Assembly (NCBI RefSeq): GCF_024305035.1
Contig: NZ_JAMWZB010000005.1
Coordinates: 62,001 to 126,000, forward strand
DNA from: Algoriphagus sp.
GTDB taxonomy: Bacteria; Bacteroidota; Bacteroidia; Cytophagales; Cyclobacteriaceae
Length of the DNA: 64,000 nucleotides
Reading direction: 5' to 3'
Notes under the pieces: generated by a model
Database searches by the model: none
Seen by the model: only the letters and a program-made list of their open reading frames with translations
Told to the model about the DNA's origin: nothing
In this document: positions 1-64,000 of the stretch, one piece after another
Numbering within the stretch: the first letter of the stretch is position 1
How the letters are laid out: each line of letters starts with the position of its first letter
Translations under genes and position numbers: made by a program

Positions 1-1
1 A

Positions 2-145
2 GATAATGTGGCCAATGTGGATGTGAGTGGATCATTTGGTCCCGGTAATTCGATTGTCATAAATCAAACCGGTGGAATGCCGTTGAATATTACTCAGACT
101 CCTGGTGGGGGAATCGGAGGAGTTATTCCCGGATTAAGGAGATAA
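2..145 (+). CDS. C-terminal end of a probable curlin-like subunit (partial)
   Basis: An open frame enters from the window edge and ends at TAA 143-145. The 47 visible residues are rich in Gly, Asn, Val and Ile, and include a stretch NSIVINQTG that resembles a curlin repeat strand, followed by a Gly/Pro-rich tail ending in LRR. It lies directly upstream of csgE, csgF and csgG, where major or minor curlin subunits (CsgA/CsgB) usually sit. The family call rests mainly on this context, because too little of the protein is visible to count repeats. It could instead be another secreted Gly-rich protein. Confidence 0.55.
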   Translation, partial: DNVANVDVSGSFGPGNSIVINQTGGMPLNITQTPGGGIGGVIPGLRR

Positions 146-166
146 TCAACCATTCATCATTTCAAG

Positions 167-197
167 TTGGTAATAATAATATCTATATTTATTTTTG
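167..197 (+). promoter_or_regulatory. Putative Bacteroidota promoter of csgEFG
   Basis: TTG at 167-169 lies 20 bases before TATTTTTG at 190-197, which fits the TTG-N(17-23)-TAnnTTTG promoter form of Bacteroidota. It sits in the 82-base gap before csgE. The 5' leader would be about 25 bases. Inferred from sequence only. Confidence 0.4.
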
Positions 198-227
198 GAT
201 TTAAGCTAGCAATTTGCTGAGTTATAA

Positions 228-800
228 ATGAATTCTAGGAATAAATATCGCATTGTTGATGATTTGGTTCACAAGTTGGAAAAGGAATACCTTTCTTGGG
301 TATTTCTTTTTTCTTTGAGCTTCTTATTCATCCCTCAGTGGGCTGAAGCTCAATCTCAGACTACCAGAAAAGATTCCACAGCGCAGGTCAAGAAAACAGA
401 AAAGGAACTCAAAGAATTACTGAATAAAATCGTAAATCAAGAAGTCAGAAAAGTTTCTTCTGATGCTGAACTGGAAATTGATGGATTGATTGTGGATGAA
501 ACCAAAACTAAGGTAGGAAGGGATTTTTATGATTATTTTTATCGGGATTGGCAGCCTCCCAAAGATGCCAGTAATTATTCCATTTTTATTATTGAGAAGC
601 CCTTTCGACTCAATACAACCATTATTGAAATTAAAATAAATGAGATCACCGTTTTTGAATCTTTCCTTCAACCTAGAGGAGATTTAGTGGAAGGTTTAGC
701 GGTACAATCTATTGCAAATACCCAATTTTACCTGCAGCAATACGATGAATTGGTGAGAGAATTGGGGGGGGAGGATACCCGAGGCACAGGAATTTATTAA
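228..800 (+). CDS. csgE: Curli assembly chaperone CsgE
   Basis: 190 aa. CsgE is the periplasmic specificity factor that caps the CsgG pore and hands curlin subunits to it. The family core is clear: DAELEIDGLIVDETKTKVG near residue 80, then FYDYFYRDW, and a C-terminal half with FLQPRGD and VEGLAV. A hydrophobic segment at about residues 22-40, ending in AEA, looks like a signal peptide, but it is preceded by an unusually long polar N-region. No other Met lies before it, so the start at 228 is kept with some doubt. It is the first gene of a tight operon with csgF (10-base gap) and csgG. Confidence 0.9.
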   Translation: MNSRNKYRIVDDLVHKLEKEYLSWVFLFSLSFLFIPQWAEAQSQTTRKDSTAQVKKTEKELKELLNKIVNQEVRKVSSDAELEIDGLIVDETKTKVGRDFYDYFYRDWQPPKDASNYSIFIIEKPFRLNTTIIEIKINEITVFESFLQPRGDLVEGLAVQSIANTQFYLQQYDELVRELGGEDTRGTGIY

Positions 801-810
801 CTAACCCATA

Positions 811-1239
811 ATGAAAAAAATATTTATAGTGATGTCCATGTTGATTTTTGGCTTGATGTCCTTTGAAGCCAAGAGTCAACAACTGGTTTACAGACCACAA
901 AATCCCGCATTTGGTGGGGATACTTTTAATTATCAATGGTTACTCTCTTCGGCTGAAGCTCAGAATACCACCCGGGATCCAAATGATCTTTCCAATGATC
1001 CCTTTGGTTTTCAGCAAGATCCCTTACAAGACTTTTCGGAAACTTTAAACCGCCAGATTCTAAGTCGTTTAGCAAGAGATATCGTCGATCGTCAATTTGG
1101 AGAGGATGCAATTGGGGAAGGAAGTTACGATCTGGGTGATTTTCAAATCGAAATAGCTAATTCGGGGTCGGGTCTGAATATTACCATTACCGATGTACTC
1201 TCGGGGGCTACGACAAACATTGAAGTGCCGTTTTTCTAA
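811..1239 (+). CDS. csgF: Curli assembly protein CsgF
   Basis: 142 aa, the usual CsgF length. CsgF binds the outer face of the CsgG pore and helps anchor and nucleate curli fibres. After a signal peptide (about residues 1-22, ending EAKSQQ) comes the diagnostic start of the mature protein: LVYRPQNPAFGGD followed by a Phe/Asn-rich stretch and LLSSAEAQN. This is the N-terminal element that inserts into the CsgG barrel in known structures. It lies 10 bases after csgE and 8 bases before csgG. Confidence 0.93.
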   Translation: MKKIFIVMSMLIFGLMSFEAKSQQLVYRPQNPAFGGDTFNYQWLLSSAEAQNTTRDPNDLSNDPFGFQQDPLQDFSETLNRQILSRLARDIVDRQFGEDAIGEGSYDLGDFQIEIANSGSGLNITITDVLSGATTNIEVPFF

Positions 1240-1247
1240 ACTAGTTT

Positions 1248-2627
1248 ATGTACTACCGATTGAATCGAGTAGGTAGGATGTTGGGCATTACTTTGCTCTT
1301 GATATCATCTGCATGCTCGCCCTATTACTACCAGCCGTTTAATAACCGCGATGCCAGGCTTGGTCCTGAAACTCCCATGAAAAAAGAGCTTCAAGAATTG
1401 CCTGAGCCCAAGGAACCCATTTATGTGGCCGTCTATAAATTTCGTGATCAAACCGGGCAATATAAGGAGTCCAATGTAGGAGCAAGTTGGTCCACCGCAG
1501 TCACGCAAGGCGCTACTAATATTTTGATTCGTGCCTTGGAAGAGTCGGGTTGGTTTGTTCCCATTGAGCGGGAAAATATTTCCAATTTGTTGAATGAGCG
1601 AAAAATTATTCGATCCAGTCGCGAACAGTACGAGGGAAGTAATAATGTATTGCTCCCACCATTACTCTTTGCAGGAGTTTTGCTTGAAGGAGGCATTGTC
1701 TCCTATGAGACCAATGTCTATACCGGAGGAGCAGGACTTCGTTACTTTGGGGCAGATGCTTCTTCCCAGTACCGGGAAGACCGGATTAGCATTTACCTTC
1801 GAGCAATTTCTACCAATAATGGTAAAATCCTTAAAACGGTTTATACTACCAAATCCATTCTTTCTCAAGAGGTTTCAGCAGGCCTTTTTCGGTACGTCAA
1901 ATTTAGACGGCTTCTGGAAGCTGAGACGGGTTATACGTACAATGAGCCTCGTGAAATGGCCATCATTGAAGCCATCGAAAAGGCGGTTCACAGCCTAGTG
2001 ATCGAAGGAGCAATTGATAACTTATGGCAGTTCAAGGCGGAAAGTGATACTACTCGGCTCGCTATTGATTCCTACTTGGCCGAAAAGGAGGAGAATCAAC
2101 AAATCGATTACATCGGAAGACTTCAAGATTTTAAAGGCCGAACCTCGACTTACCTTTCGTTAATGGGAAATACCCAGACCTATATTGGAGATTATTCCAG
2201 TAGTTCCTTTAGACCCGGATTCACCGCTAACTTAGGGATCGGTCTATCCAATTCACTTTTTCTGGAAGGCGGAATTGGAATACAGCAAATTGAAATCAAA
2301 GAACTGGTTCGGTCTGTTGATTACTTTGGAGATTTAAACCTCATGTATTTCGCAAATACCAAAGGTAAATTATCGCCCTATGCTTCGGCAGGAGTAGGTA
2401 GTTTTTTCGATCCTGAGGACCAAATCGGGCTTTCAGGAAATTCTTGGCTGCCCTATGCCAAGTACGGGGCGGGTCTGGAGTATTTGTTTTCAGACCGCGT
2501 GGCTCTGACTTCTAGGGTTTATGTAAATCATATGTTCAATGACCGGTATGATGGAGTAGAGGCTGGAACTTTCAATGATGTGATCTGGGGACTTAACCTG
2601 GGCTTTCGATTTTATTTAGGAAAATAA
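1248..2627 (+). CDS. csgG: Curli secretion pore lipoprotein CsgG with an extra C-terminal beta-barrel domain
   Basis: 459 aa. CsgG is the nonameric outer-membrane lipoprotein channel for curlin export. The probable lipidated Cys is residue 23 (SSAC). The CsgG domain runs from about residue 55 to 265, including VAVYKFRDQTGQYK, GWFVPIERENISNLLNERK, LLFAGVLLEGGIVSYE and a YVKF strand. E. coli CsgG is about 277 residues. This protein has some 190 more, from about residue 295, with alternating aromatic/Gly strands (LSLMGNTQTYIGDY, LGIGLSNSLFLEGGIG, a closing GLNLGFRFYLGK) typical of an eight-stranded outer-membrane barrel. The fusion is seen directly as one uninterrupted frame; its role is unknown. 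Confidence 0.93.
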   Translation: MYYRLNRVGRMLGITLLLISSACSPYYYQPFNNRDARLGPETPMKKELQELPEPKEPIYVAVYKFRDQTGQYKESNVGASWSTAVTQGATNILIRALEESGWFVPIERENISNLLNERKIIRSSREQYEGSNNVLLPPLLFAGVLLEGGIVSYETNVYTGGAGLRYFGADASSQYREDRISIYLRAISTNNGKILKTVYTTKSILSQEVSAGLFRYVKFRRLLEAETGYTYNEPREMAIIEAIEKAVHSLVIEGAIDNLWQFKAESDTTRLAIDSYLAEKEENQQIDYIGRLQDFKGRTSTYLSLMGNTQTYIGDYSSSSFRPGFTANLGIGLSNSLFLEGGIGIQQIEIKELVRSVDYFGDLNLMYFANTKGKLSPYASAGVGSFFDPEDQIGLSGNSWLPYAKYGAGLEYLFSDRVALTSRVYVNHMFNDRYDGVEAGTFNDVIWGLNLGFRFYLGK

Positions 2628-2632
2628 GAATT

Positions 2633-3280
2633 ATGAAGTATAGAAATTTTAATCTGGGTCTTTTGGTCTTTGTGACCTTGTTTCTGAGTTCTTGTGAGGA
2701 GGAACTTCTGGATGTGGATCGATTTGGAACCATTACAGGGATTGTGGTGGACGGAACAACCTATGAGCCACTTCCGGGTGTATTGGTCACTACAACACCT
2801 GCAAGTAATGCGGTGCTGTCTGATGAAGGAGGAACTTTCCAACTGGATAAAATATCGGCAGGCGATGTGCTCATCAATGCACGAAAAAATGAATATTTAA
2901 CTGGGTCAATTAGTGTGGCCGTGTATGAGGAAGAAAATACTGCTGTCACCTTCTTTTTATTGGAAGATGAAAATAATGTAGGGGATGTGGTGTTGTTTGA
3001 TCCGGTTCCGGGTAATGGTGCAGTGGACCAACCCTTGAGTTTTACACTAAGTTGGAATGTGGATCAAGAAAATAGAGGGGTCGAATTGGACTATACCGTT
3101 TATCTTTTTGAAAGTGGATCCACCACGCAAACTATTGTCTCTGAAAACCTTCAAAACAGAGAAGCTGTAATTTCAAATTTGAAAACCAATACAACTTACT
3201 TCTGGTATGTGGTAGCCAAATTTGACGGTAAAAATGTCGCGAATAGCCCAACTTGGACTTTTAGAACGGGAGGGGGATAA
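2633..3280 (+). CDS. Lipoprotein with carboxypeptidase-regulatory-like and fibronectin III-like domains
   Basis: 215 aa with a lipoprotein signal (hydrophobic stretch, then SSC with Cys21) followed by acidic residues (EEE), which in Bacteroidota favour surface export. Residues 33-110 look like a CarboxypepD_reg-like beta-sandwich (GIVVDGTTYEPLPGVLV, then DEGGTFQLDKISAG). Residues 115-215 look like an Fn3-type domain ending in TYFWYVVAKFDGK and SPTWTFRTGG. It starts 5 bases after csgG, so it is probably co-transcribed and may be an accessory or anchoring surface protein of the curli system. That role is inferred from position only. Confidence 0.75.
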   Translation: MKYRNFNLGLLVFVTLFLSSCEEELLDVDRFGTITGIVVDGTTYEPLPGVLVTTTPASNAVLSDEGGTFQLDKISAGDVLINARKNEYLTGSISVAVYEEENTAVTFFLLEDENNVGDVVLFDPVPGNGAVDQPLSFTLSWNVDQENRGVELDYTVYLFESGSTTQTIVSENLQNREAVISNLKTNTTYFWYVVAKFDGKNVANSPTWTFRTGGG

Positions 3281-3363
3281 AGCATCAACTAGTTTAAAAC
3301 TTTTAAAGTGCAATTGAGTTGCAATAAGTAGTTGTTTCATGGAGTATTAAAAGAAAGTTTTTT

Positions 3364-4341
3364 ATGGTAAGAATACTGTTGATTCAATTAGAGGATAGTA
3401 AAAGTCCATTATTGAACCTATTGATAAGTACTGGGTTTAATGTGACCAAAGTCTTTGAAGTTGGGGACGCTCTCAAAGGAATTAATTCCAAAAAATTTGA
3501 TTTGGTATTTTGCGATCACGATTTGGGAAATCATGACGGGTTTTACATTTTTAATACCATTCAGGCTTTCTTGGAAGAACTTTTTATTCCCTTTTTCCTC
3601 ATTTTGGACAGGTCGGTATTAAAAGAAGAATTGATGCTTGTTCATGAGCTGGGTATTGATAATGTAATTTTCACCCCATTTGATAAGGAATCCATAGTAG
3701 CTAAAATAGAACAAACACTGAAGAAAAAAACGGAGGTAAATTTGTTCAGGGTAAAGGATTTTAATTCCTTCTTTAACTATTCGCTTGCGCCAATGATTTG
3801 GGTAAGCAAGGACAAAATTCACAGGGTGAACCACGCCACTGGAAAGATTCTGGGGGATTATGCTCAGCAGCTTTTAGACAAAAAAGTGGAGCAGGTTTTC
3901 GAATTAAAGGAGGATGATTCTACCCGACTCAGTTATTTTAAATTCAAGCATCAGGTTGTCAACGAGTGCAACCTGAATTCCATTAAGCTTAAGAATGGGA
4001 TTCCTCAACTATTCGATCTTTACTTCTTTCGAGGAAAATTTACTGGATCTACGGAGTTTTTGATTGAAGTATGCTACTTACCGGCAGAGCTGAAGAATAA
4101 AACCAGAAAGAAGGCACATTCCTCTCTTTCCACGGAAGCTGAGTTGAAATTGACTTCTCGGGAACAGGAAGTTTTTCGTCTATCTGCTGATGGCTTACCG
4201 CTTAAATTAATTGCAGAGAAATTGGATATATCCCGCAGAACCGTGGAGCGCCATCGCGCCAATATTATGCAGAAAACAAAGTCAAATAGTATAATTGAGG
4301 CAATTTCTAAAATCAGAAATTTTGAATATCACCATTCTTAA
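3364..4341 (+). CDS. LuxR-family regulator with atypical receiver domain, candidate curli regulator
   Basis: 325 aa in three parts. Residues 1-120 form a CheY-like receiver: Asp51 (DLVFCDHDLGNHDG) matches the phospho-acceptor, and the acidic pair is Glu10-Asp11. The conserved Lys of the KPF motif is Thr104 (TPF). The middle, about residues 140-245, looks PAS-like. Residues 262-320 form a LuxR/GerE helix-turn-helix (LTSREQEVFRL, IAEKLDISRRTVERHRANIM). It lies 83 bases after the lipoprotein gene, so it may be transcribed with the curli operon or from its own promoter. E. coli CsgD is likewise a LuxR-type protein with a non-canonical receiver, so this may be a functional analogue. That comparison is inference. 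Confidence 0.8.
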   Translation: MVRILLIQLEDSKSPLLNLLISTGFNVTKVFEVGDALKGINSKKFDLVFCDHDLGNHDGFYIFNTIQAFLEELFIPFFLILDRSVLKEELMLVHELGIDNVIFTPFDKESIVAKIEQTLKKKTEVNLFRVKDFNSFFNYSLAPMIWVSKDKIHRVNHATGKILGDYAQQLLDKKVEQVFELKEDDSTRLSYFKFKHQVVNECNLNSIKLKNGIPQLFDLYFFRGKFTGSTEFLIEVCYLPAELKNKTRKKAHSSLSTEAELKLTSREQEVFRLSADGLPLKLIAEKLDISRRTVERHRANIMQKTKSNSIIEAISKIRNFEYHHS

Positions 4342-4345
4342 TTTT

Positions 4346-5311
4346 TCAAACTTTCTCTTTCTTCAGCGGAAAATATGCGGGCAAATTTTTTAAAATATCC
4401 GCTGTCATCTGATTCAAATCGTAATCAGGACTCCAGTTCCAATCCATTCTTGCCCGAGAGTCATCTATACTATCTGGCCAAGAATCAGCGATTTGTTGCC
4501 TAAAGTCAGGCTGATAATCAATTTCAAAATCGGGATAGTGTGTTTGAATACTTTCGAAAATTTCTTTCGGTGTAAAGCTCATCCCTGCAAGATTGTAGCT
4601 TGATCTGACTTGGATCGACTCCTTAGGGGCTTCCATCAGTTCAATGGTGGCTTTAATCGCATCGGGCATATACATCATCGGAAGGCTCGTATCTTCTTTC
4701 AGGAAGCAGGTGAATTTTTCTTGGGCCAAAGCCTTATGGTAAATTTCCACTGCATAGTCGGTGGTGCCACCTCCGGGAAGGGATTTGTATCCGATTAAAC
4801 CCGGATAGCGTAAGCTGCGCACATCCACCCCATACTTTTCAAAATAATATTGGCACCATTGTTCGCCTGCCTGCTTACTAATACCGTAGACAGTATTGGG
4901 CTCTTTTACCACAAATTGCGGAGTATTGGTTTTTGGCGTATTGGGTCCAAACACCGCTATAGAAGAAGGCCAGTAAACCTTATTTAAGGTAAATTCCCTT
5001 GCCAATTCAAGTACGGACAAGAGGCTATCCATATTAAGTTTCCAGGCAAATAGAGGTTTTTGTTCCCCTGTTGCCGAGAGAACAGCAGCGAGATGATAAA
5101 TCTGCGTGATTTTTTCATTCTTTACCAAGCTTCTCAAAGCCTCCTGATTCATTACATCCAGTACCTCAAATCGGCAAAAATCAAATTTTGAACGTGCCTG
5201 TTCATTCAAGTCAGTAGCGATGACCTGTTCTTGGCCATGAAGTTCTGCAAGTGATTTGGTCAATTCTGACCCGAGCTGTCCGGCGGCTCCGATGATAAGG
5301 ATTTTTTCCAT
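4346..5311 (-). CDS. tdh: SDR-type L-threonine 3-dehydrogenase (NAD-dependent epimerase family)
   Basis: 321 aa from the ATG at 5311; a TTG five codons upstream is a weaker alternative. Oxidises L-threonine to 2-amino-3-ketobutyrate with NAD+. Extended-SDR features are the N-terminal GAAGQLG dinucleotide motif, [11 protein letters not shown], an [12 protein letters not shown] segment, the catalytic YGISK and RYPGLIGY. These match the epimerase-like Tdh family rather than the zinc-dependent enzyme. The divergent neighbour is kbl, which carries out the next step, and this pairing supports the call. It ends 4 bases from the convergent LuxR-type gene. Confidence 0.88.
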
Positions 5312-5454
5312 TTTCAGGTCTTTCAAAAAAGCGCCTAAGCATGCAGGGCTTTTTGTTTATATTTGGGTTTGCTTGCGCAAAAGTAAGAAAAATCAGAGGG
5401 TCAAAGCGAATTTTTGACCAATGGATCAAACGAAAATTCAAATTTATAGATAAA

Positions 5455-6648
5455 ATGTACGATCAATTTAAACCCAAATTAGAGCAAGAGTTAAAATCTA
5501 TTGAAGAAGCGGGACTTTTTAAAAAGGAGCGTGTAATCACTTCGCCTCAATCAGCAGAAATCACCATAGCTGGTGGCCAAAAAGTCCTAAACTTCTGTGC
5601 CAATAATTATTTAGGTCTCTCTTCGCATCCCCAAGTGATCCAAGCAGCTAAACACGCGATTGATACCCATGGATTTGGGATGTCTTCGGTTCGCTTTATC
5701 TGTGGAACTCAGGATATTCATAAAGAATTGGAGCGTAAAATCTCTGAATTTCTAGGTACAGAGGATACGATTTTATATGCAGCGGCATTTGATGCCAATG
5801 GGGGTGTTTTTGAACCTTTATTGGGAGCCGAGGATGCAATAATTTCAGATGCATTGAATCATGCTTCCATTATTGATGGGGTAAGGTTGTGCAAAGCGAT
5901 GCGGTTTCGTTACGAGCACAATAACATGGATGATTTGGAAAAGCAACTTCAAGAGGCTATCGCTCAAGGAGCCAAACAAAAAATAATCGTAACCGATGGG
6001 GTGTTTTCAATGGATGGTACGATTGCTCAGTTGGATAAAATCGTTCAATTGGCAGAAAAGTACGAGGCATTAGTCATGTCTGATGAGTGTCATTCGACTG
6101 GATTTATGGGCAAAACCGGGAGGGGAGTTCATGAGCATTGTGGTGTAATGGGAAAACTTGATATTATCACCGGAACCTTGGGTAAAGCCTTAGGTGGTGC
6201 ATCCGGAGGGTTTACCTCAGGTAGAAAGGAAATTGTCGAATTGCTTCGTCAGCGATCAAGACCTTATTTATTTTCCAATACCTTGGCTCCATCTATCACT
6301 GGAGCTTCTATTGCGGTTTTTGATCTGTTGTCTGAGACTACCGAACTGCGGGATAAGCTGGAGGAAAATACCACCTATTTCCGGGAAAAGATGACTGCTG
6401 CAGGGTTTGATATCAAACCAGGTACCCATCCGATCGTCCCGGTAATGTTGTATGATGCAGTACTTTCCCAGCAAATGGCTGAGAAACTTTTGGCAAAAGG
6501 GATCTATGTGATTGGGTTTTATTACCCGGTGGTCCCCAAAGGTCAGGCTCGAATTCGGGTTCAGATTTCCGCTGCACATGAAAAATCCCATTTAGATCGA
6601 GCGATTCAAGCTTTTACCGAAGTAGGAAAAGAACTGGGAGTGATTTAA
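5455..6648 (+). CDS. kbl: Glycine C-acetyltransferase (2-amino-3-ketobutyrate CoA ligase)
   Basis: 397 aa from the ATG at 5455 ([13 protein letters not shown]), the normal family length. The frame is open for 38 codons upstream, but that part has no family similarity. PLP-dependent alpha-oxoamine synthase that splits 2-amino-3-ketobutyrate with CoA into glycine and acetyl-CoA. Visible features are the Schiff-base Lys in [28 protein letters not shown], and [11 protein letters not shown] near the N-terminus. With the divergent tdh it forms the threonine-to-glycine route, and the 143-base gap between their starts should hold both promoters. Confidence 0.93.
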
Positions 6649-6670
6649 ACTACGAGATGCCCACACCGAA

Positions 6671-6704
6671 AGCCCTCAAAAATGTAATTTTTCAGGGCTT
6701 TTTT
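6671..6704 (+). terminator. Rho-independent terminator after kbl
   Basis: AGCCCT at 6671-6676 pairs with AGGGCT at 6694-6699, with A-rich and T-rich inner arms, and is followed by a T run. It starts 22 bases after the kbl stop. Confidence 0.7.
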
Positions 6705-6791
6705 CCTTTGGGACAACGATGACGTAGAAATGGCGTAGCCTATTTTTAGAGATAATAGGAAGACTGAATAGTTTTGGAAAAACAATTATTT

Positions 6792-7385
6792 ATGGAAAAT
6801 TCTATCGGAAAAAAGTTGAAAAACTATAGGGTCAAGGCAGGGTATTCCCAGGAAGAATTGGCTGGGCAGGCAGGTGTAAGTTTGCGAACGGTGCAGCGCT
6901 TTGAGAATGGGGAAACTACACCTCGCGGTGATACGATCAAACGCTTGTTTCAGATTTTTGGAAAAAGTCCGGAAGAGGTCTTGGATTGGAGCCATGAAGA
7001 AAACAAGGGTTTTTTATACACTCTGGTTCTCTCAGGTTTACTTTTTCTTTTCAGTCCTTTACTGGGTTTGGTCATTCCACTTGTACTTTGGCTTAATCGA
7101 AGAAATAAAATTGCCGGAGTAGATTACCTCGGAAAAAAGCTTATTAATTTTCAGTTGACCTTACTGATTCCCTACTATACTTTTCGCTTGATCAGCTATT
7201 TACGAATGATTCCATCATTGAACCATGGCGAGGTAAACATTGGATATTTTCAAAACTCGATCAAGGGTTTGCTTTGGGTAACGATGATCGTTTTTGGCTT
7301 GGTCATTCTGTTGACCGCAATCAATGCTTATCGACTCTACAAAAACCAACCCGCTGTCTATTTTGGAATTCCATTTATCAAGTAG
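6792..7385 (+). CDS. XRE-family helix-turn-helix protein with membrane domain
   Basis: 197 aa from the ATG at 6792; a TTG 18 bases upstream is also open. Residues 1-60 are a Cro/C1-type DNA-binding domain (IGKKLKNYRVKAGYSQEELA, VSLRTVQRFENGETTPRGDT). The rest has about four hydrophobic segments (from LYTLVLSGLLFLFSPLLGLV to a C-terminal LLWVTMIVFGLVILLTA), so the protein is probably anchored with its DNA-binding part in the cytoplasm. The membrane part resembles DUF4870-like small regulators. It converges on cdaA with a 15-base gap. Target genes are unknown. Confidence 0.78.
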   Translation: MENSIGKKLKNYRVKAGYSQEELAGQAGVSLRTVQRFENGETTPRGDTIKRLFQIFGKSPEEVLDWSHEENKGFLYTLVLSGLLFLFSPLLGLVIPLVLWLNRRNKIAGVDYLGKKLINFQLTLLIPYYTFRLISYLRMIPSLNHGEVNIGYFQNSIKGLLWVTMIVFGLVILLTAINAYRLYKNQPAVYFGIPFIK

Positions 7386-7400
7386 GAACTAAAAATTCAT

Positions 7401-8282
7401 TCACCCCTGACTTTTACTTGTCATGGCCATCTTCCGCTTTTTCTTCATTTCATAGTCTTCTAGATTTTCAAAGCGGCTATCCACATCGAGGTTGTTCAAA
7501 TAATCGTTGAGTGTTTCACGGACATCCTGAAAAGACATATTATGCAGCACTTTGCCATTTTTTGCCATGGACAATTGACCCGTTTCTTCCGATACGATCA
7601 ATACCATAGCGTCGGTGGCTTCTGACATGCCGATCCCTGCACGATGCCTTAGACCAAATTGTGCGGGTACTTCCCGCTCAGTGACCGGTAAGATACATCG
7701 AGCTGCTTTGATTCGTCCATTATGGATGATAACCGCTCCATCGTGAAGCGGGCTGTATTTATTGAATATGGAAATCAAAAGCCTTTTGGAAAGGTCCGCA
7801 TCCAAAATATCCCCGCTTTCGGCGTAAAACTTCAATTCCGTACTTTTTGAAATCACCATCAATGCCCCGGTATTGCTGCCGGCCAATGTTTTGGAGGCAT
7901 CAATGATCGGGGAGATGTTGAAGGAGCCGTTTTCTTTCTTTCTCCAAAAGAAAAACAAATCTTTCCAAATATTATCATCGGATAGTAGGGAGGACCTTCC
8001 GATTAATAGGAGGAATTTTCGAATTTCTGGGGCAAAAATGATAATGGCAGCAATCACACCGACCCCCATAAATTGACCTAAAATCGAGGAAAGCAATTCC
8101 ATTTGCAATGCCCTGACCAGCAAGTAAATCAGGTATATGGAAAGGAAACCCAAAAATATTTTAATGGCAACACTACCTTTAAGTAACTTGTAGACCTGGT
8201 ATAAAAGTGCGGCAACCAGCGCAATATCGATCATATTGACGATGGAAATATCCAGGAAGCCGATTTTAAATAAAAGGGTCAA
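7401..8282 (-). CDS. cdaA: Membrane diadenylate cyclase CdaA (c-di-AMP synthase)
   Basis: 293 aa. Makes c-di-AMP from two ATP. Three N-terminal membrane helices (about residues 15-90) precede a DisA_N-type cyclase domain with DGAVIIHNGRI and RHRAGIGMSEATDA, the DGA and RHR active-site motifs. It starts at a TTG (8282); the residues MTLLFKIGFLDISIVNMIDI match the usual CdaA N-terminus, and the next Met would remove half of the first helix. The TTG overlaps the folP stop by 4 bases, so the two are translationally coupled. No CdaR-like partner gene is seen next to it. Confidence 0.92.
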   Translation of the reverse strand: MTLLFKIGFLDISIVNMIDIALVAALLYQVYKLLKGSVAIKIFLGFLSIYLIYLLVRALQMELLSSILGQFMGVGVIAAIIIFAPEIRKFLLLIGRSSLLSDDNIWKDLFFFWRKKENGSFNISPIIDASKTLAGSNTGALMVISKSTELKFYAESGDILDADLSKRLLISIFNKYSPLHDGAVIIHNGRIKAARCILPVTEREVPAQFGLRHRAGIGMSEATDAMVLIVSEETGQLSMAKNGKVLHNMSFQDVRETLNDYLNNLDVDSRFENLEDYEMKKKRKMAMTSKSQG

Positions 8283-9163
8283 AGGTAAAGTTGTTTATAT
8301 AGGGTTAGTGTTTCAGTTGCTTCTTTTACGTCGTGTACTCTCAGGATGTTGGCCCCATTGATTAAGGCTACCATATTCAATGCCGTGGTTCCGGTTAATG
8401 CTTCACTTGGATCAATTTCCAGTAATTTGTAAATCATGGATTTGCGAGAAAGTCCCGCTAAAATTGGAAATCCTAACAGGCGAAAATAGTCCAAGTTTTT
8501 TAAGATTTGATAATTCTGCTCCAGAGTTTTCGCAAATCCAAAACCTGGATCAATAATTACATCTTTGATGCCAAACTTTCTAATAAAATCCAGTTTTTCG
8601 GCAAAATAGTTCATTATTTCAGGCATAATATCTGAATATTCCGTCTGAGCCTGCATGTTTTTGGGATTTCCTCGCATGTGCATGGCTATATACGGAACAC
8701 TGAGCTTTCCTACCACAGAAAACATTTTTGGGTCCAAAGCTCCTGCTGAGATATCATTGACCAAGTGAGCCCCTGCCTCGACTCCTCTGAGGGCAACTTC
8801 GGAGCGAAACGTGTCGATTGAAATAAGAACCTCAGGAAATGCTTCACTGATCCATTGAATGGGTCCAAGAGTTCGTTTCAATTCTTCTTCCTCGCTCACC
8901 TCTGCTGCGCCAGGTCTACTGCTGTATCCTCCGATATCCAAAATGGAGGCACCTTCCCGGATCATTTGCTCGGATCGACGAAGAAGTTCGTCTTTTGAGG
9001 GGATAATCCTGCTATTTTCATAAAAGGAGTCTGGAGTGGTGTTCAAAATCCCCATAATTTGCGGTTTATCCCAAATGATTAGCCTTCCCTTCGATTGAAG
9101 TGTATATTTTTGGGGAAATAATTTATCTTCGAAGGAAGATGTAGTGCCTGTGGCCACAATCAT
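8279..9163 (-). CDS. folP: Dihydropteroate synthase
   Basis: 294 aa from the ATG at 9163. The frame also has a TTG at 9187, which would overlap the divergent neighbour. Joins 6-hydroxymethyl-dihydropterin pyrophosphate and p-aminobenzoate in folate synthesis. TIM-barrel signatures are present in order: IMGILNTTPDSFYE, ASILDIGGYSSRPGA, ISIDTFRSEVA, VNDISAG, DPGFGFAKT and GLSRKS. It is upstream of and overlapping with cdaA, a common arrangement in Bacteroidota. Confidence 0.95.
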   Translation of the reverse strand: MIVATGTTSSFEDKLFPQKYTLQSKGRLIIWDKPQIMGILNTTPDSFYENSRIIPSKDELLRRSEQMIREGASILDIGGYSSRPGAAEVSEEEELKRTLGPIQWISEAFPEVLISIDTFRSEVALRGVEAGAHLVNDISAGALDPKMFSVVGKLSVPYIAMHMRGNPKNMQAQTEYSDIMPEIMNYFAEKLDFIRKFGIKDVIIDPGFGFAKTLEQNYQILKNLDYFRLLGFPILAGLSRKSMIYKLLEIDPSEALTGTTALNMVALINGANILRVHDVKEATETLTLYKQLYL

Positions 9164-9177
9164 TAAACTAAAGTCAA

Positions 9178-9723
9178 TTGGAAACAAAAACCAGTAGCGA
9201 ATATACGGAAGTTATTAGCCGTTGTAAAGAACTATTTCGCAAGAAAACCATCGATTATGGGACCGCCTGGAGGATATTGAGACTTTCCTCCATTACGGAT
9301 CAGATTTTTATAAAAGCCCAGCGAATACGGTCTATTCAAGAGAAAGGAAATCAAAAAGTAGGGGATCCCATTGTAGATGAATTTGTGGGAATTGTAAACT
9401 ATTGTTTGATCGCGCTATTGCAGATTTCATTCCAAAAAGATGAGCGGATGGAAATTCCATTTGAGGAATTGGAGCCCCAATATGATCGCTGGGTCAGTGA
9501 AACCAAAGGGCTGCTTGAAAACAAGAATCATGACTATGGAGAAGCTTGGCGAGACATGCGAGTCAGCTCTATGACTGATATTATTTTGATGAAATTATTA
9601 AGAGTAAAGCAAATTGAGGATAATGAAGGGCAAACCTTGGTTTCGGAAGGAATCGAGGCGAATTATCAGGATATGATTAATTATTCGGTATTTTGCCTGA
9701 TCAAATTAGGATTTCATGGCTAA
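9178..9723 (+). CDS. DUF1599 (nucleotide modification associated domain 1) protein, internally duplicated
   Basis: 181 aa starting at a TTG (9178). No Met follows until about residue 98, so the rare start is needed for a full-length protein. The two halves repeat one another: CKELFRKKTIDYGTAW...LRLSSITDQIFIKAQRIRSI against TKGLLENKNHDYGEAW...MRVSSMTDIILMKLLRVKQI, each ending in a (V/M)INYxxxxLIxL-type segment. This tandem is typical of DUF1599. The family is associated with modified-nucleotide metabolism by comparative genomics, but I know of no established reaction. It is divergent from folP (14-base gap) and overlaps the next gene by 8 bases. Confidence 0.85.
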   Translation: METKTSSEYTEVISRCKELFRKKTIDYGTAWRILRLSSITDQIFIKAQRIRSIQEKGNQKVGDPIVDEFVGIVNYCLIALLQISFQKDERMEIPFEELEPQYDRWVSETKGLLENKNHDYGEAWRDMRVSSMTDIILMKLLRVKQIEDNEGQTLVSEGIEANYQDMINYSVFCLIKLGFHG

Positions 9724-10819
9724 GCACGTAATACTTTGGGTACTTCGACTCCTCGTCGGAGGGTTATTTATTTTCTCAGGATTGATAAAAGTCAATGACC
9801 CGGTGGGAACAGCGATTAAGCTAGAGGAATATTTTGATGTATTTTCCAATGATATCGCAGGTTTCTTTTACTATTTCAAACCCTTTGCTTTATACCTTGC
9901 TGTTTTTCTGGTGGTTATCGAAGTAGTTTTAGGTGTGATGCTGATTTTGGGAGTCAAGTCAAAACTTACCCTTTGGTCACTGAGTTTGATGATTGTATTT
10001 TTTACGTTCTTAACTTTTTTCTCCGCGTATTTTAACAAAGTCACGGATTGTGGGTGCTTTGGAGACGCGATCAAACTCACTCCTTGGGAATCCTTTTACA
10101 AGGATATTATCTTACTTATCCTGATTGGAGGAATCTTCGCATTAAGAAAACAGCTTCCTAAAACAGCACCAAAATGGGCCAAAACATCAACGTGGATTGT
10201 TTTGATTTTGTGTTTTTTTTCAGCGATTTATGCGATCAGAAATCTTCCATTTATAGATTTTCGAGCGTATAAAGTTGGAGTGAACATTCCTGAAAATATG
10301 CAGCCTTCTGAAGCGCTTCGCTATTCCTATGTGATGGAAAACAGTGCCGGCGAGACGGTAACTTTTGATCAATTTCCGAGTGATGAAAGCCTGAAATTCG
10401 TAGAAATGGTCCTTCAAAACCCCGATGCCTTACCAAAGATTTCAGATTTTGCCGTTTGGAATGAAGATGGAGATTTTACAGAGGCGGTTTTTTCGGGAAA
10501 TAAACTTCTAATTCTCATTAGTAGTTACGCTAAAATGTCTGATTCAAATCTGGAGGATATGGATCTTTTAATCCATTCGCTGAGTGAATCCCCCATTGAA
10601 GTTGTTTTAGTGGCAGCGGCTTCCGAGGAAGAAATTCAAGCCCTTAAAAAGGCTAGGTCTTGGGATATTTTATCTCTGCAGGCTGATGCAACGGTGGTCA
10701 AGACCATGATTCGCTCCAATCCGGGTATTATGCTCCTTAAAGAAGGAACTGTTTTAGCGAAATTTCACCACAACAATACCCCCGATCCCACGGACGTTTT
10801 AGATTTTTACCTTCCATGA
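9716..10819 (+). CDS. BT_3928-type DoxX-like membrane protein with a thioredoxin-fold-like tail
   Basis: 367 aa. Four to five hydrophobic segments in the first 190 residues have a DoxX/MauE-like pattern (LLVGGLFIFSGLIKVNDPVGTA near the start, DCGCFGDAIKLTPWESFYKD in the middle). The soluble C-terminal part, about residues 235-367, has thioredoxin-like spacing (ISDFAVWNEDGDF, LLILISSYAKM, LVAAASEEE, NPGIMLLKEGTVLAKFH) but no CxxC. DCGCFGD is the characteristic Cys pair of this membrane family. A role in envelope redox or quinone chemistry is inferred. It overlaps its neighbours by 8 and 4 bases, so DUF1599, this gene and aroK form one operon. Confidence 0.82.
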   Translation: MAKHVILWVLRLLVGGLFIFSGLIKVNDPVGTAIKLEEYFDVFSNDIAGFFYYFKPFALYLAVFLVVIEVVLGVMLILGVKSKLTLWSLSLMIVFFTFLTFFSAYFNKVTDCGCFGDAIKLTPWESFYKDIILLILIGGIFALRKQLPKTAPKWAKTSTWIVLILCFFSAIYAIRNLPFIDFRAYKVGVNIPENMQPSEALRYSYVMENSAGETVTFDQFPSDESLKFVEMVLQNPDALPKISDFAVWNEDGDFTEAVFSGNKLLILISSYAKMSDSNLEDMDLLIHSLSESPIEVVLVAAASEEEIQALKKARSWDILSLQADATVVKTMIRSNPGIMLLKEGTVLAKFHHNNTPDPTDVLDFYLP

Positions 10820-11346
10820 ACCTGCCTTTAAAAGTTGTTCTGGTAGGATTGCCAGGATCGGGAAAAAGTACATTTGGACGACAACTAGCCGTAGCCCTCA
10901 ATTTCCAATTTTATGATTTGGATACCTTGATTGAAGAGCGGTTTTCGCTTAAAATACCGGAAATTTTTTCCAGGTACGGGGAGGGGAGGTTTCGTGAAAT
11001 GGAGACCGAAACCTTAGAGGAAGTGCTCGCTTGGGAAAGGCCTTATGTGCTCGCTTCAGGTGGAGGGTGCCCCTGTTTCAATGAGAACATGAGTCGGATT
11101 AACGATAAGGCGGTATCGGTTTATTTGGATGTGCCTCTGGAAGATATTTCGGAACGATTGGAAGCTTCAAAAATTCAAAACCGACCACTTTTTCAGGGGA
11201 TGGGTTCTGGAGAAGTGATTCTGAAGCTTAAAAGTTTACAAGCTGAACGGGAATACTATTACAATATGGCAAAAATAAAGCTCAGCGGATCAGATTTTTC
11301 CGCTGAGCTGTTGCTTTCCGAGCTAATCCATTTGCTTAAAAACTAA
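10816..11346 (+). CDS. aroK: Shikimate kinase
   Basis: 176 aa. Phosphorylates shikimate in the chorismate pathway. Walker A is GLPGSGKST at residues 12-20. YDLDTLIEER and GEGRFREMETE are the shikimate-binding segments, and ASGGGCPCF corresponds to the GGG motif. The ATG overlaps the upstream stop as ATGA. The 3' end overlaps the convergent outer-membrane protein gene by 11 bases. Confidence 0.93.
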   Translation: MNLPLKVVLVGLPGSGKSTFGRQLAVALNFQFYDLDTLIEERFSLKIPEIFSRYGEGRFREMETETLEEVLAWERPYVLASGGGCPCFNENMSRINDKAVSVYLDVPLEDISERLEASKIQNRPLFQGMGSGEVILKLKSLQAEREYYYNMAKIKLSGSDFSAELLLSELIHLLKN

Positions 11347-12841
11347 GCCCGAGCGTAAGTACCCCATTTACAATTGAATTTTCTAATTCAGTCACCGGCC
11401 CTACATTGTTTCCTTGGGAATCAATCACCTGATAGGAAGAGTAAAGTCCATTATATTGTTGATTTACTAAGGCAAAATCTACCGTAAAGTTTTTTAATCT
11501 GAGGCCAACTCCGCCGCTTAGTTGGGTGGTACTTCGATCAAAATTGGAATCAATATACGGGTCACCAAAATAAGCAAATCCACCTCTGAGCCTAAAGATG
11601 TCTAATTTGGCCTCTGCACCCACGCGAAAATTAACCGTGCTGGTATAAAAATTTTGGATAGCCTCATTATCGGGACCTTCATTGAAATCATTTGAATTTA
11701 ATCGTGCAGCACTGTAGTCAACATAATCCACATCTGCCGAAATAAACCCATTCTTTCCGATAAAAAAGGTGGCTCCCCCTCCTAGTTTTAGCGGAGTCCG
11801 AAGACTGTAAGTGCTTAGAAACAAATCCGTAAGTGCCTCCTCTCTTCCCAGGGTCACATCTTCCTGTTCAAAGTAATAATTATTATAATTTGCAACCATT
11901 CTAGCCTCATATTCTTCATTTAGGCTGTACCACGTCGGAGATTGGAATGTCAAACCTAAGTTTACATAGTCAATGGGCTTGTATATCAATCCTAGATTAA
12001 CATTCACTCCAGCGCCATTGATGAATAAGTTCTCCTCGAGACTTGAAGTTCTTAAGGGTTGGTTGATAAACTCCTCATTGTAAATTTTTCTGGACGCAAA
12101 ACTGATTGATCTAATTCCGAGCGATCCCCCTATAAATAATTTGTGTTCAAAGTTTGCTCCATAACTAAATGAAATTTGACTGGAAGAACCTTCAGTAAGG
12201 ATGTTTTCATCTTGAAATGGATTATCCAAGACAAAAGAGTCGTAAGTATCGGGATTACTGATGGGATTTCCTTCCTGATCAAAGAATACTGGATTGATTT
12301 GATAGGTCAGGTAGGCGAGTCCAGTTAGTCCAAAGGTTTCAATTTGGTTTTCAGGAATCCCAAAAGAGTCTTGGATGTAAAAATCAATGATGGAGTTATT
12401 CCCGAGTTCATCAGAGAAATAACCAAATTCATTGTTGAAATTGGCAATCCGCTGAATACTGATTCCAAAGGATCCTCCTTTAAAGGCACCTCTGCTTAAG
12501 GGACCTTTGGGATTGGCAAATACCGCTGAAATATTGGGTATTGAAAAGTTTTCAGTATTGTATGATCTAGTTTGACTTAAATATCGGGTGTCTACCCCCC
12601 AATCGGAGTATCCAAAAGATAGGCTGGCTTCAGAGCTTCGAAAAAAACCTAAGCCGGCGGGATTTCCTGCAATATTGGATACATCTCCTCCCAGAGACCA
12701 CTGCGTACCTCCGATGGCCATAATTCTGGCCGAACCGCTAGGATTAGTTTGGCTGAAGCGATACGCGTCCTCAAAATACCCGCTTTGAGAAAAAGCTGGA
12801 AAGGAAAACAATAACAAGACAATTAAACTGCTATATCTCAT
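11336..12841 (-). CDS. OmpP1/FadL/TodX-like outer membrane beta-barrel protein
   Basis: 501 aa from the ATG at 12841, which is followed at once by a signal peptide ending FPAFSQSG; the open frame runs 16 codons further up without signal-like sequence. The mature N-terminus has the FadL/PorV-like pattern EDAYRFSQTNPSGSARIMAIGG followed by GNPAGLGFFR. The rest is alternating beta strands (GGGATFFIGKNGFISADVDYVD, LGLIYKPIDYVNLGLTF), ending in LTLGLSF with the C-terminal Phe used by the BAM machinery. The substrate is unknown; hydrophobic-compound uptake is the general family role. Confidence 0.82.
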   Translation of the reverse strand: MRYSSLIVLLLFSFPAFSQSGYFEDAYRFSQTNPSGSARIMAIGGTQWSLGGDVSNIAGNPAGLGFFRSSEASLSFGYSDWGVDTRYLSQTRSYNTENFSIPNISAVFANPKGPLSRGAFKGGSFGISIQRIANFNNEFGYFSDELGNNSIIDFYIQDSFGIPENQIETFGLTGLAYLTYQINPVFFDQEGNPISNPDTYDSFVLDNPFQDENILTEGSSSQISFSYGANFEHKLFIGGSLGIRSISFASRKIYNEEFINQPLRTSSLEENLFINGAGVNVNLGLIYKPIDYVNLGLTFQSPTWYSLNEEYEARMVANYNNYYFEQEDVTLGREEALTDLFLSTYSLRTPLKLGGGATFFIGKNGFISADVDYVDYSAARLNSNDFNEGPDNEAIQNFYTSTVNFRVGAEAKLDIFRLRGGFAYFGDPYIDSNFDRSTTQLSGGVGLRLKNFTVDFALVNQQYNGLYSSYQVIDSQGNNVGPVTELENSIVNGVLTLGLSF

Positions 12842-12904
12842 GTAGTTTTTGAATTGGTAATACAGAATTATACGAAGTGGGGAGAGCAACGGCTAATTTA
12901 TAGC

Positions 12905-12933
12905 AAAAAAAAGGGGGGAATTAATTCCCCCTT
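12905..12933 (-). terminator. Terminator overlapping the lipoprotein stop codon
   Basis: On the minus strand a GGGGGAATTAATTCCCCC-type dyad (12911-12933) is followed by a run of eight T (12905-12912). The stop codon of the minus-strand lipoprotein gene (12921-12923) lies inside the hairpin. Confidence 0.7.
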
Positions 12934-14276
12934 CCTCCTCTGGAACCAGTGGAAACGCCTCCGCCTCCTCTGGATCCTCCAGAACTCATTCCTCCACTCG
13001 AGCTTCTGCTGGGTACTCCCACAGATCCACTTCTGCTAGGAAAGCTTGTTCGTGTATTACTTCTATTGTAAGTAGGTGTTGTTGTTCTTCTAGTCGGACT
13101 AGTCCTGTTGTAAGACGGGCTCGAAGATCTATTGTAGGAAGGACTTCCTACAGTTCTTCTGTTATTGTAATTATTCATGGAGCGGGCCGGATTATAGGAT
13201 CTAGAGTTGGTTGTCCCTATTGAAGGTCTTCCAGTGGGCATCGCACTTCGAGTTCTAACCGCTGAGGATCTGTTTAATGCGGCTGAATTTACATTTCTAC
13301 TCGTGGTAGTTGATACACGTGATCTTCCAGAATTGTAATAATCGTTTTGGCTTCTTCCAAAGTCTCTTGCAGTAGATCTAGTTCTATCTGAAGATACCAA
13401 GCTTCTGTTGTTTCCCATAGCCTCTCTTCTTGCCTGAGCTCGGGATGTGCTCGGCAATACACCCGCAGAGCTTCGAGTTAGATTTGCATTGGCTAAACCT
13501 GCACCACGAGTAGGCCTTGCACCTCTGACCAATCTTCTGTCGCCAAATTCATTTCCAGGAAGAACAAAGATCGGATTTCCAAATCCATAACCTGGGAATC
13601 CTCCCCAAGCATAGGAGGGACCCCAAAACGGATCATAAAATCCTCCCATTCCAAATCGAGAACCCCAGAATGGATCATAAAATCCACCCATGCCAAAGGG
13701 TCTCATAAATGGCCTTCCCCAACCAAATCCAAATCCTATAGACATACTGAATCCAGGGCGGAATCCAAAGCCAGGGCGGAATCCAAAACCGGGTCCCCAG
13801 AAGGGGTCATAAAATCCACCCATTCCCCAAGGGCTGAATCCAGACATAAGCCCCATGTTAAATCCCATGTTGAAAGCCGAAGCAGAATTGAACGTATTAT
13901 TTACCCCGCTTCCTGAATAAAAATTATTGTAGACATCAATATCAGGGTCCCCTTGGTTTTGAGAACTGGCACTTTCATCAAAATAAACAATCTCATCATT
14001 TCTTTGGGAGGTGTCAGATTGATACCTGGAAAGGTAGTCTGGATTGACATTTCTGCTGCTGAAACTTTCCTCTGGAGCAATATCTGTAGCAGTTAGCGTC
14101 TCAAAATTTTCAGGATTGTTATTCTGAACAGCGTATTCTGTAGACAATTTGGCATCAGATGCCATAAAATACATGTTGTCTGATTCACCTGAACTTGCCA
14201 ATCTGCTGGTGGTACAGGAGATCAAGGTCAGAGAACCTAGAATAACTGAAGTCGATAATAAGGTAATTTTCCTCAT
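12921..14276 (-). CDS. Low-complexity lipoprotein with Gly/Phe/Trp repeats and an Arg/Ser-rich tail
   Basis: 451 aa, function not recognised. It has a lipoprotein signal (ISC, Cys21). Residues 25-130 are acidic and Asn-rich. Residues 130-245 are an aromatic/Gly block in which GMGGFYDPFWG (or a close variant) occurs three times, at about residues 150, 194 and 209, together with two FGFRPG units. Residues 250-451 are strongly basic and built from Arg, Ser, Thr and Asn with SYNR/TYNR units, ending in a Gly/Ser run. The gene stands alone, divergent from proS. The composition suggests a disordered, possibly matrix- or surface-associated protein. Confidence 0.75.
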   Translation of the reverse strand: MRKITLLSTSVILGSLTLISCTTSRLASSGESDNMYFMASDAKLSTEYAVQNNNPENFETLTATDIAPEESFSSRNVNPDYLSRYQSDTSQRNDEIVYFDESASSQNQGDPDIDVYNNFYSGSGVNNTFNSASAFNMGFNMGLMSGFSPWGMGGFYDPFWGPGFGFRPGFGFRPGFSMSIGFGFGWGRPFMRPFGMGGFYDPFWGSRFGMGGFYDPFWGPSYAWGGFPGYGFGNPIFVLPGNEFGDRRLVRGARPTRGAGLANANLTRSSAGVLPSTSRAQARREAMGNNRSLVSSDRTRSTARDFGRSQNDYYNSGRSRVSTTTSRNVNSAALNRSSAVRTRSAMPTGRPSIGTTNSRSYNPARSMNNYNNRRTVGSPSYNRSSSPSYNRTSPTRRTTTPTYNRSNTRTSFPSRSGSVGVPSRSSSGGMSSGGSRGGGGVSTGSRGGRGN

Positions 14277-14337
14277 GGTTGATTTGAATTGTTACTTTCT
14301 TATACGTGGTTAAAGGCCGAGGGTTATATTTTTAACT

Positions 14338-14345
14338 TATATTTG
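14338..14345 (+). promoter_or_regulatory. Putative -7 box of the proS promoter
   Basis: TATATTTG is a perfect match to the Bacteroidota -7 consensus TAnnTTTG, 52 bases before the proS start. No clear TTG -33 element is seen at the ideal distance, so this is tentative. Confidence 0.35.
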
Positions 14346-14396
14346 TCCCACTCAATATAGCAAAAATAAAGACATTTCATATCCAAATCAACAACG

Positions 14397-15878
14397 ATGA
14401 GTAAAGGATTACCCAAACGAAGTGAAGATTATTCCCTTTGGTATAATGAATTAGTAAAAAAGGCGGATTTAGCGGAAAATTCAGCAGTGCGCGGATGTAT
14501 GGTCATCAAACCCTACGGCTATTCGATCTGGGAAAAAATGCAAGCCGAACTGGATCGGATGTTTAAGGAAACTGGACATACCAATGCCTATTTTCCACTA
14601 TTTATACCCAAATCTTTTTTGAGTAAAGAAGCCTCTCATGTAGAAGGATTTGCCAAAGAATGTGCCGTTGTCACCCACTACAGATTAAAAAATGCAGAAG
14701 ATGGAAGTGGGGTGATTGTGGATCCTGAGGCAAAGTTGGAGGAGGAACTCATCGTACGACCTACTTCGGAAACCGTAATTTGGAGTACCTATAAAAATTG
14801 GATTCAATCTTATCGGGATCTTCCCCTCCTAGTCAATCAATGGGCCAATGTTGTCCGTTGGGAAATGAGAACCCGATTGTTTCTCCGGACGGCGGAGTTT
14901 TTATGGCAAGAAGGCCATACAGCACATGCTACAAAGGAAGAAGCCATGGAGGAGACGATCCAAATGATGAATATATACGCTCAGTTTGCTGAGGATTTTA
15001 TGGCTTTACCCGTAGTAAAGGGTAGAAAATCAGAAAACGAACGATTTGCAGGAGCTGACGAAACCTTCTGTATCGAAGCCATGATGCAGGATGGAAAGGC
15101 GCTTCAAGCTGGAACCTCTCACTTTTTAGGTCAAAATTTCGCTAAAGCATTTGATGTGAAATTTGCCAGTAAGGAAGGTGGGTTAGAGTATGTGTGGGGA
15201 ACTTCTTGGGGGGTCAGTACACGACTGATGGGGGCCTTGATCATGGCCCATTCCGATGATAATGGGTTGGTTTTGCCTCCCAAACTTGCCCCAATCCAAG
15301 TGGTAATCGTGCCTATTTACAGAGGAGAGGCCGAACTGGAAGCAATTTCTAGTAAGGCTGTAGAACTAATGGACTCCTTGAGAAAAGTGGGGGTTTCTGT
15401 CAAGTTCGATAACAGGGATACGCACAAGCCGGGTTGGAAATTCGCCGAATATGAATTAAAAGGTGTACCCTTGAGAATAGGGATAGGACCTAGGGATTTG
15501 GAAAACGGTACCATCGAGTTGGCTAGAAGAGATACCTTGACTAAAGAAACTTTTGAGTTATCCTCTCAACCCATTGAAGAAAAAATCCTGAATTTACTGG
15601 ACCAAATTCAGAAAAGTATTTATCAGAAGGCCTTCAATTTTAGACAAGAAAAAACCACTGAGGTTAATTCCTGGGATGAATTTAAATCTGTTTTGGATTC
15701 CAAAGGAGGATTTGTTGCTGCACATTGGGATGGAACTTCCCAAACCGAGGAGCGGATCAAAGAATTGACCAAGGCTACTATTCGTTGTATCCCTCTGGAT
15801 CAGAAAGCGGAAGAAGGGGTTTGTATTTTGACAGGAAAACCTTCTTTAGGGCGGGTCTTATTTGCAAAAGCATATTGA
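14397..15878 (+). CDS. proS: Prolyl-tRNA synthetase, archaeal/eukaryotic type
   Basis: 493 aa. Attaches proline to tRNA-Pro. The N-terminus [34 protein letters not shown] and the absence of the long bacterial INS editing insertion mark the archaeal/eukaryotic-type class II enzyme. Class II motifs are visible: [23 protein letters not shown] (motif 2 region), [24 protein letters not shown], and a later [21 protein letters not shown] (motif 3 region). The anticodon-binding domain follows ([36 protein letters not shown]). The protein ends in the Tyr (FAKAY) usual for this type. Confidence 0.95.
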
Positions 15879-15919
15879 TGTCCAGTCATCTTTAATTTGA
15901 TTACAAAAGAAAATAAAAG

Positions 15920-15939
15920 CCCGGTTTTCCGGGTTTTTT
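15920..15939 (+). terminator. Rho-independent terminator after proS
   Basis: CCCGG, a TTTT loop and CCGGG, followed by six T, 41 bases after the proS stop. Confidence 0.82.
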
Positions 15940-16002
15940 CTTTCCATTCGTTCAGGGTTCATTTCTTTCTTGTATTTTAGAAATCTCATTGTTAATGCAG
16001 CC

Positions 16003-16461
16003 ATGACGATTGTAATATTAACCACCCTGTTGGGCATAGGATTAATCCTTTTGCTTTTAGAAATTCTCTTTATTCCTGGGACCACGGTAGTGGGTATATT
16101 GGGATTGTTGGTGAGTTTAACAGGAATAGCCTATGCATTTTTGAGTTTTTCCTCAGAAATGGCCTGGTGGATTACCGCAGTTGTTACCTTACTTAATGTA
16201 GTCGCGGTGATTTATGGCTTTAGGTCCGGAGTGTGGAATAAGTTTTCACTTAAAACTTCTTTAAAAGGGGGGACATTCGATCAGAGGACCTCAGGAGTGG
16301 AAGTAGGAATGACTGGAAAAGCGATTTCAGATATCAAGCCAATTGGAAAAGCGCTTATTCATGATCAGGTGTACGAAGTCAAATCAGACTCCGGATTCAT
16401 TCCAGTCGATTCTGATTTGACCATTATCAAAGTTGAAACCAATAAAATTATCGTAAAATAA
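16003..16461 (+). CDS. NfeD-like membrane protein (short form)
   Basis: 152 aa from the ATG at 16003 (a TTG 33 bases upstream is also open). Two to three membrane helices in the first 75 residues ([38 protein letters not shown]) are followed by an OB-fold NfeD C-terminal domain ([31 protein letters not shown], then [14 protein letters not shown]). The LFIPG turn is typical. NfeD proteins act with flotillins in membrane microdomains. It lies 1 base before floA, which supports a shared role. Confidence 0.88.
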
Positions 16462-16462
16462 T

Positions 16463-17473
16463 ATGGATCCTTCAAGTTCAATGTTTGTTTTGATCGCTGC
16501 CTTTGCAGGGATCGTTTTACTGTTTATTTTCCTTTATTTCGTTCCTGTCAACCTGTGGATTACCGCCCAATTTGCCAATGTCCGTGTGGGAATTGGGGAA
16601 CTTATCGGGATGAGAATCCGAAAAGTACCGCCAAGTGTGATTGTCAACTCGATGATTACCGCTACCAAGGCCGGACTTGATTTGACCACCAATGATCTGG
16701 AAACACATTTTTTGGCAGGAGGTAATGTTCCTAATGTGATCCGTGCGCTAATTTCAGCGGACAAAGCCAATATCAATCTGACTTTCAAGCAGGCTACGGC
16801 CATCGACCTAGCAGGTAGAGATGTTTTTGAGGCGGTTCAGATTTCGGTTAACCCCAAAGTAATCAATACTCCCAGTGTGGCGGCAGTAGCTGCTGATGGA
16901 ATTCAACTCATTGCCAAGGCTAGGGTAACTGTGAGAGCAAATATTGCTCAGTTGGTCGGTGGGGCAGGTGAAGATACGATTCTTGCCCGGGTAGGGGAAG
17001 GGATTGTAACCTCGATCGGTTCTTCTGCCAATCACAAGATTGTACTTGAAAATCCCGACAGGATTTCCAAGTTAGTCCTCCAACGTGGGCTGGACGCGGG
17101 AACTGCTTTTGAAATTCTTTCGATTGATATTGCCGATATCGATGTGGGAACAAACATCGGAGCCAAGCTTCAAATTGATCAAGCTTCTGCAGACTTAAAA
17201 GTTGCAGAGGCTAAGGCTGAAGAGCGAAGGGCCATGGCGGTTGCTTTGGAACAGGAAATGAAGGCGAAAAATGTAGAAATGCGTGCCAAAGTAGTAGAGG
17301 CAGAAGCCGAAGTGCCAAAAGCATTGGCAGAGGCATTTCGATCTGGAAAATTAGGTGTCATGGATTATTACCGAATGGAAAATATCAAATCGGATACCTC
17401 GATGAGAGAATCCATCGCAAACTCGGATACGGATAATAAAGATTCCGGAAAAGGGAAAAACGAAAAGAATTAA
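16463..17473 (+). CDS. floA: Flotillin-like protein FloA (SPFH family)
   Basis: 336 aa. Membrane scaffold of functional membrane microdomains. One N-terminal membrane helix (residues 7-28) is followed by [29 protein letters not shown], a canonical FloA/YqfA signature. Then come the SPFH core ([61 protein letters not shown]) and an Ala/Glu/Lys-rich coiled coil at about residues 240-300. It is co-transcribed with the upstream nfeD-like gene. Confidence 0.94.
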
Positions 17474-17502
17474 GCTTAGACTTCCACTTCGAAAAAGGGA
17501 CT

Positions 17503-19059
17503 TTATCGGTTCCTTTTTCTTTTTGCGGTTTCTTCGACGACTAGGATGACCGGTTGGTAGCTTCCCTTTGCCAAAATTTGTCCTGTTGCAGGATCGAGGG
17601 ATATTTCTTGGTAATCTAAGGGGAGTTTAACATCTCCGGACTCACTGATCACCCCCATTTTGTCATCTTTTTTGACAATGATCAGGTCTGATTTTTCTCG
17701 TTGTATAAAATCAAATTCAGCTTCGAGCAAAAGTTCTCCCTTCTCATTGACCAAGCCGGTTTTTCCATTTTTTGAAATGAGAAAATACCCATGATCTGTC
17801 CTGGAGATTTGATCAAACCCCTGGTCAAAAAGTGACTTGCCACTTTTATCCAATAAAAACCATTGTTGAGATTTGTTTGCTAGCGCAAAATTCTGGCTAA
17901 ACCCATTGATTTCTTCCCATTGCGGCTTGGAAAGTACATTTCCTAGCGTATCCATCAAACCCCAAAAACCTCCGATTTTAAAAGCGGCAATAGACTCCGA
18001 AAAGGTCGTGACGGCTTGAAATTGGGGCTTGATTTTCCATTCTCCTTGTGGATTTACAAAACCGAATCGGCCATTGAATTTTGCTGGAAATAGGCCTTCA
18101 TTTCCGGGGTAGAGTTGCTCCAAACTATCGGTAGGCTGAACTAGCCACCCTTGTTTTCCCAATAAACCTAATTTGTGATCCCGAAATCTGACTTGATAAA
18201 TATCCCGGTCTAATTGACTTACCGTCGTCATGCCTACCGCATCCAACAATATTCCGTCTTCTTCCATCACTCGTCTCAATTTCCCGTGAATGTATTCCAG
18301 CAACAAACCATTTTCAAAGGTGATTTTATGAAAGGAATTGTAGCGGACATTTGCTTTTACCGGATCACCTTCGATCAGAAGGTATTGGTCCTGATCAAAT
18401 CCAAAATAGAAATCTCCTCGGGTATGAACCAGCGAATCTATAATAGGCTCTAGAATTGTTTTTCCCTCCATATTGATTAGCCCAAAGCCCGATTCGGTTT
18501 GGGCCAGAAGGTAATCTCCCTCGTTATCTGATAATTGAAGAAAGGATTGATCTGGATTTGAGGCTAATGGAAGAAAGAATTTACCTGATTTTTCAGCAAT
18601 GATCTGACCGTTGTGTGTGATTTTTGCCTGGTCAAACGCTCCCAAAAAGCTGCTCGTATTTTTTCCTCGGTCATACACCCAATATTCATTGCCTTTCCTG
18701 GCCAACAGCAAGTTGAGGTAGGTCTCTATCGCCTCAAATTCCAGCGGTAAGACCTTTTGGCCATATTCATGAAAAGCTCCGATCCCGCCTTCATTTTTTA
18801 CCAAAATCCAAGGTGCTAAATATTGGTAAAGTTCGTTCCCTTCCAAATTGACACTGGGTTGATATTGGGCGTTAAGCAAAAATAAGCTACTATCGGTTTT
18901 TCCGATTTTCACAGTTTCACTAAGTAGAAGAATGGATTGATAACGTAATCTACTTTGGAGCTGAAATTGTTTATTGTAGAGTTCCCAGGTTTGGCTAAAA
19001 GAAGGAATGATGGAAAGACAGGATATGAGGACGACCAGACACAGTTTAAGGCGATACAT
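17503..19059 (-). CDS. WG-repeat-containing secreted protein
   Basis: 518 aa with a signal peptide (residues 1-22, ending SFSQ). It consists of repeated WG-type beta units such as GRFGFVNPQGEWKIKPQFQAV, GFWGLMDTLGNVLSKPQW, GKTGLVNEKGELLLEAEFDFI and DKMGVISESGDVKLPLDYQEI, about every 35-45 residues. These repeats occur in many bacterial surface or periplasmic proteins, and no reaction is known. The C-terminus is basic (KRKRNR). It is a single gene between floA (convergent) and the hemA terminator. Confidence 0.85.
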   Translation of the reverse strand: MYRLKLCLVVLISCLSIIPSFSQTWELYNKQFQLQSRLRYQSILLLSETVKIGKTDSSLFLLNAQYQPSVNLEGNELYQYLAPWILVKNEGGIGAFHEYGQKVLPLEFEAIETYLNLLLARKGNEYWVYDRGKNTSSFLGAFDQAKITHNGQIIAEKSGKFFLPLASNPDQSFLQLSDNEGDYLLAQTESGFGLINMEGKTILEPIIDSLVHTRGDFYFGFDQDQYLLIEGDPVKANVRYNSFHKITFENGLLLEYIHGKLRRVMEEDGILLDAVGMTTVSQLDRDIYQVRFRDHKLGLLGKQGWLVQPTDSLEQLYPGNEGLFPAKFNGRFGFVNPQGEWKIKPQFQAVTTFSESIAAFKIGGFWGLMDTLGNVLSKPQWEEINGFSQNFALANKSQQWFLLDKSGKSLFDQGFDQISRTDHGYFLISKNGKTGLVNEKGELLLEAEFDFIQREKSDLIIVKKDDKMGVISESGDVKLPLDYQEISLDPATGQILAKGSYQPVILVVEETAKRKRNR

Positions 19060-19091
19060 GAAGGAGAAAATATTTTTGGCCTAACTATAAA

Positions 19092-19126
19092 AATGACCAA
19101 AAGACAGGGTGGTTCTTTTGGTCATT
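19092..19126 (-). terminator. Terminator of hemA
   Basis: A perfect 13-base inverted repeat, AATGACCAAAAGA (19092-19104) and TCTTTTGGTCATT (19114-19126), with a 9-base loop. Read on the minus strand it is followed by a T-rich tract. It lies 18 bases after the hemA stop and just upstream of the WG-repeat gene. Confidence 0.7.
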
Positions 19127-19144
19127 AGTTCAGTTTAGTAAAGT

Positions 19145-20413
19145 TTAACTATCTATTTTGATTTTGTCCAAGTCGAAAAGATCGGAGATGAGGTCAATCA
19201 TTTCTTCTGCTTCATCTCGCTTGCAGGCAGCTCGAAGTTGTACCACAGGTACTTTTAGAATCTTTTGCATCATACTTTTGGTAATTTTATCGATGATGGC
19301 AAATTCCTCCTCTGTAGAATTTTTTAAATATCGACTCAGTTCTTCCTGACGAATCTGTTCAAGGGATTGTTTGAGTTTATTGATGGTTGGAGAAACCATC
19401 ATTTCTTTTTTCCAATTGTAAAACTCAGTAATGCTTTCCTGTATAATATCTTCCACTTTCGGGACAGCAGCAAGTCTTTTTTCCAGAGCTTCAGAAGCTT
19501 TACTGCGGATATTGTCCACATTGTACAGGATCACACCGGGAACATCTTCAACAGTAGTTTCGATGGATCGGGGAACCGAGAGGTCAACCAATAATTTGTA
19601 GGATTGAATTTCAAATTGGCTGATGAGCTTTTTAGTAATAAAGGGTTCATCTCGATGGATAGAGCTCACAATTACATCGGCCTCTTTCATTGCCTCCAGG
19701 CAATTGTCAAAGGGCACTACTTCAAAACCCATTTCTGCTGCGATTGCCTCCGCTTTGGATAGGGTTCGATTCGTGATTTTAACCTTGGCGTCGGGAAGAT
19801 AAATCATGTTTTTGGCAACATCTTCTCCGATTTCGCCTACCCCAATTAAGAGGATTCTGGGTTGATAGGTATTTGAGGTAAGGCTATCAATCAACTCAAT
19901 TGTGGCATAGGATAGGGATGCAGCTCCATCTCGAAATGTGGTTTCTTGCACAATCCGCTTATTGGTGAAAAATATGGTATGCATCAAACGATGCAAAAAC
20001 GGCCCGGACATATCCAAGTCTGCAGATGCCTGATAGGCTCGTTTTACTTGATTTGAGATTTGGATATCACCAACGACCTGAGCTTCCAAGCCCATGGCCA
20101 CGCGGAATAAATGGTCAATGGCCGATTTATCCTCATTAAAAATTTCAAAATACTCTAAATAGTTAACCACATCAGCCATGCCTTTTTCTAAGCCGATCAA
20201 TTTTATGATCTCTGTGCTCAGATCCAAATCATGACTGTAATATACCTCTGTCCTGTTACAAGTGGATAAGATTAATGCATCGTTCATGCTGAAGAACTCC
20301 TTGAGCTTCAACAGGATGTCATGTATAGATCGTTCATCCAGAGCAATCAGTTCTCTGATCTGGACAGGGGCGGTTTTATGGGATAAACTTAAAGCTCTAA
20401 ATTTGGCTTGCAT
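19145..20413 (-). CDS. hemA: Glutamyl-tRNA reductase
   Basis: 422 aa. Reduces glutamyl-tRNA to glutamate-1-semialdehyde in tetrapyrrole synthesis with NADPH. The catalytic Cys is in LSTCNRTEVYY (about residue 52). The N-terminal RALSLSHKTAPVQIRE and AMGLEAQVVGDIQISNQVKRAY match the substrate-binding part. LLIGVGEIGEDVAKN is the Rossmann motif, followed by ITNRTLSKAEAIAAE. The C-terminal dimerisation helices (VPVVQLRAACKRDEAEEM) are present. No other haem genes lie next to it. Confidence 0.94.
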   Translation of the reverse strand: MQAKFRALSLSHKTAPVQIRELIALDERSIHDILLKLKEFFSMNDALILSTCNRTEVYYSHDLDLSTEIIKLIGLEKGMADVVNYLEYFEIFNEDKSAIDHLFRVAMGLEAQVVGDIQISNQVKRAYQASADLDMSGPFLHRLMHTIFFTNKRIVQETTFRDGAASLSYATIELIDSLTSNTYQPRILLIGVGEIGEDVAKNMIYLPDAKVKITNRTLSKAEAIAAEMGFEVVPFDNCLEAMKEADVIVSSIHRDEPFITKKLISQFEIQSYKLLVDLSVPRSIETTVEDVPGVILYNVDNIRSKASEALEKRLAAVPKVEDIIQESITEFYNWKKEMMVSPTINKLKQSLEQIRQEELSRYLKNSTEEEFAIIDKITKSMMQKILKVPVVQLRAACKRDEAEEMIDLISDLFDLDKIKIDS

Positions 20414-21001
20414 AGGTCCAATTCTTGCAGTGCAAATTTAACAGAGATTGCACTCGGTCGGGTTCATTCTCCTCTTCTATTTTCCAATTTAGAATATATC
20501 TAAATAGATTTGAAGAGGTAAATATCGCAGAAATTGAAATTCCAGTCCAATTGTATTGTTTTATTTGGTATTGAAAAATTCTATTTAAAAAAAGCTAAGT
20601 AAAGTATTTCAACTCAAGAATGTCTCTTTAGGTTTTTTAAAGCCAGAAACCCAAGCCTTTTCATTCGTGCGTGAGGTTGTTGCTTGGTTTGATTATTTTT
20701 CGATATCAAGGTACCCGAATCCATCCATTCAATGGAAAGGATCAAAAGGACTCACAAGGTTTTTAGGTTTTAACATTGAATAGGCCTTCAGCATAATTTT
20801 AAAGGTATTATTTCCTAGATTCCAAATCAACCCTTAAAACGCTGTCTAAAAACCTTATTTTATCGATTGGTAGCAGTTTGTAATATCCAATTCTAAGAAA
20901 GGGATTGAGCTGCCTGACAGATTTTTTTGGTTTAGGGTTGCTCGGTCAGGTCCGGCGAGTTTAACAACCAGAAAGCCCAATTGGATAGCTAGGTAAAGGC
21001 A
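20414..21001. other. Gene-poor stretch upstream of hemA
   Basis: About 590 bases, AT-rich, with stops in every frame and no recognisable protein. The part near 20414 should hold the hemA promoter (minus strand). No RNA gene or strong hairpin was recognised. Together with the decayed gene at 21002-21239 it looks like degenerated sequence. Confidence 0.5.
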
Positions 21002-21239
21002 AGGACTAGTTTATATTGGCGTGATGCAAAGGAAATAATGGTCAGCCTACTTTCAATGAATTCCAAAAATCACTTGTGACTCTGTTGGGAGCCGTATTCC
21101 CAGGGCTTGTCGGACGAAACCAGGTAGGGGGAGCTTTCGAAGGCAAGGCAAAAAGGTTAGGCCATTGGAAGAAGTACTGAAAATTACAGACTTTGAAGCG
21201 AAACAGGTGAATAAATTAAACGCATATTTGGAATTTTAG
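21002..21239 (+). pseudogene. Frameshifted remnant of an unrecognised gene
   Basis: Three overlapping plus-strand frames give protein-like text that joins end to end. SLYWRDAKEI lies in the frame of 21002. GNNGQPTFNEFQKSLVTLLG and then GRNQVGGAFEGKAKRLGHWKKY run to a stop at 21178-21180. LKITDFEAKQVNKLNAYLEF, in the frame of 21165, ends at TAG 21237-21239. A coherent reading needs at least two frameshifts. The family is not recognised. It could be the 3' end of a lost gene next to the HsdR_N gene. Confidence 0.45.
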
Positions 21240-21274
21240 TTTATAAATAACCATTCTTCTCTCATATTTGCACC

Positions 21275-21748
21275 ATGAACCCATCTGAGTTAGAAGTCCA
21301 ATTGCCCAATTTGAATCTTCCTGAAATTAAACCTCAGTTGAAAATGCGAGAAGGGAAACTATTGGTTTTTGATTCACTGCGGAAAAAAGACCTCATCCTA
21401 ACCCCTGAGGAATGGGTGAGACAACATTGGATTTCTTACCTACTAAATCAGCTTGACTATCCCAAGGGACTTGTTGCGTTGGAAAAGGGGTTAAAGTACA
21501 ACCAACTCATGAAGCGGACGGACATTTTGGTTTTTAATCAAAAAGGAGCCCCCTATTTGTTGATTGAATGCAAGGCTCCTCAAGTGGCAATCAACCAAAA
21601 AACCTTGGAACAAGCCTGCCTCTATCATAAAGAACTTCAGCCCGACTTTCTGATCCTGAGCAATGGTCTTCAGCATATTTCATTGGCTTGGAAAGCAGAA
21701 GAGCATCGCTTCGAACAACTTAATTATTTCCCTCAATCGCCGATTTAA
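21275..21748 (+). CDS. Stand-alone HsdR N-terminal-domain (PD-(D/E)xK-like) protein
   Basis: 157 aa. Matches the small type I restriction enzyme R protein N-terminal domain family common as a single gene in Bacteroidota. The PD-(D/E)xK nuclease-like core is visible: TDILVFNQKGAPYLLIECKAP, where Asp, Glu and Lys fit the metal-binding motif. It is followed by QACLYHKELQPDFLILSNGL. There is no helicase part and no HsdM or HsdS gene nearby, so it is not a complete restriction system. Its role is unknown; repair or nucleic-acid processing is possible. Confidence 0.8.
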   Translation: MNPSELEVQLPNLNLPEIKPQLKMREGKLLVFDSLRKKDLILTPEEWVRQHWISYLLNQLDYPKGLVALEKGLKYNQLMKRTDILVFNQKGAPYLLIECKAPQVAINQKTLEQACLYHKELQPDFLILSNGLQHISLAWKAEEHRFEQLNYFPQSPI

Positions 21749-21827
21749 TCTAATCTTCTATGATTTTAATCAGTCTTTTTTTAACTTTTAGGAATTGAAA
21801 AATACCAATCAATAAATCACCTGCATT

Positions 21828-22541
21828 ATGTCAACTCAACCCAAGAACACGCCCTGTGAACTCTGTGCCAGTCGGAAATATTCCATGTTTGCTGATTTGT
21901 CGGAACAGCAAGTTTGTACGATTTCGGATCATAAAAATCTTATCTCCCATCGAAAAGGCCAGATTTTATATTACGAAGGCACCAAGCCGCTTGGAATCTT
22001 CTGCATCAATGCAGGGGTGGTAAAGGTATATAAAATTGCATCCAACGGGAAAGAGCAAATTGTTCACCTGGCTCAAAAAGGTGATTTTCTCGGATATGCC
22101 GCACTTTTAGGGGAAGAGAACTACACCAATTCGGCCATGATCGTTGAAGATGCCAAAATTTGTTTCATTCCCAAAGAAGCATTTCTCAATACACTATTGA
22201 GTAATACCCAGTTTTTTAAACGTGTAACCAAACAACTCAGCCATGAATTGGGTGTCATGGAAGAAAAACTAACCGATGCTACCCAGAAGAGTATTCGAGA
22301 GCGGTTGGCTTACGTTTTACTCCATTTGGCAAGTACCTATGGAATTGAGGGGGGAGATAACCATAAAATCGATTTGGTGCTTAGTAGGGAGGAAATAGCA
22401 AGTATTGTGGGGACAGCGACAGAATCCATAATCCGACTTTTATCGGAATTCAAAAAAGACAATTTGATTGAGCTGGACGGTAAAAAAATAATCATTAAAG
22501 ATAAAAGAGGCCTGGCTAGACTTTCTGATTTTTATGCTTAA
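21828..22541 (+). CDS. Crp/Fnr-family regulator with FNR-like cysteines
   Basis: 237 aa. The N-terminal Cys cluster is C10-x2-C13 with C30. The cyclic-nucleotide-like beta-roll spans residues 35-125 (KGQILYYEG, GDFLGYAALLGEENY), with Cys112 in ICFIP at the place of the fourth FNR ligand. The C-terminal winged helix (LSREEIASIVGTATESIIRLL) keeps the Glu and Arg that read a TGA core. These features are compatible with an Fe-S oxygen/NO sensor, although the spacing differs from E. coli FNR. It is transcribed 36 bases before the rhodanese gene, so it may head or control the large operon downstream. Confidence 0.85.
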   Translation: MSTQPKNTPCELCASRKYSMFADLSEQQVCTISDHKNLISHRKGQILYYEGTKPLGIFCINAGVVKVYKIASNGKEQIVHLAQKGDFLGYAALLGEENYTNSAMIVEDAKICFIPKEAFLNTLLSNTQFFKRVTKQLSHELGVMEEKLTDATQKSIRERLAYVLLHLASTYGIEGGDNHKIDLVLSREEIASIVGTATESIIRLLSEFKKDNLIELDGKKIIIKDKRGLARLSDFYA

Positions 22542-22577
22542 TCCAAACTTTGGCAGATAAGTTGATGTTTTAGGACT

Positions 22578-23093
22578 ATGAATCTTTACCTAAGCCATTC
22601 ACCAGCTATTCACAAAGGGCTTTTTTCACTGGCCCTTTTTTTTATGACTCAAATGGTTTTTTCTCAGTCATTTGCCTATAAAGCCCTCCTGAAAACACTA
22701 TATGATGCTGATTTTCCAGTAGTAGAACCAGCAGAGATTGGTGATTTAGAGCGATTTCAACTCCTAGATACTCGGGAAAAGGAAGAATACGAGGTGAGCC
22801 ACATTCAAAGCGCCCGCTGGGTGGGCTTCGATTCGTTTTCTCTTGACCGAGTCAGTGACTTGGATAAAAATGAACCGGTTTTGGTTTATTGTACGGTCGG
22901 CGTCCGCTCTCAGGAAATCGGTAAAAAATTAAGGGAGGCGGGTTTTAAAAAAGTCTTCAATTTATATGGAGGGATCATTCATTGGGTAAATGAAGACAAT
23001 CCAGTTTATCGGAATGAACATAGGACCAATCAAGTTCATACCTTTTCCCGAACATGGGGGATTTGGCTTCAAAAAGGAGAAAAGGTGTATTGA
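22578..23093 (+). CDS. Secreted rhodanese-like domain protein
   Basis: 171 aa. A signal peptide (hydrophobic segment ending VFSQS at about residue 31) precedes one rhodanese domain. LLDTREKEEYEVSHIQSARWVGFDSF is the CH2A region, and the active-site loop CTVGVRSQEIG has the catalytic Cys at about residue 112. Rhodaneses carry persulfide sulfur. It is exported, so it probably acts in the periplasm. It lies 36 bases after the FNR-like gene and 125 before the DUF547 gene. Confidence 0.85.
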   Translation: MNLYLSHSPAIHKGLFSLALFFMTQMVFSQSFAYKALLKTLYDADFPVVEPAEIGDLERFQLLDTREKEEYEVSHIQSARWVGFDSFSLDRVSDLDKNEPVLVYCTVGVRSQEIGKKLREAGFKKVFNLYGGIIHWVNEDNPVYRNEHRTNQVHTFSRTWGIWLQKGEKVY

Positions 23094-23218
23094 GTGTGAT
23101 TCCGGCGAAATTAAATCCACAGGTTTTGAAAATGGAGATAGGCTTTGGCAAAGTGGCCAACAGTTATCTTAAAGACTCAAACCGGATTGGTAAATCTGTA
23201 CCTTTCTGATCTTCGTAA

Positions 23219-23995
23219 ATGATTAAAAAAATGAAAACACTAAAAATCACATTCACCATACTCATAGGGTTAATTTTCTTGGGCTGTACTTCCTCAACTT
23301 TGGGGATGGCAGGTACCAATCCCCCAAATCATCAACTCTGGGATCAATTGGTTAAAAAACATGTAAGGCCGGATGGATTGGTAGACTATCCGGGATTTAT
23401 TAAAGATAAAGTTCAATTGGAAAAATACCTGCAGTTGCTCAGTGAAAATGCACCCGATCGGAAAACATGGACTCGAGAAGAGCAATTGGCCTATTGGATA
23501 AATGCCTACAATGCCTTTACTGTGAAATTGATCTCAGATAATTACCCCGTAGAGAGTATTCGGGATTTGGGTCCCAAGCTCAAAATCCCGTTGATCAAGG
23601 ATGTATGGCATTACAAGTTTTTTAAAATTGGGGGAGAGGAATCCAGTCTGGATGAGATCGAACATGGAATTCTCCGAAAAGAATTTGAGGAGCCCCGGAT
23701 ACATTTTGCAATTAACTGTGCCTCTATTTCTTGCCCACGTCTGCACAATGAAGCGTTTGTGCCTGAAAAAATTAATGAGCAGCTGGACTTTGTTGCCCGC
23801 CAATTTATCAATGATCCCCAGCGAAATAAAATCGCAAAAGATCAGATTGAACTATCCTCTATATTTTCTTGGTTCAAAGGAGATTTTACTAAAAAAGGAA
23901 GTTTGATCGATTTTTTAAATCAATATAGCAAGGTTAAAATTTCTCCCAATGCGAGTATAAAACACCTGGATTATAACTGGAGTCTAAACGAATAA
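23219..23995 (+). CDS. DUF547 lipoprotein
   Basis: 258 aa with a lipoprotein signal (LIFLGC, Cys23). The DUF547 core is clear: VDYPGFIKDKVQLEKYLQLL, then AYWINAYNAFTVKLI, HYKFFKIGGEESSLDEIEHGILR and HFAINCASISCPRL. The conserved CASxSCP segment suggests a thiol- or metal-dependent role. I know of no established reaction. An internal Met four codons later is an alternative start. It is 29 bases before the FAD oxidoreductase; DUF547 genes are often next to redox and thiol genes. Confidence 0.88.
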   Translation: MIKKMKTLKITFTILIGLIFLGCTSSTLGMAGTNPPNHQLWDQLVKKHVRPDGLVDYPGFIKDKVQLEKYLQLLSENAPDRKTWTREEQLAYWINAYNAFTVKLISDNYPVESIRDLGPKLKIPLIKDVWHYKFFKIGGEESSLDEIEHGILRKEFEEPRIHFAINCASISCPRLHNEAFVPEKINEQLDFVARQFINDPQRNKIAKDQIELSSIFSWFKGDFTKKGSLIDFLNQYSKVKISPNASIKHLDYNWSLNE

Positions 23996-24024
23996 ACTTA
24001 ACTTGATTAGCTAAAATCAAATTC

Positions 24025-25380
24025 ATGTCAAACTCCAAGCATGTGGTCATTATAGGGAATGGGATATCAGGTATCACCTGTGCCAGGCATCTCCGAAAGC
24101 TCAATGACAGCGTTCGAATTACTGTGATTTCAGGAGAAAGCGAGTACTTTTTTTCCCGGACGGCACTGATGTATATCTACATGGGCCACATGAAGTTTGA
24201 ACATACTCAGCCCTATGAAAATTGGTTTTGGGAAAAGAATAGAATAGAATTAAAGCAAGCCTGGGTGAAGTCAGTTGATTTTTCTTCAAAGTCTTTACGT
24301 ATTGAGGATGGAAGTCAACTAAGTTATGATGAGCTGGTCATCGCTACTGGATCCAAACCGAACAAGTTTGGTTGGCGGGGACAGGATTTAAAAGGTGTTC
24401 AAGGCTTGTATTCCAAGCAGGACTTGGAACTCATGGAGGAAAACACCAAGTCGGGGGTAAATCATGCCGTTATCATTGGAGGTGGGTTGATTGGCATTGA
24501 AATGGCCGAAATGCTGGCCTATCGAAATATTTCTGTGACTTTTCTGGTTAGGGAAAGTGGATTTTGGAGAAATGTTTTACCGAAAGAGGAATCTGAATTG
24601 GTCGGAAGACATATTCAGGAGCATCATTTTGACTTGAAACTGGAAACTGAACTTGATGAAATCCTAGGTGATACATCGGGGAGAGTACGGGCTGTTCGGA
24701 CCAAAAGTGGTGAAGAAATCCCCTGTCAGTTTGTGGGATTAACCGCAGGCGTGAGTCCGAATGTGGATTTTTTAAAAGAGAGCGGTTTGGAAATCGGTAG
24801 AGGAATAAAAGTGGATTTATATTTCCGGACCAATATCGATCAGGTCTATGCCATCGGGGACTGTGCTGAATTTAACGAAGCTCCTGCTGAAGATAGAAAA
24901 ACCGTAGAGCAGGTTTGGTACACAGGCCGAATGCATGGGGAAACCCTGGCAAACAACCTGATTCATGAACCTGTTCCATACCGACCTGGGGTATGGTTTA
25001 ACTCTGCAAAATTTCTTGATATAGAATACCAAACCTATGGTCAAGTTCCCGCAGATTGGGATGGTGATCAGGTTAAAAGTTTCTATTGGGAACATGCAGG
25101 AGGAAAAATTTCTTTTCGGATGCTGATGCGCAGGGACGAGTCAATTTTGGGTGTGAATGTGTTTGGATTGAGAATGCGGCACGAATTTTTCGATCAGGCC
25201 ATCCGAGAAAACTGGTCAGCAGAGCAGGTGATTCGGAAATTGGAAAAAGCGAATTTTGATCCTGAGTTTTTTGCTCCTTACTATAAAGTTATCCAGGAGA
25301 AATTTGCCGCTGATTTTGATAAAAATATTCCGAAAGTCAAGCTTTCTTGGGTTCAACAATTATTTGGAGCGAGGGTATGA
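24025..25380 (+). CDS. FAD/NAD(P)-dependent pyridine nucleotide-disulfide-type oxidoreductase
   Basis: 451 aa. Two Rossmann folds are present: the FAD site HVVIIGNGISGITCARHL at the N-terminus, and the NAD(P)H site HAVIIGGGLIGIEMAEML near residue 155. FAD-domain motifs are ELVIATGSKPN and VYAIGDCAEF. There is no CxxxxC redox disulfide after the first Rossmann motif, so it resembles NADH-ferredoxin/rubredoxin reductases or the NirB N-terminal type rather than a disulfide reductase. Its stop overlaps the start of the polyferredoxin gene (ATGA), so electron transfer from NAD(P)H to the membrane Fe-S protein is a reasonable inference. Confidence 0.85.
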   Translation: MSNSKHVVIIGNGISGITCARHLRKLNDSVRITVISGESEYFFSRTALMYIYMGHMKFEHTQPYENWFWEKNRIELKQAWVKSVDFSSKSLRIEDGSQLSYDELVIATGSKPNKFGWRGQDLKGVQGLYSKQDLELMEENTKSGVNHAVIIGGGLIGIEMAEMLAYRNISVTFLVRESGFWRNVLPKEESELVGRHIQEHHFDLKLETELDEILGDTSGRVRAVRTKSGEEIPCQFVGLTAGVSPNVDFLKESGLEIGRGIKVDLYFRTNIDQVYAIGDCAEFNEAPAEDRKTVEQVWYTGRMHGETLANNLIHEPVPYRPGVWFNSAKFLDIEYQTYGQVPADWDGDQVKSFYWEHAGGKISFRMLMRRDESILGVNVFGLRMRHEFFDQAIRENWSAEQVIRKLEKANFDPEFFAPYYKVIQEKFAADFDKNIPKVKLSWVQQLFGARV

Positions 25381-26921
25381 AAAAATTACAAATAGTAGGT
25401 TTGGTTTTGTTTTTAGCTGGGATTAGCGCTTTTACGTTGATTCCCTTTCTGGGTACCTATGAGCTGGATTTTGAAAAGGTACAGCAGCAAACCAAAGAAA
25501 TCCACCAGGGTAAAATGGGAGATATTCTTCAACCCATGTTTGGAAAAGAATTCCCCTCCAGTTTTTCATTTCTCTCCGAGTTCAACACCCACTTTAACAG
25601 CTACAATGACCAGCTTAAGTCGGAGCAAAAATGGGATGAGGTAATTTGGGAGGATTACCGATTTCCATTGGCAAAAGCAGCCTTAAGCAGCCCCGTAAAA
25701 AATTCTCCTTGGCTATACTTCGGATTATCCATAGGATTGATGGTTTTGGGTGGATTGTTGTATAATCTACCTAAATATCAAGAAGAACCTGCGGGTATCA
25801 AGCATAACGGGATTTTCCATTCGGCCATGAAAAATAGAGGATGGTTGGGTATTTTGACCGGTTCGTATTTAATCCTTTTTTACATTATTTTATATTGGTT
25901 TCCAGCCTATTTGGTCAATCTCGTTTGGATGGTTGATCCTTTGAGTCAGGTTCTCTCAGGGAATTCAGCAAGTCAATGGTTTCTTTACGGCTTGATTTAT
26001 ACCTTGGCGATTTTGGTCATGGGAATCCGCATGTTCCGAAAATACAAAGGCAATGCCTATCAGCAGTTGCGAACAGCCTCGGTGATGTTTTTTCAGACGG
26101 CGTTTGCCTTTTTAATTCCTGAGATTCTGGTTTTACTCAATCAGCCTTACTTTGATTTTAAAAATATTTGGCCTTTGGATTATGATTTCTTTTATGATTA
26201 TCAAATTGAAACCTTTTTATCCAGTGGAGGAGTAGGGTTATTTATGCTGATCTGGGGAATTATGCTGATCCTAATTGCAGTTCCTGTATTCACTTATTTT
26301 TATGGAAAGCGCTGGTATTGTTCTTGGGTTTGCGGATGCGGGGGATTGGCAGAAACTGTCGGAGATCCCTATCGGCAGTTGTCTGATAAGTCTCTAAAAT
26401 CTTGGAAAATTGAACGTTACCTTGTTCATGGAGTTTTGGCCTTGGCCGTGGTAATGACCCTGTTGACCATTGCCAATTATTTTTCAGGCTTTTCCCTTTT
26501 GGGAAATGTAACCAACCAGCTACATTCGTTTTATGGATTTGCCATCGGTTCTGCTTTTGCAGGCGTAGTGGGTACGGGATTTTATCCGTTCATGGGGAAC
26601 CGGGTATGGTGTAGATTTGGTTGTCCACTTGCCGCCTACCTGGGAATCGTACAACGTTTCAAATCTCGGTTTCGGATCACCACCAACGGCGGGCAATGCA
26701 TTTCATGCGGCAATTGTTCCACCTATTGTGAAATGGGCATTGACGTGCGCTGGTATGCACAGCGGGGTCAAAACATTGTAAGATCCTCTTGTGTAGGTTG
26801 TGGGGTCTGTTCGGCAGTTTGTCCGCGAGGTGTCCTCAAGCTGGAAAACGGTCCTGAGGAAGGTCGGATCAATGATCTTCCCATTAGTATTGGAAATGAC
26901 TCGATTAAGTTGAATGCCTGA
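25377..26921 (+). CDS. Membrane 4Fe-4S polyferredoxin (NapH/YccM/CcoG-like)
   Basis: 514 aa from the ATG at 25377. About six to seven membrane helices. Cys motifs are WYCSWVCGCGG, a WCRFGCPL segment, and two ferredoxin clusters near the C-terminus: CISCGNCSTYC from residue 441 and CVGCGVCSAVCPRG from residue 472. This is the layout of NapH-type quinol or electron-transfer proteins. It overlaps the FAD oxidoreductase by 4 bases and the glycosyltransferase by 8, so the redox genes and the glycan genes are translationally coupled, which is unusual. Confidence 0.85.
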   Translation: MKKLQIVGLVLFLAGISAFTLIPFLGTYELDFEKVQQQTKEIHQGKMGDILQPMFGKEFPSSFSFLSEFNTHFNSYNDQLKSEQKWDEVIWEDYRFPLAKAALSSPVKNSPWLYFGLSIGLMVLGGLLYNLPKYQEEPAGIKHNGIFHSAMKNRGWLGILTGSYLILFYIILYWFPAYLVNLVWMVDPLSQVLSGNSASQWFLYGLIYTLAILVMGIRMFRKYKGNAYQQLRTASVMFFQTAFAFLIPEILVLLNQPYFDFKNIWPLDYDFFYDYQIETFLSSGGVGLFMLIWGIMLILIAVPVFTYFYGKRWYCSWVCGCGGLAETVGDPYRQLSDKSLKSWKIERYLVHGVLALAVVMTLLTIANYFSGFSLLGNVTNQLHSFYGFAIGSAFAGVVGTGFYPFMGNRVWCRFGCPLAAYLGIVQRFKSRFRITTNGGQCISCGNCSTYCEMGIDVRWYAQRGQNIVRSSCVGCGVCSAVCPRGVLKLENGPEEGRINDLPISIGNDSIKLNA

Positions 26922-28392
26922 TAGTTTACTTTATGTACTCCTAGTGATTTATTTGCTGGGAATGCTCTTTATTTTCGTTTATAGTCTGGCACAAGTTCAG
27001 CTTCTATTCAGCTTTTTGAGAGCCCGAAAATCACCTGAAAATTCGATTAAACTTTCACTTCAGGAATGGCCTTTGGTCACTGTTCAGCTGCCTATTTTTA
27101 ATGAATTATACGTAGCTGAGCGATTGATTGATGCGGTTGCGAAGCTGAACTATCCGGTCGAAAAACTGGAAATTCAAATCCTGGACGACAGCACAGATCA
27201 GACCGTGGATTTAATTCGCAATAAGCTCAAAAATTATCCCGAAATTGATTTTAATTACATTCATCGTAAAGATCGAACAGGTTTTAAAGCAGGAGCCCTG
27301 CGGGAGGGTTTAGCCAAGGCCCACGGTGAATTTATAGCAATCTTTGATTCCGATTTTATTCCGGATCCTGATTTTCTACGAAAGACGCTTCCCTTTTTTC
27401 ATTCCGATCAGGTCGGTATGGTCCAATCTCGCTGGACCCATCTTAATGAAAGTTATTCCCTATTGACCAAATTGCAAGCCTTTGCTTTGGATGCACATTT
27501 TCTAATTGAGCAAATTGGCCGAAATCATCAAGGAGCTTTTATCAATTTCAACGGTACCGGAGGGGTTTGGAGAAAATCCTGTATTCTTGATGCGGGAAAC
27601 TGGCATGATGATACGCTGACCGAGGATTTGGACCTGAGCTATCGGGCACAGAAAAAAGGGTGGAAATTTATATATCGGCCTGAAATCGAATCTCCGGCAG
27701 AGCTTCCTCCTATTATGTCTGCCATTAAGTCTCAGCAATTTCGATGGACTAAGGGAGGGGCAGAATGTGCTGTAAAACATGCCAAATCAGTTCTTGGACA
27801 AAAGCTTCCGTTACGTGTGAAATTTCATGCCATGGCTCACTTATTCAATAGCAGTATTTTTATTGCTATTTTATTAGTTAGTTTAAGCAGTATTGGAGTT
27901 TGGGCTTTGGGCGAAAAAGGCTTTCTTTCCCCCGATTGGCTCCGGATGGCCGCTGTATTTTTGATTGGTTTTGTGTTTATTGCTATGGTGTATTTGGTTT
28001 CCTATTGCTATGGGAAGCGTAGGTTTTTGAGGAGTTTGGCCGAGTCGGTAATCTATCTCCCACTTTTTCTGTCGGTATCAATGGGAATGGCCTTGCATAA
28101 TGCTCAAGCTGTATGGGAAGGGCTTTCTGGGAAAAAATCACCCTTTATTCGGACACCGAAATTTAACTTGCAAAGCGAGAAGCAAATCTTAAAATCTAAT
28201 CGCTATTTGTCGTTCAAAATGCCTTTCACAACCTGGATAGAAGGTTCTTTTGCGGTGATTTTTTCTTTGATGGTCTATCTAGCGTTTCAAACTGACAATT
28301 ACCTCTTTTTACCTTTTCATGCCATGTTGGCCTTTGGGTATGGACTTGTTTTTATTTCTTCCTTCAAATCTTACGCGCTTGGGAAATCCTGA
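26914..28392 (+). CDS. CslA/cellulose-synthase-like processive family 2 glycosyltransferase
   Basis: 492 aa. One N-terminal helix, a GT2 catalytic domain, then about four C-terminal helices (residues 310-490). Processive-synthase residues are all present: LDDSTD near residue 91, D145-S-D147, TEDLD with Asp238, and Q274-QFR-W278. The stretch SRWTHLNESYSLLTK, then FNGTGGVWR and QFRWTKGGAE, closely recalls plant CslA (mannan/glucomannan synthases). A beta-mannan- or glucan-like product is therefore possible. Substrate and acceptor are not proven by sequence. Confidence 0.85.
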   Translation: MPDSLLYVLLVIYLLGMLFIFVYSLAQVQLLFSFLRARKSPENSIKLSLQEWPLVTVQLPIFNELYVAERLIDAVAKLNYPVEKLEIQILDDSTDQTVDLIRNKLKNYPEIDFNYIHRKDRTGFKAGALREGLAKAHGEFIAIFDSDFIPDPDFLRKTLPFFHSDQVGMVQSRWTHLNESYSLLTKLQAFALDAHFLIEQIGRNHQGAFINFNGTGGVWRKSCILDAGNWHDDTLTEDLDLSYRAQKKGWKFIYRPEIESPAELPPIMSAIKSQQFRWTKGGAECAVKHAKSVLGQKLPLRVKFHAMAHLFNSSIFIAILLVSLSSIGVWALGEKGFLSPDWLRMAAVFLIGFVFIAMVYLVSYCYGKRRFLRSLAESVIYLPLFLSVSMGMALHNAQAVWEGLSGKKSPFIRTPKFNLQSEKQILKSNRYLSFKMPFTTWIEGSFAVIFSLMVYLAFQTDNYLFLPFHAMLAFGYGLVFISSFKSYALGKS

Positions 28393-28395
28393 TTT

Positions 28396-29088
28396 ATGAT
28401 TCAAAACCCTATCATAGACGTCATCATTCCGGCTTTTAATGAGGAAAAGTCCATCGCTAAAGTAATTGCAGAAATCCCCGATGTGGTTCGGTATATTATC
28501 GTAGCCAATAATAATTCCTCTGACCAAACGCATGAGGTGGCTACTCAAGCGGGTGCTATGGTCGTTTTTGAACCGCAAAAGGGCTATGGAAAAGCTTGTC
28601 TGACAGCCATGGACTGGATTAAGCAACAAGAAATTCAGCCCGATGTAGTCGTCTTTTTGGATGGTGATTACAGTGATTTTCCAGCCGAAATGTCAGATTT
28701 GATTTCTCCGATTAGGGATCAAAAAGCAGATTTGGTTATTGGTTCAAGAGCATTGGGAAATCGAGAGTCTGGATCGATGACATTCCCGCAGGTTTTTGGA
28801 AATTGGTTGGCCACGTCCTTGATGAACGCTATCCAAGGAGCCCGATTTTCTGATTTGGGACCCTTTCGGGCAATCCGATGGGAATCTTTGCTCGGGCTAA
28901 ACATGAAGGACCAAAATTTTGGTTGGACAATAGAAATGCAAATTAAAGCCCATAAGGCGGGTTTGCGTTATTTGGAGGTCCCTGTCAACTACCGAAAGCG
29001 AATTGGAGTTTCCAAAGTCAGCGGCACGGTCAAAGGAGTTATCGGAGCGGGATACAAAATAATTTTGACGATCTTTAAGTATTGGTAA
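28396..29088 (+). CDS. DPM1/DPG-like family 2 glycosyltransferase
   Basis: 230 aa. Probably transfers a hexose from a nucleotide sugar to polyprenyl phosphate. GT2 features are DVIIPAFNEEKSIAKVI, VANNNSSDQT, FLDGDYSDFP (metal-binding Asp pair) and SRALGNRESGSM; FNWT-like FGWTIEMQIKAHKAG and VPVNYRKRIGVSKVSGT are typical of dolichol-phosphate sugar synthases. There are no C-terminal membrane helices beyond one weak segment. It lies 3 bases after the CslA-like gene. Its lipid-linked product could feed the GT-C enzyme two genes downstream. Confidence 0.85.
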   Translation: MIQNPIIDVIIPAFNEEKSIAKVIAEIPDVVRYIIVANNNSSDQTHEVATQAGAMVVFEPQKGYGKACLTAMDWIKQQEIQPDVVVFLDGDYSDFPAEMSDLISPIRDQKADLVIGSRALGNRESGSMTFPQVFGNWLATSLMNAIQGARFSDLGPFRAIRWESLLGLNMKDQNFGWTIEMQIKAHKAGLRYLEVPVNYRKRIGVSKVSGTVKGVIGAGYKIILTIFKYW

Positions 29089-29107
29089 GACGTAAACTGG
29101 AAAGGAT

Positions 29108-30031
29108 ATGAAGGTTAAACTAAGTAGGCGATATCATCCCAAAATCAGTTTCCTTTCGCACTTAGCTGTGTGGATTTGTTTAGTTTTGACCTTATTTTCT
29201 TGTGGTCCTCAAGGTCGGGACGGAATCAATGAAGAAGAATTTGCGGGGTATTGGTACAAAGGACTTGCAGAAATCAATGTATTTGATTTGACTCAGGTAA
29301 GGTATGGACAGGAGCGCAATGGAAATGCGGTCATGATCTTTGTGACCGAAGATTTTTCGCGTCGCAAGCAAGTTAAACTCGATAATCCAAGCCAGGCCGG
29401 ATCTGATGCCCGCAAGGTAATGAAACTCAATATGACCCGTGATTTTGTCACAGGTGTTTATCCTTACCACACCATGCTTTCCGTTTTTACCCCGGTTAAT
29501 GATGAGGTGAATTCCTTTAAGCTTACCGCTTCGGTAACCGAGTGGTGTGGCCAAGCTTTTACCCAGATGAATTGGCGCAACTCTGGTTATCAGGTTCAGC
29601 TATTTTCGTATTTTGAATCAGAGGGTGATCAAGAATTGAAAATTGACGCCAAACCCGAGGATGAACTTTTTAACTTGATCCGCCTAAATCCTGATTTGAT
29701 TCCTACCGGGGATGTTCAATTGATTCCGAGTTTGGTTTATCAGCGGTTTTCGCATATTCCCTTGAAAGCTGAACGTGCGAAGATTTCCATTGAGCAGCGC
29801 AGCGATAATATCAGGGAATTAAGGGTTAACTATCCTTCCTTGAAAAGGATTTTGACCGTTCGTTTCAAGCAATTTTTTCCCTATGAAATTCTTTCTTGGG
29901 AAGAAGTGCAAACTAAGCCTAATGGAGACAAAGAAATCACCAAAGCGGTGAGGAAGAAACTAGAGCTTCTGGATTATTGGGAGAAAAATGATTCGGTGTT
30001 TGAGCCGCTTCGAAAGGACTTGGGCTTTTGA
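29108..30031 (+). CDS. Uncharacterised lipoprotein of the glycan operon
   Basis: 307 aa, family not recognised. A lipoprotein signal (LFSCG, Cys at about residue 34) follows a basic N-terminus. The mature protein has FAGYWYKGLAEINVFDLTQVRYG near its start and SVTEWCGQAFTQMNWRNSGYQ in the middle; the conserved-looking EWCGQ could be a functional site. It overlaps the GT-C gene (TTGA, 4 bases) and is downstream of the DPM1-like gene by 19. It probably works in the periplasm with the same pathway. Confidence 0.7.
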   Translation: MKVKLSRRYHPKISFLSHLAVWICLVLTLFSCGPQGRDGINEEEFAGYWYKGLAEINVFDLTQVRYGQERNGNAVMIFVTEDFSRRKQVKLDNPSQAGSDARKVMKLNMTRDFVTGVYPYHTMLSVFTPVNDEVNSFKLTASVTEWCGQAFTQMNWRNSGYQVQLFSYFESEGDQELKIDAKPEDELFNLIRLNPDLIPTGDVQLIPSLVYQRFSHIPLKAERAKISIEQRSDNIRELRVNYPSLKRILTVRFKQFFPYEILSWEEVQTKPNGDKEITKAVRKKLELLDYWEKNDSVFEPLRKDLGF

Positions 30032-31368
30032 GAACACCGGTAAAAGCCCTTTTGATTTCCAGCGCCTTGATGATGGCGATGGGGATTTATTTTTTAGGCT
30101 TTGAAGTCAGTAGAGCTGACTTTTTATGGGTTTTGGGTCTTTATTCTGGCCTTTTTGGGCTGATGGGTTTTTGGTATTTCTACTCGGCTAAGGAAATCGT
30201 CAACTGGAAGTTGATTTTCCTGCTTGGAATAGTTCTTCGGCTACTATTACTTCCTTCAATCCCGCTTTGGTCTGAGGATTTTGCTCGGTTTTTATGGGAT
30301 GGTGAGCTGCTAAATTTAGGATTCAACCCGTATACCCACAGTCCTCGGCAATGGATTCAGCTCCACTCCGAGCAATCTTCAGCTTATTTGGAGATGCTTT
30401 ATGGTAAAATGAATTCTCCGGATTATTATTCAGTTTACACCCCATTGAATCAGTTCTTTTTTTGGTTTGGGGCAAAGCTGGGTGGAGGTAGTTTGATCTC
30501 AGGCCTGTTGGTGATCCGATCGATATTGATTGTTGGGGAAGTTTTGGTTTTTTTTATACTCAAATCCCTGCTGTCCCAATGGGGGATGGATCTTCGAAAA
30601 TTAATTTTGTACTGGCTCAATCCTTTTCTTTTGTTTGAGGTCGTGGGGAACCTACATTTTGAAGGATTAGTTTTGCTTTTACTGCTTTGTTCCCTCTTGA
30701 ACTTAGGGAAGAACTATACTGGACTTTCTGGTTTGTTTTGGGGCCTGGCTATAGGATTAAAGTTGGTGCCCTTAATTTTAACTCCGGGCTTTTTGCGACT
30801 CGGCTCTGGACAGATTCGGTTTTTTGGATCTGCAGCCATTCTGATCATTTTTTTAATTTTTCCCTTACTGAAAGATCAATCTTGGATCCATTTGTCCCAA
30901 AGCGTGGCACTTTACCAAGGTAAATTCGAATTTAATGCCTCTGTTTATTACTTGGCTCGGGAGATTGGCTATTGGATAGAAGGCTATAATACGATTGCTT
31001 ACCTGACCAAAGGTTTGAGCGTGTTGACTGTTCTGTTGATCCTTACTTTAGTATTCAAAAAGAGACTCAATTCAACCTCTGATTGGGTTGAATTATGGGT
31101 AGGCTGCTATTGGATTTACCTCTTGCTGCAGCCGATAGTTCATCCCTGGTATTTAATTCCGGGAATAGGCCTAAGTATATTGACAAAGAAAGTTGGGTTT
31201 TTGGTATGGAGTTGGGCTATCATTTTTTCCTATCAAGCTTATGGAAATCAGAATTATTTGGAAGATCCGATCCTGTTGTTTGTGGAATATGGATTGGTTT
31301 GTCTGGGGTTGATCTATGATTACCGGCGGCATTATTTTACCTTACCCCTTCAATTCGTAAAAAAATGA
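30028..31368 (+). CDS. GT-C polyprenyl-phosphate-sugar-dependent glycosyltransferase-like membrane protein
   Basis: 446 aa with about 10-12 membrane helices. It starts at TTG 30028, overlapping the previous stop. The first periplasmic loop has WSEDFARFLWDGELLNLGFNPY, where the acidic residues correspond to the catalytic motif of GT-C mannosyltransferases. YYSVYTPLNQFFFW and a late HPWYLIPGIGLS are also typical. It would use a lipid-linked hexose, perhaps made by the DPM1-like enzyme encoded two genes upstream. Acceptor unknown. Confidence 0.78.
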   Translation: MRTPVKALLISSALMMAMGIYFLGFEVSRADFLWVLGLYSGLFGLMGFWYFYSAKEIVNWKLIFLLGIVLRLLLLPSIPLWSEDFARFLWDGELLNLGFNPYTHSPRQWIQLHSEQSSAYLEMLYGKMNSPDYYSVYTPLNQFFFWFGAKLGGGSLISGLLVIRSILIVGEVLVFFILKSLLSQWGMDLRKLILYWLNPFLLFEVVGNLHFEGLVLLLLLCSLLNLGKNYTGLSGLFWGLAIGLKLVPLILTPGFLRLGSGQIRFFGSAAILIIFLIFPLLKDQSWIHLSQSVALYQGKFEFNASVYYLAREIGYWIEGYNTIAYLTKGLSVLTVLLILTLVFKKRLNSTSDWVELWVGCYWIYLLLQPIVHPWYLIPGIGLSILTKKVGFLVWSWAIIFSYQAYGNQNYLEDPILLFVEYGLVCLGLIYDYRRHYFTLPLQFVKK

Positions 31369-32099
31369 AACGAGTTTATCTTCTTTTGATGGGAATACTT
31401 TTCGCAACTGTGATGTTGGTTTCCTGTCATCCTGCTCAAGAACGGAAGGCGATTTCACTGTTGGAAAAATCCGTGGCTGCTCATGGCGGTCAATCGGCCT
31501 GGGATAAATTAAAGGCCATCCATTTTTCAAAAAAGACAGCATTATTTGCCGCCGATGGTTCTCTTGAGGAAGAATTGGATCAGCGGATTGAGTTTCAGCT
31601 CAAGCCCAGGTTTAGCGGGAAAATGTCCTGGAATAGGGATTCGATTGCTCATGTATTGGAATATGACGGGGAAACGATGGGCTATGAGATGGCTGGAAAT
31701 CCAATTGAAAATCCGGATTTTCTCAGTGCAAAAAAGAAAGAATTTGATGCCGCCTGGTATGTGGTAGGAATGCCTTGGAAACTCCTAGAGGATCCATCAG
31801 CAAAGTTAACGTACAAAGGAATTCGGGAGACGCTTCTTGGGAAAGCGGAGGTTTTGGAGGTGGATTACGGTCCAGGCGCAGATCGGTGGTGGTATTATTT
31901 TGATCCAGAAAATCATCTGATGATTGGTAATGAAGTGCAACTAAAGGATCATCGAAGTCTGATCGAAAACTTGGATTTTGAGGTGGTCGACGGAATGATT
32001 TTTTATGGGGCCCGCCAAAGCTTTCGGGTGGATTCTCTGGGACAAAAATTATATTTACGCGCAAGGTATCAATACCAAGGTTATAAACTTATTCCCTAA
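31365..32099 (+). CDS. DUF6503-like lipoprotein, first of a paralogous pair
   Basis: 244 aa. Lipoprotein signal (VSCH, Cys at about residue 21), then a helix ISLLEKSVAAHGGQSAWDKL and a beta-rich body (FSGKMSWNRDSIAHVLEYDGE, WWYYFDPENHLMIGNEVQ). The AHGG segment and the overall layout recur in the next gene, so the two arose by duplication. The fold resembles outer-membrane lipoprotein-sorting (LolA/LolB-like) proteins, which would allow binding of a lipid or glycolipid. This role is inference. It overlaps the GT-C gene by 4 bases and touches the next gene with no gap. Confidence 0.72.
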   Translation: MKRVYLLLMGILFATVMLVSCHPAQERKAISLLEKSVAAHGGQSAWDKLKAIHFSKKTALFAADGSLEEELDQRIEFQLKPRFSGKMSWNRDSIAHVLEYDGETMGYEMAGNPIENPDFLSAKKKEFDAAWYVVGMPWKLLEDPSAKLTYKGIRETLLGKAEVLEVDYGPGADRWWYYFDPENHLMIGNEVQLKDHRSLIENLDFEVVDGMIFYGARQSFRVDSLGQKLYLRARYQYQGYKLIP

Positions 32100-32849
32100 A
32101 TGAAAAAACATCGCTTTCTATTTATTCTCTCCTTACTGGTGTTGGTTCATGCTTGTGATCGACCGTCAGAAGCTCAAAAAATTGTCGATTTGGCTATTGA
32201 AGCTCATGGAGGAGAGGCCTATGCAGAATCCAAGATTGAATTTGACTTTCGAGATATTCATTATCGAATCCAAAAGACCAAAGATTCTTTTGAGTACAGT
32301 CGGGAGTTTCAGGACTCATTGGGTCAGATCAAAGATGTGCTTAATAATTCAGGATTTGTCCGGACTCGAAATGGAGTAAAAGTGGATACCTTGACTGAAG
32401 AGCGAATAGGGGCATTTTCCAGGTCAGTCAATTCAGTGGCCTATTTCGCATTTTTGCCATACGGACTCAATGACCCTGCAGCTCGAAAACAATATCTGGG
32501 AGAAACTTCCTTAAATGGGGAAAGGTACCATTTGATTCGCGTGACTTTTGAGCAAGAAGGGGGCGGGGAGGATTTCGACGATGTATTTCTTTATTGGATC
32601 GGGGTAGCGGATTACTTTGTCGATTTTATGGCTTACAGCTATCATACCGATGGGGGAGGTGTCAGGTTGCGCGAAGTTTCAAAAGTGCAAGAAATTGGCG
32701 GGATTCGCTTCCAGAATTACCTGAATTTCAAACCTGAAAATAATGATACGCCCGTGGACCAAATGCAGGCGCTGTATGAGTCGGGGAAATTAGAATTGCT
32801 ATCAGAGATAAATTTGGAAAATATCAAGGTGAGTCCTTTAAATCGCTAA
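32100..32849 (+). CDS. DUF6503-like lipoprotein, second of a paralogous pair
   Basis: 249 aa. Lipoprotein signal (HACD, Cys at about residue 19), then AQKIVDLAIEAHGGEAYAES, which matches the same segment of the preceding protein. The body has FRDIHYRIQKTKDSFEYSREF, ARKQYLGETSLNGERYHLIRV and a long YWIGVADYFVDFMAYSYHTDGGGVR strand region. Divergence from its neighbour is large, so the duplication is old. It starts at the first base after the previous stop codon. Confidence 0.75.
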   Translation: MKKHRFLFILSLLVLVHACDRPSEAQKIVDLAIEAHGGEAYAESKIEFDFRDIHYRIQKTKDSFEYSREFQDSLGQIKDVLNNSGFVRTRNGVKVDTLTEERIGAFSRSVNSVAYFAFLPYGLNDPAARKQYLGETSLNGERYHLIRVTFEQEGGGEDFDDVFLYWIGVADYFVDFMAYSYHTDGGGVRLREVSKVQEIGGIRFQNYLNFKPENNDTPVDQMQALYESGKLELLSEINLENIKVSPLNR

Positions 32850-32851
32850 TT

Positions 32852-34069
32852 ATGAATCCTTTAAAACTGAGATTTGAGAATAGGAAAGGACTGGAGCTTT
32901 CTGCGCATTTGTACCAGCCACTAGATAGGGAAGCCAAATTCTACGCCATTTTTGCCCATTGTTTTACCTGTACTAAAAACCTATCTTCAGTAACCCGTAT
33001 TTGCACGGCCTTATCTCAGGAAGGAGTGGGGGTTTTGAGTTTTGATTTTACGGGGTTGGGTCTGAGCGAAGGGGAATTTCAAGAAAGCACTTTTTCTGCA
33101 AATATTTCGGATTTGGTGGACGCAGCAACTTACCTGGATGAAAATTATCAATCTCCCCAATTGATGATCGGACATTCACTTGGTGGAGCAGCCGTACTCT
33201 ATGCTTCCAGTGAATTAGAATCGGTTTCGGCAATAGCCACCATAGGTGCCCCAGCAGATCCGAGTCACGTCATTCATCTCTTTGAAGGGGAGTTAGACCA
33301 GCTCGAGAAAGGCCAAAAGGTAAAAGTAACTATTGGAGGAAGGCCTTTTGAGATCGATCGGCAGTTTGTGGATGATTTGGAGCAAAAACCTTTGGAGACA
33401 TTTTTAAAAAAAATGAAAAAGTCGCTCCTGATTTTGCATTCTCCCCAAGATCAAATCGTGGAAATCAATCAAGCTCAAGAAATCTATCAACGTGCTTTTC
33501 ACCCCAAAAGCTTCATTTCACTGGATGGGGCTGATCACCTGCTCAAAAGGGAAAAAGATGCAATCTATGTAGGTCAGGTAATCGCTTCCTGGAGTGCAAG
33601 ATATGTAAGCCATGAGGAGAAGAAAGAAAACCAAACCAAAGGAAATCCGGTGATGGTCAGGCTCAGTGAAGGGCCGGGGTACACCACAGAAATCAAAACT
33701 CCCCACCATCATTTAATAGCCGATGAACCGCTTGAGGTGGGAGGGCAGAATTTGGGTCCAAATCCCTACGATTTTTTGATGGCGTCCTTGGGTAGCTGTA
33801 CGGCCATGACCTTGAAAATGTACGCAGCTCGAAAAAAATGGGAACTGAAAGAAGTGCGTGTTTATCTTAATCATGAAAAAGTACACCTGATGGACTCTGA
33901 AAACGTGGAGGAGCCGAATGCAAAAGTTTCCCAATTTACCCGGATTTTAGAGCTTGAAGGCGACTTGGATCAAGTGCAGCGAAATCGATTATTGGAAATA
34001 GCCAACCGCTGTCCTGTACATCGTACGTTGGAGGAAGATATTTTGATCCAAACCTTGCTGGCTAAGTGA
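32852..34069 (+). CDS. Bifunctional alpha/beta hydrolase-OsmC family protein
   Basis: 405 aa. Residues 1-255 are an alpha/beta hydrolase: HCFTCTKNLSSV near the oxyanion position, nucleophile elbow GHSLGGAAVLYAS, a late Asp in HSPQDQIVE and His in DGADHLL. Residues 265-405 are an OsmC domain (GGQNLGPNPYDFLMASLGSCTAMTLKMYA, then ANRCPVHRTL) with the two Cys used by Ohr/OsmC peroxide reductases. The fusion itself is a known bacterial architecture. Esterase activity plus thiol-peroxide reduction is expected. It lies 2 bases after the DUF6503-like pair. Confidence 0.9.
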   Translation: MNPLKLRFENRKGLELSAHLYQPLDREAKFYAIFAHCFTCTKNLSSVTRICTALSQEGVGVLSFDFTGLGLSEGEFQESTFSANISDLVDAATYLDENYQSPQLMIGHSLGGAAVLYASSELESVSAIATIGAPADPSHVIHLFEGELDQLEKGQKVKVTIGGRPFEIDRQFVDDLEQKPLETFLKKMKKSLLILHSPQDQIVEINQAQEIYQRAFHPKSFISLDGADHLLKREKDAIYVGQVIASWSARYVSHEEKKENQTKGNPVMVRLSEGPGYTTEIKTPHHHLIADEPLEVGGQNLGPNPYDFLMASLGSCTAMTLKMYAARKKWELKEVRVYLNHEKVHLMDSENVEEPNAKVSQFTRILELEGDLDQVQRNRLLEIANRCPVHRTLEEDILIQTLLAK

Positions 34070-35109
34070 AATTACTGTTCAATAAATATCTTTTTAGCAG
34101 TTTAATCCTGATCTTTTTCTTTCTTGGAGTATGGGTTCTCGCTCCTGATTCAACCCCTGATTTTCCAGTAATTTCCCAGAAGCTCAAAGGCGTATGTTGG
34201 GTTGGGAGTCGACAAGCTCTACAAGGTGGTGAATTGGAATCTTTAGCTACCACTGGGGCAAATTCCATTTCCCAAACACCCTTTGGATGGCAAGCTGATC
34301 CGGGTAAACCTGAAATTCGCTGGGCCTTGGAAAATGATCGAATGTGGTGGGGGGAATCTGCAATAGGCTTAAAAACAACGCTGGATTCAGCAAAATCACA
34401 TCAGATTTCTTCCATGTTAAAACCTCATTTATGGGTACGAGGCGCATGGCCGGGAGAAGTTGAAATGAGTTCTGAGCAGGATTGGCAACAGTGGTTTGGA
34501 CTTTACCGGAAATTTATTGTAGACTACGCAAGACTTGCCGAGAAATCAGAGATGCCTTTTTTCTGTATCGGGACAGAACTGGAAAAGACCAGTCATCGTA
34601 CCCAAGATTGGAGAAAAATCATTTCGGCAGTCCGAGAGGTGTATTCCGGTAAAATCACCTATGCCGCAAATTTCACGGAGTATGAACAGATTCAATTTTG
34701 GTCAGAACTTGATTTTATTGGGATACAGGGATATTTTCCGTTGAGCGAGAAAAAAAAGCCAACCAAAAGGGAATTGATAAATGCTTGGAAAACCCCTATT
34801 TCCAATATAGAGGCAGTGGTGAACCAATTTCAAAAACCGGTGATTTTTACTGAAATCGGTTATTGTAACACCGAAGATGCGGCTAAGGAGCCATGGGTTT
34901 GGCCCAATGAGCGACATGCATCCAAGTTGTCCGAGTCTAGTCAAGCCCTTTGTTATGAAGCTTTCTTTGATGCTGTATGGACAAAGGAATGGTTAGCTGG
35001 GGTGTATTTTTGGAAATGGTATCCTGAGGGGAAAGGAAGGGATCCTGATTTTAGCCCTCAGGGCCTTCAAGCCGAGAAAGTAATGCGAACCTATTTTTCT
35101 CAGCCCTAA
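34066..35109 (+). CDS. GH113-like TIM-barrel glycoside hydrolase
   Basis: 347 aa from a GTG (34066) that overlaps the previous stop (GTGA). One N-terminal hydrophobic segment (FLGVWVLAP end) anchors or exports it. TIM-barrel features are KGVCWVGSRQAL, TGANSISQTPFGW, LKPHLWVRGAWPGE, FFCIGTELEK (acid/base Glu) and IFTEIGYCN (nucleophile Glu), which fit family GH113, known for beta-mannanases. It is the last gene of the long operon and could trim the polymer made by the CslA-like enzyme. Specificity is inferred. Confidence 0.78.
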   Translation: MKLLFNKYLFSSLILIFFFLGVWVLAPDSTPDFPVISQKLKGVCWVGSRQALQGGELESLATTGANSISQTPFGWQADPGKPEIRWALENDRMWWGESAIGLKTTLDSAKSHQISSMLKPHLWVRGAWPGEVEMSSEQDWQQWFGLYRKFIVDYARLAEKSEMPFFCIGTELEKTSHRTQDWRKIISAVREVYSGKITYAANFTEYEQIQFWSELDFIGIQGYFPLSEKKKPTKRELINAWKTPISNIEAVVNQFQKPVIFTEIGYCNTEDAAKEPWVWPNERHASKLSESSQALCYEAFFDAVWTKEWLAGVYFWKWYPEGKGRDPDFSPQGLQAEKVMRTYFSQP

Positions 35110-35125
35110 AAATCAGTTTCTTCGG

Positions 35126-35168
35126 TGACTTTTGTCATTTACTTTCTTTAAAAGTAGGGGTAGTTTTA
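35126..35168 (+). promoter_or_regulatory. Class II Crp/Fnr-type operator and promoter of the DUF2892 gene
   Basis: The dyad TGACTTTTGTCA (35126-35137, centre 35131.5) lies upstream of a -7-like box TAGTTTTA (35161-35168). The centre-to-box distance is 29.5 bases, placing the dyad near -41.5. The same dyad and the same distance occur at 51313-51355. The site lies 45 bases before the DUF2892 start. Confidence 0.6.
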
Positions 35169-35212
35169 TTCTGTAAATCAAACAATTCTTCAACTTTAAA
35201 AAGACAGAAGCC

Positions 35213-35425
35213 ATGAAAGCAAATATGGGAAGCACAGATCGAGGCCTGCGATTATTCGTAGCTGCAATACTTGTTGGATTGTTTTTTTCCAGTGTGCTGA
35301 CTGGAGCCCTGGGTATAGTTGCCCTGGTAGTTGCTACAGTTTTGACTTTGACGACTTTGATTGGCTTCTGTCCACTTTACACCTTACTGGGAATCAATAC
35401 TCGTTCGCCGCTGGCGAAGAGATAG
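35213..35425 (+). CDS. DUF2892 (YgaP-like) inner membrane protein
   Basis: 70 aa, full length for the family. MGSTDRGLRLFVAA is the typical opening, followed by two hydrophobic segments and CPLYTLLGINT, the conserved Cys-containing end. In other bacteria this domain is often fused to or beside rhodaneses. It probably responds to redox or nitrosative conditions, given the Fnr-type site before it. Monocistronic, with a terminator 26 bases after the stop. Confidence 0.88.
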   Translation: MKANMGSTDRGLRLFVAAILVGLFFSSVLTGALGIVALVVATVLTLTTLIGFCPLYTLLGINTRSPLAKR

Positions 35426-35450
35426 CTAATGCGTAATAGTTTTGGGAAAA

Positions 35451-35479
35451 GCCGGGGGCAGTAGCTTCCGGTTTTTTTT
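35451..35479 (+). terminator. Terminator after the DUF2892 gene
   Basis: Two CCGG arms and inner GC/GC pairs bridged by G-U pairs form a stem around an AGTA loop, followed by eight T. Confidence 0.7.
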
Positions 35480-35557
35480 AGGGTTTTTTGGCCTGAATAG
35501 GCAAAACTTCTTTAAAAATTTTATTTATTAGACTTTTTAAACCCAAAATTTATAAAA

Positions 35558-36970
35558 ATGAAGAATAATGCGAGACGTGAGTTTTTGAAGTCCACCGGAT
35601 TGGCAGGCTTGGGGATTTTTGGTGCAGGCTCAGTGCTTGGAAGTCAAGCGGATTTTCTCCCGCTCGAGGCCAATTTTGCCAAAAAACGCGTTCAATCGTT
35701 TAATATGAGTGGATTTGCCGCTCCTAAACTGGAAACTGTCCGGGTGGGTATTGTAGGATTGGGCATGCGTGGACCCGGAGCTGTAGATCGTCTGAGTAAA
35801 ATAGAGGGAGTGGAAATCAAAGCGCTGTGTGATTTGATTCCAGAGCGGGCAGAGAAAGCTAAAAAAATGTTGGATGGAACAGTCCATAATCCAACTCTTT
35901 ATTCTGGGAAAGCATATTCTTACAAAGCAATGTGTGATCGTCCCGATCTTGATTTGATTTATATCGCCAGCCCATGGGAATGGCACGTACCCATGGCGGT
36001 ATATGCAATGGAGGCGGGAAAACACGCTGCAGTGGAAGTTCCCGCCGCCAGAACTCTGGACGAGTGTTGGGAATTGGTTGAAACCTCCGAGCGAACCCAA
36101 AAACACTGCATGCAGCTGGAAAATTGCTGTTATGATTTTTTTGAATTGATGACCTTGAAGATGGCCAGAGAGGGATTTTTCGGTGAAGTCCTCCATGTAG
36201 AGGGAGCTTACATTCACGATTTGCTCTGGTTGAATTTTGATAACCAGAAGGGCTATCAGGATATGTGGAGGCTCAAGGAGAATTTCAGAAATGGAAATCT
36301 CTATCCCACGCACGGATTGGGGCCGATCTGCCAAATTCTCAATATCAACCGCGGCGACCAGATGGATTATTTGACTTCACTTTCTTCAAATGATTTTCAG
36401 ATGAAAGCCAAAGCCCAAGAACTCGCTGAGCAGGATTCCTTTTGGGCGTCCTATGCTACAAAAGAGTATCGGGGAAATATGAATACGACCTTGGTAAAAA
36501 CCAAAAATGGAAAGTCCATTATGATTCAGCACGATGTGACTTCCCCTCGTCCCTATTCCAGACTACATGTGGTCAGTGGGACCGAGGGCTTTGCTCAAAA
36601 GTATCCTGAACAAAAAGTTTCCCGGGGACATAGCTGGCTCAAAGAGGAAGAAATGAAGGAATTGGAAAAGAAATATACCCCTGAAATTATCCTTAAAGTA
36701 GGAGAGCTGGCCAAACAAGTGGGAGGCCATGGGGGCATGGATTTTATGATGGATTGGCGTTTAATTGATTGCTTGAGAAATGGACTTCCACTCGATCAGG
36801 ATGTGTATGATGCGGCCCTTTGGAGCTGTATAAGCCCCTTAAGTGAATGGTCGGTAGCCAATCGGTCCAATTCGATTGATGTGCCTGATTTTACGGGAGG
36901 AAACTGGAAAACCAATACGCCTGTGCCGATTACCTTAGCAGGAGGGGGAACGACAGCGGTCAGAGTATAA
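35558..36970 (+). CDS. GH109-type Gfo/Idh/MocA family glycosidase (alpha-N-acetylgalactosaminidase-like)
   Basis: 470 aa. A twin-arginine-type signal (ARREFLKSTGLAGLG, then hydrophobic) precedes a Gfo/Idh/MocA Rossmann domain (VRVGIVGLGMRGPGAV) and the C-terminal sugar domain. MQLENCCYDFFELMTLKMAR, GAYIHDLLWLNF, LYPTHGLGP and NINRGDQMDYL match GH109 enzymes, which use bound NAD+ to cleave alpha-linked N-acetylgalactosamine. The export signal fits folding with cofactor in the cytoplasm before Tat transport. It is followed by a strong terminator and a ruined DUF1080 gene, a family often adjacent to GH109 or sugar oxidoreductases. Confidence 0.88.
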   Translation: MKNNARREFLKSTGLAGLGIFGAGSVLGSQADFLPLEANFAKKRVQSFNMSGFAAPKLETVRVGIVGLGMRGPGAVDRLSKIEGVEIKALCDLIPERAEKAKKMLDGTVHNPTLYSGKAYSYKAMCDRPDLDLIYIASPWEWHVPMAVYAMEAGKHAAVEVPAARTLDECWELVETSERTQKHCMQLENCCYDFFELMTLKMAREGFFGEVLHVEGAYIHDLLWLNFDNQKGYQDMWRLKENFRNGNLYPTHGLGPICQILNINRGDQMDYLTSLSSNDFQMKAKAQELAEQDSFWASYATKEYRGNMNTTLVKTKNGKSIMIQHDVTSPRPYSRLHVVSGTEGFAQKYPEQKVSRGHSWLKEEEMKELEKKYTPEIILKVGELAKQVGGHGGMDFMMDWRLIDCLRNGLPLDQDVYDAALWSCISPLSEWSVANRSNSIDVPDFTGGNWKTNTPVPITLAGGGTTAVRV

Positions 36971-36973
36971 TTG

Positions 36974-37015
36974 ACTAAAGGAAGGTTTCTGCCTTCCTTT
37001 AGTTCATTTTTTTTT
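36974..37015 (+). terminator. Strong terminator after the GH109 gene
   Basis: A perfect 12-base inverted repeat, ACTAAAGGAAGG (36974-36985) and CCTTCCTTTAGT (36992-37003), with a 6-base loop, followed by a run of nine T. It begins three bases after the GH109 stop codon and ends just before the convergent DUF1080 remnant. Confidence 0.9.
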
Positions 37016-37019
37016 AGTT

Positions 37020-38071
37020 TTAGTCCAGAGCTTTTCGGACTAATTCCCTCATTTTTTCGGGATCATTTTTAATTGAGCTTAGATCTAAAATTGCCACTTT
37101 TGGAAAATCGATCGGATGACTTTCCCTTTGTAGGGAAGTGAACTGCTCATTTGCTAAAGACAAATGTGCTTCGTGCTTCACTGCAACTTGCTTACTGCCC
37201 CGAAGAGTTAGAAGTCTCACTGTTGCTTCACCCGTGTACTCGCAAGTCCCTTACGAGGTTTTAATGGCTTATACTGACAGTGTAGATGTACTAAATTTGT
37301 AGCTTACATCCAAACCACCAAAGATGGTTTGGTTTTACGCTCCATTCTATAAATCCCTGGCTTAATGGCTGACCATCTTGCTTCACATTATTAGCTACCG
37401 GGTTGACCATGCCTCCCCCGATTTGAGGTTTGGAATAACTGAAAACAGCATCTCGCCCAACTAAATGATGAACGGCTTCATCGCTCAATACGAGAAAATT
37501 AGCTTGGACCCATTGATCTCCGTGGTAAGTTTTCGAATTGCTGTTGAGGCAATGAGGGGTGAAAAGCCTATCAGCCAAATAGACTTTGGTTTCAGGAGTA
37601 CAAAGATTGCAGGTACTCCGCTTATCGGCACCATTTCCTCCCAGAAATTAAGCTTCAATGGAGATCGGAAAATCCTGATCCTTCAGCATGGTTTCGGGGT
37701 TTTGCGAATGAAGCATGGCTCCACTATTTCTAAAAGCCCAACCTTCACCACCGGGTGCTGGCTCACCGACAAACCGGTATTCCACCTGAAGTAAATAATG
37801 GGAAAATGCCTCTTTATAAAAAAATATGACCGTATTACTGATCAAATTGGCGGTATTGATCGTATCGAACTTTCATCAGCCCATCTTCTACCCGAAAGGT
37901 GTTGGCAAAATTCTCGTAGAATTCATGCTTGGGAATCTTTATAATCCAGTCTCTCAGGTCTTTGCCGTTAAACAATTGTTTCCACGGTATTTTATTCGAA
38001 CTAGTGGAAGCTTCATTTTAGCAGGAAATCATGACCAAGGCAATCAGGGAAATGGATAAATTTAGCTTAAT
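37020..38071 (-). pseudogene. DUF1080 (3-keto-disaccharide hydrolase-like) lipoprotein, pseudogene
   Basis: Read on the minus strand, family text runs through three frames: a lipoprotein signal LIALVMISC; PWKQLFNGKDLRDWIIKIPK; ANTFRVEDGLMKVRYDQY; YKEAFSHYLLQVEYRFVGEP with APGGEGWAFRNSGAMLH; LFTPHCLNSNSKTYHGDQWV; YSKPQIGGGMVNPV; and ESHPIDFPKVAILDL. Damage seen: no start codon (ATT where ATG is expected, 38069-38071), in-frame stops at 38018-38020, 37835-37837 and 37648-37650, a frameshift in the T-rich run near 37815-37830, and about 211 bases of unrelated sequence inside the C-terminal part. An intact protein cannot be made. Confidence 0.88.
37137..37347 (-). repeat. Foreign 211-base segment interrupting the DUF1080 remnant
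   Basis: Family similarity stops after GFI (37348-37356) and resumes at SLQRESHPID (from 37136). The 211 bases between are non-coding in all frames. They contain a perfect hairpin, CCAAACCA and TGGTTTGG with a 7-base loop, at one end and a CATTTG/CAAATG hairpin near the other. No transposase, terminal inverted repeat or target duplication was identified. A small non-autonomous element or a dispersed palindromic repeat is possible. Confidence 0.5.
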
Positions 38072-38086
38072 GTTTTAAGCCTGATA

Positions 38087-38878
38087 TTATTGGGTCTTTA
38101 ACCGGATTTTGGCTAAGACGGGATAGTGGTCAGAAAATGGGACATCAATAACCTCATAGGTCAATACCTCAAAATTTGTTTGATCTGCAAAAATGTAATC
38201 GATTCGTTTCCCTTCCCCGGTACTGCGGTAAGTGGGTTGATTGGGATTAAATTTTCGGGCAGCATCAATCCAGTTTTCTGGGATAATTTGGTAGGATTCG
38301 CTTTCAGGACTAAAATTAAAATCGCCCAACAGAACATGGGGAAGTTTCGATTCTCGGCTAAAATTAATGAGTTCCAGGACCTGAGCGCTTCTGTTCTCTT
38401 CAAACTGATGGCACAGGTGGGTACCCCCGACTAGAATTTCTGATCCATTGTTGAGTTTTAATTTTGCCCAAGCTGCAGATCGTGGTTCTCCCCCCGCTGG
38501 TGTGGAAAGCAGTTGCCGCTCAAATTCTGCACTTCCTTTAACCAAGAGTGCTTCTCCATATCCGCCTTCCCCATAATCCATGGCTTTGGCAAAGTATCCC
38601 GTATACCCGGTTTGGTTTGCTAACTCAGAGACCAAATTGGTTTTTTGGCCAAAGAGCCCCATACTTCTCTGGGTCATACTGTCTATTTCCTGGAGAGCCA
38701 CTACATCGGGGTTTAATTCCAGGATCAGTTGAGCCACTTCCTTAAGATTGGAGTTCCCCGGCTTGTCTGGACTTTCGCCATGGTAAATATTATAGGTCAA
38801 AACTGTGATTTCCGGGTGTTGGGTAAATGCCAAAATAGGAAATAATATACTTCCAAAGACCAGGATGAGCTTCTTCAT
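38087..38878 (-). CDS. Secreted endonuclease/exonuclease/phosphatase-family protein
   Basis: 263 aa with a signal peptide ending LAFTQ. Metal-dependent phosphodiesterase fold: TVLTYNIYHGES (Asn), VVALQEID (Glu), GGTHLCHQFEENRSAQ (His), VLLGDFNFSPES (Asp, Asn), RIDYIFAD and PFSDHYPVLAKI (Asp-His pair). All catalytic residues are present. Substrates in this family range from nucleic acids to phospholipids and inositol phosphates, so none is assigned. It is next to the DUF1080 remnant on the same strand (15-base gap), with which it was probably once co-transcribed. Confidence 0.88.
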   Translation of the reverse strand: MKKLILVFGSILFPILAFTQHPEITVLTYNIYHGESPDKPGNSNLKEVAQLILELNPDVVALQEIDSMTQRSMGLFGQKTNLVSELANQTGYTGYFAKAMDYGEGGYGEALLVKGSAEFERQLLSTPAGGEPRSAAWAKLKLNNGSEILVGGTHLCHQFEENRSAQVLELINFSRESKLPHVLLGDFNFSPESESYQIIPENWIDAARKFNPNQPTYRSTGEGKRIDYIFADQTNFEVLTYEVIDVPFSDHYPVLAKIRLKTQ

Positions 38879-39042
38879 AGTGCTGAATTTTCAAATTCCA
38901 TTTAAAAATGTGTGAATTTTAAAACTAGCGAAAATCGATTCATTTTAGGTAAATGCTTATACGAAAGGCTAATTAGGTGTTGTATCACATAAAAATGGGA
39001 GGATTTGATCCATAATCTTGGTATATTTTCCCAAAATATCGG

Positions 39043-40641
39043 ATGAAGCGTATTCTTTTTGGCCTATTGGCATTTCTGTTTTTGATGGTTTCGGCAAATT
39101 TCGTTTTGGAATATTGGCTGGAATATAAGGTCAAAAACCTTTTAAACTCGGATGCTGACCGAAAATATGATTTGCTTTTTGAGGAAGTAAAAATTGATCT
39201 ACTCAGTCGAAAAATTGCATTGAATACCATCCGTCTGATTCCACGGGAGCAGCAGCTTGGAATTCGAGTGAATGGATCCGTTCACGAAATTTTGTTTTCT
39301 GATGTTCGTTACTGGGATTTATTGCTGAAAAACCAAGTTTCAATCGGGGAGTTATATTTGCGGGAGCCCTCCTTTCGTTTGGTCAGGCAGGACAGCACTT
39401 TTGGGGGCAAAGACAATAGCAAGGCTTTTCAGGAGCTTTTTGGGGATTTGATCAAGCGAGGCCGAATCGAAGATTTTAAGCTTTCAAACGGGACCGCGGA
39501 ACTCTTTTTAGGACAACAGGATAGTCTTTTTCGTTTTGGTCAATTTACTGATTTGAACATTCAAGCAACAGGCTTAAAAACCGATTCCTTGATCCTTACC
39601 AATCCAGTTCCCTTTGAAGTGGAGCAAATTACCAGTAGCTTTAAAAATTTTAAACTGTATCTTACCGAAAACCAAACATTTAGTATTGAAAATTTTGAAT
39701 TTGACTATAGTTCAAAAACACTTTTAATGGAGGGATTATCACTTTCGCACAGTATACCTTTACAGCAAGTTGCACAAAAAGACAGCTTTCAGCGGGATGT
39801 GATGACTTTTGATCTAAAGCAATTTAAAGTAGCGGAATTGGACGCCAATAGCAATCTGTACGGTAACTGGACAATTATTGCCGGAGTGGCAATTTTGGAC
39901 AGCTTAGTTTTCCGGGATCTTCGAGATAAAAATATCCCCAGAAAGCCAAACGATGAAAAGCCGATGTTTGCCGCCATGCTTAAAAAATTGCCTTTGCCTT
40001 TAAAAATCAATCAAGTTACCCTTTCTCGAGCCACAATCTTTTATGATGAAATCGGCCAAGGAGAGTCTCAGCCTGCTCGGCTTTCATTTGAAAATCTAAC
40101 AGCCGAAATCCAAAACCTGGTTTCGATCGATTCGCTTCAAGACGAGGGTTCCATGAAAATGAAGGTTTTCTCTGATTTTTTGGGAAAGGGGAGGCTCGAG
40201 GCGGATTTTGTCATTCCTTTTGATCAACCTTATTTCAACTTGGATTTAAAACTAGGTCAGATGGATTTGGTTCATCTGAACGCCATTACCCGTCCGTTGG
40301 GCAATATACAAATCGAGAGTGGCCGACTTCATGAGCTTAAGCTACAAATGAGAGCTCAAGAATCAGGCTCTGAAAATAAAGTTTGGTTTGATTATTCGGA
40401 TTTGAGTCTTCAGGTTCTCAATGGAGCAAGGAACAATCGTAAAAATGGGTTTTTGACTCTGATGGCGGGTTTGGCGATTTCAAAGGAAAATCGAGTTGAA
40501 CATAAAAATTACCAAAAAGCGCAATTTAATTCGCAAAGAAATCCCTACCGAGGACCCTTTAATTTTATCTGGGAAAATACAAAAACCGGAATGGAGGAAA
40601 TCGTTCCGTCAAAGGCAGCGAGATTTCTTCAGGGAAAATGA
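39043..40641 (+). CDS. AsmA/DUF748-like envelope protein
   Basis: 532 aa, weakly recognised. One N-terminal membrane segment (residues 4-22, FGLLAFLFLMVSANFVL) is followed by a large beta-rich periplasmic part with LEYKVKNLLNSDADRKYDLLFEEVKIDL and FENLTAEIQNL repeats. The layout matches AsmA-like/DUF748 proteins that bridge inner and outer membranes and move lipids. Absence of catalytic motifs is consistent. Single gene; the terminator that follows serves the convergent gene. Confidence 0.55.
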   Translation: MKRILFGLLAFLFLMVSANFVLEYWLEYKVKNLLNSDADRKYDLLFEEVKIDLLSRKIALNTIRLIPREQQLGIRVNGSVHEILFSDVRYWDLLLKNQVSIGELYLREPSFRLVRQDSTFGGKDNSKAFQELFGDLIKRGRIEDFKLSNGTAELFLGQQDSLFRFGQFTDLNIQATGLKTDSLILTNPVPFEVEQITSSFKNFKLYLTENQTFSIENFEFDYSSKTLLMEGLSLSHSIPLQQVAQKDSFQRDVMTFDLKQFKVAELDANSNLYGNWTIIAGVAILDSLVFRDLRDKNIPRKPNDEKPMFAAMLKKLPLPLKINQVTLSRATIFYDEIGQGESQPARLSFENLTAEIQNLVSIDSLQDEGSMKMKVFSDFLGKGRLEADFVIPFDQPYFNLDLKLGQMDLVHLNAITRPLGNIQIESGRLHELKLQMRAQESGSENKVWFDYSDLSLQVLNGARNNRKNGFLTLMAGLAISKENRVEHKNYQKAQFNSQRNPYRGPFNFIWENTKTGMEEIVPSKAARFLQGK

Positions 40642-40643
40642 AA

Positions 40644-40670
40644 AAATAAAAGCGGGCCATTTGACCCGCT
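40644..40670 (-). terminator. Terminator of the coiled-coil protein gene
   Basis: AGCGGG (40651-40656) pairs with CCCGCT (40665-40670). On the minus strand the stem is followed by a T-rich run. It may also act for the convergent AsmA-like gene. Confidence 0.7.
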
Positions 40671-40677
40671 GAAGAAG

Positions 40678-40962
40678 TTAACCAAATAGCTTCCCGAGTT
40701 TTGAAAACCCCTCCTTAAATGAACTGGCAGCATCACTTAAGTGATCCTTGACTTCATCCCATTTATCTTCAGAGCTGTCTTCTAATTTCTCCAATTTGGC
40801 TTCCAATTCATCCTTTTTAGCTTTCATTTGAGCAACTTTCTCGTCGAATTCCGATTTTAAGCTATCTGAAAGTTCTTCTCTTTTGGATTCCAGTTCTGCA
40901 ATTTTGCTTTTAGCTTCTGCCAAAGCACTTTTGAATTTGCTTTTAATTTCTTCAGTGTTCAT
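40678..40962 (-). CDS. Small Lys/Glu-rich coiled-coil protein
   Basis: 94 aa, no signal peptide, almost entirely charged helix with heptad character (ALAEAKSKIAELESKREELSD, KAKKDELEAKLEKLED), ending in an amphipathic FKEGFSKLGKLFG. The composition and length recall small stress-response or phasin-like helical proteins of the sll1863 type. Function unknown. It has its own terminator, and the gap of 183 bases to the divergent kinase gene should contain its promoter. Confidence 0.7.
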   Translation of the reverse strand: MNTEEIKSKFKSALAEAKSKIAELESKREELSDSLKSEFDEKVAQMKAKKDELEAKLEKLEDSSEDKWDEVKDHLSDAASSFKEGFSKLGKLFG

Positions 40963-41111
40963 AAGTAAAAATTTTAAGGTTTGTAGATTTATAAACTAAT
41001 AAAATAACATTAAAAAAGAAAATGATTTCCTTTATTTTTCATGCCTTAAAGTTCAGGTTTTTGCCTAAACAAAAATTAACCTGACCGTCTCCTTTCTCCT
41101 GCTACTCTTTG

Positions 41112-41119
41112 TATATTTG
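41112..41119 (+). promoter_or_regulatory. Putative -7 box of the histidine kinase promoter
   Basis: TATATTTG matches the Bacteroidota -7 consensus exactly, 26 bases before the ATG at 41146. No good -33 TTG at the usual distance was found. Confidence 0.35.
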
Positions 41120-41145
41120 CCGCATTAAATTAATCGCGTTTTCCG

Positions 41146-42624
41146 ATGAACCTCATCCAAAGTTATGATTCGGTTTTGTTTGATTCTCTGCCCGATTCGG
41201 TGGTGATTTTGGATGCGGATCTGAGGATACGCCGAATTAATTCAAGGGCCCAACAGTTATTTGAAGTTGAGCAGGAGGAATTGTTTGGGGCTCCATTGTG
41301 TCAGCTTTTTCATCAACCCTTAAGCCATCCTCAGCGAGAATTGATCGATAATCTCCGGGAAAATAATACCGATTGGTTGACTACGACCTTGCTCAGATTT
41401 CAGGGGGTCACCCATTCTGGGCGTCGCTTTTATGTGAATTTTTCCACCACCAAATTTCCAGAGGAGAATGAGACACTTATTTTGCTACGGGATATCTCGG
41501 AGTTTATTCATGATTCCATTCAGTTAGAGTCTGCAAAAAAAAGGCTGGAAGAGGCATTTGTCATCAATCGTATTGGGACTTGGGAGTACCTCATTGAAGA
41601 AGATCGGATGGTGCTTTCCAGCGAACTTTTGGAATTACTCGGTTTAGGTCAGGATTTTGAATATTGTAGCTTCAATGACCTGCAGCATTATTTTCATTCT
41701 CAAGACCAAGAGTTTATCGCAAAAGCCTATTCCAATTCCATCAAAAACAGAATCCCTTATAATATTATTCACCGGATAAATCCACCCAATAAAGCCATTT
41801 CGTACATCCGAACCAGGGGGAAAACCTATTATTCGGAAAATGGAATGGCATATAAAACTTTTGGAACGATTCAGGATGTCACGGATTTGAATCAGAGACG
41901 ATTGGAGGCAGATCACTATGTTCGGATGTTGGAAAATCAAAAGTCTGATTTGGAAAACAGTCTATACATTGCCACCCATGACCTCAAGGAACCCATCAAT
42001 AATATTATGGGACTGACCGAGTTGATCAAAATGGAGTTGACAAGCCAGGATATGGATTCCGAGCAGTTGCTCAATTACAGCGATACGATTATTTCCACGG
42101 GTAAGCGCCTTCAGAGTATGGTCGAATCGCTGATAAATTTGGGACAAATCGGCAAAAATGAAATGATGACTCAAGTGAACTGCGAAGAAATCGTCCAAGA
42201 AGTGATGAGCACCCTTCACTTTCAGATCAACTCAAGTCAGGCTATAATTGAAGTGGGCAAACTTCCAGTCATCCGTGGGTTTAGAATGGAAATTACACTT
42301 GTGTTTCAAAATCTACTTTCCAATGCCATTAAATACAAGCACCCAGACCGTGTTCCATCAATAAAAATTTCGGCACATGAGGAAGACCGTTTTTGGTTAT
42401 TTACCATAGAAGATAACGGCATAGGGGTAGATCCTAGGTACGAGGATAGGGTGCTTGGTTTATTTAAACGTGTGCCTGGAAATGAAGGTGTGGAAGGAAC
42501 TGGTATTGGATTGACTCAGTGTAAAAAAATCGTGGAGCAGCATCAAGGCGAGCTTTGGTTTGAATCTGAATATGGGCATGGGACCGTATTTTATTTTACT
42601 TTAAGGAAAGTGGGGAGCACCTAA
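41146..42624 (+). CDS. PAS-domain sensor histidine kinase
   Basis: 492 aa, no membrane segment, so cytoplasmic. The first PAS domain is at about residues 8-120 (DSLPDSVVILDADLRIRRINS), the second at about 135-250 (RIGTWEYLIEEDRMVLSSELL, ending GTIQDVTD). The dimerisation domain has His278 (YIATHDLKEPINNIMG). The ATPase domain has N (FQNLLSNAIKYKH), G1 (EDNGIGVDP) and G2 (EGTGIGLTQCKKIVEQHQG) boxes. No response regulator gene is adjacent, so it is an orphan kinase; its signal is unknown. Confidence 0.92.
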   Translation: MNLIQSYDSVLFDSLPDSVVILDADLRIRRINSRAQQLFEVEQEELFGAPLCQLFHQPLSHPQRELIDNLRENNTDWLTTTLLRFQGVTHSGRRFYVNFSTTKFPEENETLILLRDISEFIHDSIQLESAKKRLEEAFVINRIGTWEYLIEEDRMVLSSELLELLGLGQDFEYCSFNDLQHYFHSQDQEFIAKAYSNSIKNRIPYNIIHRINPPNKAISYIRTRGKTYYSENGMAYKTFGTIQDVTDLNQRRLEADHYVRMLENQKSDLENSLYIATHDLKEPINNIMGLTELIKMELTSQDMDSEQLLNYSDTIISTGKRLQSMVESLINLGQIGKNEMMTQVNCEEIVQEVMSTLHFQINSSQAIIEVGKLPVIRGFRMEITLVFQNLLSNAIKYKHPDRVPSIKISAHEEDRFWLFTIEDNGIGVDPRYEDRVLGLFKRVPGNEGVEGTGIGLTQCKKIVEQHQGELWFESEYGHGTVFYFTLRKVGST

Positions 42625-42729
42625 TTTTACATTAATTGAGCTTTTCCTGTCATCAAATCGGAACTAGGGGGCTGGAAGTTATTTTCAAAAAGAAGTGTAT
42701 TTTTTTGCTCAAATAAGTAGTTTAGTTAA

Positions 42730-44985
42730 ATGAATGAAAAAACCACCGATCGTATTGATCTGGCAGTACAATTTGTCAACTCCACAGCTGCCCCCATTTT
42801 TTTGACGGGAAAGGCAGGTACGGGAAAAACCACATTTTTACGCAATTTAAGTCACCAAACTCACAAAAGATACCTCGTGTTGGCACCTACAGGTATTGCC
42901 GCACTTCATGCTAAAGGCGTGACAATTCATTCGCAGTTTTTACTGCCTTTGGGAAGTTTCCTTCCGGTAAATGAACCGGAGGGGAATTTTACCGACCAAT
43001 ACGGTTTTTATACCCAGCATACCCTTGCCCGAAAACATCCGCTCAATCAGCTCCGGAAAAGTGTCCTCCGAGCGGTGGACCTTTTGGTGATCGATGAGGT
43101 GAGTATGCTGCGAGCGGATGTGTTGGATGCGATTGACTATCGAATGCGCAGTGTCAAAGGGAATTTCAGTCAACCTTTTGGAGGAGTTCAGTTGCTCTTA
43201 ATTGGTGATTTGTATCAGCTGCCACCCATCGTCCGAGATCATGAATGGCAGGTTCTCAGTAGATTTTACAATAGCATGCATTTTTTTGAAGCCAAAGCGC
43301 TGCAAAATTCTGGATTGGTTTACTTGGAGCTGGATAAGATATTTCGTCAGCAAGATGAGGAATTTATCCAAGTGCTCAATAACCTTCGAAACAACCAAAT
43401 CACAACTGAAGATATCCGTCTACTTAATCGCCACTTCAAAAGTGTGGATCAAATTAAGGAACAAAAGGATTGCATTACCATTACGACCCATAATTACAAA
43501 GCCGACCAGATCAATCAAAAAGAATTGCAGGCATTAGAAAGTGAATCTTTTTTCTTTCCTGCCGAGATTGAAGGGGATTTCCCTGAATCGCTATTCCCTC
43601 TTCCAGAAAAGCTGGAGCTAAAGGAAGGAGCTCAAGTGATGTTCATCAAAAATGACACCTCAGGAACTGCTCAATATTTTAATGGAAAGCTAGCTAGGGT
43701 TGTTAAACTAAAAAACGGAGAAGTGACCGTTAAAATGGAGGGAGATGATCTTACTTTTCAACTTCGAAGAGAGCTCTGGGAGAATAAAAAGTATGTGGTC
43801 AATTCTGAGACCAAAGAATTGGAGGAGGAGGTGATTGGCACCTTTTCTCACTACCCAATCAAGCTGGCTTGGGCGGTGACTGTTCACAAGAGCCAAGGGC
43901 TGACTTTTGACAAGGCTATCATTGATGTGGGACAAGCTTTTGCCCCAGGACAAGTGTACGTGGCGTTAAGCAGACTAAGAAGTTTAGATGGATTAACCTT
44001 GAGGAGCAGAATCCAATCAGATTTGATTTATTCGGATCATCAAGTGGTTCAATTTTCACAATCTTACCCAGAACAGAAGCTTGAGGAACTGTTGAAAATT
44101 CATCAAAGTCACTTTTTACATCAGTTGATCGAACAGACTTTTGACTTCGTTCCCATCCTAAAGGAGATTGAATATTTTCAGAAAAATCAGGAAAGCAGTA
44201 TGGAGTTTGAAGACCTCGAAATGCAAGCTGCAATTCCCGTAGTCTTTGAAAATCTTCGAGCTGAAACAGAGAATACGGCAAAATTCCGAAGGCAATTGCT
44301 GGGGTTGTTGCAGAATAAATCCCCTGAGTTGCTCGGTGAGCGACTTCAAAAAGGAGTGGATTATTACCTATCGATTTTGGAAAAAGTGCTAGGTAAAATA
44401 CTAAATCAGCGAGCAATGGTGGCTAATTTTTCCCGGACAAAAAAGTATCAAGATGGACTTGAATCTATAGATGAATTAATAGTTATAAAACTATTGGAAA
44501 TCAATAAAATAAGCTATTTTATTCAAGTGATTTCTAAGGGGGAAGCTCCTGGAATGATAGCTAATCTGGATTCTGAAATCCTAGCCTTGAGAAGGAGTCT
44601 AATGGCCAAGGCTAAAGAAAAGGCCATGGAAAAAATCAAAACGATCAAAACCAAAACCGGTCGAAAAAAAGGGGATGGGCCAACGTTAAAACGGCAGAAA
44701 GGTGATACCCGAGAATTCACCTTTAACCTTTTTGAAAATGGGAAAACAATTGCTCAAATCGCTGAGGAAAGAGGGCTTGCCGAGTCCACTATCAAAAGTC
44801 ATTTGGCAGAAGGAATAGCTGCGGGAAGAATCGATTTGGAGGATTGTCTCCCTCAATCTACCATTCAAGAAATCATGGATCAACTCGGCAAGTTCTCCGG
44901 AATGAAAGAACTTCGAGCCCATTTTGAGGGAAAGTATGATTATGGCACGATCAAAATGATCATCGCTGGAAACAAAAACATCTAG
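42730..44985 (+). CDS. PIF1/RecD-like superfamily 1 helicase with C-terminal HTH_40 domain
   Basis: 751 aa. Walker A GKAGTGKTT is at residues 27-35 and Walker B is in DLLVIDEVSML. A GDLYQLPPIV segment (motif III), the CITITTHNYKADQIN region and LAWAVTVHKSQGLTFDKAIID (motif V), then VYVALSRLRSLDGL (motif VI), complete a PIF1-type helicase. Residues about 650-750 hold a helix-turn-helix domain (FNLFENGKTIAQIAEERGLAESTIKSHL) known as HTH_40, often attached to Bacteroidota helicases. It lies 4 bases before the GH140-like gene, but the functions seem unrelated. Confidence 0.88.
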   Translation: MNEKTTDRIDLAVQFVNSTAAPIFLTGKAGTGKTTFLRNLSHQTHKRYLVLAPTGIAALHAKGVTIHSQFLLPLGSFLPVNEPEGNFTDQYGFYTQHTLARKHPLNQLRKSVLRAVDLLVIDEVSMLRADVLDAIDYRMRSVKGNFSQPFGGVQLLLIGDLYQLPPIVRDHEWQVLSRFYNSMHFFEAKALQNSGLVYLELDKIFRQQDEEFIQVLNNLRNNQITTEDIRLLNRHFKSVDQIKEQKDCITITTHNYKADQINQKELQALESESFFFPAEIEGDFPESLFPLPEKLELKEGAQVMFIKNDTSGTAQYFNGKLARVVKLKNGEVTVKMEGDDLTFQLRRELWENKKYVVNSETKELEEEVIGTFSHYPIKLAWAVTVHKSQGLTFDKAIIDVGQAFAPGQVYVALSRLRSLDGLTLRSRIQSDLIYSDHQVVQFSQSYPEQKLEELLKIHQSHFLHQLIEQTFDFVPILKEIEYFQKNQESSMEFEDLEMQAAIPVVFENLRAETENTAKFRRQLLGLLQNKSPELLGERLQKGVDYYLSILEKVLGKILNQRAMVANFSRTKKYQDGLESIDELIVIKLLEINKISYFIQVISKGEAPGMIANLDSEILALRRSLMAKAKEKAMEKIKTIKTKTGRKKGDGPTLKRQKGDTREFTFNLFENGKTIAQIAEERGLAESTIKSHLAEGIAAGRIDLEDCLPQSTIQEIMDQLGKFSGMKELRAHFEGKYDYGTIKMIIAGNKNI

Positions 44986-44989
44986 TCTT

Positions 44990-46399
44990 ATGAAGCGTAT
45001 TGGTTTCACTTTTCTTTTCGCCCTGGCTTTGCAGCTCGCCTTTTCTCAACAGTTGGCGATTTCTGAAAATCAACGATACCTGATCAACAAGAATGATTCA
45101 ACCCCCTTTTTTTGGTTGGGAGATACCGCATGGGAGCTTTTTCATAAACTCAATCGGGAGGAGGCCCTTCATTATTTGCAGACAAGAGCTCAGCAGGGAT
45201 TTACCCTTATTCAGGCAGTGATTTTAGCTGAGCGAGATGGACTCAGGACTCCCAATGCGTATGGGGAATTGCCGTTTGAGGATTTAGATCCGAAGAAGCC
45301 TAATGAGGCCTATTTTGAACACGTGGATTTCATTATTGAACAGGCCAATCAACTGGGATTGGTGATGGGCATTTTGCCCACTTGGGGTGACAAAGTGTAT
45401 TCTGAGCATCCGGGAGCAGGACCTGAAGTTTTTGGGAAGGAGAATGCCCGGTCTTTTGGTGAATATTTGGGAAAAAGGTATCGGGAAGCCAGTTTGGTTT
45501 GGATTCTTGGGGGAGATCGGGATATTGCAAATGACGAAGTAAGGGCAGTTTGGGATTCCATGGCAGCAGGAATAACGACGGGTGATACGGGGCGTCATTT
45601 GATGACCTATCATCCACGAGGGAGCCGGTCCAGTGGAGATTACTTACATGATGCATCTTGGATGGATTTTAACATGTTCCAAAGCGGTCATGCCCAATTC
45701 TATACTCCCGTCTATAATTTTACACAGAAAGATCGAGCACTACAGCCCACCAAGCCCACGGTGGATGGTGAACCCGCCTACGAGGACATTCCGGTCGCTT
45801 TTTGGGAATTTATGAAATTTGAACCCGGGGAGTTTTCAGGCATCACCGATCAGGAAGGGATGTTGAAAGATCGATCCCCTTTCACCAAAGGTTTTTTTGA
45901 TGGTAAAAGCGTGCGTGTACACGCCTATTGGAATATCCTTTCGGGGGCTGCGGGCTATACTTATGGGAATAATGCGGTTTGGCAAATGCATAAAAAAGGG
46001 GAGACTTTTGTGATTCCTGCTTTAACGGATTGGAAGGATGCGCTGCTACGCCCCGGAGCTCAGAGTATGAAGTTTGTGCGAAAGCTTTTTGAGATGCGTT
46101 CCTTTGCTGAATTAGTACCGGCTCAAGAACTGATCGTTTCTCCCAATCCCGAGGGTAAATACCACATCCGTGCCGCCAAGCAAAAAGACGGTGATTTTGC
46201 GATTTTTTACGTGGCTCATCCGCAGGAATTTGAGCTAGATCTTTCCCAGCTTAACGGGGAGCGATTTACTGCCAGTTGGTATGATCCACGAACCGGAAAT
46301 TCGTTGCAAATGCCAGAGTTTGGACTCCATCAAAAAGTTTGGACAGCTCCAAGTATTTTAGAAGGTGCAGACTGGGTTTTGGTGATTGATGTCAACTGA
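44990..46399 (+). CDS. GH140-like (DUF4038) glycoside hydrolase
   Basis: 469 aa with a signal peptide ending LAFSQ. The DUF4038 TIM-barrel domain starts at residue 25 (FFWLGDTAWELFHKLNREEA, then GFTLIQAVILAERDG); WILGGDRDI carries one candidate carboxylate and VDGEPAYEDI another. GH140 contains enzymes acting on apiose in rhamnogalacturonan II. The C-terminal 90 residues (GDFAIFYVAHPQEFELDLSQ, ASWYDPRTG) match the putative collagen-binding beta domain that usually follows. Exported. Exact substrate not assigned. Confidence 0.88.
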   Translation: MKRIGFTFLFALALQLAFSQQLAISENQRYLINKNDSTPFFWLGDTAWELFHKLNREEALHYLQTRAQQGFTLIQAVILAERDGLRTPNAYGELPFEDLDPKKPNEAYFEHVDFIIEQANQLGLVMGILPTWGDKVYSEHPGAGPEVFGKENARSFGEYLGKRYREASLVWILGGDRDIANDEVRAVWDSMAAGITTGDTGRHLMTYHPRGSRSSGDYLHDASWMDFNMFQSGHAQFYTPVYNFTQKDRALQPTKPTVDGEPAYEDIPVAFWEFMKFEPGEFSGITDQEGMLKDRSPFTKGFFDGKSVRVHAYWNILSGAAGYTYGNNAVWQMHKKGETFVIPALTDWKDALLRPGAQSMKFVRKLFEMRSFAELVPAQELIVSPNPEGKYHIRAAKQKDGDFAIFYVAHPQEFELDLSQLNGERFTASWYDPRTGNSLQMPEFGLHQKVWTAPSILEGADWVLVIDVN

Positions 46400-46403
46400 T
46401 TGC

Positions 46404-46435
46404 AAAAAAAAGAGGAAGTCTGGATGACTCCCTCT
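46404..46435 (-). terminator. Terminator of the esterase gene
   Basis: A 10-base-pair stem (46411-46420 with 46426-46435, one G-T wobble) is followed on the minus strand by seven T (46404-46410). It lies 28 bases after the esterase stop and 5 bases from the convergent GH140 stop. Confidence 0.8.
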
Positions 46436-46462
46436 GGCTACAATAGGCATTGAAATTAAGTA

Positions 46463-48112
46463 TTACCTTTTGGTGTGGTAGTATCGGTCGTGAAACTGGT
46501 AGCGCTGTTCGACTGATGAATTTTCGGATTTGGATTCGGTGTCAATCCTTAAAAAGGAAGGATTCGGGTCATCTTTTGTAACCGGTTCCCAAGGAGTTAA
46601 ATCTTCTCCATTTGGGTTATGGGTTTTGATGAAGTTGGCAAAGTAGGCTTGCATTTGGCTGGAAACCTTGTAGTCATCCGCTTCCCAAGCATAATCCTTG
46701 ACTAAATGTAGATTTCCCATAGCATATTCGATCTCGCAGGCATGGGGGGCTCCGAGTGCTTTTGGAGCCTCTTGCCCATTCGACTCCATAGTCCCGCCGG
46801 CTAATCCAGCAATTAAATTTTTATCACGGAGTGGAGGTCTAAGTTTGGAGTACAAGTAGCGGTAAACGGGTTGATCAGAATTTTTTGAATGCAAGTCAAG
46901 CCATTTCCAGGTACTGTAGGAGATAAATCGATCCGATGCCAAGTGGGTAGCAGACCACTCGATTTCTTCTGGACTTTGGTGAGGATGAAGGACTAATACT
47001 TCCTCCCAATCCTGAGGATAGGTTTCCTTGACCTTGGCAATAAAAGCTTCTTGCGTAAAGGGTTGCCCCTGCATAAATGCTTGGCCAGGGATTTCTGCCG
47101 AATTCCAACCGGCAAGTAAAGGCACCTGGGCCTGTTGGCCAGCTTCAAAAATTTCCGGCAGCGAGTGAGGTAAAAAATGGCCGTCAAGTGTCACGGGAAA
47201 ACCAAATAATTTGGACTCCAGAAATGCCTCGTAAAGTGCCTGACTACTTAATTTCCTGAGATCTGAAATGGACTTATATCCCGCATTTTTTACAAAATCC
47301 ACACCGATTTGTTCTGCTTCTGATAGAGGCACCGGAGCCAAGGTGGGGTGAATTCCGGCTCCGCTTTCTCCGATTGCCGCAGCAATGAGATTCTTCGAGA
47401 GAGGCGAAGCCATCTGGTAGCTGACAGAAATCGAACCTGCAGACTCGCCTGCGATGGTTACCATTTTTGGATCTCCGCCAAAGGCTTCAATATTTTTTTG
47501 AACCCAAGTCAACGCCGCCTGCTGATCGAGGAGTCCGTAATTTCCAGAGCCTTGGTATGCTGTCTCAGCACTTAATTCCGGATGGGCCAGAAAACCAAAT
47601 AATCCCAAACGGTAATTGACCGTGACCACGACAATTCCTTTTTGAGCCATACTCTCCCCATCATACCGGGGTTCGGAACCGTCACCTGCTGAGAATCCAC
47701 CACCGTAGAAATAGACCAATACCGGTAAGCCTTTTTGCTTTTCTTTTGCCGGCGACCAAACATTCAAGTAGAGACAGTCTTCGGCGATTCCATCCGACCG
47801 AAAACTCATATCCCCAAAAATGGGTGCCTGCATCGCTCTGGGCCCGAATGAAATTGTCTTTTTTATGCCTTTCCAGTTTTCCAAGGGTTGGGGAGCTTTC
47901 CAACGAAGATCATCTACGGGAGGCTTTGCATAGGGAATTCCAAAATATTTTTGAATTCTGGTTCGGGTATCATAGTTGCCTTCAATGATTCCATTTTCTA
48001 TAGTAGTATGGACTGAAAATGTGTCCTCAGATTGAGCATTTGCGGATTTAGGGTACAGGTGCATCAGCGTCATGACTAGGATCAAAGCGGATTTAAATCG
48101 CATGGTTTTCAT
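46463..48112 (-). CDS. Type-B carboxylesterase, secreted
   Basis: 549 aa with a signal peptide ending SANAQS. Carboxylesterase/lipase family: N-terminal YFGIPYAKPPVDDLRWKAPQP, EDCLYLNVWSP, YFYGGGFSAGDG (oxyanion hole), nucleophile Ser in TIAGESAGSISVSYQ (GESAGS rather than the usual GESAGG), and His in GAPHACEIEYAMGNL. Hydrolyses esters, possibly acetyl or feruloyl groups on plant glycans given the adjacent GH140-like gene, though that is inference. An internal Met three codons downstream is an alternative start. Confidence 0.9.
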   Translation of the reverse strand: MKTMRFKSALILVMTLMHLYPKSANAQSEDTFSVHTTIENGIIEGNYDTRTRIQKYFGIPYAKPPVDDLRWKAPQPLENWKGIKKTISFGPRAMQAPIFGDMSFRSDGIAEDCLYLNVWSPAKEKQKGLPVLVYFYGGGFSAGDGSEPRYDGESMAQKGIVVVTVNYRLGLFGFLAHPELSAETAYQGSGNYGLLDQQAALTWVQKNIEAFGGDPKMVTIAGESAGSISVSYQMASPLSKNLIAAAIGESGAGIHPTLAPVPLSEAEQIGVDFVKNAGYKSISDLRKLSSQALYEAFLESKLFGFPVTLDGHFLPHSLPEIFEAGQQAQVPLLAGWNSAEIPGQAFMQGQPFTQEAFIAKVKETYPQDWEEVLVLHPHQSPEEIEWSATHLASDRFISYSTWKWLDLHSKNSDQPVYRYLYSKLRPPLRDKNLIAGLAGGTMESNGQEAPKALGAPHACEIEYAMGNLHLVKDYAWEADDYKVSSQMQAYFANFIKTHNPNGEDLTPWEPVTKDDPNPSFLRIDTESKSENSSVEQRYQFHDRYYHTKR

Positions 48113-48192
48113 ATTAATGTATCACTATGAAACAATAGTAATTGCAAATTGCCTAAAATCCTATTTATTTGAGGAAATTTTAATGCCCAAGT

Positions 48193-48900
48193 ATGTCACT
48201 TCCAGATTCTACACAGTACCTCCCTCATATTGCTTATGATTCCGTGATTTTTGGATTTTCTGGCGAAAAGCTGAAAATTTTGCTCATGGAATACCACAAT
48301 ACCGGTTGGTTTGCTCTGCCGGGAGGATTTGTCAAAGTGAATGAACCCTTGGATGAAGCCGTGAATAGGGGCTTGAAGGAGCGTACGGGTTTGGATCAAA
48401 TTTACTTGGAGCAATTTCACACCTTCGGTTCTTTGGAGCGGGTCAATCCTGAGGCGATGAGAAAAATTCTGGAGGCTCAACACAAAGAGGTACCTTCACG
48501 GCATTGGCTTTTTGAGCGATTTATATCTGTGGGGTATTATGCCTTGATCGACTACACGAAAGTGGAAGCAAAACCGGATTCCCTATCTGATTCCATTGAT
48601 TGGTATGATGTGGGTGAGGTTCCGCAACTCCTGTTTGACCATAATTATATCGTAGAAAAAGCATTGGAGCATCTTCGGACGCATCTGGATCAAAAGTTGT
48701 TGTCAGTCAATTTACTACCGGAACGATTTACGATGAAGGAATTGCAACAGGTTTATGAGGCTATTTTAGGAGAAAAGCAAAACCGAGCGAATTTCCAGCG
48801 TAAAATGCTTAGTCTTGGGATTTTGGAGCGGCATGAAAAACTGTACTCAGGAGGCTCTCACAAAGCGCCTTTTTTGTATAGTTTTCATACCCGAAGTTGA
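48193..48900 (+). CDS. NrtR/AraR-type Nudix-domain transcriptional regulator
   Basis: 235 aa. The Nudix fold is at residues 1-150 (YLPHIAYDSVIFGFSGEKLKILL, WFALPGGFVKVNEPLDEAVNR). The Nudix box ends RGLKERTGL, where the catalytic REUXEE has become RGLKER: the first Glu is Gly and the second Glu of the pair is Arg, so hydrolysis is unlikely. Residues 160-235 are a winged helix (LPERFTMKELQQVYEAIL, GILERH). This is the layout of NrtR-like regulators that bind ligand with a dead Nudix domain. Upstream is the divergent esterase gene (80-base gap), a likely target. Confidence 0.88.
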   Translation: MSLPDSTQYLPHIAYDSVIFGFSGEKLKILLMEYHNTGWFALPGGFVKVNEPLDEAVNRGLKERTGLDQIYLEQFHTFGSLERVNPEAMRKILEAQHKEVPSRHWLFERFISVGYYALIDYTKVEAKPDSLSDSIDWYDVGEVPQLLFDHNYIVEKALEHLRTHLDQKLLSVNLLPERFTMKELQQVYEAILGEKQNRANFQRKMLSLGILERHEKLYSGGSHKAPFLYSFHTRS

Positions 48901-48903
48901 GAG

Positions 48904-50424
48904 TTAATCCAAGGGCTCGGTTAAAATACTGAGGATAGTTTTGATCCCATCCTTGTAGTTTCCCAAGCGAATATTTTCATTGGGACTGTGTTGATTGTTA
49001 TCAGCATTTACCGTAGGAATTGTGACCGCAGGAATCCCCAAAGCATCAACGAAAGGGGAAATCGGTATAGATCCCCCCGAAATTCGGACTTGAACTGGGT
49101 CTTTTTCGAATGCTCTTCGGATCGCTTTTCTAAGCCAATCTCCTGCATCTGAGTCTAAAGGAGTACGAAAGGCTTGATAGGAAATGGATTTTTTCAGGGT
49201 TAGAATTTTGGGATGGGTTTGTCGCTCTTCTGCTGTCGGCTCACGGTCAATTAGGTAAAATCCCTGAGCTTTGATGTGCTGTTCAATTAATTCAAACAGT
49301 CTGACCGGGTCTGATTCGGGAACCAGACGCATATCGATTTCCGCAACAGCAGTGGCTGGAACGATTGTCCGTGCTTCGGCCCCCACCCAGCCGGAGGCCA
49401 TGCCACGGATATTCAGCGATGGGTATTGGATACTTTCCTGATAGCTATTTCCTACTTGGTCTGTTCTGGCGATCCCTAGTTTTTGCCTGATGCTTGCCTC
49501 ATTATCGGGCACAGATCTAAGGATTTCCAATTCACTTTCTGTAAGATGAATTCCATCGTAAAATCCGGGAAGGGTTACTTTTCCGTTTTCATCCTTCATT
49601 GAAGAAAGTAACTGGGAAAGTATCAAAGCAGGGTTGGGTGCATAATTCCCGTAATGGCCGCTGTGCTGAGGCACTCTTGGCCCGTAGGTAGTCAGGGTCA
49701 TCTCCGAAATCCCTCTTGCCCCGAAAGTTAGAGTTGGTTCATTGGAAATGTGACGGGGTCCATCCATGATCAGCATGAGGTCTGCTTCTAGTTTTGACTG
49801 GTGTTCAATTACTGCTTCAGGCAGTTTTGGAGAGCCTTGTTCTTCTTCGAAATCAAATATGATTTTAATGTTAAAATTTGGATTTAATTCAGCTTGTCTC
49901 ATCGCATCCCATCCGGTCAAAAACATGGCCACAGGTCCTTTGTCATCAGAACTTGATCGAGCGAAAAACCGCCAATCAGGATTGAATTCGTTTTCAAGGC
50001 GGTAGACTGGTATACTATCCCAATTTCCGTCGGCATTTTGTTCCTTGAGGACAGCTTGATAGGGATTGGATTGATTCCATTTGGATTGATCCACCGCTTG
50101 CCCATCCATATGAAAGTAAAAGAGAACCGTTTTTTCGGCATTGGACTGCTTTTTTTCTACCAAAAGCAAGGGGACTCCTCCGGTATATAAACGCTCAGAT
50201 TTCCAACCTCTGTTTTCAAATTGGGATTCGGTCCATCGGATATTGGGTTCGATATGAGCGGAAATCATGGCGTCATTGGGTAGGGAAACGATTTCCTGTA
50301 ACAAGTCCAAACCCTGCTGCCACTGATTTTCTAGCATCTTGTCGAGTTCAAGAGAGGTTGGCTTTTGACTTTTGGCCTGAAAACCTATCAGGAAAATGAG
50401 AAGTAGCGAAAGAAGTTTTTTCAT
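48904..50424 (-). CDS. Secreted M20-family metallopeptidase
   Basis: 506 aa from the ATG at 50424, directly before a signal peptide (MKKLLSLLLIFLIG...AKSQ); the frame runs 15 codons further up. M20/M25/M40 features are FYFHMDGQAVD (metal-binding His-Asp), ARSSSDDKGPVAMFL (bridging Asp), FDFEEEQGSP (catalytic and metal Glu pair), a LMIMDGPRH segment and SGGSIPISPFVDALGIPAVT near the end. Carboxypeptidase or dipeptidase activity is likely. It converges on the NrtR-like gene with a 3-base gap. Confidence 0.9.
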   Translation of the reverse strand: MKKLLSLLLIFLIGFQAKSQKPTSLELDKMLENQWQQGLDLLQEIVSLPNDAMISAHIEPNIRWTESQFENRGWKSERLYTGGVPLLLVEKKQSNAEKTVLFYFHMDGQAVDQSKWNQSNPYQAVLKEQNADGNWDSIPVYRLENEFNPDWRFFARSSSDDKGPVAMFLTGWDAMRQAELNPNFNIKIIFDFEEEQGSPKLPEAVIEHQSKLEADLMLIMDGPRHISNEPTLTFGARGISEMTLTTYGPRVPQHSGHYGNYAPNPALILSQLLSSMKDENGKVTLPGFYDGIHLTESELEILRSVPDNEASIRQKLGIARTDQVGNSYQESIQYPSLNIRGMASGWVGAEARTIVPATAVAEIDMRLVPESDPVRLFELIEQHIKAQGFYLIDREPTAEERQTHPKILTLKKSISYQAFRTPLDSDAGDWLRKAIRRAFEKDPVQVRISGGSIPISPFVDALGIPAVTIPTVNADNNQHSPNENIRLGNYKDGIKTILSILTEPLD

Positions 50425-50479
50425 AGAAATGGGTTTTGAGAAAAGTAGGAAAATTACCTCCATTTTCAAACTTTTGGTT

Positions 50480-50495
50480 TTTGCCAGCTGGCAAA
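50480..50495. promoter_or_regulatory. Perfect 16-bp palindrome between divergent genes
   Basis: TTTGCCAGCTGGCAAA is fully self-complementary. It sits in the 135-base gap between the M20 peptidase (minus) and the methyltransferase (plus), a position suited to an operator for either gene. The regulator is unknown. Confidence 0.5.
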
Positions 50496-50559
50496 TAGTT
50501 TCATGTCCATAAGTTCAAACATGTTTTAATCTTGGGCGTTTTGATTTAAACTACTCACC

Positions 50560-51285
50560 ATGAACATGCTTCAAAAATCAGCGATTTTCATCAGCTTAAG
50601 TTTGATATTGGTTTTACCCGCCTTTGCCCAAGTTCAGAAATCAAACGCCAATTACACCTTTGATACTCCGAGTCGGGATGGTACCGGCAAATTTTATTTA
50701 GGCCGGGAAATTTCTCAAATCATGGGTTTTCAAGGGATGCAATGGCTGGAGCGATCCAGTCGGGAACGGGAAGAAGGCGTGTCTAAAGCGATAGAAAATT
50801 TGCCGATAACCCAGCAGAGTGTCGTGGCTGATATTGGTGCAGGTTCGGGATATTACACCTTTCGAATTGCTTCAAAAGTGCCAAATGGAAAAGTTTTTGC
50901 CGTGGAAATCCAAGATGAAGCGATCCGTTTTTTGGAGAATAAAAGCGAGGAACTTGGTTTTGATCAAGTGGAAGCAGTAAAGGGCAATTCCTATTCCCCC
51001 AATCTTCCGGAAAATTCCGTTGATGTAGCGATCATGGTAGATGTTTACCATGAATTGGCTTATCCTGCCGAAATGCTCCAGGCTCTGGGCAAATCTTTGA
51101 AACCGGATGGAAAACTAATCTTGATTGAGTATCGGGGAGAAGACCCTGCCATTCCAATTAAACCTCTCCATAAAATGACTCAGGTTCAAGCTGAGAAGGA
51201 ATTGAAAGCCAACGGCTTTCGGTTAGTAAAAAATGGCAATTTTTTGCCAATTCAGCATTATTTGGTATTTGAAAAAATGGAGTAA
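50560..51285 (+). CDS. Exported class I SAM-dependent methyltransferase-like protein
   Basis: 241 aa with a signal-peptide-like N-terminus (residues 1-24, LILVLPAFAQVQ). The SAM site is VADIGAGSGYYTFRIA (motif I, about residue 90), with an acidic VFAVEIQDEAI after it and VDVAIMVDVYHELAYP. A methyltransferase fold with an export signal is odd because SAM is cytoplasmic, yet such proteins recur in Bacteroidota. The start at 50560 or two codons later is not decided. Substrate unknown. Confidence 0.8.
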   Translation: MNMLQKSAIFISLSLILVLPAFAQVQKSNANYTFDTPSRDGTGKFYLGREISQIMGFQGMQWLERSSREREEGVSKAIENLPITQQSVVADIGAGSGYYTFRIASKVPNGKVFAVEIQDEAIRFLENKSEELGFDQVEAVKGNSYSPNLPENSVDVAIMVDVYHELAYPAEMLQALGKSLKPDGKLILIEYRGEDPAIPIKPLHKMTQVQAEKELKANGFRLVKNGNFLPIQHYLVFEKME

Positions 51286-51311
51286 AGAACCTGGAGATTA
51301 TAGTCAATTAG

Positions 51312-51355
51312 ATGACATTTGTCATCATCCTTTTGATAGAATTGGCGTATTTTTA
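51312..51355 (+). promoter_or_regulatory. Class II Crp/Fnr-type operator and promoter of the SDR gene
   Basis: The dyad ATGACA-TT-TGTCAT (51312-51325, core TGAC-N4-GTCA, centre 51318.5) is followed by a -7-like box TATTTTTA (51348-51355), 29.5 bases downstream of the centre. The distance is identical to that at 35126-35168. It lies 24 bases before the SDR start. Confidence 0.62.
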
Positions 51356-51378
51356 GTTGAAACCAAAAAATCAAAATC

Positions 51379-52143
51379 ATGGAAATCAAAGGGAAGTATG
51401 CCGTGATCACCGGTGGAGCCGGAGGGATTGGCCTTGAGACCGCCAAATTGTATTTTAAGGAAGGTGCAAAGGGAGTTGCTATTGTGGATTTTAGTCCCGA
51501 GGGTTTGCAGGAAGCAAAATCCCAATTGATGGGACAAAATGCGCTATTTATTCAAGCCGATGTGTCCAAGTCTGAGGAGGTCAGGCGATTTATCGAAGAA
51601 TCGGTGGAGGTATTTGGCAGAATAGACATTCTTTTTCTCAATGCAGGAGTAGAGGGAGTAGTTAAGCCAATGGAGGAGTATCCCGAGGAAAAATTTGACC
51701 AAGTCATGAATGTGAATGTCAAAGGCGTCTGGCTGGGGATGAAATATGGATTTCCTGCTTTGAAAAAAAGTGGGGGTGGATCGGTGATCATCACTTCTTC
51801 TGTGGCCGGATTGGGCGGTACGGCGCAAGTTTCGGCTTATGTGGCCAGCAAGCATGCTACCATCGGTTTGATGCGAACGGGGGCCTTGGAAGGTGCTCCG
51901 GATAATATCCGTGTCAATTCCATTCATCCTTCTCCGGTAGATAATCGGATGATGCGTTCACTGGAAGAGGGTTTTGCACCGGGGGCTGGTGATCAAGTCA
52001 GAGAAGGCTTTACCAAAATGATTCCATTGGGTAGGTATGCCGAGAATAGGGATATCGCTGAGATGGCCCTGTTTTTAGCCTCAGACCGAAGCAAATTCAT
52101 TACCGGTGCGACCTTAGTGGTCGATGGGGGATTTACAGCTTAG
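51379..52143 (+). CDS. Short-chain dehydrogenase/reductase
   Basis: 254 aa. Classical SDR: cofactor motif TGGAGGIGLETA at residues 11-22, NAGVEG, Ser of SSVAGLGG, and the catalytic YVASK. The C-terminal FITGATLVVDGGFTA is typical. An acidic residue after the second strand (IVDF) favours NAD(H). Substrate not assigned. Preceded by the Crp/Fnr-type site and followed by a terminator, so it is transcribed alone and possibly redox-regulated. Confidence 0.92.
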   Translation: MEIKGKYAVITGGAGGIGLETAKLYFKEGAKGVAIVDFSPEGLQEAKSQLMGQNALFIQADVSKSEEVRRFIEESVEVFGRIDILFLNAGVEGVVKPMEEYPEEKFDQVMNVNVKGVWLGMKYGFPALKKSGGGSVIITSSVAGLGGTAQVSAYVASKHATIGLMRTGALEGAPDNIRVNSIHPSPVDNRMMRSLEEGFAPGAGDQVREGFTKMIPLGRYAENRDIAEMALFLASDRSKFITGATLVVDGGFTA

Positions 52144-52168
52144 GTTTCGGTTCACGATTCAATTATTG

Positions 52169-52205
52169 ACTAAAGCTTCTTCTTCTTGAAGTTGCTTTAG
52201 TTTTT
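52169..52205 (+). terminator. Terminator after the SDR gene, overlapping the NYN stop
   Basis: ACTAAAGC (52169-52176) pairs with GCTTTAGT (52194-52201), with inner CTTC/GAAG pairs, followed by a T run. The stop codon of the convergent NYN gene (52197-52199) lies inside it. Confidence 0.7.
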
Positions 52206-52952
52206 AAGTCGGACTAGGGGGTAATTGAGTCCATTGACCTCATTTCTAACTACAGTGTATTTTTTTAGACTTTTGAAAAGCTCCGTGAGGTTGCGAAAAC
52301 CATAAGTTCTAGGATCAAAACTAGGGTCAATTTTACGAAGGGAAGCACCTATTTTGGCGATGTGGATTTCTTCGTCTTCGTCAGAAGAAATTTCAAACGC
52401 CCGATCTATAAGTCTAAGATCAAGTTTGGGGTCTGTTTTTTTGATGTGGGCATTGGCTTGAGAGGCTTTGGTTGAATTGCTTTTTTCAAACTTTTTTTCC
52501 TCTGACAACTCTTCTTCTCCCAGGTTTTCAGCAAAAGTGAAAATCTCACAGGACTGCACAAAAGCCTGCGGGGTGATTCTTCGTCCGATTCCCATGACAA
52601 ACATTCCCTCTTCTCGAATTCGCTTGGCCAAACCGGTATAATCCGAATCAGAGGAAACAATGCAAAAGCCATCCACCGAATTGCTGTGCAAAATATCCAT
52701 TGCATCGATAATCAGAGAGCTGTCTGTGGAGTTTTTACCTGTGGTGTAGGCAAATTTCTGAATCGGATTAAACGAATATTGATTGATTACCTCTTTCCAG
52801 CTATTCATCTGCGGAGTTGTCCAATCCCCATAAATTCGGCGAATAGTTGCTTTTCCATATTTGGAAACTTCTTCCAATATCTCTTTGATCAATTTAGCCT
52901 GTGCATTGTCACCATCGATCAAGACGGCGATATTAAACTTACTTTCGAGCAT
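52197..52952 (-). CDS. NYN-domain (PIN-like) protein with OST-HTH/LOTUS domain
   Basis: 251 aa. Residues 1-150 are a NYN nuclease-like domain: NIAVLIDGDNAQAKLI (metal Asp pair), KNSTDSSLIIDAMDILH and GFCIVSSDSDYTGLAKRIRE. Residues 175-251 form an OST-HTH/LOTUS domain (IHIAKIGASLRKIDPSFDPRTYGFRNLTELFKS), an RNA- or G-quadruplex-binding fold. Together they point to RNA processing or decay. It is a stand-alone gene. Confidence 0.9.
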   Translation of the reverse strand: MLESKFNIAVLIDGDNAQAKLIKEILEEVSKYGKATIRRIYGDWTTPQMNSWKEVINQYSFNPIQKFAYTTGKNSTDSSLIIDAMDILHSNSVDGFCIVSSDSDYTGLAKRIREEGMFVMGIGRRITPQAFVQSCEIFTFAENLGEEELSEEKKFEKSNSTKASQANAHIKKTDPKLDLRLIDRAFEISSDEDEEIHIAKIGASLRKIDPSFDPRTYGFRNLTELFKSLKKYTVVRNEVNGLNYPLVRLKN

Positions 52953-53098
52953 TTCGATTTTTCTGATGAGATTTAAAGTTAAAAATTATCTGAGCCAAAT
53001 GAGTGAGGATAGACTTAAAAAATCAAAATCAGCGGGGCTCTATTTTTTAATCATTTTTAAACTTTGAAAAAGGAAAGAGGCGGTTTCCAACCAGGTTT

Positions 53099-53221
53099 AT
53101 GGTCAATTTGAGTGGGGTCGCAGGCTTATTCCAGTGCTATGGATCTTGGGTAGGCACCCTGGATTTCGACTTTGAAGAACTCAATTGGATAAATGGTACA
53201 GCTTATACAGCCTCTTTCTAA
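53099..53221 (+). CDS. Candidate 40-residue ORF or gene fragment
   Basis: An open frame begins after a stop at 53048-53050; the first ATG is at 53099 and it ends at TAA 53219-53221. The predicted peptide has protein-like composition (LSGVAGLFQCYGSWVGTLDF, EELNWINGTAYTASF), but no family is recognised. The segment from about 53072 to 53219 is bordered by an imperfect inverted repeat (GAAAGAGGC and GCCTCTTTC), so it may be a relic of a small mobile segment. Weak evidence either way. Confidence 0.25.
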   Translation: MVNLSGVAGLFQCYGSWVGTLDFDFEELNWINGTAYTASF

Positions 53222-53237
53222 GGGAATTAATGGGAGT

Positions 53238-54125
53238 TTATTTTAGGTTTTCGTTGAAGAATTCGATGGTACGATTCCATGCCAAATTCGCTGCCTCCTC
53301 ATCGTATCGTGGGGTAGTGTTGTTATGAAACCCATGATTTACGCCCGGGTACATGTGCATGACATAATTCACCTGGTTTGCTTTTAAAGCTGCTTCATAT
53401 TCAGGCCAGCCGGCATTTACTCGCTCATCTAGGCTGGCATACTGAATCATCAGCGGAGCTTTGATTTTTGCTGCTTCTTCGGCCGAGGGTTGCCCCCCGT
53501 AAAACGGAACAGCTCCCTTCAAATCGGGTAATCTTACTGCCATCATATTGGCAATCCATCCCCCAAAGCAGAATCCTACCACACCGACATTTCCGTCACA
53601 ATCTGGGTGGGTTTTGAGGTATTCGAATGCTGCGATAAAGTCCTCCAACATTTCATCCCGGGAGCGGTTTCGCTGCATATCCCGGCCTTCGTCATCCGTA
53701 CCCGGATAGCCGCCCAGCGGCCAAAGTGCATCCGGTGCAAGAGAGATAAATCCAGCAGCGGCACATCTTCTTCCTACGTCCTCAATGTAGGGATTCAATC
53801 CTCGGTTTTCATGAACCACTACTATTCCCGGAGATTTTCCCTTGCTTGCAGGTTTGGACAAAAGTCCTCTGATTTCCCCGCCTCCTTTTGGGGAATTGTA
53901 AAGTACATAATCCGAACTTTGCAGCCGCTCATCATCGGGTTGAATGGTGGCGGTGGTGATGTAGTCTGGCATCATGGTGCTCATCAGTGAGGCTAGGGTA
54001 ATTCCTCCTACGGCGTAGGTGGAAAGCTTTTCCACGAATGTTCTTCGATCCAGTTTGTTGTGTGCGTAATAATCGTAGAGATCAAAAACTTCCTGAGGAA
54101 TGTCTTCTTTATTTAGTTTTTTCAT
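53238..54125 (-). CDS. Dienelactone hydrolase family protein with Tat-like signal
   Basis: 295 aa from the ATG at 54125; an upstream start 11 codons earlier lacks support. A DRRTFVEKLSTYAVGG segment at residues 28-43 resembles a Tat motif placed after a cytoplasmic-looking leader, common in this subfamily. The hydrolase core has VVVHENRGLNPYIEDVGRR, GFCFGG with the nucleophile Cys, the acid in ASLDERVN and GVNHGFHN with the catalytic His. Hydrolyses cyclic esters or similar esters; substrate unknown. Confidence 0.88.
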   Translation of the reverse strand: MKKLNKEDIPQEVFDLYDYYAHNKLDRRTFVEKLSTYAVGGITLASLMSTMMPDYITTATIQPDDERLQSSDYVLYNSPKGGGEIRGLLSKPASKGKSPGIVVVHENRGLNPYIEDVGRRCAAAGFISLAPDALWPLGGYPGTDDEGRDMQRNRSRDEMLEDFIAAFEYLKTHPDCDGNVGVVGFCFGGWIANMMAVRLPDLKGAVPFYGGQPSAEEAAKIKAPLMIQYASLDERVNAGWPEYEAALKANQVNYVMHMYPGVNHGFHNNTTPRYDEEAANLAWNRTIEFFNENLK

Positions 54126-54202
54126 GCTTATCGGTGTTTTAGAGTGGGAATATACCAAAAATCAACATGCCCAAAAGCATAAAATATCAATAAAAGGAAT
54201 GG

Positions 54203-54679
54203 CTATGAATGACTTAGATTACCAGGACGGTATTTGGCTTGTAGACCAAGAAGAAAATTGCGCAATACCTGATCTCCACAATCTCGGTATTGATGTTGGT
54301 CGGGTTTTCTGAAAAATGCGCTAATTTCATGTTTGCTGATTCGGAATTGTCGCAACCCAAAAATTTCCAACATATCCAAATCTTTAAGATTAAGGGCAAT
54401 TTTTAGCTTCCGCAAAATTTGATTGTTGTTGAGCGACTTTTCAGGTGCTGGATCTTCACCTTCTTTTTTGCCCCGCTTTAGAATGATCAGACCATTCAAA
54501 AAGGCGGCTAAAGGCCTATCAAAAAGCGCCTTGAATTCAGGATCATCCTCTTTCTTTAACCAAGCCGAAACGATTGCTCGATCAGCACTTTCCCCTCCTT
54601 GTTGAAAAAGGGAAATCATTTGTTCATCGTTGAAATCAAAGGTGTATCTTATTATCCGAAGAATATCATTATTACTCAT
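54203..54679 (-). CDS. DUF1456 (YehS-like) protein
   Basis: 158 aa, the usual length. Two DUF1456 repeats are visible: MSNNDILRIIRYTFDFNDEQMISLF and LNNNQILRKLKIALNLKDLDMLEIF, each followed by a helical segment with AFL.GLIILKRGK or FLLGLQAKYR. The family has no known biochemical function. Isolated gene, divergent from the radical SAM gene. Confidence 0.9.
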   Translation of the reverse strand: MSNNDILRIIRYTFDFNDEQMISLFQQGGESADRAIVSAWLKKEDDPEFKALFDRPLAAFLNGLIILKRGKKEGEDPAPEKSLNNNQILRKLKIALNLKDLDMLEIFGLRQFRISKHEISAFFRKPDQHQYRDCGDQVLRNFLLGLQAKYRPGNLSHS

Positions 54680-54764
54680 ATGCTGTTTTTTTGCAGCTTA
54701 AAGATGGTGATTATCCAAAAGTGATAAAAGGAAAGCTTTCCCTGCCTAAGAAATAAATGCTTAA

Positions 54765-56993
54765 ATGGACGGAATTCCTCCAAACCTTTCCAAATTTGTA
54801 ATGAAAAACTCCACTCTCTTGAATCATCAAGTTTTATTCCTTACTCCACCTTTTACGCAGCTCAATACCCCTTATCCTGCCACTGCTTACCTCAAGGGCT
54901 ACCTGAAAACATTGGGTCTGCATTCCAGTCAAGCTGATTTAGGTATTGAGGTGATTTTGGCACTTTTCTCCAAAAATGGGCTCCAACGTGTATTTGACAC
55001 GGTAGAAAATCATTCCAATTCCCTCTCTGAGAATACAGGTCGCATTTTTAGACTTCGTAAAAAGTATCTAAACACCATCGATCAGGTGATAGCATTTCTT
55101 CAGGACAAAGATCCGATGTTAGCTTATCGGATCGTGGAGGGCGATTTTTTGCCTCAGGCTAAGCGATTTGAAGAATTGGAAGAATTGGATTGGGCATTTG
55201 GTAGCCTGGGTAGCCGAGACAAGGCTAGGTATTTTTCCACCTTGTATCTGGAAGATTTGGGGGATTTGATCCAGGAAATCATCGATCCCTATTTTGGATT
55301 TAGTCGCTATGGGGAGCGATTGGCTATTTCGGCTAAATCCTTTGACGAGCTTTTTGAAGCGTTGCATCGGCCACCGAGTTTGATTACTGAACTAATGTGG
55401 AAAATTTTAGAGCAAAAAATTCAGGAACATCACCCGGACTCGGTTGCGTTTTCGGTCCCTTTTCCTGGTAATTTATACGGAGCACTTCGTTGTGGACAAT
55501 ACGTAAAGAAACATCATCCCCACATCAAATTGTGGATGGGGGGAGGCTATCCCAATACGGAGCTTCGCTCGCTCCGAGATCCTAGGATTTTTGATTTTTC
55601 GGACTATATCACTTTAGATGATGGTGAGGCCCCCGTTCGATTGCTATTGCAGCATCTTGCTGGGGAAATTCCGGTGGAAAAATTAAAGAGAACCTTTATT
55701 CGCCAGCAGGGTCAAGTACGTTTTATTATCAATTCGGAAGTAAAGGATGTCCCTCAGCGTGAGGTGGGCACGCCTGATTATAGTGATTTGAAGCTTCGGG
55801 ATTACCTTTCGGTGATAGAAGTTCCCAATCCCATGCATCGGCTTTGGTCAGATGGCCGCTGGAATAAACTGACTTTGGCCCATGGTTGCTATTGGGGGAA
55901 ATGCACCTTTTGCGATATTTCTCTGGATTACATTCAGCGCTATGAGCCTATTAATGCCGGAATCCTTTGTGATCGAATCGAGGAAATCATTGCGCAGACA
56001 GGTCAGACCGGATTTCATTTTGTCGATGAAGCTGCTCCTCCAGCTTTGATGCGGGACTTGGCGATAGAAATTCTCAGGCGTGGACTGGCTGTTGTTTGGT
56101 GGACTAATATCCGCTTTGAAAGTAGTTTTTCCGCTGACCTTTGTCGCCTGTTGCGGGCTTCCGGTTGTATTGCAGTTTCAGGAGGACTTGAAGTGGCCTC
56201 CGACCGCTTATTGAAACTGATCAAAAAGGGGGTCACGGTGGCACAAGTAGCTCAAGTATGCAATCACTTTACACAGGCAGGGATTATGGTACATGCCTAT
56301 CTTATGTATGGCTTTCCTACCCAGACCGCTCAGGAAACCATTGATTCCCTGGAAATGGTCAGGCAGCTTTTCGAAAAAGGGGTTTTACAGTCTGGATTTT
56401 GGCATCGTTTTGCCTTGACGGCCCATAGTCCGGTGGGTTTAAATCCGGAAAATTTCCAAGTCAAAATCCTTCATCCGGAATTGGGAAGTTTTGCCAACAA
56501 TGAACTCGAGCACCAAGATCCCACAGGGGCGGCCCACGACCGGTTTGGTGAGGGATTGAGAACATCACTTTTCAACTACATGCATGGGGTAGGATTTGAG
56601 ATACCTTTGGGAAAGTGGTTTGACTCCAAGGTGCCTATCACTTCGATTCCTAAGAATTACATCTCCGGTCAACTGAAATCTGATCGAAATTTTCAACTTA
56701 AAGATCAAACTCGGTTGTTATGGATAGGAGAGTCTCCTGATTTGATTGTTTCAGAGGATGGTGAATCTTGCGACTTGATATTTTCTTCCAAAAATGAGGA
56801 TTTGGCATTGGAGCTTCCGCTTGAATTCGGTCACTGGGTTAAGGAGTTTTTGGATCAGGTCAGTTATCAAAAACCGCTTCAGCAATTCCGCCAGATTAAG
56901 TTGAGCTATTCGGAAAAATTTGGAGATTTTGAAGAACTGATAGCCTCGGAGATTTGGGAAATTCTCTGCGAGCAAGGGCTTTTGCTGATTTGA
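54765..56993 (+). CDS. B12-binding-domain-type radical SAM protein
   Basis: 742 aa (an ATG at 54801 is an alternative start). The N-terminal half contains a Rossmann-like B12-binding-type region (HHPHIKLWMGGGYPNTELRSL) without the DxHxxG motif, so cobalamin may bind base-off or not at all. The radical SAM cluster motif CYWGKCTFCDI (CxxxCxxC) is at about residue 375, followed by FHFVDEAAPP and GGLEVASDRLLKLIKKGV. The C-terminal 200 residues are unassigned. Substrate unknown. The next gene starts 23 bases later. Confidence 0.85.
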   Translation: MDGIPPNLSKFVMKNSTLLNHQVLFLTPPFTQLNTPYPATAYLKGYLKTLGLHSSQADLGIEVILALFSKNGLQRVFDTVENHSNSLSENTGRIFRLRKKYLNTIDQVIAFLQDKDPMLAYRIVEGDFLPQAKRFEELEELDWAFGSLGSRDKARYFSTLYLEDLGDLIQEIIDPYFGFSRYGERLAISAKSFDELFEALHRPPSLITELMWKILEQKIQEHHPDSVAFSVPFPGNLYGALRCGQYVKKHHPHIKLWMGGGYPNTELRSLRDPRIFDFSDYITLDDGEAPVRLLLQHLAGEIPVEKLKRTFIRQQGQVRFIINSEVKDVPQREVGTPDYSDLKLRDYLSVIEVPNPMHRLWSDGRWNKLTLAHGCYWGKCTFCDISLDYIQRYEPINAGILCDRIEEIIAQTGQTGFHFVDEAAPPALMRDLAIEILRRGLAVVWWTNIRFESSFSADLCRLLRASGCIAVSGGLEVASDRLLKLIKKGVTVAQVAQVCNHFTQAGIMVHAYLMYGFPTQTAQETIDSLEMVRQLFEKGVLQSGFWHRFALTAHSPVGLNPENFQVKILHPELGSFANNELEHQDPTGAAHDRFGEGLRTSLFNYMHGVGFEIPLGKWFDSKVPITSIPKNYISGQLKSDRNFQLKDQTRLLWIGESPDLIVSEDGESCDLIFSSKNEDLALELPLEFGHWVKEFLDQVSYQKPLQQFRQIKLSYSEKFGDFEELIASEIWEILCEQGLLLI

Positions 56994-57016
56994 AAATTCA
57001 GTTGAAATTCAAAAAA

Positions 57017-57616
57017 ATGATTAATTTCAAAACTATTCCCACCAAAACTATGGACGTTCAGATTTTTGAAAAACAGAAAGCAGAAAAGACATCCCGAGAG
57101 CGACAGACGTTCTATCGAGTGACTTTTAATAATAATGCGCAGTTGCTTAAAATTGCCGATAATAAGGCTAATATTATCATATCCATCAATGCTTTGGTGA
57201 TTTCGTCTATGGTCGCACTGATTGGTTTTGGGTCTGTTGCGCAGCAATTGGATGTGGGGAATCTAGTAAATTTAATTCCGATTATGCTGTTTATTTTGAC
57301 ATGCTTAAGTTCCACGATTTTGGCAGTTCAAGCTGCAAAGCCCAAAATAGTGGGGAAACCTACCGGAGGATCGACTGAAAAGCATTCCTTGATCTTTTTT
57401 GGTTCGGTTTCTTATTTGAGCAAAGATCAATATCTCGCCCAATTACGGGATACGATGAACTCTAGGGGGGAAATTATGGATCAAATGTCCACCTCCCTGT
57501 ATTACCAGAGTATGGTGTTAAATCGAAAATATAAATTACTCCGACAGGCTTATCAAGCATTTATGCTTGGTCTGATTTTAGGTGTGCTGGCATTTCTGAT
57601 TCAGCTTTTGGGCTGA
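57017..57616 (+). CDS. Stand-alone Pycsar-effector-like (PycTM/DUF5706) membrane protein
   Basis: 199 aa from the ATG at 57017; an ATG at 57050 is equally possible, and the frame upstream overlaps the radical SAM gene. The signature is NNNAQLLKIADNKANIIISINALVISSMVAL, the PycTM core, with a second membrane hairpin (LIPIMLFILTCLSSTILAV) and a C-terminal one (AFMLGLILGVLAFLIQLL). Pycsar effectors damage the membrane when bound by a cyclic pyrimidine nucleotide. No uridylate or cytidylate cyclase gene is seen nearby, so defence is not demonstrated here. HDPN-type partners are also absent. Confidence 0.82.
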   Translation: MINFKTIPTKTMDVQIFEKQKAEKTSRERQTFYRVTFNNNAQLLKIADNKANIIISINALVISSMVALIGFGSVAQQLDVGNLVNLIPIMLFILTCLSSTILAVQAAKPKIVGKPTGGSTEKHSLIFFGSVSYLSKDQYLAQLRDTMNSRGEIMDQMSTSLYYQSMVLNRKYKLLRQAYQAFMLGLILGVLAFLIQLLG

Positions 57617-57621
57617 TTTTA

Positions 57622-59844
57622 TTAATTTTTGTGGACTCGGATTTCCACTCTTCGGTCCTGATCGTATGAGCCTGAGGTGCTCTTTCGTTGGATTAACCCT
57701 CCTTCTTGAATAGAAATTCGGTCCTGGTTGATTTCCAATTCATCAACCAGGAATTTTTTCACTTCCTGAACCCGCTTTTCAATCAATTTGAGGTTGTATG
57801 AAAGAGTCCCGGTATGGTCTGCAAATCCTTTGAGTTGAATTAGAAAATCCTCCTGTAGAGGTAAATCTAGGATAAACTGATTTATCTTTTCCTTTTCTTC
57901 TTCACTTAGCTTTTCTTGGTTGATTTCAAAATAGCTGTCGTGGATAAGTGTATTTACTAGCGCTATGTTCTTCATCTTTTTGACGACTGTATCAATTTTC
58001 ACAGGCTGATTTTGAAGACTGTCGATCAAAAGGGAGTCCCGTTGGATTTTATCCAAAAGAAGTGAATCCAGCACGACATATTCTTTGTTGACCCCAATGG
58101 AATCAGGCCTTCTATCCGAAGAAACAGCCGATGTGGCTGCTGCCGCTCCACCCAATAGCAAGGCGTCCCTTAACATTCGATTTCGGCTGTTTTCATCCAA
58201 ATTATTGGTTTCAATTGTACGCGTCTCTTTTTCCGAAAAGGTTTCCCGGATGAGTTCTGAAGTGCCTGAATTTTGATTTTCAGTGGGCCTAGTTGGATTG
58301 GCCAAACTGGAGATTGCCAGGATTAAAACTGAATCCCGTTTTGCCTGGGTTTGGAGCATTTCGATGCGGAGTTTGTTTAGTTCAGATTCCATTTCTGATC
58401 TACTGACCATTTCGGGTGAATGGATTGCCAAACTGCTATCTTCTAGGGAGAAGACTCTTGCCGGGAGCCTTGAATAGTCCAAAAGAAATGGAGGGTTTTC
58501 TTCAGATAAGGAATCTAAGGTTAAATTAAGGTTGGATAACAAGCGATCATTATTACTTTTAAGGGAGTCAAGTTGTTGCAATTGATTGGTCAACTGGCGC
58601 TGCTTTTCAGTCAAAGAATCTCTTTGGGATTGTTTGAGAGAATCTGCCAAAAGAGTGTCAGCTAAGATTAATTGCTCAAATAGTTGGAGACTGTTCAAAG
58701 CAGTTGAAATGCTGTCCCGCTTGTCAATTAATGAGTCTTGTGCGATCTTCAGGTCCACTCTTTCCTTCAATTTGGTGGAATCAAGACTTGTTTTTTTAGG
58801 TTTTCCTGCTGGAACTGGAATGCCTGAGTAATAGGGATTGATCCTGAAAGTTTCGTTTTGACCAAGGGTATCTTTGGAATTTTCTGTGCCTGTTTTTTCT
58901 TCGGTTTTCTTGATTTTAACTTCGTATCGCTGCGTGATCGTGGGAAAATTGAAGGCCTGTTTCTTGGCACCAAAACTAAATTTGATCCCGAAACCATGGT
59001 AGATGTACCAGTCATTTCGCCCGTTGGGATTTCCGCGATAGGGTTGTTCCCTTATCGGGCGATTCTCTCCCGGTCTGGCAGCATATTCCTGAAAACTTGA
59101 TTGGTAATTTACCTTGTACCTACCCGAAACATCATCCAAAAAATCGGTAAAAGCATAGTTGAATGTGGATTGGGCAAAAAGCTCCACTTGTGGTGTAACT
59201 CGAACTCGTAATCCCATTCCAAAATTTGTATAAGGGGTTAGGTTTCGGTAGGAGCTTTCCCGTTCAGTAGTTAATGGATTCAGTTTGGTTTCAAACACCC
59301 CGTCGGTTTGGGGTTGATGAGTATCGTATAGGTATCGATTTCCATTTTCATCAAGAAGGTCCCCTCTGACTTCAAAGTGTTGAAGACCTCCTCCGAAAGT
59401 CAAATAGGGGGCAAAGAATGATTTTCCAGCCAGTAACCAGTTATTGTCTGGCTTGACTACCAAAGACAATCCCGCATCCACCAATCGGGTTTGGAAATTT
59501 AAGGCCCGGTCAAAATTTCGGGTTGGATTCAGGTAAGTTCCATCGTTTTGGACAAAGCGGTCTGAGGAGCCAAATTGGTAGGTTCCGGCAGAAAGCATTA
59601 ATCCGGTGGAAGGGCTAAGCGCATACTCCAAAGACGCTTGATATGACCATTCCGGAGCATAGTTTTGATGTCTTTTGTACCAATTCGGTAAATCATCCAA
59701 TGATTCCAAACCAAATGGTTGGATATCACCGTAATAATTGGTGGTACCCGTACTGATGCCCAATCGCCATTTATAGCCATGAAGCTGCGCGAAGGCTGAA
59801 TAAACCGAGCTGGAAAGGAGTAAGGTGAGTAATAACTTTTTCAT
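57622..59844 (-). CDS. Large OmpA-family outer membrane protein
   Basis: 740 aa with a signal peptide ending AFAQ. N-terminal ~300 residues are an outer-membrane-barrel-like domain (YKWRLGISTGTTNYYGDIQPF, AFTDFLDDVSGRYKVNY). Residues about 350-600 are Ser/Leu/Asp-rich, with a long coiled coil (LKQSQRDSLTEKQRQLTNQL) and repeated DSL motifs. The C-terminal 110 residues are an OmpA peptidoglycan-binding domain (LKGFADHTGTLSYNL, RDRISIQEGG-like and DRRVEIRVHKN). It probably ties the outer membrane to peptidoglycan. It converges on the PycTM gene with a 5-base gap and lies 35 bases from the next gene. Confidence 0.86.
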   Translation of the reverse strand: MKKLLLTLLLSSSVYSAFAQLHGYKWRLGISTGTTNYYGDIQPFGLESLDDLPNWYKRHQNYAPEWSYQASLEYALSPSTGLMLSAGTYQFGSSDRFVQNDGTYLNPTRNFDRALNFQTRLVDAGLSLVVKPDNNWLLAGKSFFAPYLTFGGGLQHFEVRGDLLDENGNRYLYDTHQPQTDGVFETKLNPLTTERESSYRNLTPYTNFGMGLRVRVTPQVELFAQSTFNYAFTDFLDDVSGRYKVNYQSSFQEYAARPGENRPIREQPYRGNPNGRNDWYIYHGFGIKFSFGAKKQAFNFPTITQRYEVKIKKTEEKTGTENSKDTLGQNETFRINPYYSGIPVPAGKPKKTSLDSTKLKERVDLKIAQDSLIDKRDSISTALNSLQLFEQLILADTLLADSLKQSQRDSLTEKQRQLTNQLQQLDSLKSNNDRLLSNLNLTLDSLSEENPPFLLDYSRLPARVFSLEDSSLAIHSPEMVSRSEMESELNKLRIEMLQTQAKRDSVLILAISSLANPTRPTENQNSGTSELIRETFSEKETRTIETNNLDENSRNRMLRDALLLGGAAAATSAVSSDRRPDSIGVNKEYVVLDSLLLDKIQRDSLLIDSLQNQPVKIDTVVKKMKNIALVNTLIHDSYFEINQEKLSEEEKEKINQFILDLPLQEDFLIQLKGFADHTGTLSYNLKLIEKRVQEVKKFLVDELEINQDRISIQEGGLIQRKSTSGSYDQDRRVEIRVHKN

Positions 59845-59879
59845 TGATCTACATTTTCTTTTGAAGCGGTCATCACTCC

Positions 59880-61043
59880 CTATTTATTTCCCAAGCCCAA
59901 CCAAATCCTGAAATCCGCACTGATGCCGATGTAGGGATGGATACTTCGGTTTTTTGTGCCATCCATTTGATTGGTAGTCAAGAAGGAAGCTCCTGCGTTA
60001 ATTCTGAAAAAGCGAAAGACATTGTACCCAAGTCCTGCATAAATTGGCCGGTTGAAAATTGGTCCCGTAATTCGTTCATTTTGAGAATTTTCCAAATTTC
60101 CAGAAATAAATACCCCTGTGGAAAGGGTAAGATTATTCATAAATCGGTTAAATGCCCGGTTCCCGAGCGGGAAAGACAAACCTGCATAGGGGCTACTGAC
60201 AAATTCCCGATCTGGTAAGCCTTCCGTTAGCATGATGGCACCATATCCCGCATTCAAGGTTAAGGAATTGGGCTTTTTCTCACTTGGATAGTTTTTAAAT
60301 TCCAATTCATCCACTTGCACTAACATATGAGGACTTAGGTACTGGTCAACTTCGGTTTGAAGGGTCGACTCCAGTGCATTCAAATATTCCAGGGCATAAG
60401 AGGCTCGGGCATTTTCCTCCTCTTTCAAATCGGGAAGGTTGAGTTTAGCGTTTTTGAGCTTGAGCTTTTTGCCTTGCTCTAGCTTATTTTTCACCAGATC
60501 GCTGAATCCTCCAAACGCTTTTCCATTCGGCAATTCAAAATAATAGGCTCCCTCTTCCACCAGTTGGTTGAGGCGGCTCAGAATCATTTCCTGAGAATCC
60601 AAAAATTTGATTTTGCCTTTTCGAATCGTAGTAACTGTGCTGAGATAGGTTTGTATATTTTTAAAAATCAAAGCACGAACCTCCTGCATTTGCTGTTCTC
60701 CCGCCTTTTGATAAAAGCTAAACGTCAGATGATATTCATCACTGGACCGGAGCGGATCCGAAACCAACAATTGATAAGAGAGATCTTGGTAGCCAAAAGG
60801 AGTTTTCCACTGGTAATCGTAGCCTTTGGATTCACTTTTGTTGGATGGGTAAATCCTGACTTTTACCAGTTCAATGCCTTCTGGAATGGCTCCTTGGATG
60901 TAAAATGATTCTTCAGAGGGGAGTGGATTTCCGCCATTGAGTTTCTGTTGAACGACATCCAGACTGATCGAGGAAATTTGGCCTTTGGAATGAAAAATGA
61001 CCAGAAATAGAAGAAGAAAAAGCGGGTAGATTCTTGCCTGCAT
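59880..61043 (-). CDS. Secreted protein with C-terminal barrel-like domain, paired with the OmpA-family gene
   Basis: 387 aa from the ATG at 61043, just before a signal peptide (MQARIYPLFLLLFLVIF...KGQ). The N-terminal part is beta-rich (EGIELVKVRIYPSNKSESKGYDYQW). The C-terminal 130 residues form outer-membrane-like strands (LTLNAGYGAIMLTEGLP, LTLSTGVFISGNLE, IYAGLGYNVFRFFRINAGASF), ending in FRIWLGLGNK. It resembles accessory subunits of gliding or PorV/PorP-type systems only loosely, so no function is given. Same strand as the OmpA-family gene, 35 bases upstream, so probably co-transcribed. Confidence 0.68.
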   Translation of the reverse strand: MQARIYPLFLLLFLVIFHSKGQISSISLDVVQQKLNGGNPLPSEESFYIQGAIPEGIELVKVRIYPSNKSESKGYDYQWKTPFGYQDLSYQLLVSDPLRSSDEYHLTFSFYQKAGEQQMQEVRALIFKNIQTYLSTVTTIRKGKIKFLDSQEMILSRLNQLVEEGAYYFELPNGKAFGGFSDLVKNKLEQGKKLKLKNAKLNLPDLKEEENARASYALEYLNALESTLQTEVDQYLSPHMLVQVDELEFKNYPSEKKPNSLTLNAGYGAIMLTEGLPDREFVSSPYAGLSFPLGNRAFNRFMNNLTLSTGVFISGNLENSQNERITGPIFNRPIYAGLGYNVFRFFRINAGASFLTTNQMDGTKNRSIHPYIGISADFRIWLGLGNK

Positions 61044-61189
61044 AGGAATTGGGTTCAGGTTTTGACAAAATAAAAACATAGATAGATAACTAAAAAAACA
61101 CTCTTATAGTTCAAAAAAATGTAAATTTGGGATGGATGTAAACAATAGTATTTTGTTGTTATGGGTAAATTTTGAAGTTGAAAATTCTG

Positions 61190-61220
61190 TTTTGATATCT
61201 ATCGATAATACATATCAAAA
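61190..61220. promoter_or_regulatory. AT-rich control region with inverted repeats
   Basis: TTTTGATAT (61190-61198) and ATATCAAAA (61212-61220) form a perfect 9-base inverted repeat; ATCGAT lies in its loop. A second hairpin, ATTCCT/AGGAAT, is at 61271-61287. Both lie upstream of the minus-strand barrel/OmpA pair in a gene-free gap (61044-61316). Possible operator; no regulator assigned. Confidence 0.4.
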
Positions 61221-61293
61221 TAAAATCCCGAATGTTATGCATTTATTTTTGAATTCGTTAAAAAGCGGATATTCCTCTAAAAGGAATAAAAAA

Positions 61294-61318
61294 GACCGCA
61301 AAAGCGGCCTTTTTTTTT
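61294..61318 (-). terminator. Terminator of the SIMPL gene (two-way)
   Basis: CCGC (61296-61299), AAAA, GCGG (61304-61307) with flanking A and T runs, so it can work on both strands. The SIMPL gene stop (61317-61319) touches it. Confidence 0.75.
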
Positions 61319-62012
61319 AGTAAGTGTATTTGACATAAACACGTTTTTCTACGCGTTGTTCATCGGATTCTATCAAGGTATCGGCCTGTTCAGCCATCGT
61401 GTTGGTTGCACGCAGTTTTATCGTAGGAAAGATCGGCCTTGGCGTATCCATACTAACGTGATGGACTCTAATACTACGGATATTAAGTGTTTCGGCAATT
61501 AAGCGAGCCCGACTTTCTGCATTTTTCAAAGCTTCGGTGAGCAAGGTGTTTTCCAGTGATTTTTGAGTTGCTTCTGAAATTTGGAAGCCTAACTGAAAAC
61601 TCATATCTCCGGCAGAATTGATGGCTTCGATGATTTTTTGAAGGTCTTCATTGGTACTTGAGGTGACAATTCGCAGGCTTTGACGAGCCACAAAGCCACT
61701 ATCTCGACTAGTTCCACTGCGATAAATTCTGTTGATATCTACCGAGTAATTATCGGCAATCAACTTATAATCCCGAACTTTCGCTTTTTTAAGTTCGTCT
61801 GCCAATTTTTGAGTTTTGGTATTGAGAACTTTGCTGGCATCGACGACTTTCATCGCTTTTTCCTCCAGATTGATCATCAGAACCGCTTCATCGGGATTTA
61901 CCATCCGCAGGCTGTAGCCTTCTACTTCGATTAAAGGAATTTGCTCCAATTGTTGAGCATAGGAAAACGCGGAGATCATTACCGCAGCGATCAGGGAAAA
62001 TAAAGATTTCAT
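61317..62012 (-). CDS. Periplasmic SIMPL-domain protein
   Basis: 231 aa with a signal peptide ending SYAQQ. SIMPL domain (DUF541): VEGYSLRMVNPDEAVLMINLEEKAMK at the start, KVRDYKLIADNYSVDINRIY, SLRIVTSS in the middle and NAESRARLIAETLNIRSIRVHHV near residue 165. Members form ring-like oligomers; no catalytic activity is established. Single gene. Confidence 0.9.
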   Translation of the reverse strand: MKSLFSLIAAVMISAFSYAQQLEQIPLIEVEGYSLRMVNPDEAVLMINLEEKAMKVVDASKVLNTKTQKLADELKKAKVRDYKLIADNYSVDINRIYRSGTSRDSGFVARQSLRIVTSSTNEDLQKIIEAINSAGDMSFQLGFQISEATQKSLENTLLTEALKNAESRARLIAETLNIRSIRVHHVSMDTPRPIFPTIKLRATNTMAEQADTLIESDEQRVEKRVYVKYTY

Positions 62013-62110
62013 AAAATTTGTGTTTAGCAGGTTTATTCTAAAGTCAAAGGACGAACCAAAGTGATGTTCCGCTGCTGAGTTTTCTTAAAATTAGGGAAAA
62101 TTAAGAGATT

Positions 62111-63088
62111 TTAATTTTCTGGGTTTTTCCATTTGATCACTTCCATCAGTGCTGTTTCCGGTCCTCCACCTCGATTTTTAGAGCCCGCAGCGACCCAAAT
62201 TTTTTCATCGTAATAAACTACGCCCGTACCATGCCTTCCTTGCCCTAAATTGGGTAAGGTGCTCCAGGTTCCGGTTTCTGTATTGAGAACTTCCACCTCG
62301 GAATGGGCTGACTCTTGACTGGCACTTTCTCCATTCAGAACAATGAGGTATTTTCCGACTCCCAAATTGGAATTACCTGCCCGTTTGGTGGGGATTTTTT
62401 CATTCTCTGTTTTCCATGTATGGGTTTTGAAATCGTAATAATCTACGGCGCCAACTGTGTTTTCCAGTACTTTCCCGATGGCAGCATGGGAAGTTCGTCC
62501 ACCAGCCAAATAGAGTTTGTCCTTCACTATTGCTGCGCTGATATGATCTCTTGGGCGGGGAGCATCTGGGAGAACAGTCCATGTTCCCGTTTTAGGATCA
62601 AACTCATCTAGCCAAGGGACAAAACCTTCATAATGCCCGTCAATGATTCCTCCTGCCAAATAGATTTTATTTTGATACACGGCCACCCCGGCTGAACCCC
62701 GAAGTCTTTCTTTTGGAATTTTTGGGCCGTTTCGCCATTCTTTTTTCGCGGGATTAAAAATGAGAATATCTTCAATAGGTGTTTCATGAGGGTAGTTTCC
62801 GGTAAAGGCTCCCAAAATCCAGATTTCATCCTCGTAAGCAATTGCTTGAAAATGACTTATTTCCATTGGAGCACTCGCGATGGCATTCCAGGAATTCGTT
62901 TTGGGATCATATTGGTCTACAGGGCGTTCACCTCGACCCCCGATGAGGTAAAATTTCCCATTACATTCCACAAAGGAGTTTTCATGGCGGGCTGTAGCTT
63001 CGGATTTGGGAATGACAATATTCCATTCTTGCTGAGCGAGTAAAGGAAAAGAGAGTAGCAGGGGAACTAGTAGGAAATAGGCTTTCAT
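62111..63088 (-). CDS. Secreted kelch-repeat protein
   Basis: 325 aa from the ATG at 63088, at a signal peptide (MKAYFLLVPLLLSFPLLAQ); the frame runs 15 codons further up without function. Six kelch-type beta-blades follow, each with a GG motif and a W six residues or more later: GKFYLIGGRGERPVDQYD, DEIWILGAFTGNY, NKIYLAGGIIDGHYEGF, DKLYLAGGRTSHA, KYLIVLNGESAS, EKIWVAAGSKNRGGGPE. It is a predicted six-bladed propeller. The fold binds proteins or sugars; N-acetylneuraminate epimerases (NanM-like) have the same layout, but nothing nearby supports that role. Confidence 0.88.
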   Translation of the reverse strand: MKAYFLLVPLLLSFPLLAQQEWNIVIPKSEATARHENSFVECNGKFYLIGGRGERPVDQYDPKTNSWNAIASAPMEISHFQAIAYEDEIWILGAFTGNYPHETPIEDILIFNPAKKEWRNGPKIPKERLRGSAGVAVYQNKIYLAGGIIDGHYEGFVPWLDEFDPKTGTWTVLPDAPRPRDHISAAIVKDKLYLAGGRTSHAAIGKVLENTVGAVDYYDFKTHTWKTENEKIPTKRAGNSNLGVGKYLIVLNGESASQESAHSEVEVLNTETGTWSTLPNLGQGRHGTGVVYYDEKIWVAAGSKNRGGGPETALMEVIKWKNPEN

Positions 63089-63149
63089 CGGGAAGTGGAT
63101 ATTTTGCTTTAAGTTAGGAAAATGATCTAACATCCAATTTGAACCAACA

Positions 63150-63179
63150 AAAAAACCACGAGGCGAGTCGTGGTTTTTT
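63150..63179. terminator. Two-way terminator between the kelch gene and the tandem repeats
   Basis: CCACGA (63156-63161) and TCGTGG (63168-63173) with A-rich and T-rich flanks. It lies upstream of the kelch gene on its strand and downstream of tyrA, so it most likely ends tyrA transcripts. Confidence 0.75.
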
Positions 63180-63183
63180 CTGG

Positions 63184-63459
63184 TTTCATCTGTTTATAAT
63201 TGGTTCTTCAGCGGTCATATGGAATCTCGCAATTTCAATCATCCCGGTGTGTGACGGGTACGTCGTGCTCGATTTCATCTGTTTATAATTGTTTTTTAGC
63301 GGTCATATGGAAACTCGTAATTCTAATCATCCCGGTGTGTGACGGGTACGTCATGCTCGATTTCATCTGTTTATAATTTGTTTTTTAACGGTCAGATGGA
63401 AACTCGCAATTCCAATCATCCCGGTGTGTGACGGGTACGTCGTGCTCGATTTCATCTGT
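63184..63459. repeat. Tandem array of an 88-89-base unit (about 3.1 copies)
   Basis: Units start with TTTCATCTG at 63184, 63273 and 63361, with a partial fourth at 63450; the periods are 89, 88 and 89. Each unit contains CGGTCATATGGAA or a variant, then a short hairpin (CCCG and CGGG around an 8-base loop) and GTACGTC(G/A)TGCTCGA. The copies differ at about 5-10 positions. No protein coding is maintained across units. The array abuts the tyrA stop codon. Confidence 0.9.
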
Positions 63460-63461
63460 GC

Positions 63462-64000
63462 TTATTTTTCTAAATCTAAAATATCCCGAATCTTATTGAT
63501 TTCAACCATATCTCGATAAAGACTATCCGTATCGCTTTCAGCAATTTTTGACCGGATACCCTGAAGGTTGGCAATATAGCCATCCAATGCTGCCAAGATA
63601 TTGTCCTTGTTTTCAGTTAAAATCGGAGCCCACATGGCGGGGCTTGATTTGGCCAATCGCACAGTGGATGCAAATCCTGAACCAGCCATGTCAAAAATAT
63701 TTTTGTCATCGGCCATTTTCTGCATGACTGTTTTTCCCAGCATGAAAGAGCTTACATGGGAAAGGTGGGAAACAAATGCCAAATGCCGATCATGCTCTTG
63801 GGGATCCATAAATCGAAGTTTCAAGTTAAGGGCCTCGAAAAGCTGATAGGCTTTTTCCTTTAAGTGAAGATCGGTTTTTTCCATTTCGCAGAGAATCATG
63901 ACTTTTCTATCCAGTAAATCTGCAAAGGCTGCTTTTGGTCCGGAATATTCTGTCCCCGCAATTGGATGACCAGCCAAATATTGAGCACGCTTTGGATGGG
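63462..64000 (-). CDS. tyrA: Prephenate dehydrogenase, 3' part (5' end beyond the window)
   Basis: About 179 codons of the C-terminal part are present; the start lies past base 64000. Makes 4-hydroxyphenylpyruvate from prephenate for tyrosine synthesis. PKRAQYLAGHPIAGTEYSGP contains the active-site His, followed by ILCEMEKTD, DPQEHDRHLAFVSHLSHVSSFML and FASTVRLAKSSPAMWAPIL, all typical of the helical C-terminal domain. The N-terminal NAD-binding domain is not visible. No C-terminal ACT domain is present, as in many Bacteroidota. Confidence 0.92.
   Translation of the reverse strand, partial: HPKRAQYLAGHPIAGTEYSGPKAAFADLLDRKVMILCEMEKTDLHLKEKAYQLFEALNLKLRFMDPQEHDRHLAFVSHLSHVSSFMLGKTVMQKMADDKNIFDMAGSGFASTVRLAKSSPAMWAPILTENKDNILAALDGYIANLQGIRSKIAESDTDSLYRDMVEINKIRDILDLEK

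Follow-up and report, generated by a model that had tools for sequence, protein, structure and literature searches.

Organization of the gene cluster

The window analysed here is a stretch of 64,000 nucleotides of an Algoriphagus genome. Twelve ORFs are present at 22578-35109, all of them on the + strand and tightly packed, in keeping with a preliminary description of twelve same-strand genes in 12.5 kb with two gaps above 20 bases, the largest being 125. The lengths of the eleven junctions, computed with the start of the membrane polyferredoxin (Fd) gene at 25377, are 125 bases (rhodanese-DUF547), 29 (DUF547-FAD), 3 (GT2a-GT2b), 19 (GT2b-lipoprotein), 0 and 2, along with five overlaps.

Two flanking genes had been overlooked in that description. 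A Crp/Fnr-family gene (21828..22541, + strand; PF00027 and PF13545) is located 36 bp 5′ of the first gene. It is found directly upstream of the rhodanese in syntenic loci of Algoriphagus and near kin, and is a candidate regulator of the operon. A thirteenth gene, encoding a 70-aa YgaP-like membrane protein (35213..35425, + strand; YgaP-like_TM, PF11127, 69 bits), lies just before a terminator-like hairpin (35440..35483, + strand). The hairpin, recognized by consensus match only, consists of a 20-pair stem followed by a T run, and is likely to be the end of the operon.

The first four genes make up the redox half. Gene 1 (22578..23093) encodes an exported rhodanese (PF00581) with the active-site motif CTVGVRS. 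It scores 190.1 bits against the cut-off of 145 of the NCBIfam family NF045521, rhoda_near_glyco. The CxxGxRS pattern is kept in 58 of 59 labelled relatives; this and the other motif counts refer to labelled ORFs of the fetched loci, with some genomes counted twice (L077 and L085, for instance, appear to be the same contig). The curators' name of the family already records proximity to glycosyl genes; it is silent on the redox pair, GT2a, GT-C and their co-occurrence. Gene 2 (23219..23995) encodes a DUF547 lipoprotein (PF04784, 104 bits) with a lipobox-like FLGC. Gene 3 (24025..25380) codes for an FAD oxidoreductase (PF07992, Pyr_redox_2) whose closest structural matches are ferredoxin/rubredoxin reductases and CoA-disulfide reductases, and it is probably of the NAD(P)H:ferredoxin-reductase type. 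Gene 4 (25377..26921) encodes Fd (Fer4_5 and Fer4_21, with a NapH-like tail below cut-off). From comparison with relatives, its start is the ATG near 25377, overlapping the FAD gene by 4 bases, and not the TTG of the mechanical ORF list. Fd resembles NapH/MauN-type polyferredoxins in placing its two transmembrane Cys motifs ahead of two [4Fe-4S] motifs, the Cys residues being invariant in 12 aligned sequences. It differs from them in its score with the NapH/MauN model TIGR02163 (69.6 bits, where the cut-off is 213) and in having the FAD reductase as its steady partner.

Genes 5 to 8 include the three glycosyltransferases of the cluster. Gene 5 (26914..28392) encodes GT2a, a membrane processive-type GT2 (PF13641), and its motifs DxD, TED and QQxRW are present in 69-72 of 73 labelled relatives. 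GT2a resembles BcsA structures (E 7e-29), but remains under the cut-offs for PgaC (TIGR03937, 117.8 of 422 bits) and bacterial cellulose synthase (TIGR03030, 102.4 of 699 bits). A protein search with the GT2a alignment yielded no function among the matches listed (120 of 8000 scored), which were named, for instance, 'cellulose synthase family protein' or 'glycosyltransferase'. Gene 6 (28396..29088) encodes GT2b, a soluble DPM1/AglJ-like GT2 (PF00535; DPMS and GpgS structures). The best of nine models matched was that of AglJ (TIGR04182, 123.3 bits), although its cut-off of 325 was not reached, and GT2b is predicted to be a polyprenyl-phosphate sugar synthase. Gene 7 (29108..30031) codes for a lipoprotein without a Pfam or NCBIfam match, in which an EWCG motif is invariant across 21 aligned sequences. 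Gene 8 (30028..31368) encodes a GT-C membrane glycosyltransferase of GT87, placed weakly over the PF09594 gathering score of 25 (29.2 bits, residues 160-361); its profile matches GPI mannosyltransferase 1 (E 5e-4). The earlier proposal that a DPM1-like enzyme and a GT-C enzyme form a lipid-linked sugar pathway thus fits, GT2b resembling DPMS and AglJ, and GT-C, weakly, GPI mannosyltransferase 1. Compared with the known system of Dol-P-Man synthase (DPM1/AglJ) and a GT-C mannosyltransferase (PIG-M, GT87), the set in the window differs in missing the AglJ cut-off and in the presence of redox partners.

Of the remaining genes, 9 to 11 are accessory. Gene 9 (31365..32099) encodes a DUF6503-like lipoprotein, a, barely over the PF20113 cut-off (23.1 bits, cut-off 22.9), and gene 10 (32100..32849) a clear DUF6503 lipoprotein, b (119.9 bits); they are found in 8 and 10 of ten complete Algoriphagus loci, respectively. 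Gene 11 (32852..34069), a hydrolase-OsmC fusion (PF12146 and PF02566), is variable, with 5/10 loci, and gene 12 (34066..35109), a GH113 glycoside hydrolase (PF22612, 177.7 bits), is present in 7/10. GTELE (24/30) and TExG[YF] (29/30), which we take to be the two conserved glutamate (acidic) motifs of GH113, are kept in labelled relatives.

Gene order and co-occurrence of the two halves

In the phylum search, NF045521 was over cut-off in 26 of 296 genomes. Among the 25 20-kb stretches other than the window (L039-L043, L059-L078), 13 contained at least one core gene (defined below) and 12 none, and no core gene was seen in fifteen stretches around below-cut-off matches (L044-L058). Fd and GT2a were used as handles after this search. 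Fd locus counts exclude L101, L103, L116 and L134 of the 80 named loci, in which no intact Fd ORF was called.

All twelve genes occur complete and in order in three of the ten complete Algoriphagus loci (L079, L083, L089), two of which carry an extra ORF inside the set. Genes 9, 11 and 12 come and go, and a single twelve-gene unit across the phylum was rejected. A core of five genes (FAD reductase, Fd, GT2b, GT2a and GT-C) is far wider than the genus. Since it recurs in Cytophagales and Flavobacteriia, the grouping is more than chance. The order GT2a-GT2b is seen in Algoriphagus, Cyclobacterium, Belliella and their kin, and GT2b-GT2a elsewhere, including MAGs labelled Cyclobacteriaceae. Conservation beyond close relatives, on which the preliminary description depended, thus holds for the core, but not for the twelve-gene set.

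Co-occurrence was determined in a sample of 178 genomes, in which GT2a was positive in 39, Fd in 35, GT-C in 37, TIGR04282 in 41, rhodanese in 28, ArsS in 29, sugar-type ArsM in 16 and the control NosZ in 64. GT2a and Fd occurred together in 33 genomes and GT2a and GT-C in 35, and 27 of the 28 rhodanese genomes had Fd. Sixteen of the 33 genomes with both GT2a and Fd have the pair separated by more than 15 kb or split between contigs, a count that includes contig breaks; this disfavours mere hitch-hiking. The link between redox and glycan genes suggested earlier was therefore borne out also where the genes are far apart. NosZ shared 17 genomes with GT2a, with 14.0 expected, and showed no association with any of the eight markers. 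Overlap stayed high at the genus level (GT2a 30 genera, Fd 28, common 26), and families such as f1, f54 and f70 contain both marker-positive and marker-negative genomes. By this rough test, neither phylogeny nor genome size is likely to explain all of the co-occurrence; the p-values overstate independence, the sampled genomes being related. GT2a was found alone in G041, G375 and G436, and TIGR04282 alone in G325, G390 and G424.

Association with arsenosugar genes

TIGR04282, TIGR04283 and TIGR04169 are named in NCBIfam as arsenosugar biosynthesis families. Arsenosugars of cyanobacteria and the radical SAM step are described in PMC12159101. In Synechococcus elongatus, included as a control, ArsS, TIGR04282 and TIGR04283 were over cut-off and the NF045521 rhodanese was not. 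TIGR04282 was present in 36 of the 39 GT2a genomes in the 178-genome sample. ArsS genomes had GT2a in 27 of 29 cases and TIGR04282 in all 29. This co-occurrence of the core with arsenosugar genes is unexpected and absent from the preliminary description.

In relatives, the same families are found beside or among the core genes. ArsM is a same-strand neighbour of GT2a in five genomes of four families (G306, G316, G322, G384, G413), which fall into two groups in the GT2a tree; a single origin of the adjacency may be compatible with this tree. In G316, arsenosugar genes are interleaved with core genes on a single strand; G322 shows this arrangement too, interrupted by one DUF547 gene on the opposite strand. 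The loci L061, L068 (a stretch without ArsS) and L125 combine a rhodanese with arsenosugar genes and core, and arsenosugar genes and core occur without a labelled rhodanese in L117, L148 and L158. GT2a and ArsS are within 15 kb of each other in only 5 of 27 genomes.

All four arsenosugar markers are missing from the window, and TIGR04167 (ArsS) gave no match in the 20 window proteins scanned. The only over-threshold matches in the window's genome, including its one ArsS match, are on contig 15, where ArsS, TIGR04282, sugar-type ArsM and TIGR04283 occur together. Of the 32 genomes that combine GT2a, Fd, GT-C and TIGR04282, nine are without ArsS; the window's own genus, represented by three sampled genomes, accounts for two of the nine. 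In this genus ArsS was found in 27 of 59 genomes, and in 23 of the 39 that reach 90% completeness with no more than 5% contamination. Conversely, G366 has ArsS, ArsM, TIGR04282 and TIGR04283 and no core.

Proposed pathway and alternative explanations

The gene content, co-occurrence and co-location described above were observed directly; for the pathway that follows, we infer all of the enzymatic reactions, which way the electrons run and what is made. With a probability of roughly 0.55, the core forms a redox-coupled membrane glycosylation pathway that is a regular partner of arsenosugar synthesis (ArsM/ArsS) and TIGR04282. The window would represent the membrane half of this Bacteroidota pathway. 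GT2b would load a sugar on polyprenyl phosphate, GT-C would hand it over outside the membrane, and it would be joined to a product of the processive-type GT2a. NAD(P)H would supply electrons that the FAD reductase and then Fd carry to the periplasmic side of the membrane, the presumed site of action of the exported rhodanese and the DUF547 lipoprotein. TIGR04282, the regular partner, would be a CofC-like nucleotidyl- or glycosyltransferase. Given the regular partnership with ArsM/ArsS and TIGR04282, the likeliest product would be a glycolipid or short glycan accepting an (arseno)sugar. More tentatively, and rather doubtfully as yet, the pathway might place an arsenosugar, or an arsenic-free counterpart where ArsS is lacking, on a membrane glycolipid or glycan via polyprenyl phosphate and a dedicated transmembrane electron chain. 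If so, an arsenic-containing bacterial surface glycoconjugate would have its own genes.

The genes could instead serve a more general pathway for an envelope glycolipid or glycan, equipped with a redox step of its own and yielding an arsenic-free product. Arsenosugar genes would then accompany it through their common use of TIGR04282, or as a second envelope-lipid trait belonging to one lifestyle. This explanation deserves serious attention, while falling short of even odds. The nine core-positive genomes that keep TIGR04282 without ArsS, the sporadic ArsS in the window's genus and the confinement of the four markers to contig 15 are in its favour, as are six ArsS-negative genomes (G076, G111, G304, G335, G343, G374) in which no arsenosugar gene was labelled beside TIGR04282. 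However, GT2a accompanies nearly every ArsS genome, and the direct adjacency of ArsM and GT2a in five genomes is not what a loose lifestyle link predicts.

Synthesis of a beta-mannan by GT2a, with trimming by GH113 and transport by LolA-like lipoproteins, as first proposed, now appears improbable. GT2a does have processive GT2 motifs, and GH113 is clear, has both acidic motifs in most relatives and lies close to Fd in 14 of the 49 loci with long flanks. Nevertheless, no CslA model or structure was among the GT2a matches, the nearest named ones being PgaC, CelA and BcsA, far below equivalog cut-offs, and the DUF6503 label near Fd was confined to loci of the Algoriphagus type and L145. No more probable is a chance adjacency in Algoriphagus of a glycan unit with an unrelated set of thiol/redox stress genes (rhodanese, DUF547, FAD, Fd). 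FAD-Fd or Fd lacks any GT gene within 10 kb in 14 of the 49 loci with long flanks, and a putative internal promoter or operator is seen 5′ of DUF547 in several Algoriphagus loci. Such chance is at odds with the number of genomes common to GT2a and Fd, and with adjacency in Flavobacteriia under a different gene order.

No description of this module was found in searches of the open-licence PMC literature. To our knowledge, two questions are open: the route by which arsenosugars reach lipids, and a possible contribution of heterotrophic bacteria to marine arsenosugars and arsenolipids. The partner set of rhodanese, FAD-Fd, GT2a, GT2b, GT-C and TIGR04282 accompanies ArsS in many Bacteroidota families; with this gene set defined, deletion and mass spectrometry can test the arsenosugar-lipid question. 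Because nine genomes lacking ArsS carry TIGR04282 together with the core, this enzyme, at present named for arsenosugars, could have a role in a broader sugar pathway.

Operon layout and properties of the encoded proteins

The twelve open reading frames (ORFs) of the preliminary description, with their order and tight junctions, are real, as seen from the ORF listing of the window. The membrane polyferredoxin gene (Fd) starts at about 25377 with a 4-base overlap with the FAD oxidoreductase gene, and the same arrangement was found in 9/11 related loci. A Crp/Fnr regulator is encoded upstream of the operon (21828-22541). Further upstream lies the gene of a solitary protein with an HSDR_N domain of type I restriction systems (21275-21748, + strand), a position 5′ of the Crp/Fnr gene that is syntenic in Algoriphagus-type loci. 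A thirteenth same-strand gene (35213-35425, + strand) encodes a YgaP-like transmembrane protein of 70 aa (PF11127), and a terminator-like hairpin is present downstream of the operon. ORFs of 69–76 aa, matched by size and position, occupy the place of the YgaP-like gene in the fetched loci L079, L084, L085 and L086. The promoter scan was at background (32 found, 32.3 expected) and is therefore uninformative on transcripts. In the rhodanese-DUF547 gap (23094-23218), two elements were seen by eye in several Algoriphagus loci: a palindrome-like motif, GTC-N(8-9)-GAC, and one resembling TAnnTTTG; they were not obvious by eye in L085 and L086. Judged from sequence, they could possibly serve as an internal promoter/operator.

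The first gene encodes a rhodanese of the NCBIfam model NF045521, with a signal-peptide-like N-terminus (by eye) and a CxxGxRS loop present in 58/59 labelled relatives. The FAD oxidoreductase matches ferredoxin/rubredoxin reductases and CoA-disulfide reductases. Its relatives (87/90 labelled) carry SRTALMY at the stretch where disulfide reductases have a redox cysteine, and for this reason we infer that it is a ferredoxin reductase. Fd has two [4Fe-4S] motifs and a CSWVCGCGG motif (94/95 labelled relatives); its best named relatives are from Algoriphagus (up to 85 percent identity), followed by Cyclobacterium, Belliella and others. In GT2a, whose closest structures are BcsA cellulose synthases, DxD, TED and QQxRW are each retained in 69–72 of 73 labelled relatives. 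For GT2b, AglJ is the closest model, and GpgS and DPM synthase are the closest structures. GT-C matches GT87 weakly, with a weak likeness to GPI mannosyltransferase 1; it is about 445 aa long in the window and about 700 aa in some Algoriphagus (L077:6666-8771, L080, L085, L086) and in genomes of family f59. The lipoprotein encoded by gene 7 was assigned to no family; an EWCG motif is common to 21 aligned sequences. Gene 12 is a clear GH113 match.

Conservation of the redox-glycosyl core

Eighty named loci were fetched by Fd; the Fd ORF was intact in 76, and 49 of these were flanked on each side by a minimum of about 7 kb. These 49 are best matches, an Algoriphagus-rich and uneven sample, labelled with our own profiles. 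FAD was present in 44, GT2a in 35, DUF547 and GT2b in 30 each, GT-C in 29, rhodanese in 16 and GH113 in 14. All three glycosyltransferases were found in 27 loci and none in 14. A TIGR04282-like gene was present in 12, and at least one of ArsS, ArsM, TIGR04283, PNP and TIGR04169 in 9. The order is FAD-Fd-GT2a-GT2b-lipoprotein-GTC in Algoriphagus, Cyclobacterium and Belliella, and mostly FAD-Fd-GT2b-GT2a-GTC in other taxa, including Cyclobacteriaceae-labelled MAGs. Among ten complete Algoriphagus loci, genes 9, 10, 11 and 12 were labelled in 8, 10, 5 and 7, respectively. An ABC-type set of binding protein, permease and ATPase lies 5′ of FAD-Fd in L107, L122, L123, L124, L138, L141 and L156 (one binding protein and one ATPase identified by Pfam, the permease by eye).

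Association with arsenosugar genes

Each marker was searched at strict E-values in 178 genomes evenly drawn from the class. Positives numbered 39 for GT2a, 35 for Fd, 37 for GT-C, 28 for rhodanese, 29 for ArsS, 16 for ArsM, 41 for TIGR04282, 11 for TIGR04283 and 64 for the control NosZ. Shared genomes were 33 for GT2a-Fd (hypergeometric p = 2e-27, p-values ignoring relatedness of genomes), 35 for GT2a-GTC, 36 for GT2a-TIGR04282, 34 for Fd-TIGR04282, 27 for rhodanese-Fd, 26 for rhodanese-GT2a, 29 for ArsS-TIGR04282 and 16 for ArsM-ArsS. NosZ shared 17 genomes with GT2a against 14.0 expected, 14 with Fd against 12.6 and 10 with ArsS against 10.4. Lone markers were GT2a (G041, G375, G436), TIGR04282 (G325, G390, G424) and GT-C (G301). 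By our count, 26 of the 39 GT2a genomes have GT2b next to GT2a on the same strand. GT2a and Fd lie within 15 kb in 17 of 33 genomes and not in 16, the latter including contig breaks; core genes are widely separated on a single contig in G072 and G368.

NCBI names NF045521 as a rhodanese near glycosyl genes and TIGR04282/TIGR04283 as arsenosugar enzymes. In two stretches of family f7 (taken as Flavobacteriaceae), rhodanese neighbours over the cut-off were TIGR04282, TIGR04283, sugar-type ArsM (NF038099) and purine-nucleoside phosphorylase (L068), and ArsS (TIGR04167) and TIGR04169 (L061). Genome G316 carries on one strand, 5′ to 3′, FAD, one ORF, Fd, GT2a, ArsM, GT2b, GT-C and ArsS. The order in G322 is ArsS, TIGR04282, DUF547, TIGR04283, FAD, Fd, GT2a and ArsM, then other ORFs (one on the opposite strand), GT2b, a gene-7-like lipoprotein and GT-C. 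Five of the 39 GT2a genomes, each of them ArsS-positive, have ArsM adjoining GT2a on the same strand. In the window's own genome, the arsenosugar locus is on contig 15 (L159), with TIGR04169-like, ArsS, TIGR04282, ArsM, DUF6134, TIGR04283 and glyoxalase-type genes and, on the opposite strand, a GAPDH-like gene (named by eye). The window itself covers positions 62001-126000 of contig 45 of this genome.

Almost all ArsS genomes carry the core (GT2a in 27/29), but the converse is not true: 32 genomes have GT2a, Fd, GT-C and TIGR04282 together, 23 with ArsS and 9 without, and ArsS is present in 27/59 genomes of the window's genus. Therefore, either the core has an arsenic-free role and acquired arsenosugar synthesis as an addition, or its arsenic partners were lost several times. 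ArsS-negative genomes are scattered over several places of the GT2a tree (by eye; many forks weak). Under both readings, the core and the arsenosugar genes share one biochemical neighbourhood. As NF038099 was missing from 13/29 ArsS genomes (search at E 1e-60), a different methyltransferase may take its role there.

A possible pathway

No paper describing the redox-glycosyl core was found in the open-licence PMC literature. Several cyanobacteria make oxo-arsenosugars, a synthesis in which a radical SAM enzyme adenosylates arsenic (PMC12159101, citing a paper with ArsS in its title), and ArsMs from cyanobacteria and bacteroidetes form one group (PMC5552862). The operon would be the membrane part of a single pathway: a sugar activated by TIGR04282 (contig 15) would be loaded onto polyprenyl phosphate by GT2b and transferred outside the membrane by GT-C, with GT2a supplying the acceptor or polymer and GH113 trimming. 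Electrons passing from NAD(P)H to Fd would serve a periplasmic or in-membrane reduction, and the rhodanese perhaps a sulfur transfer step. OlsE-like fatty-acid hydroxylases are encoded near the core or inside arsenosugar loci in L061 (PF04116), L112, L117 and L157; in these few clusters, such a protein would be another electron consumer.
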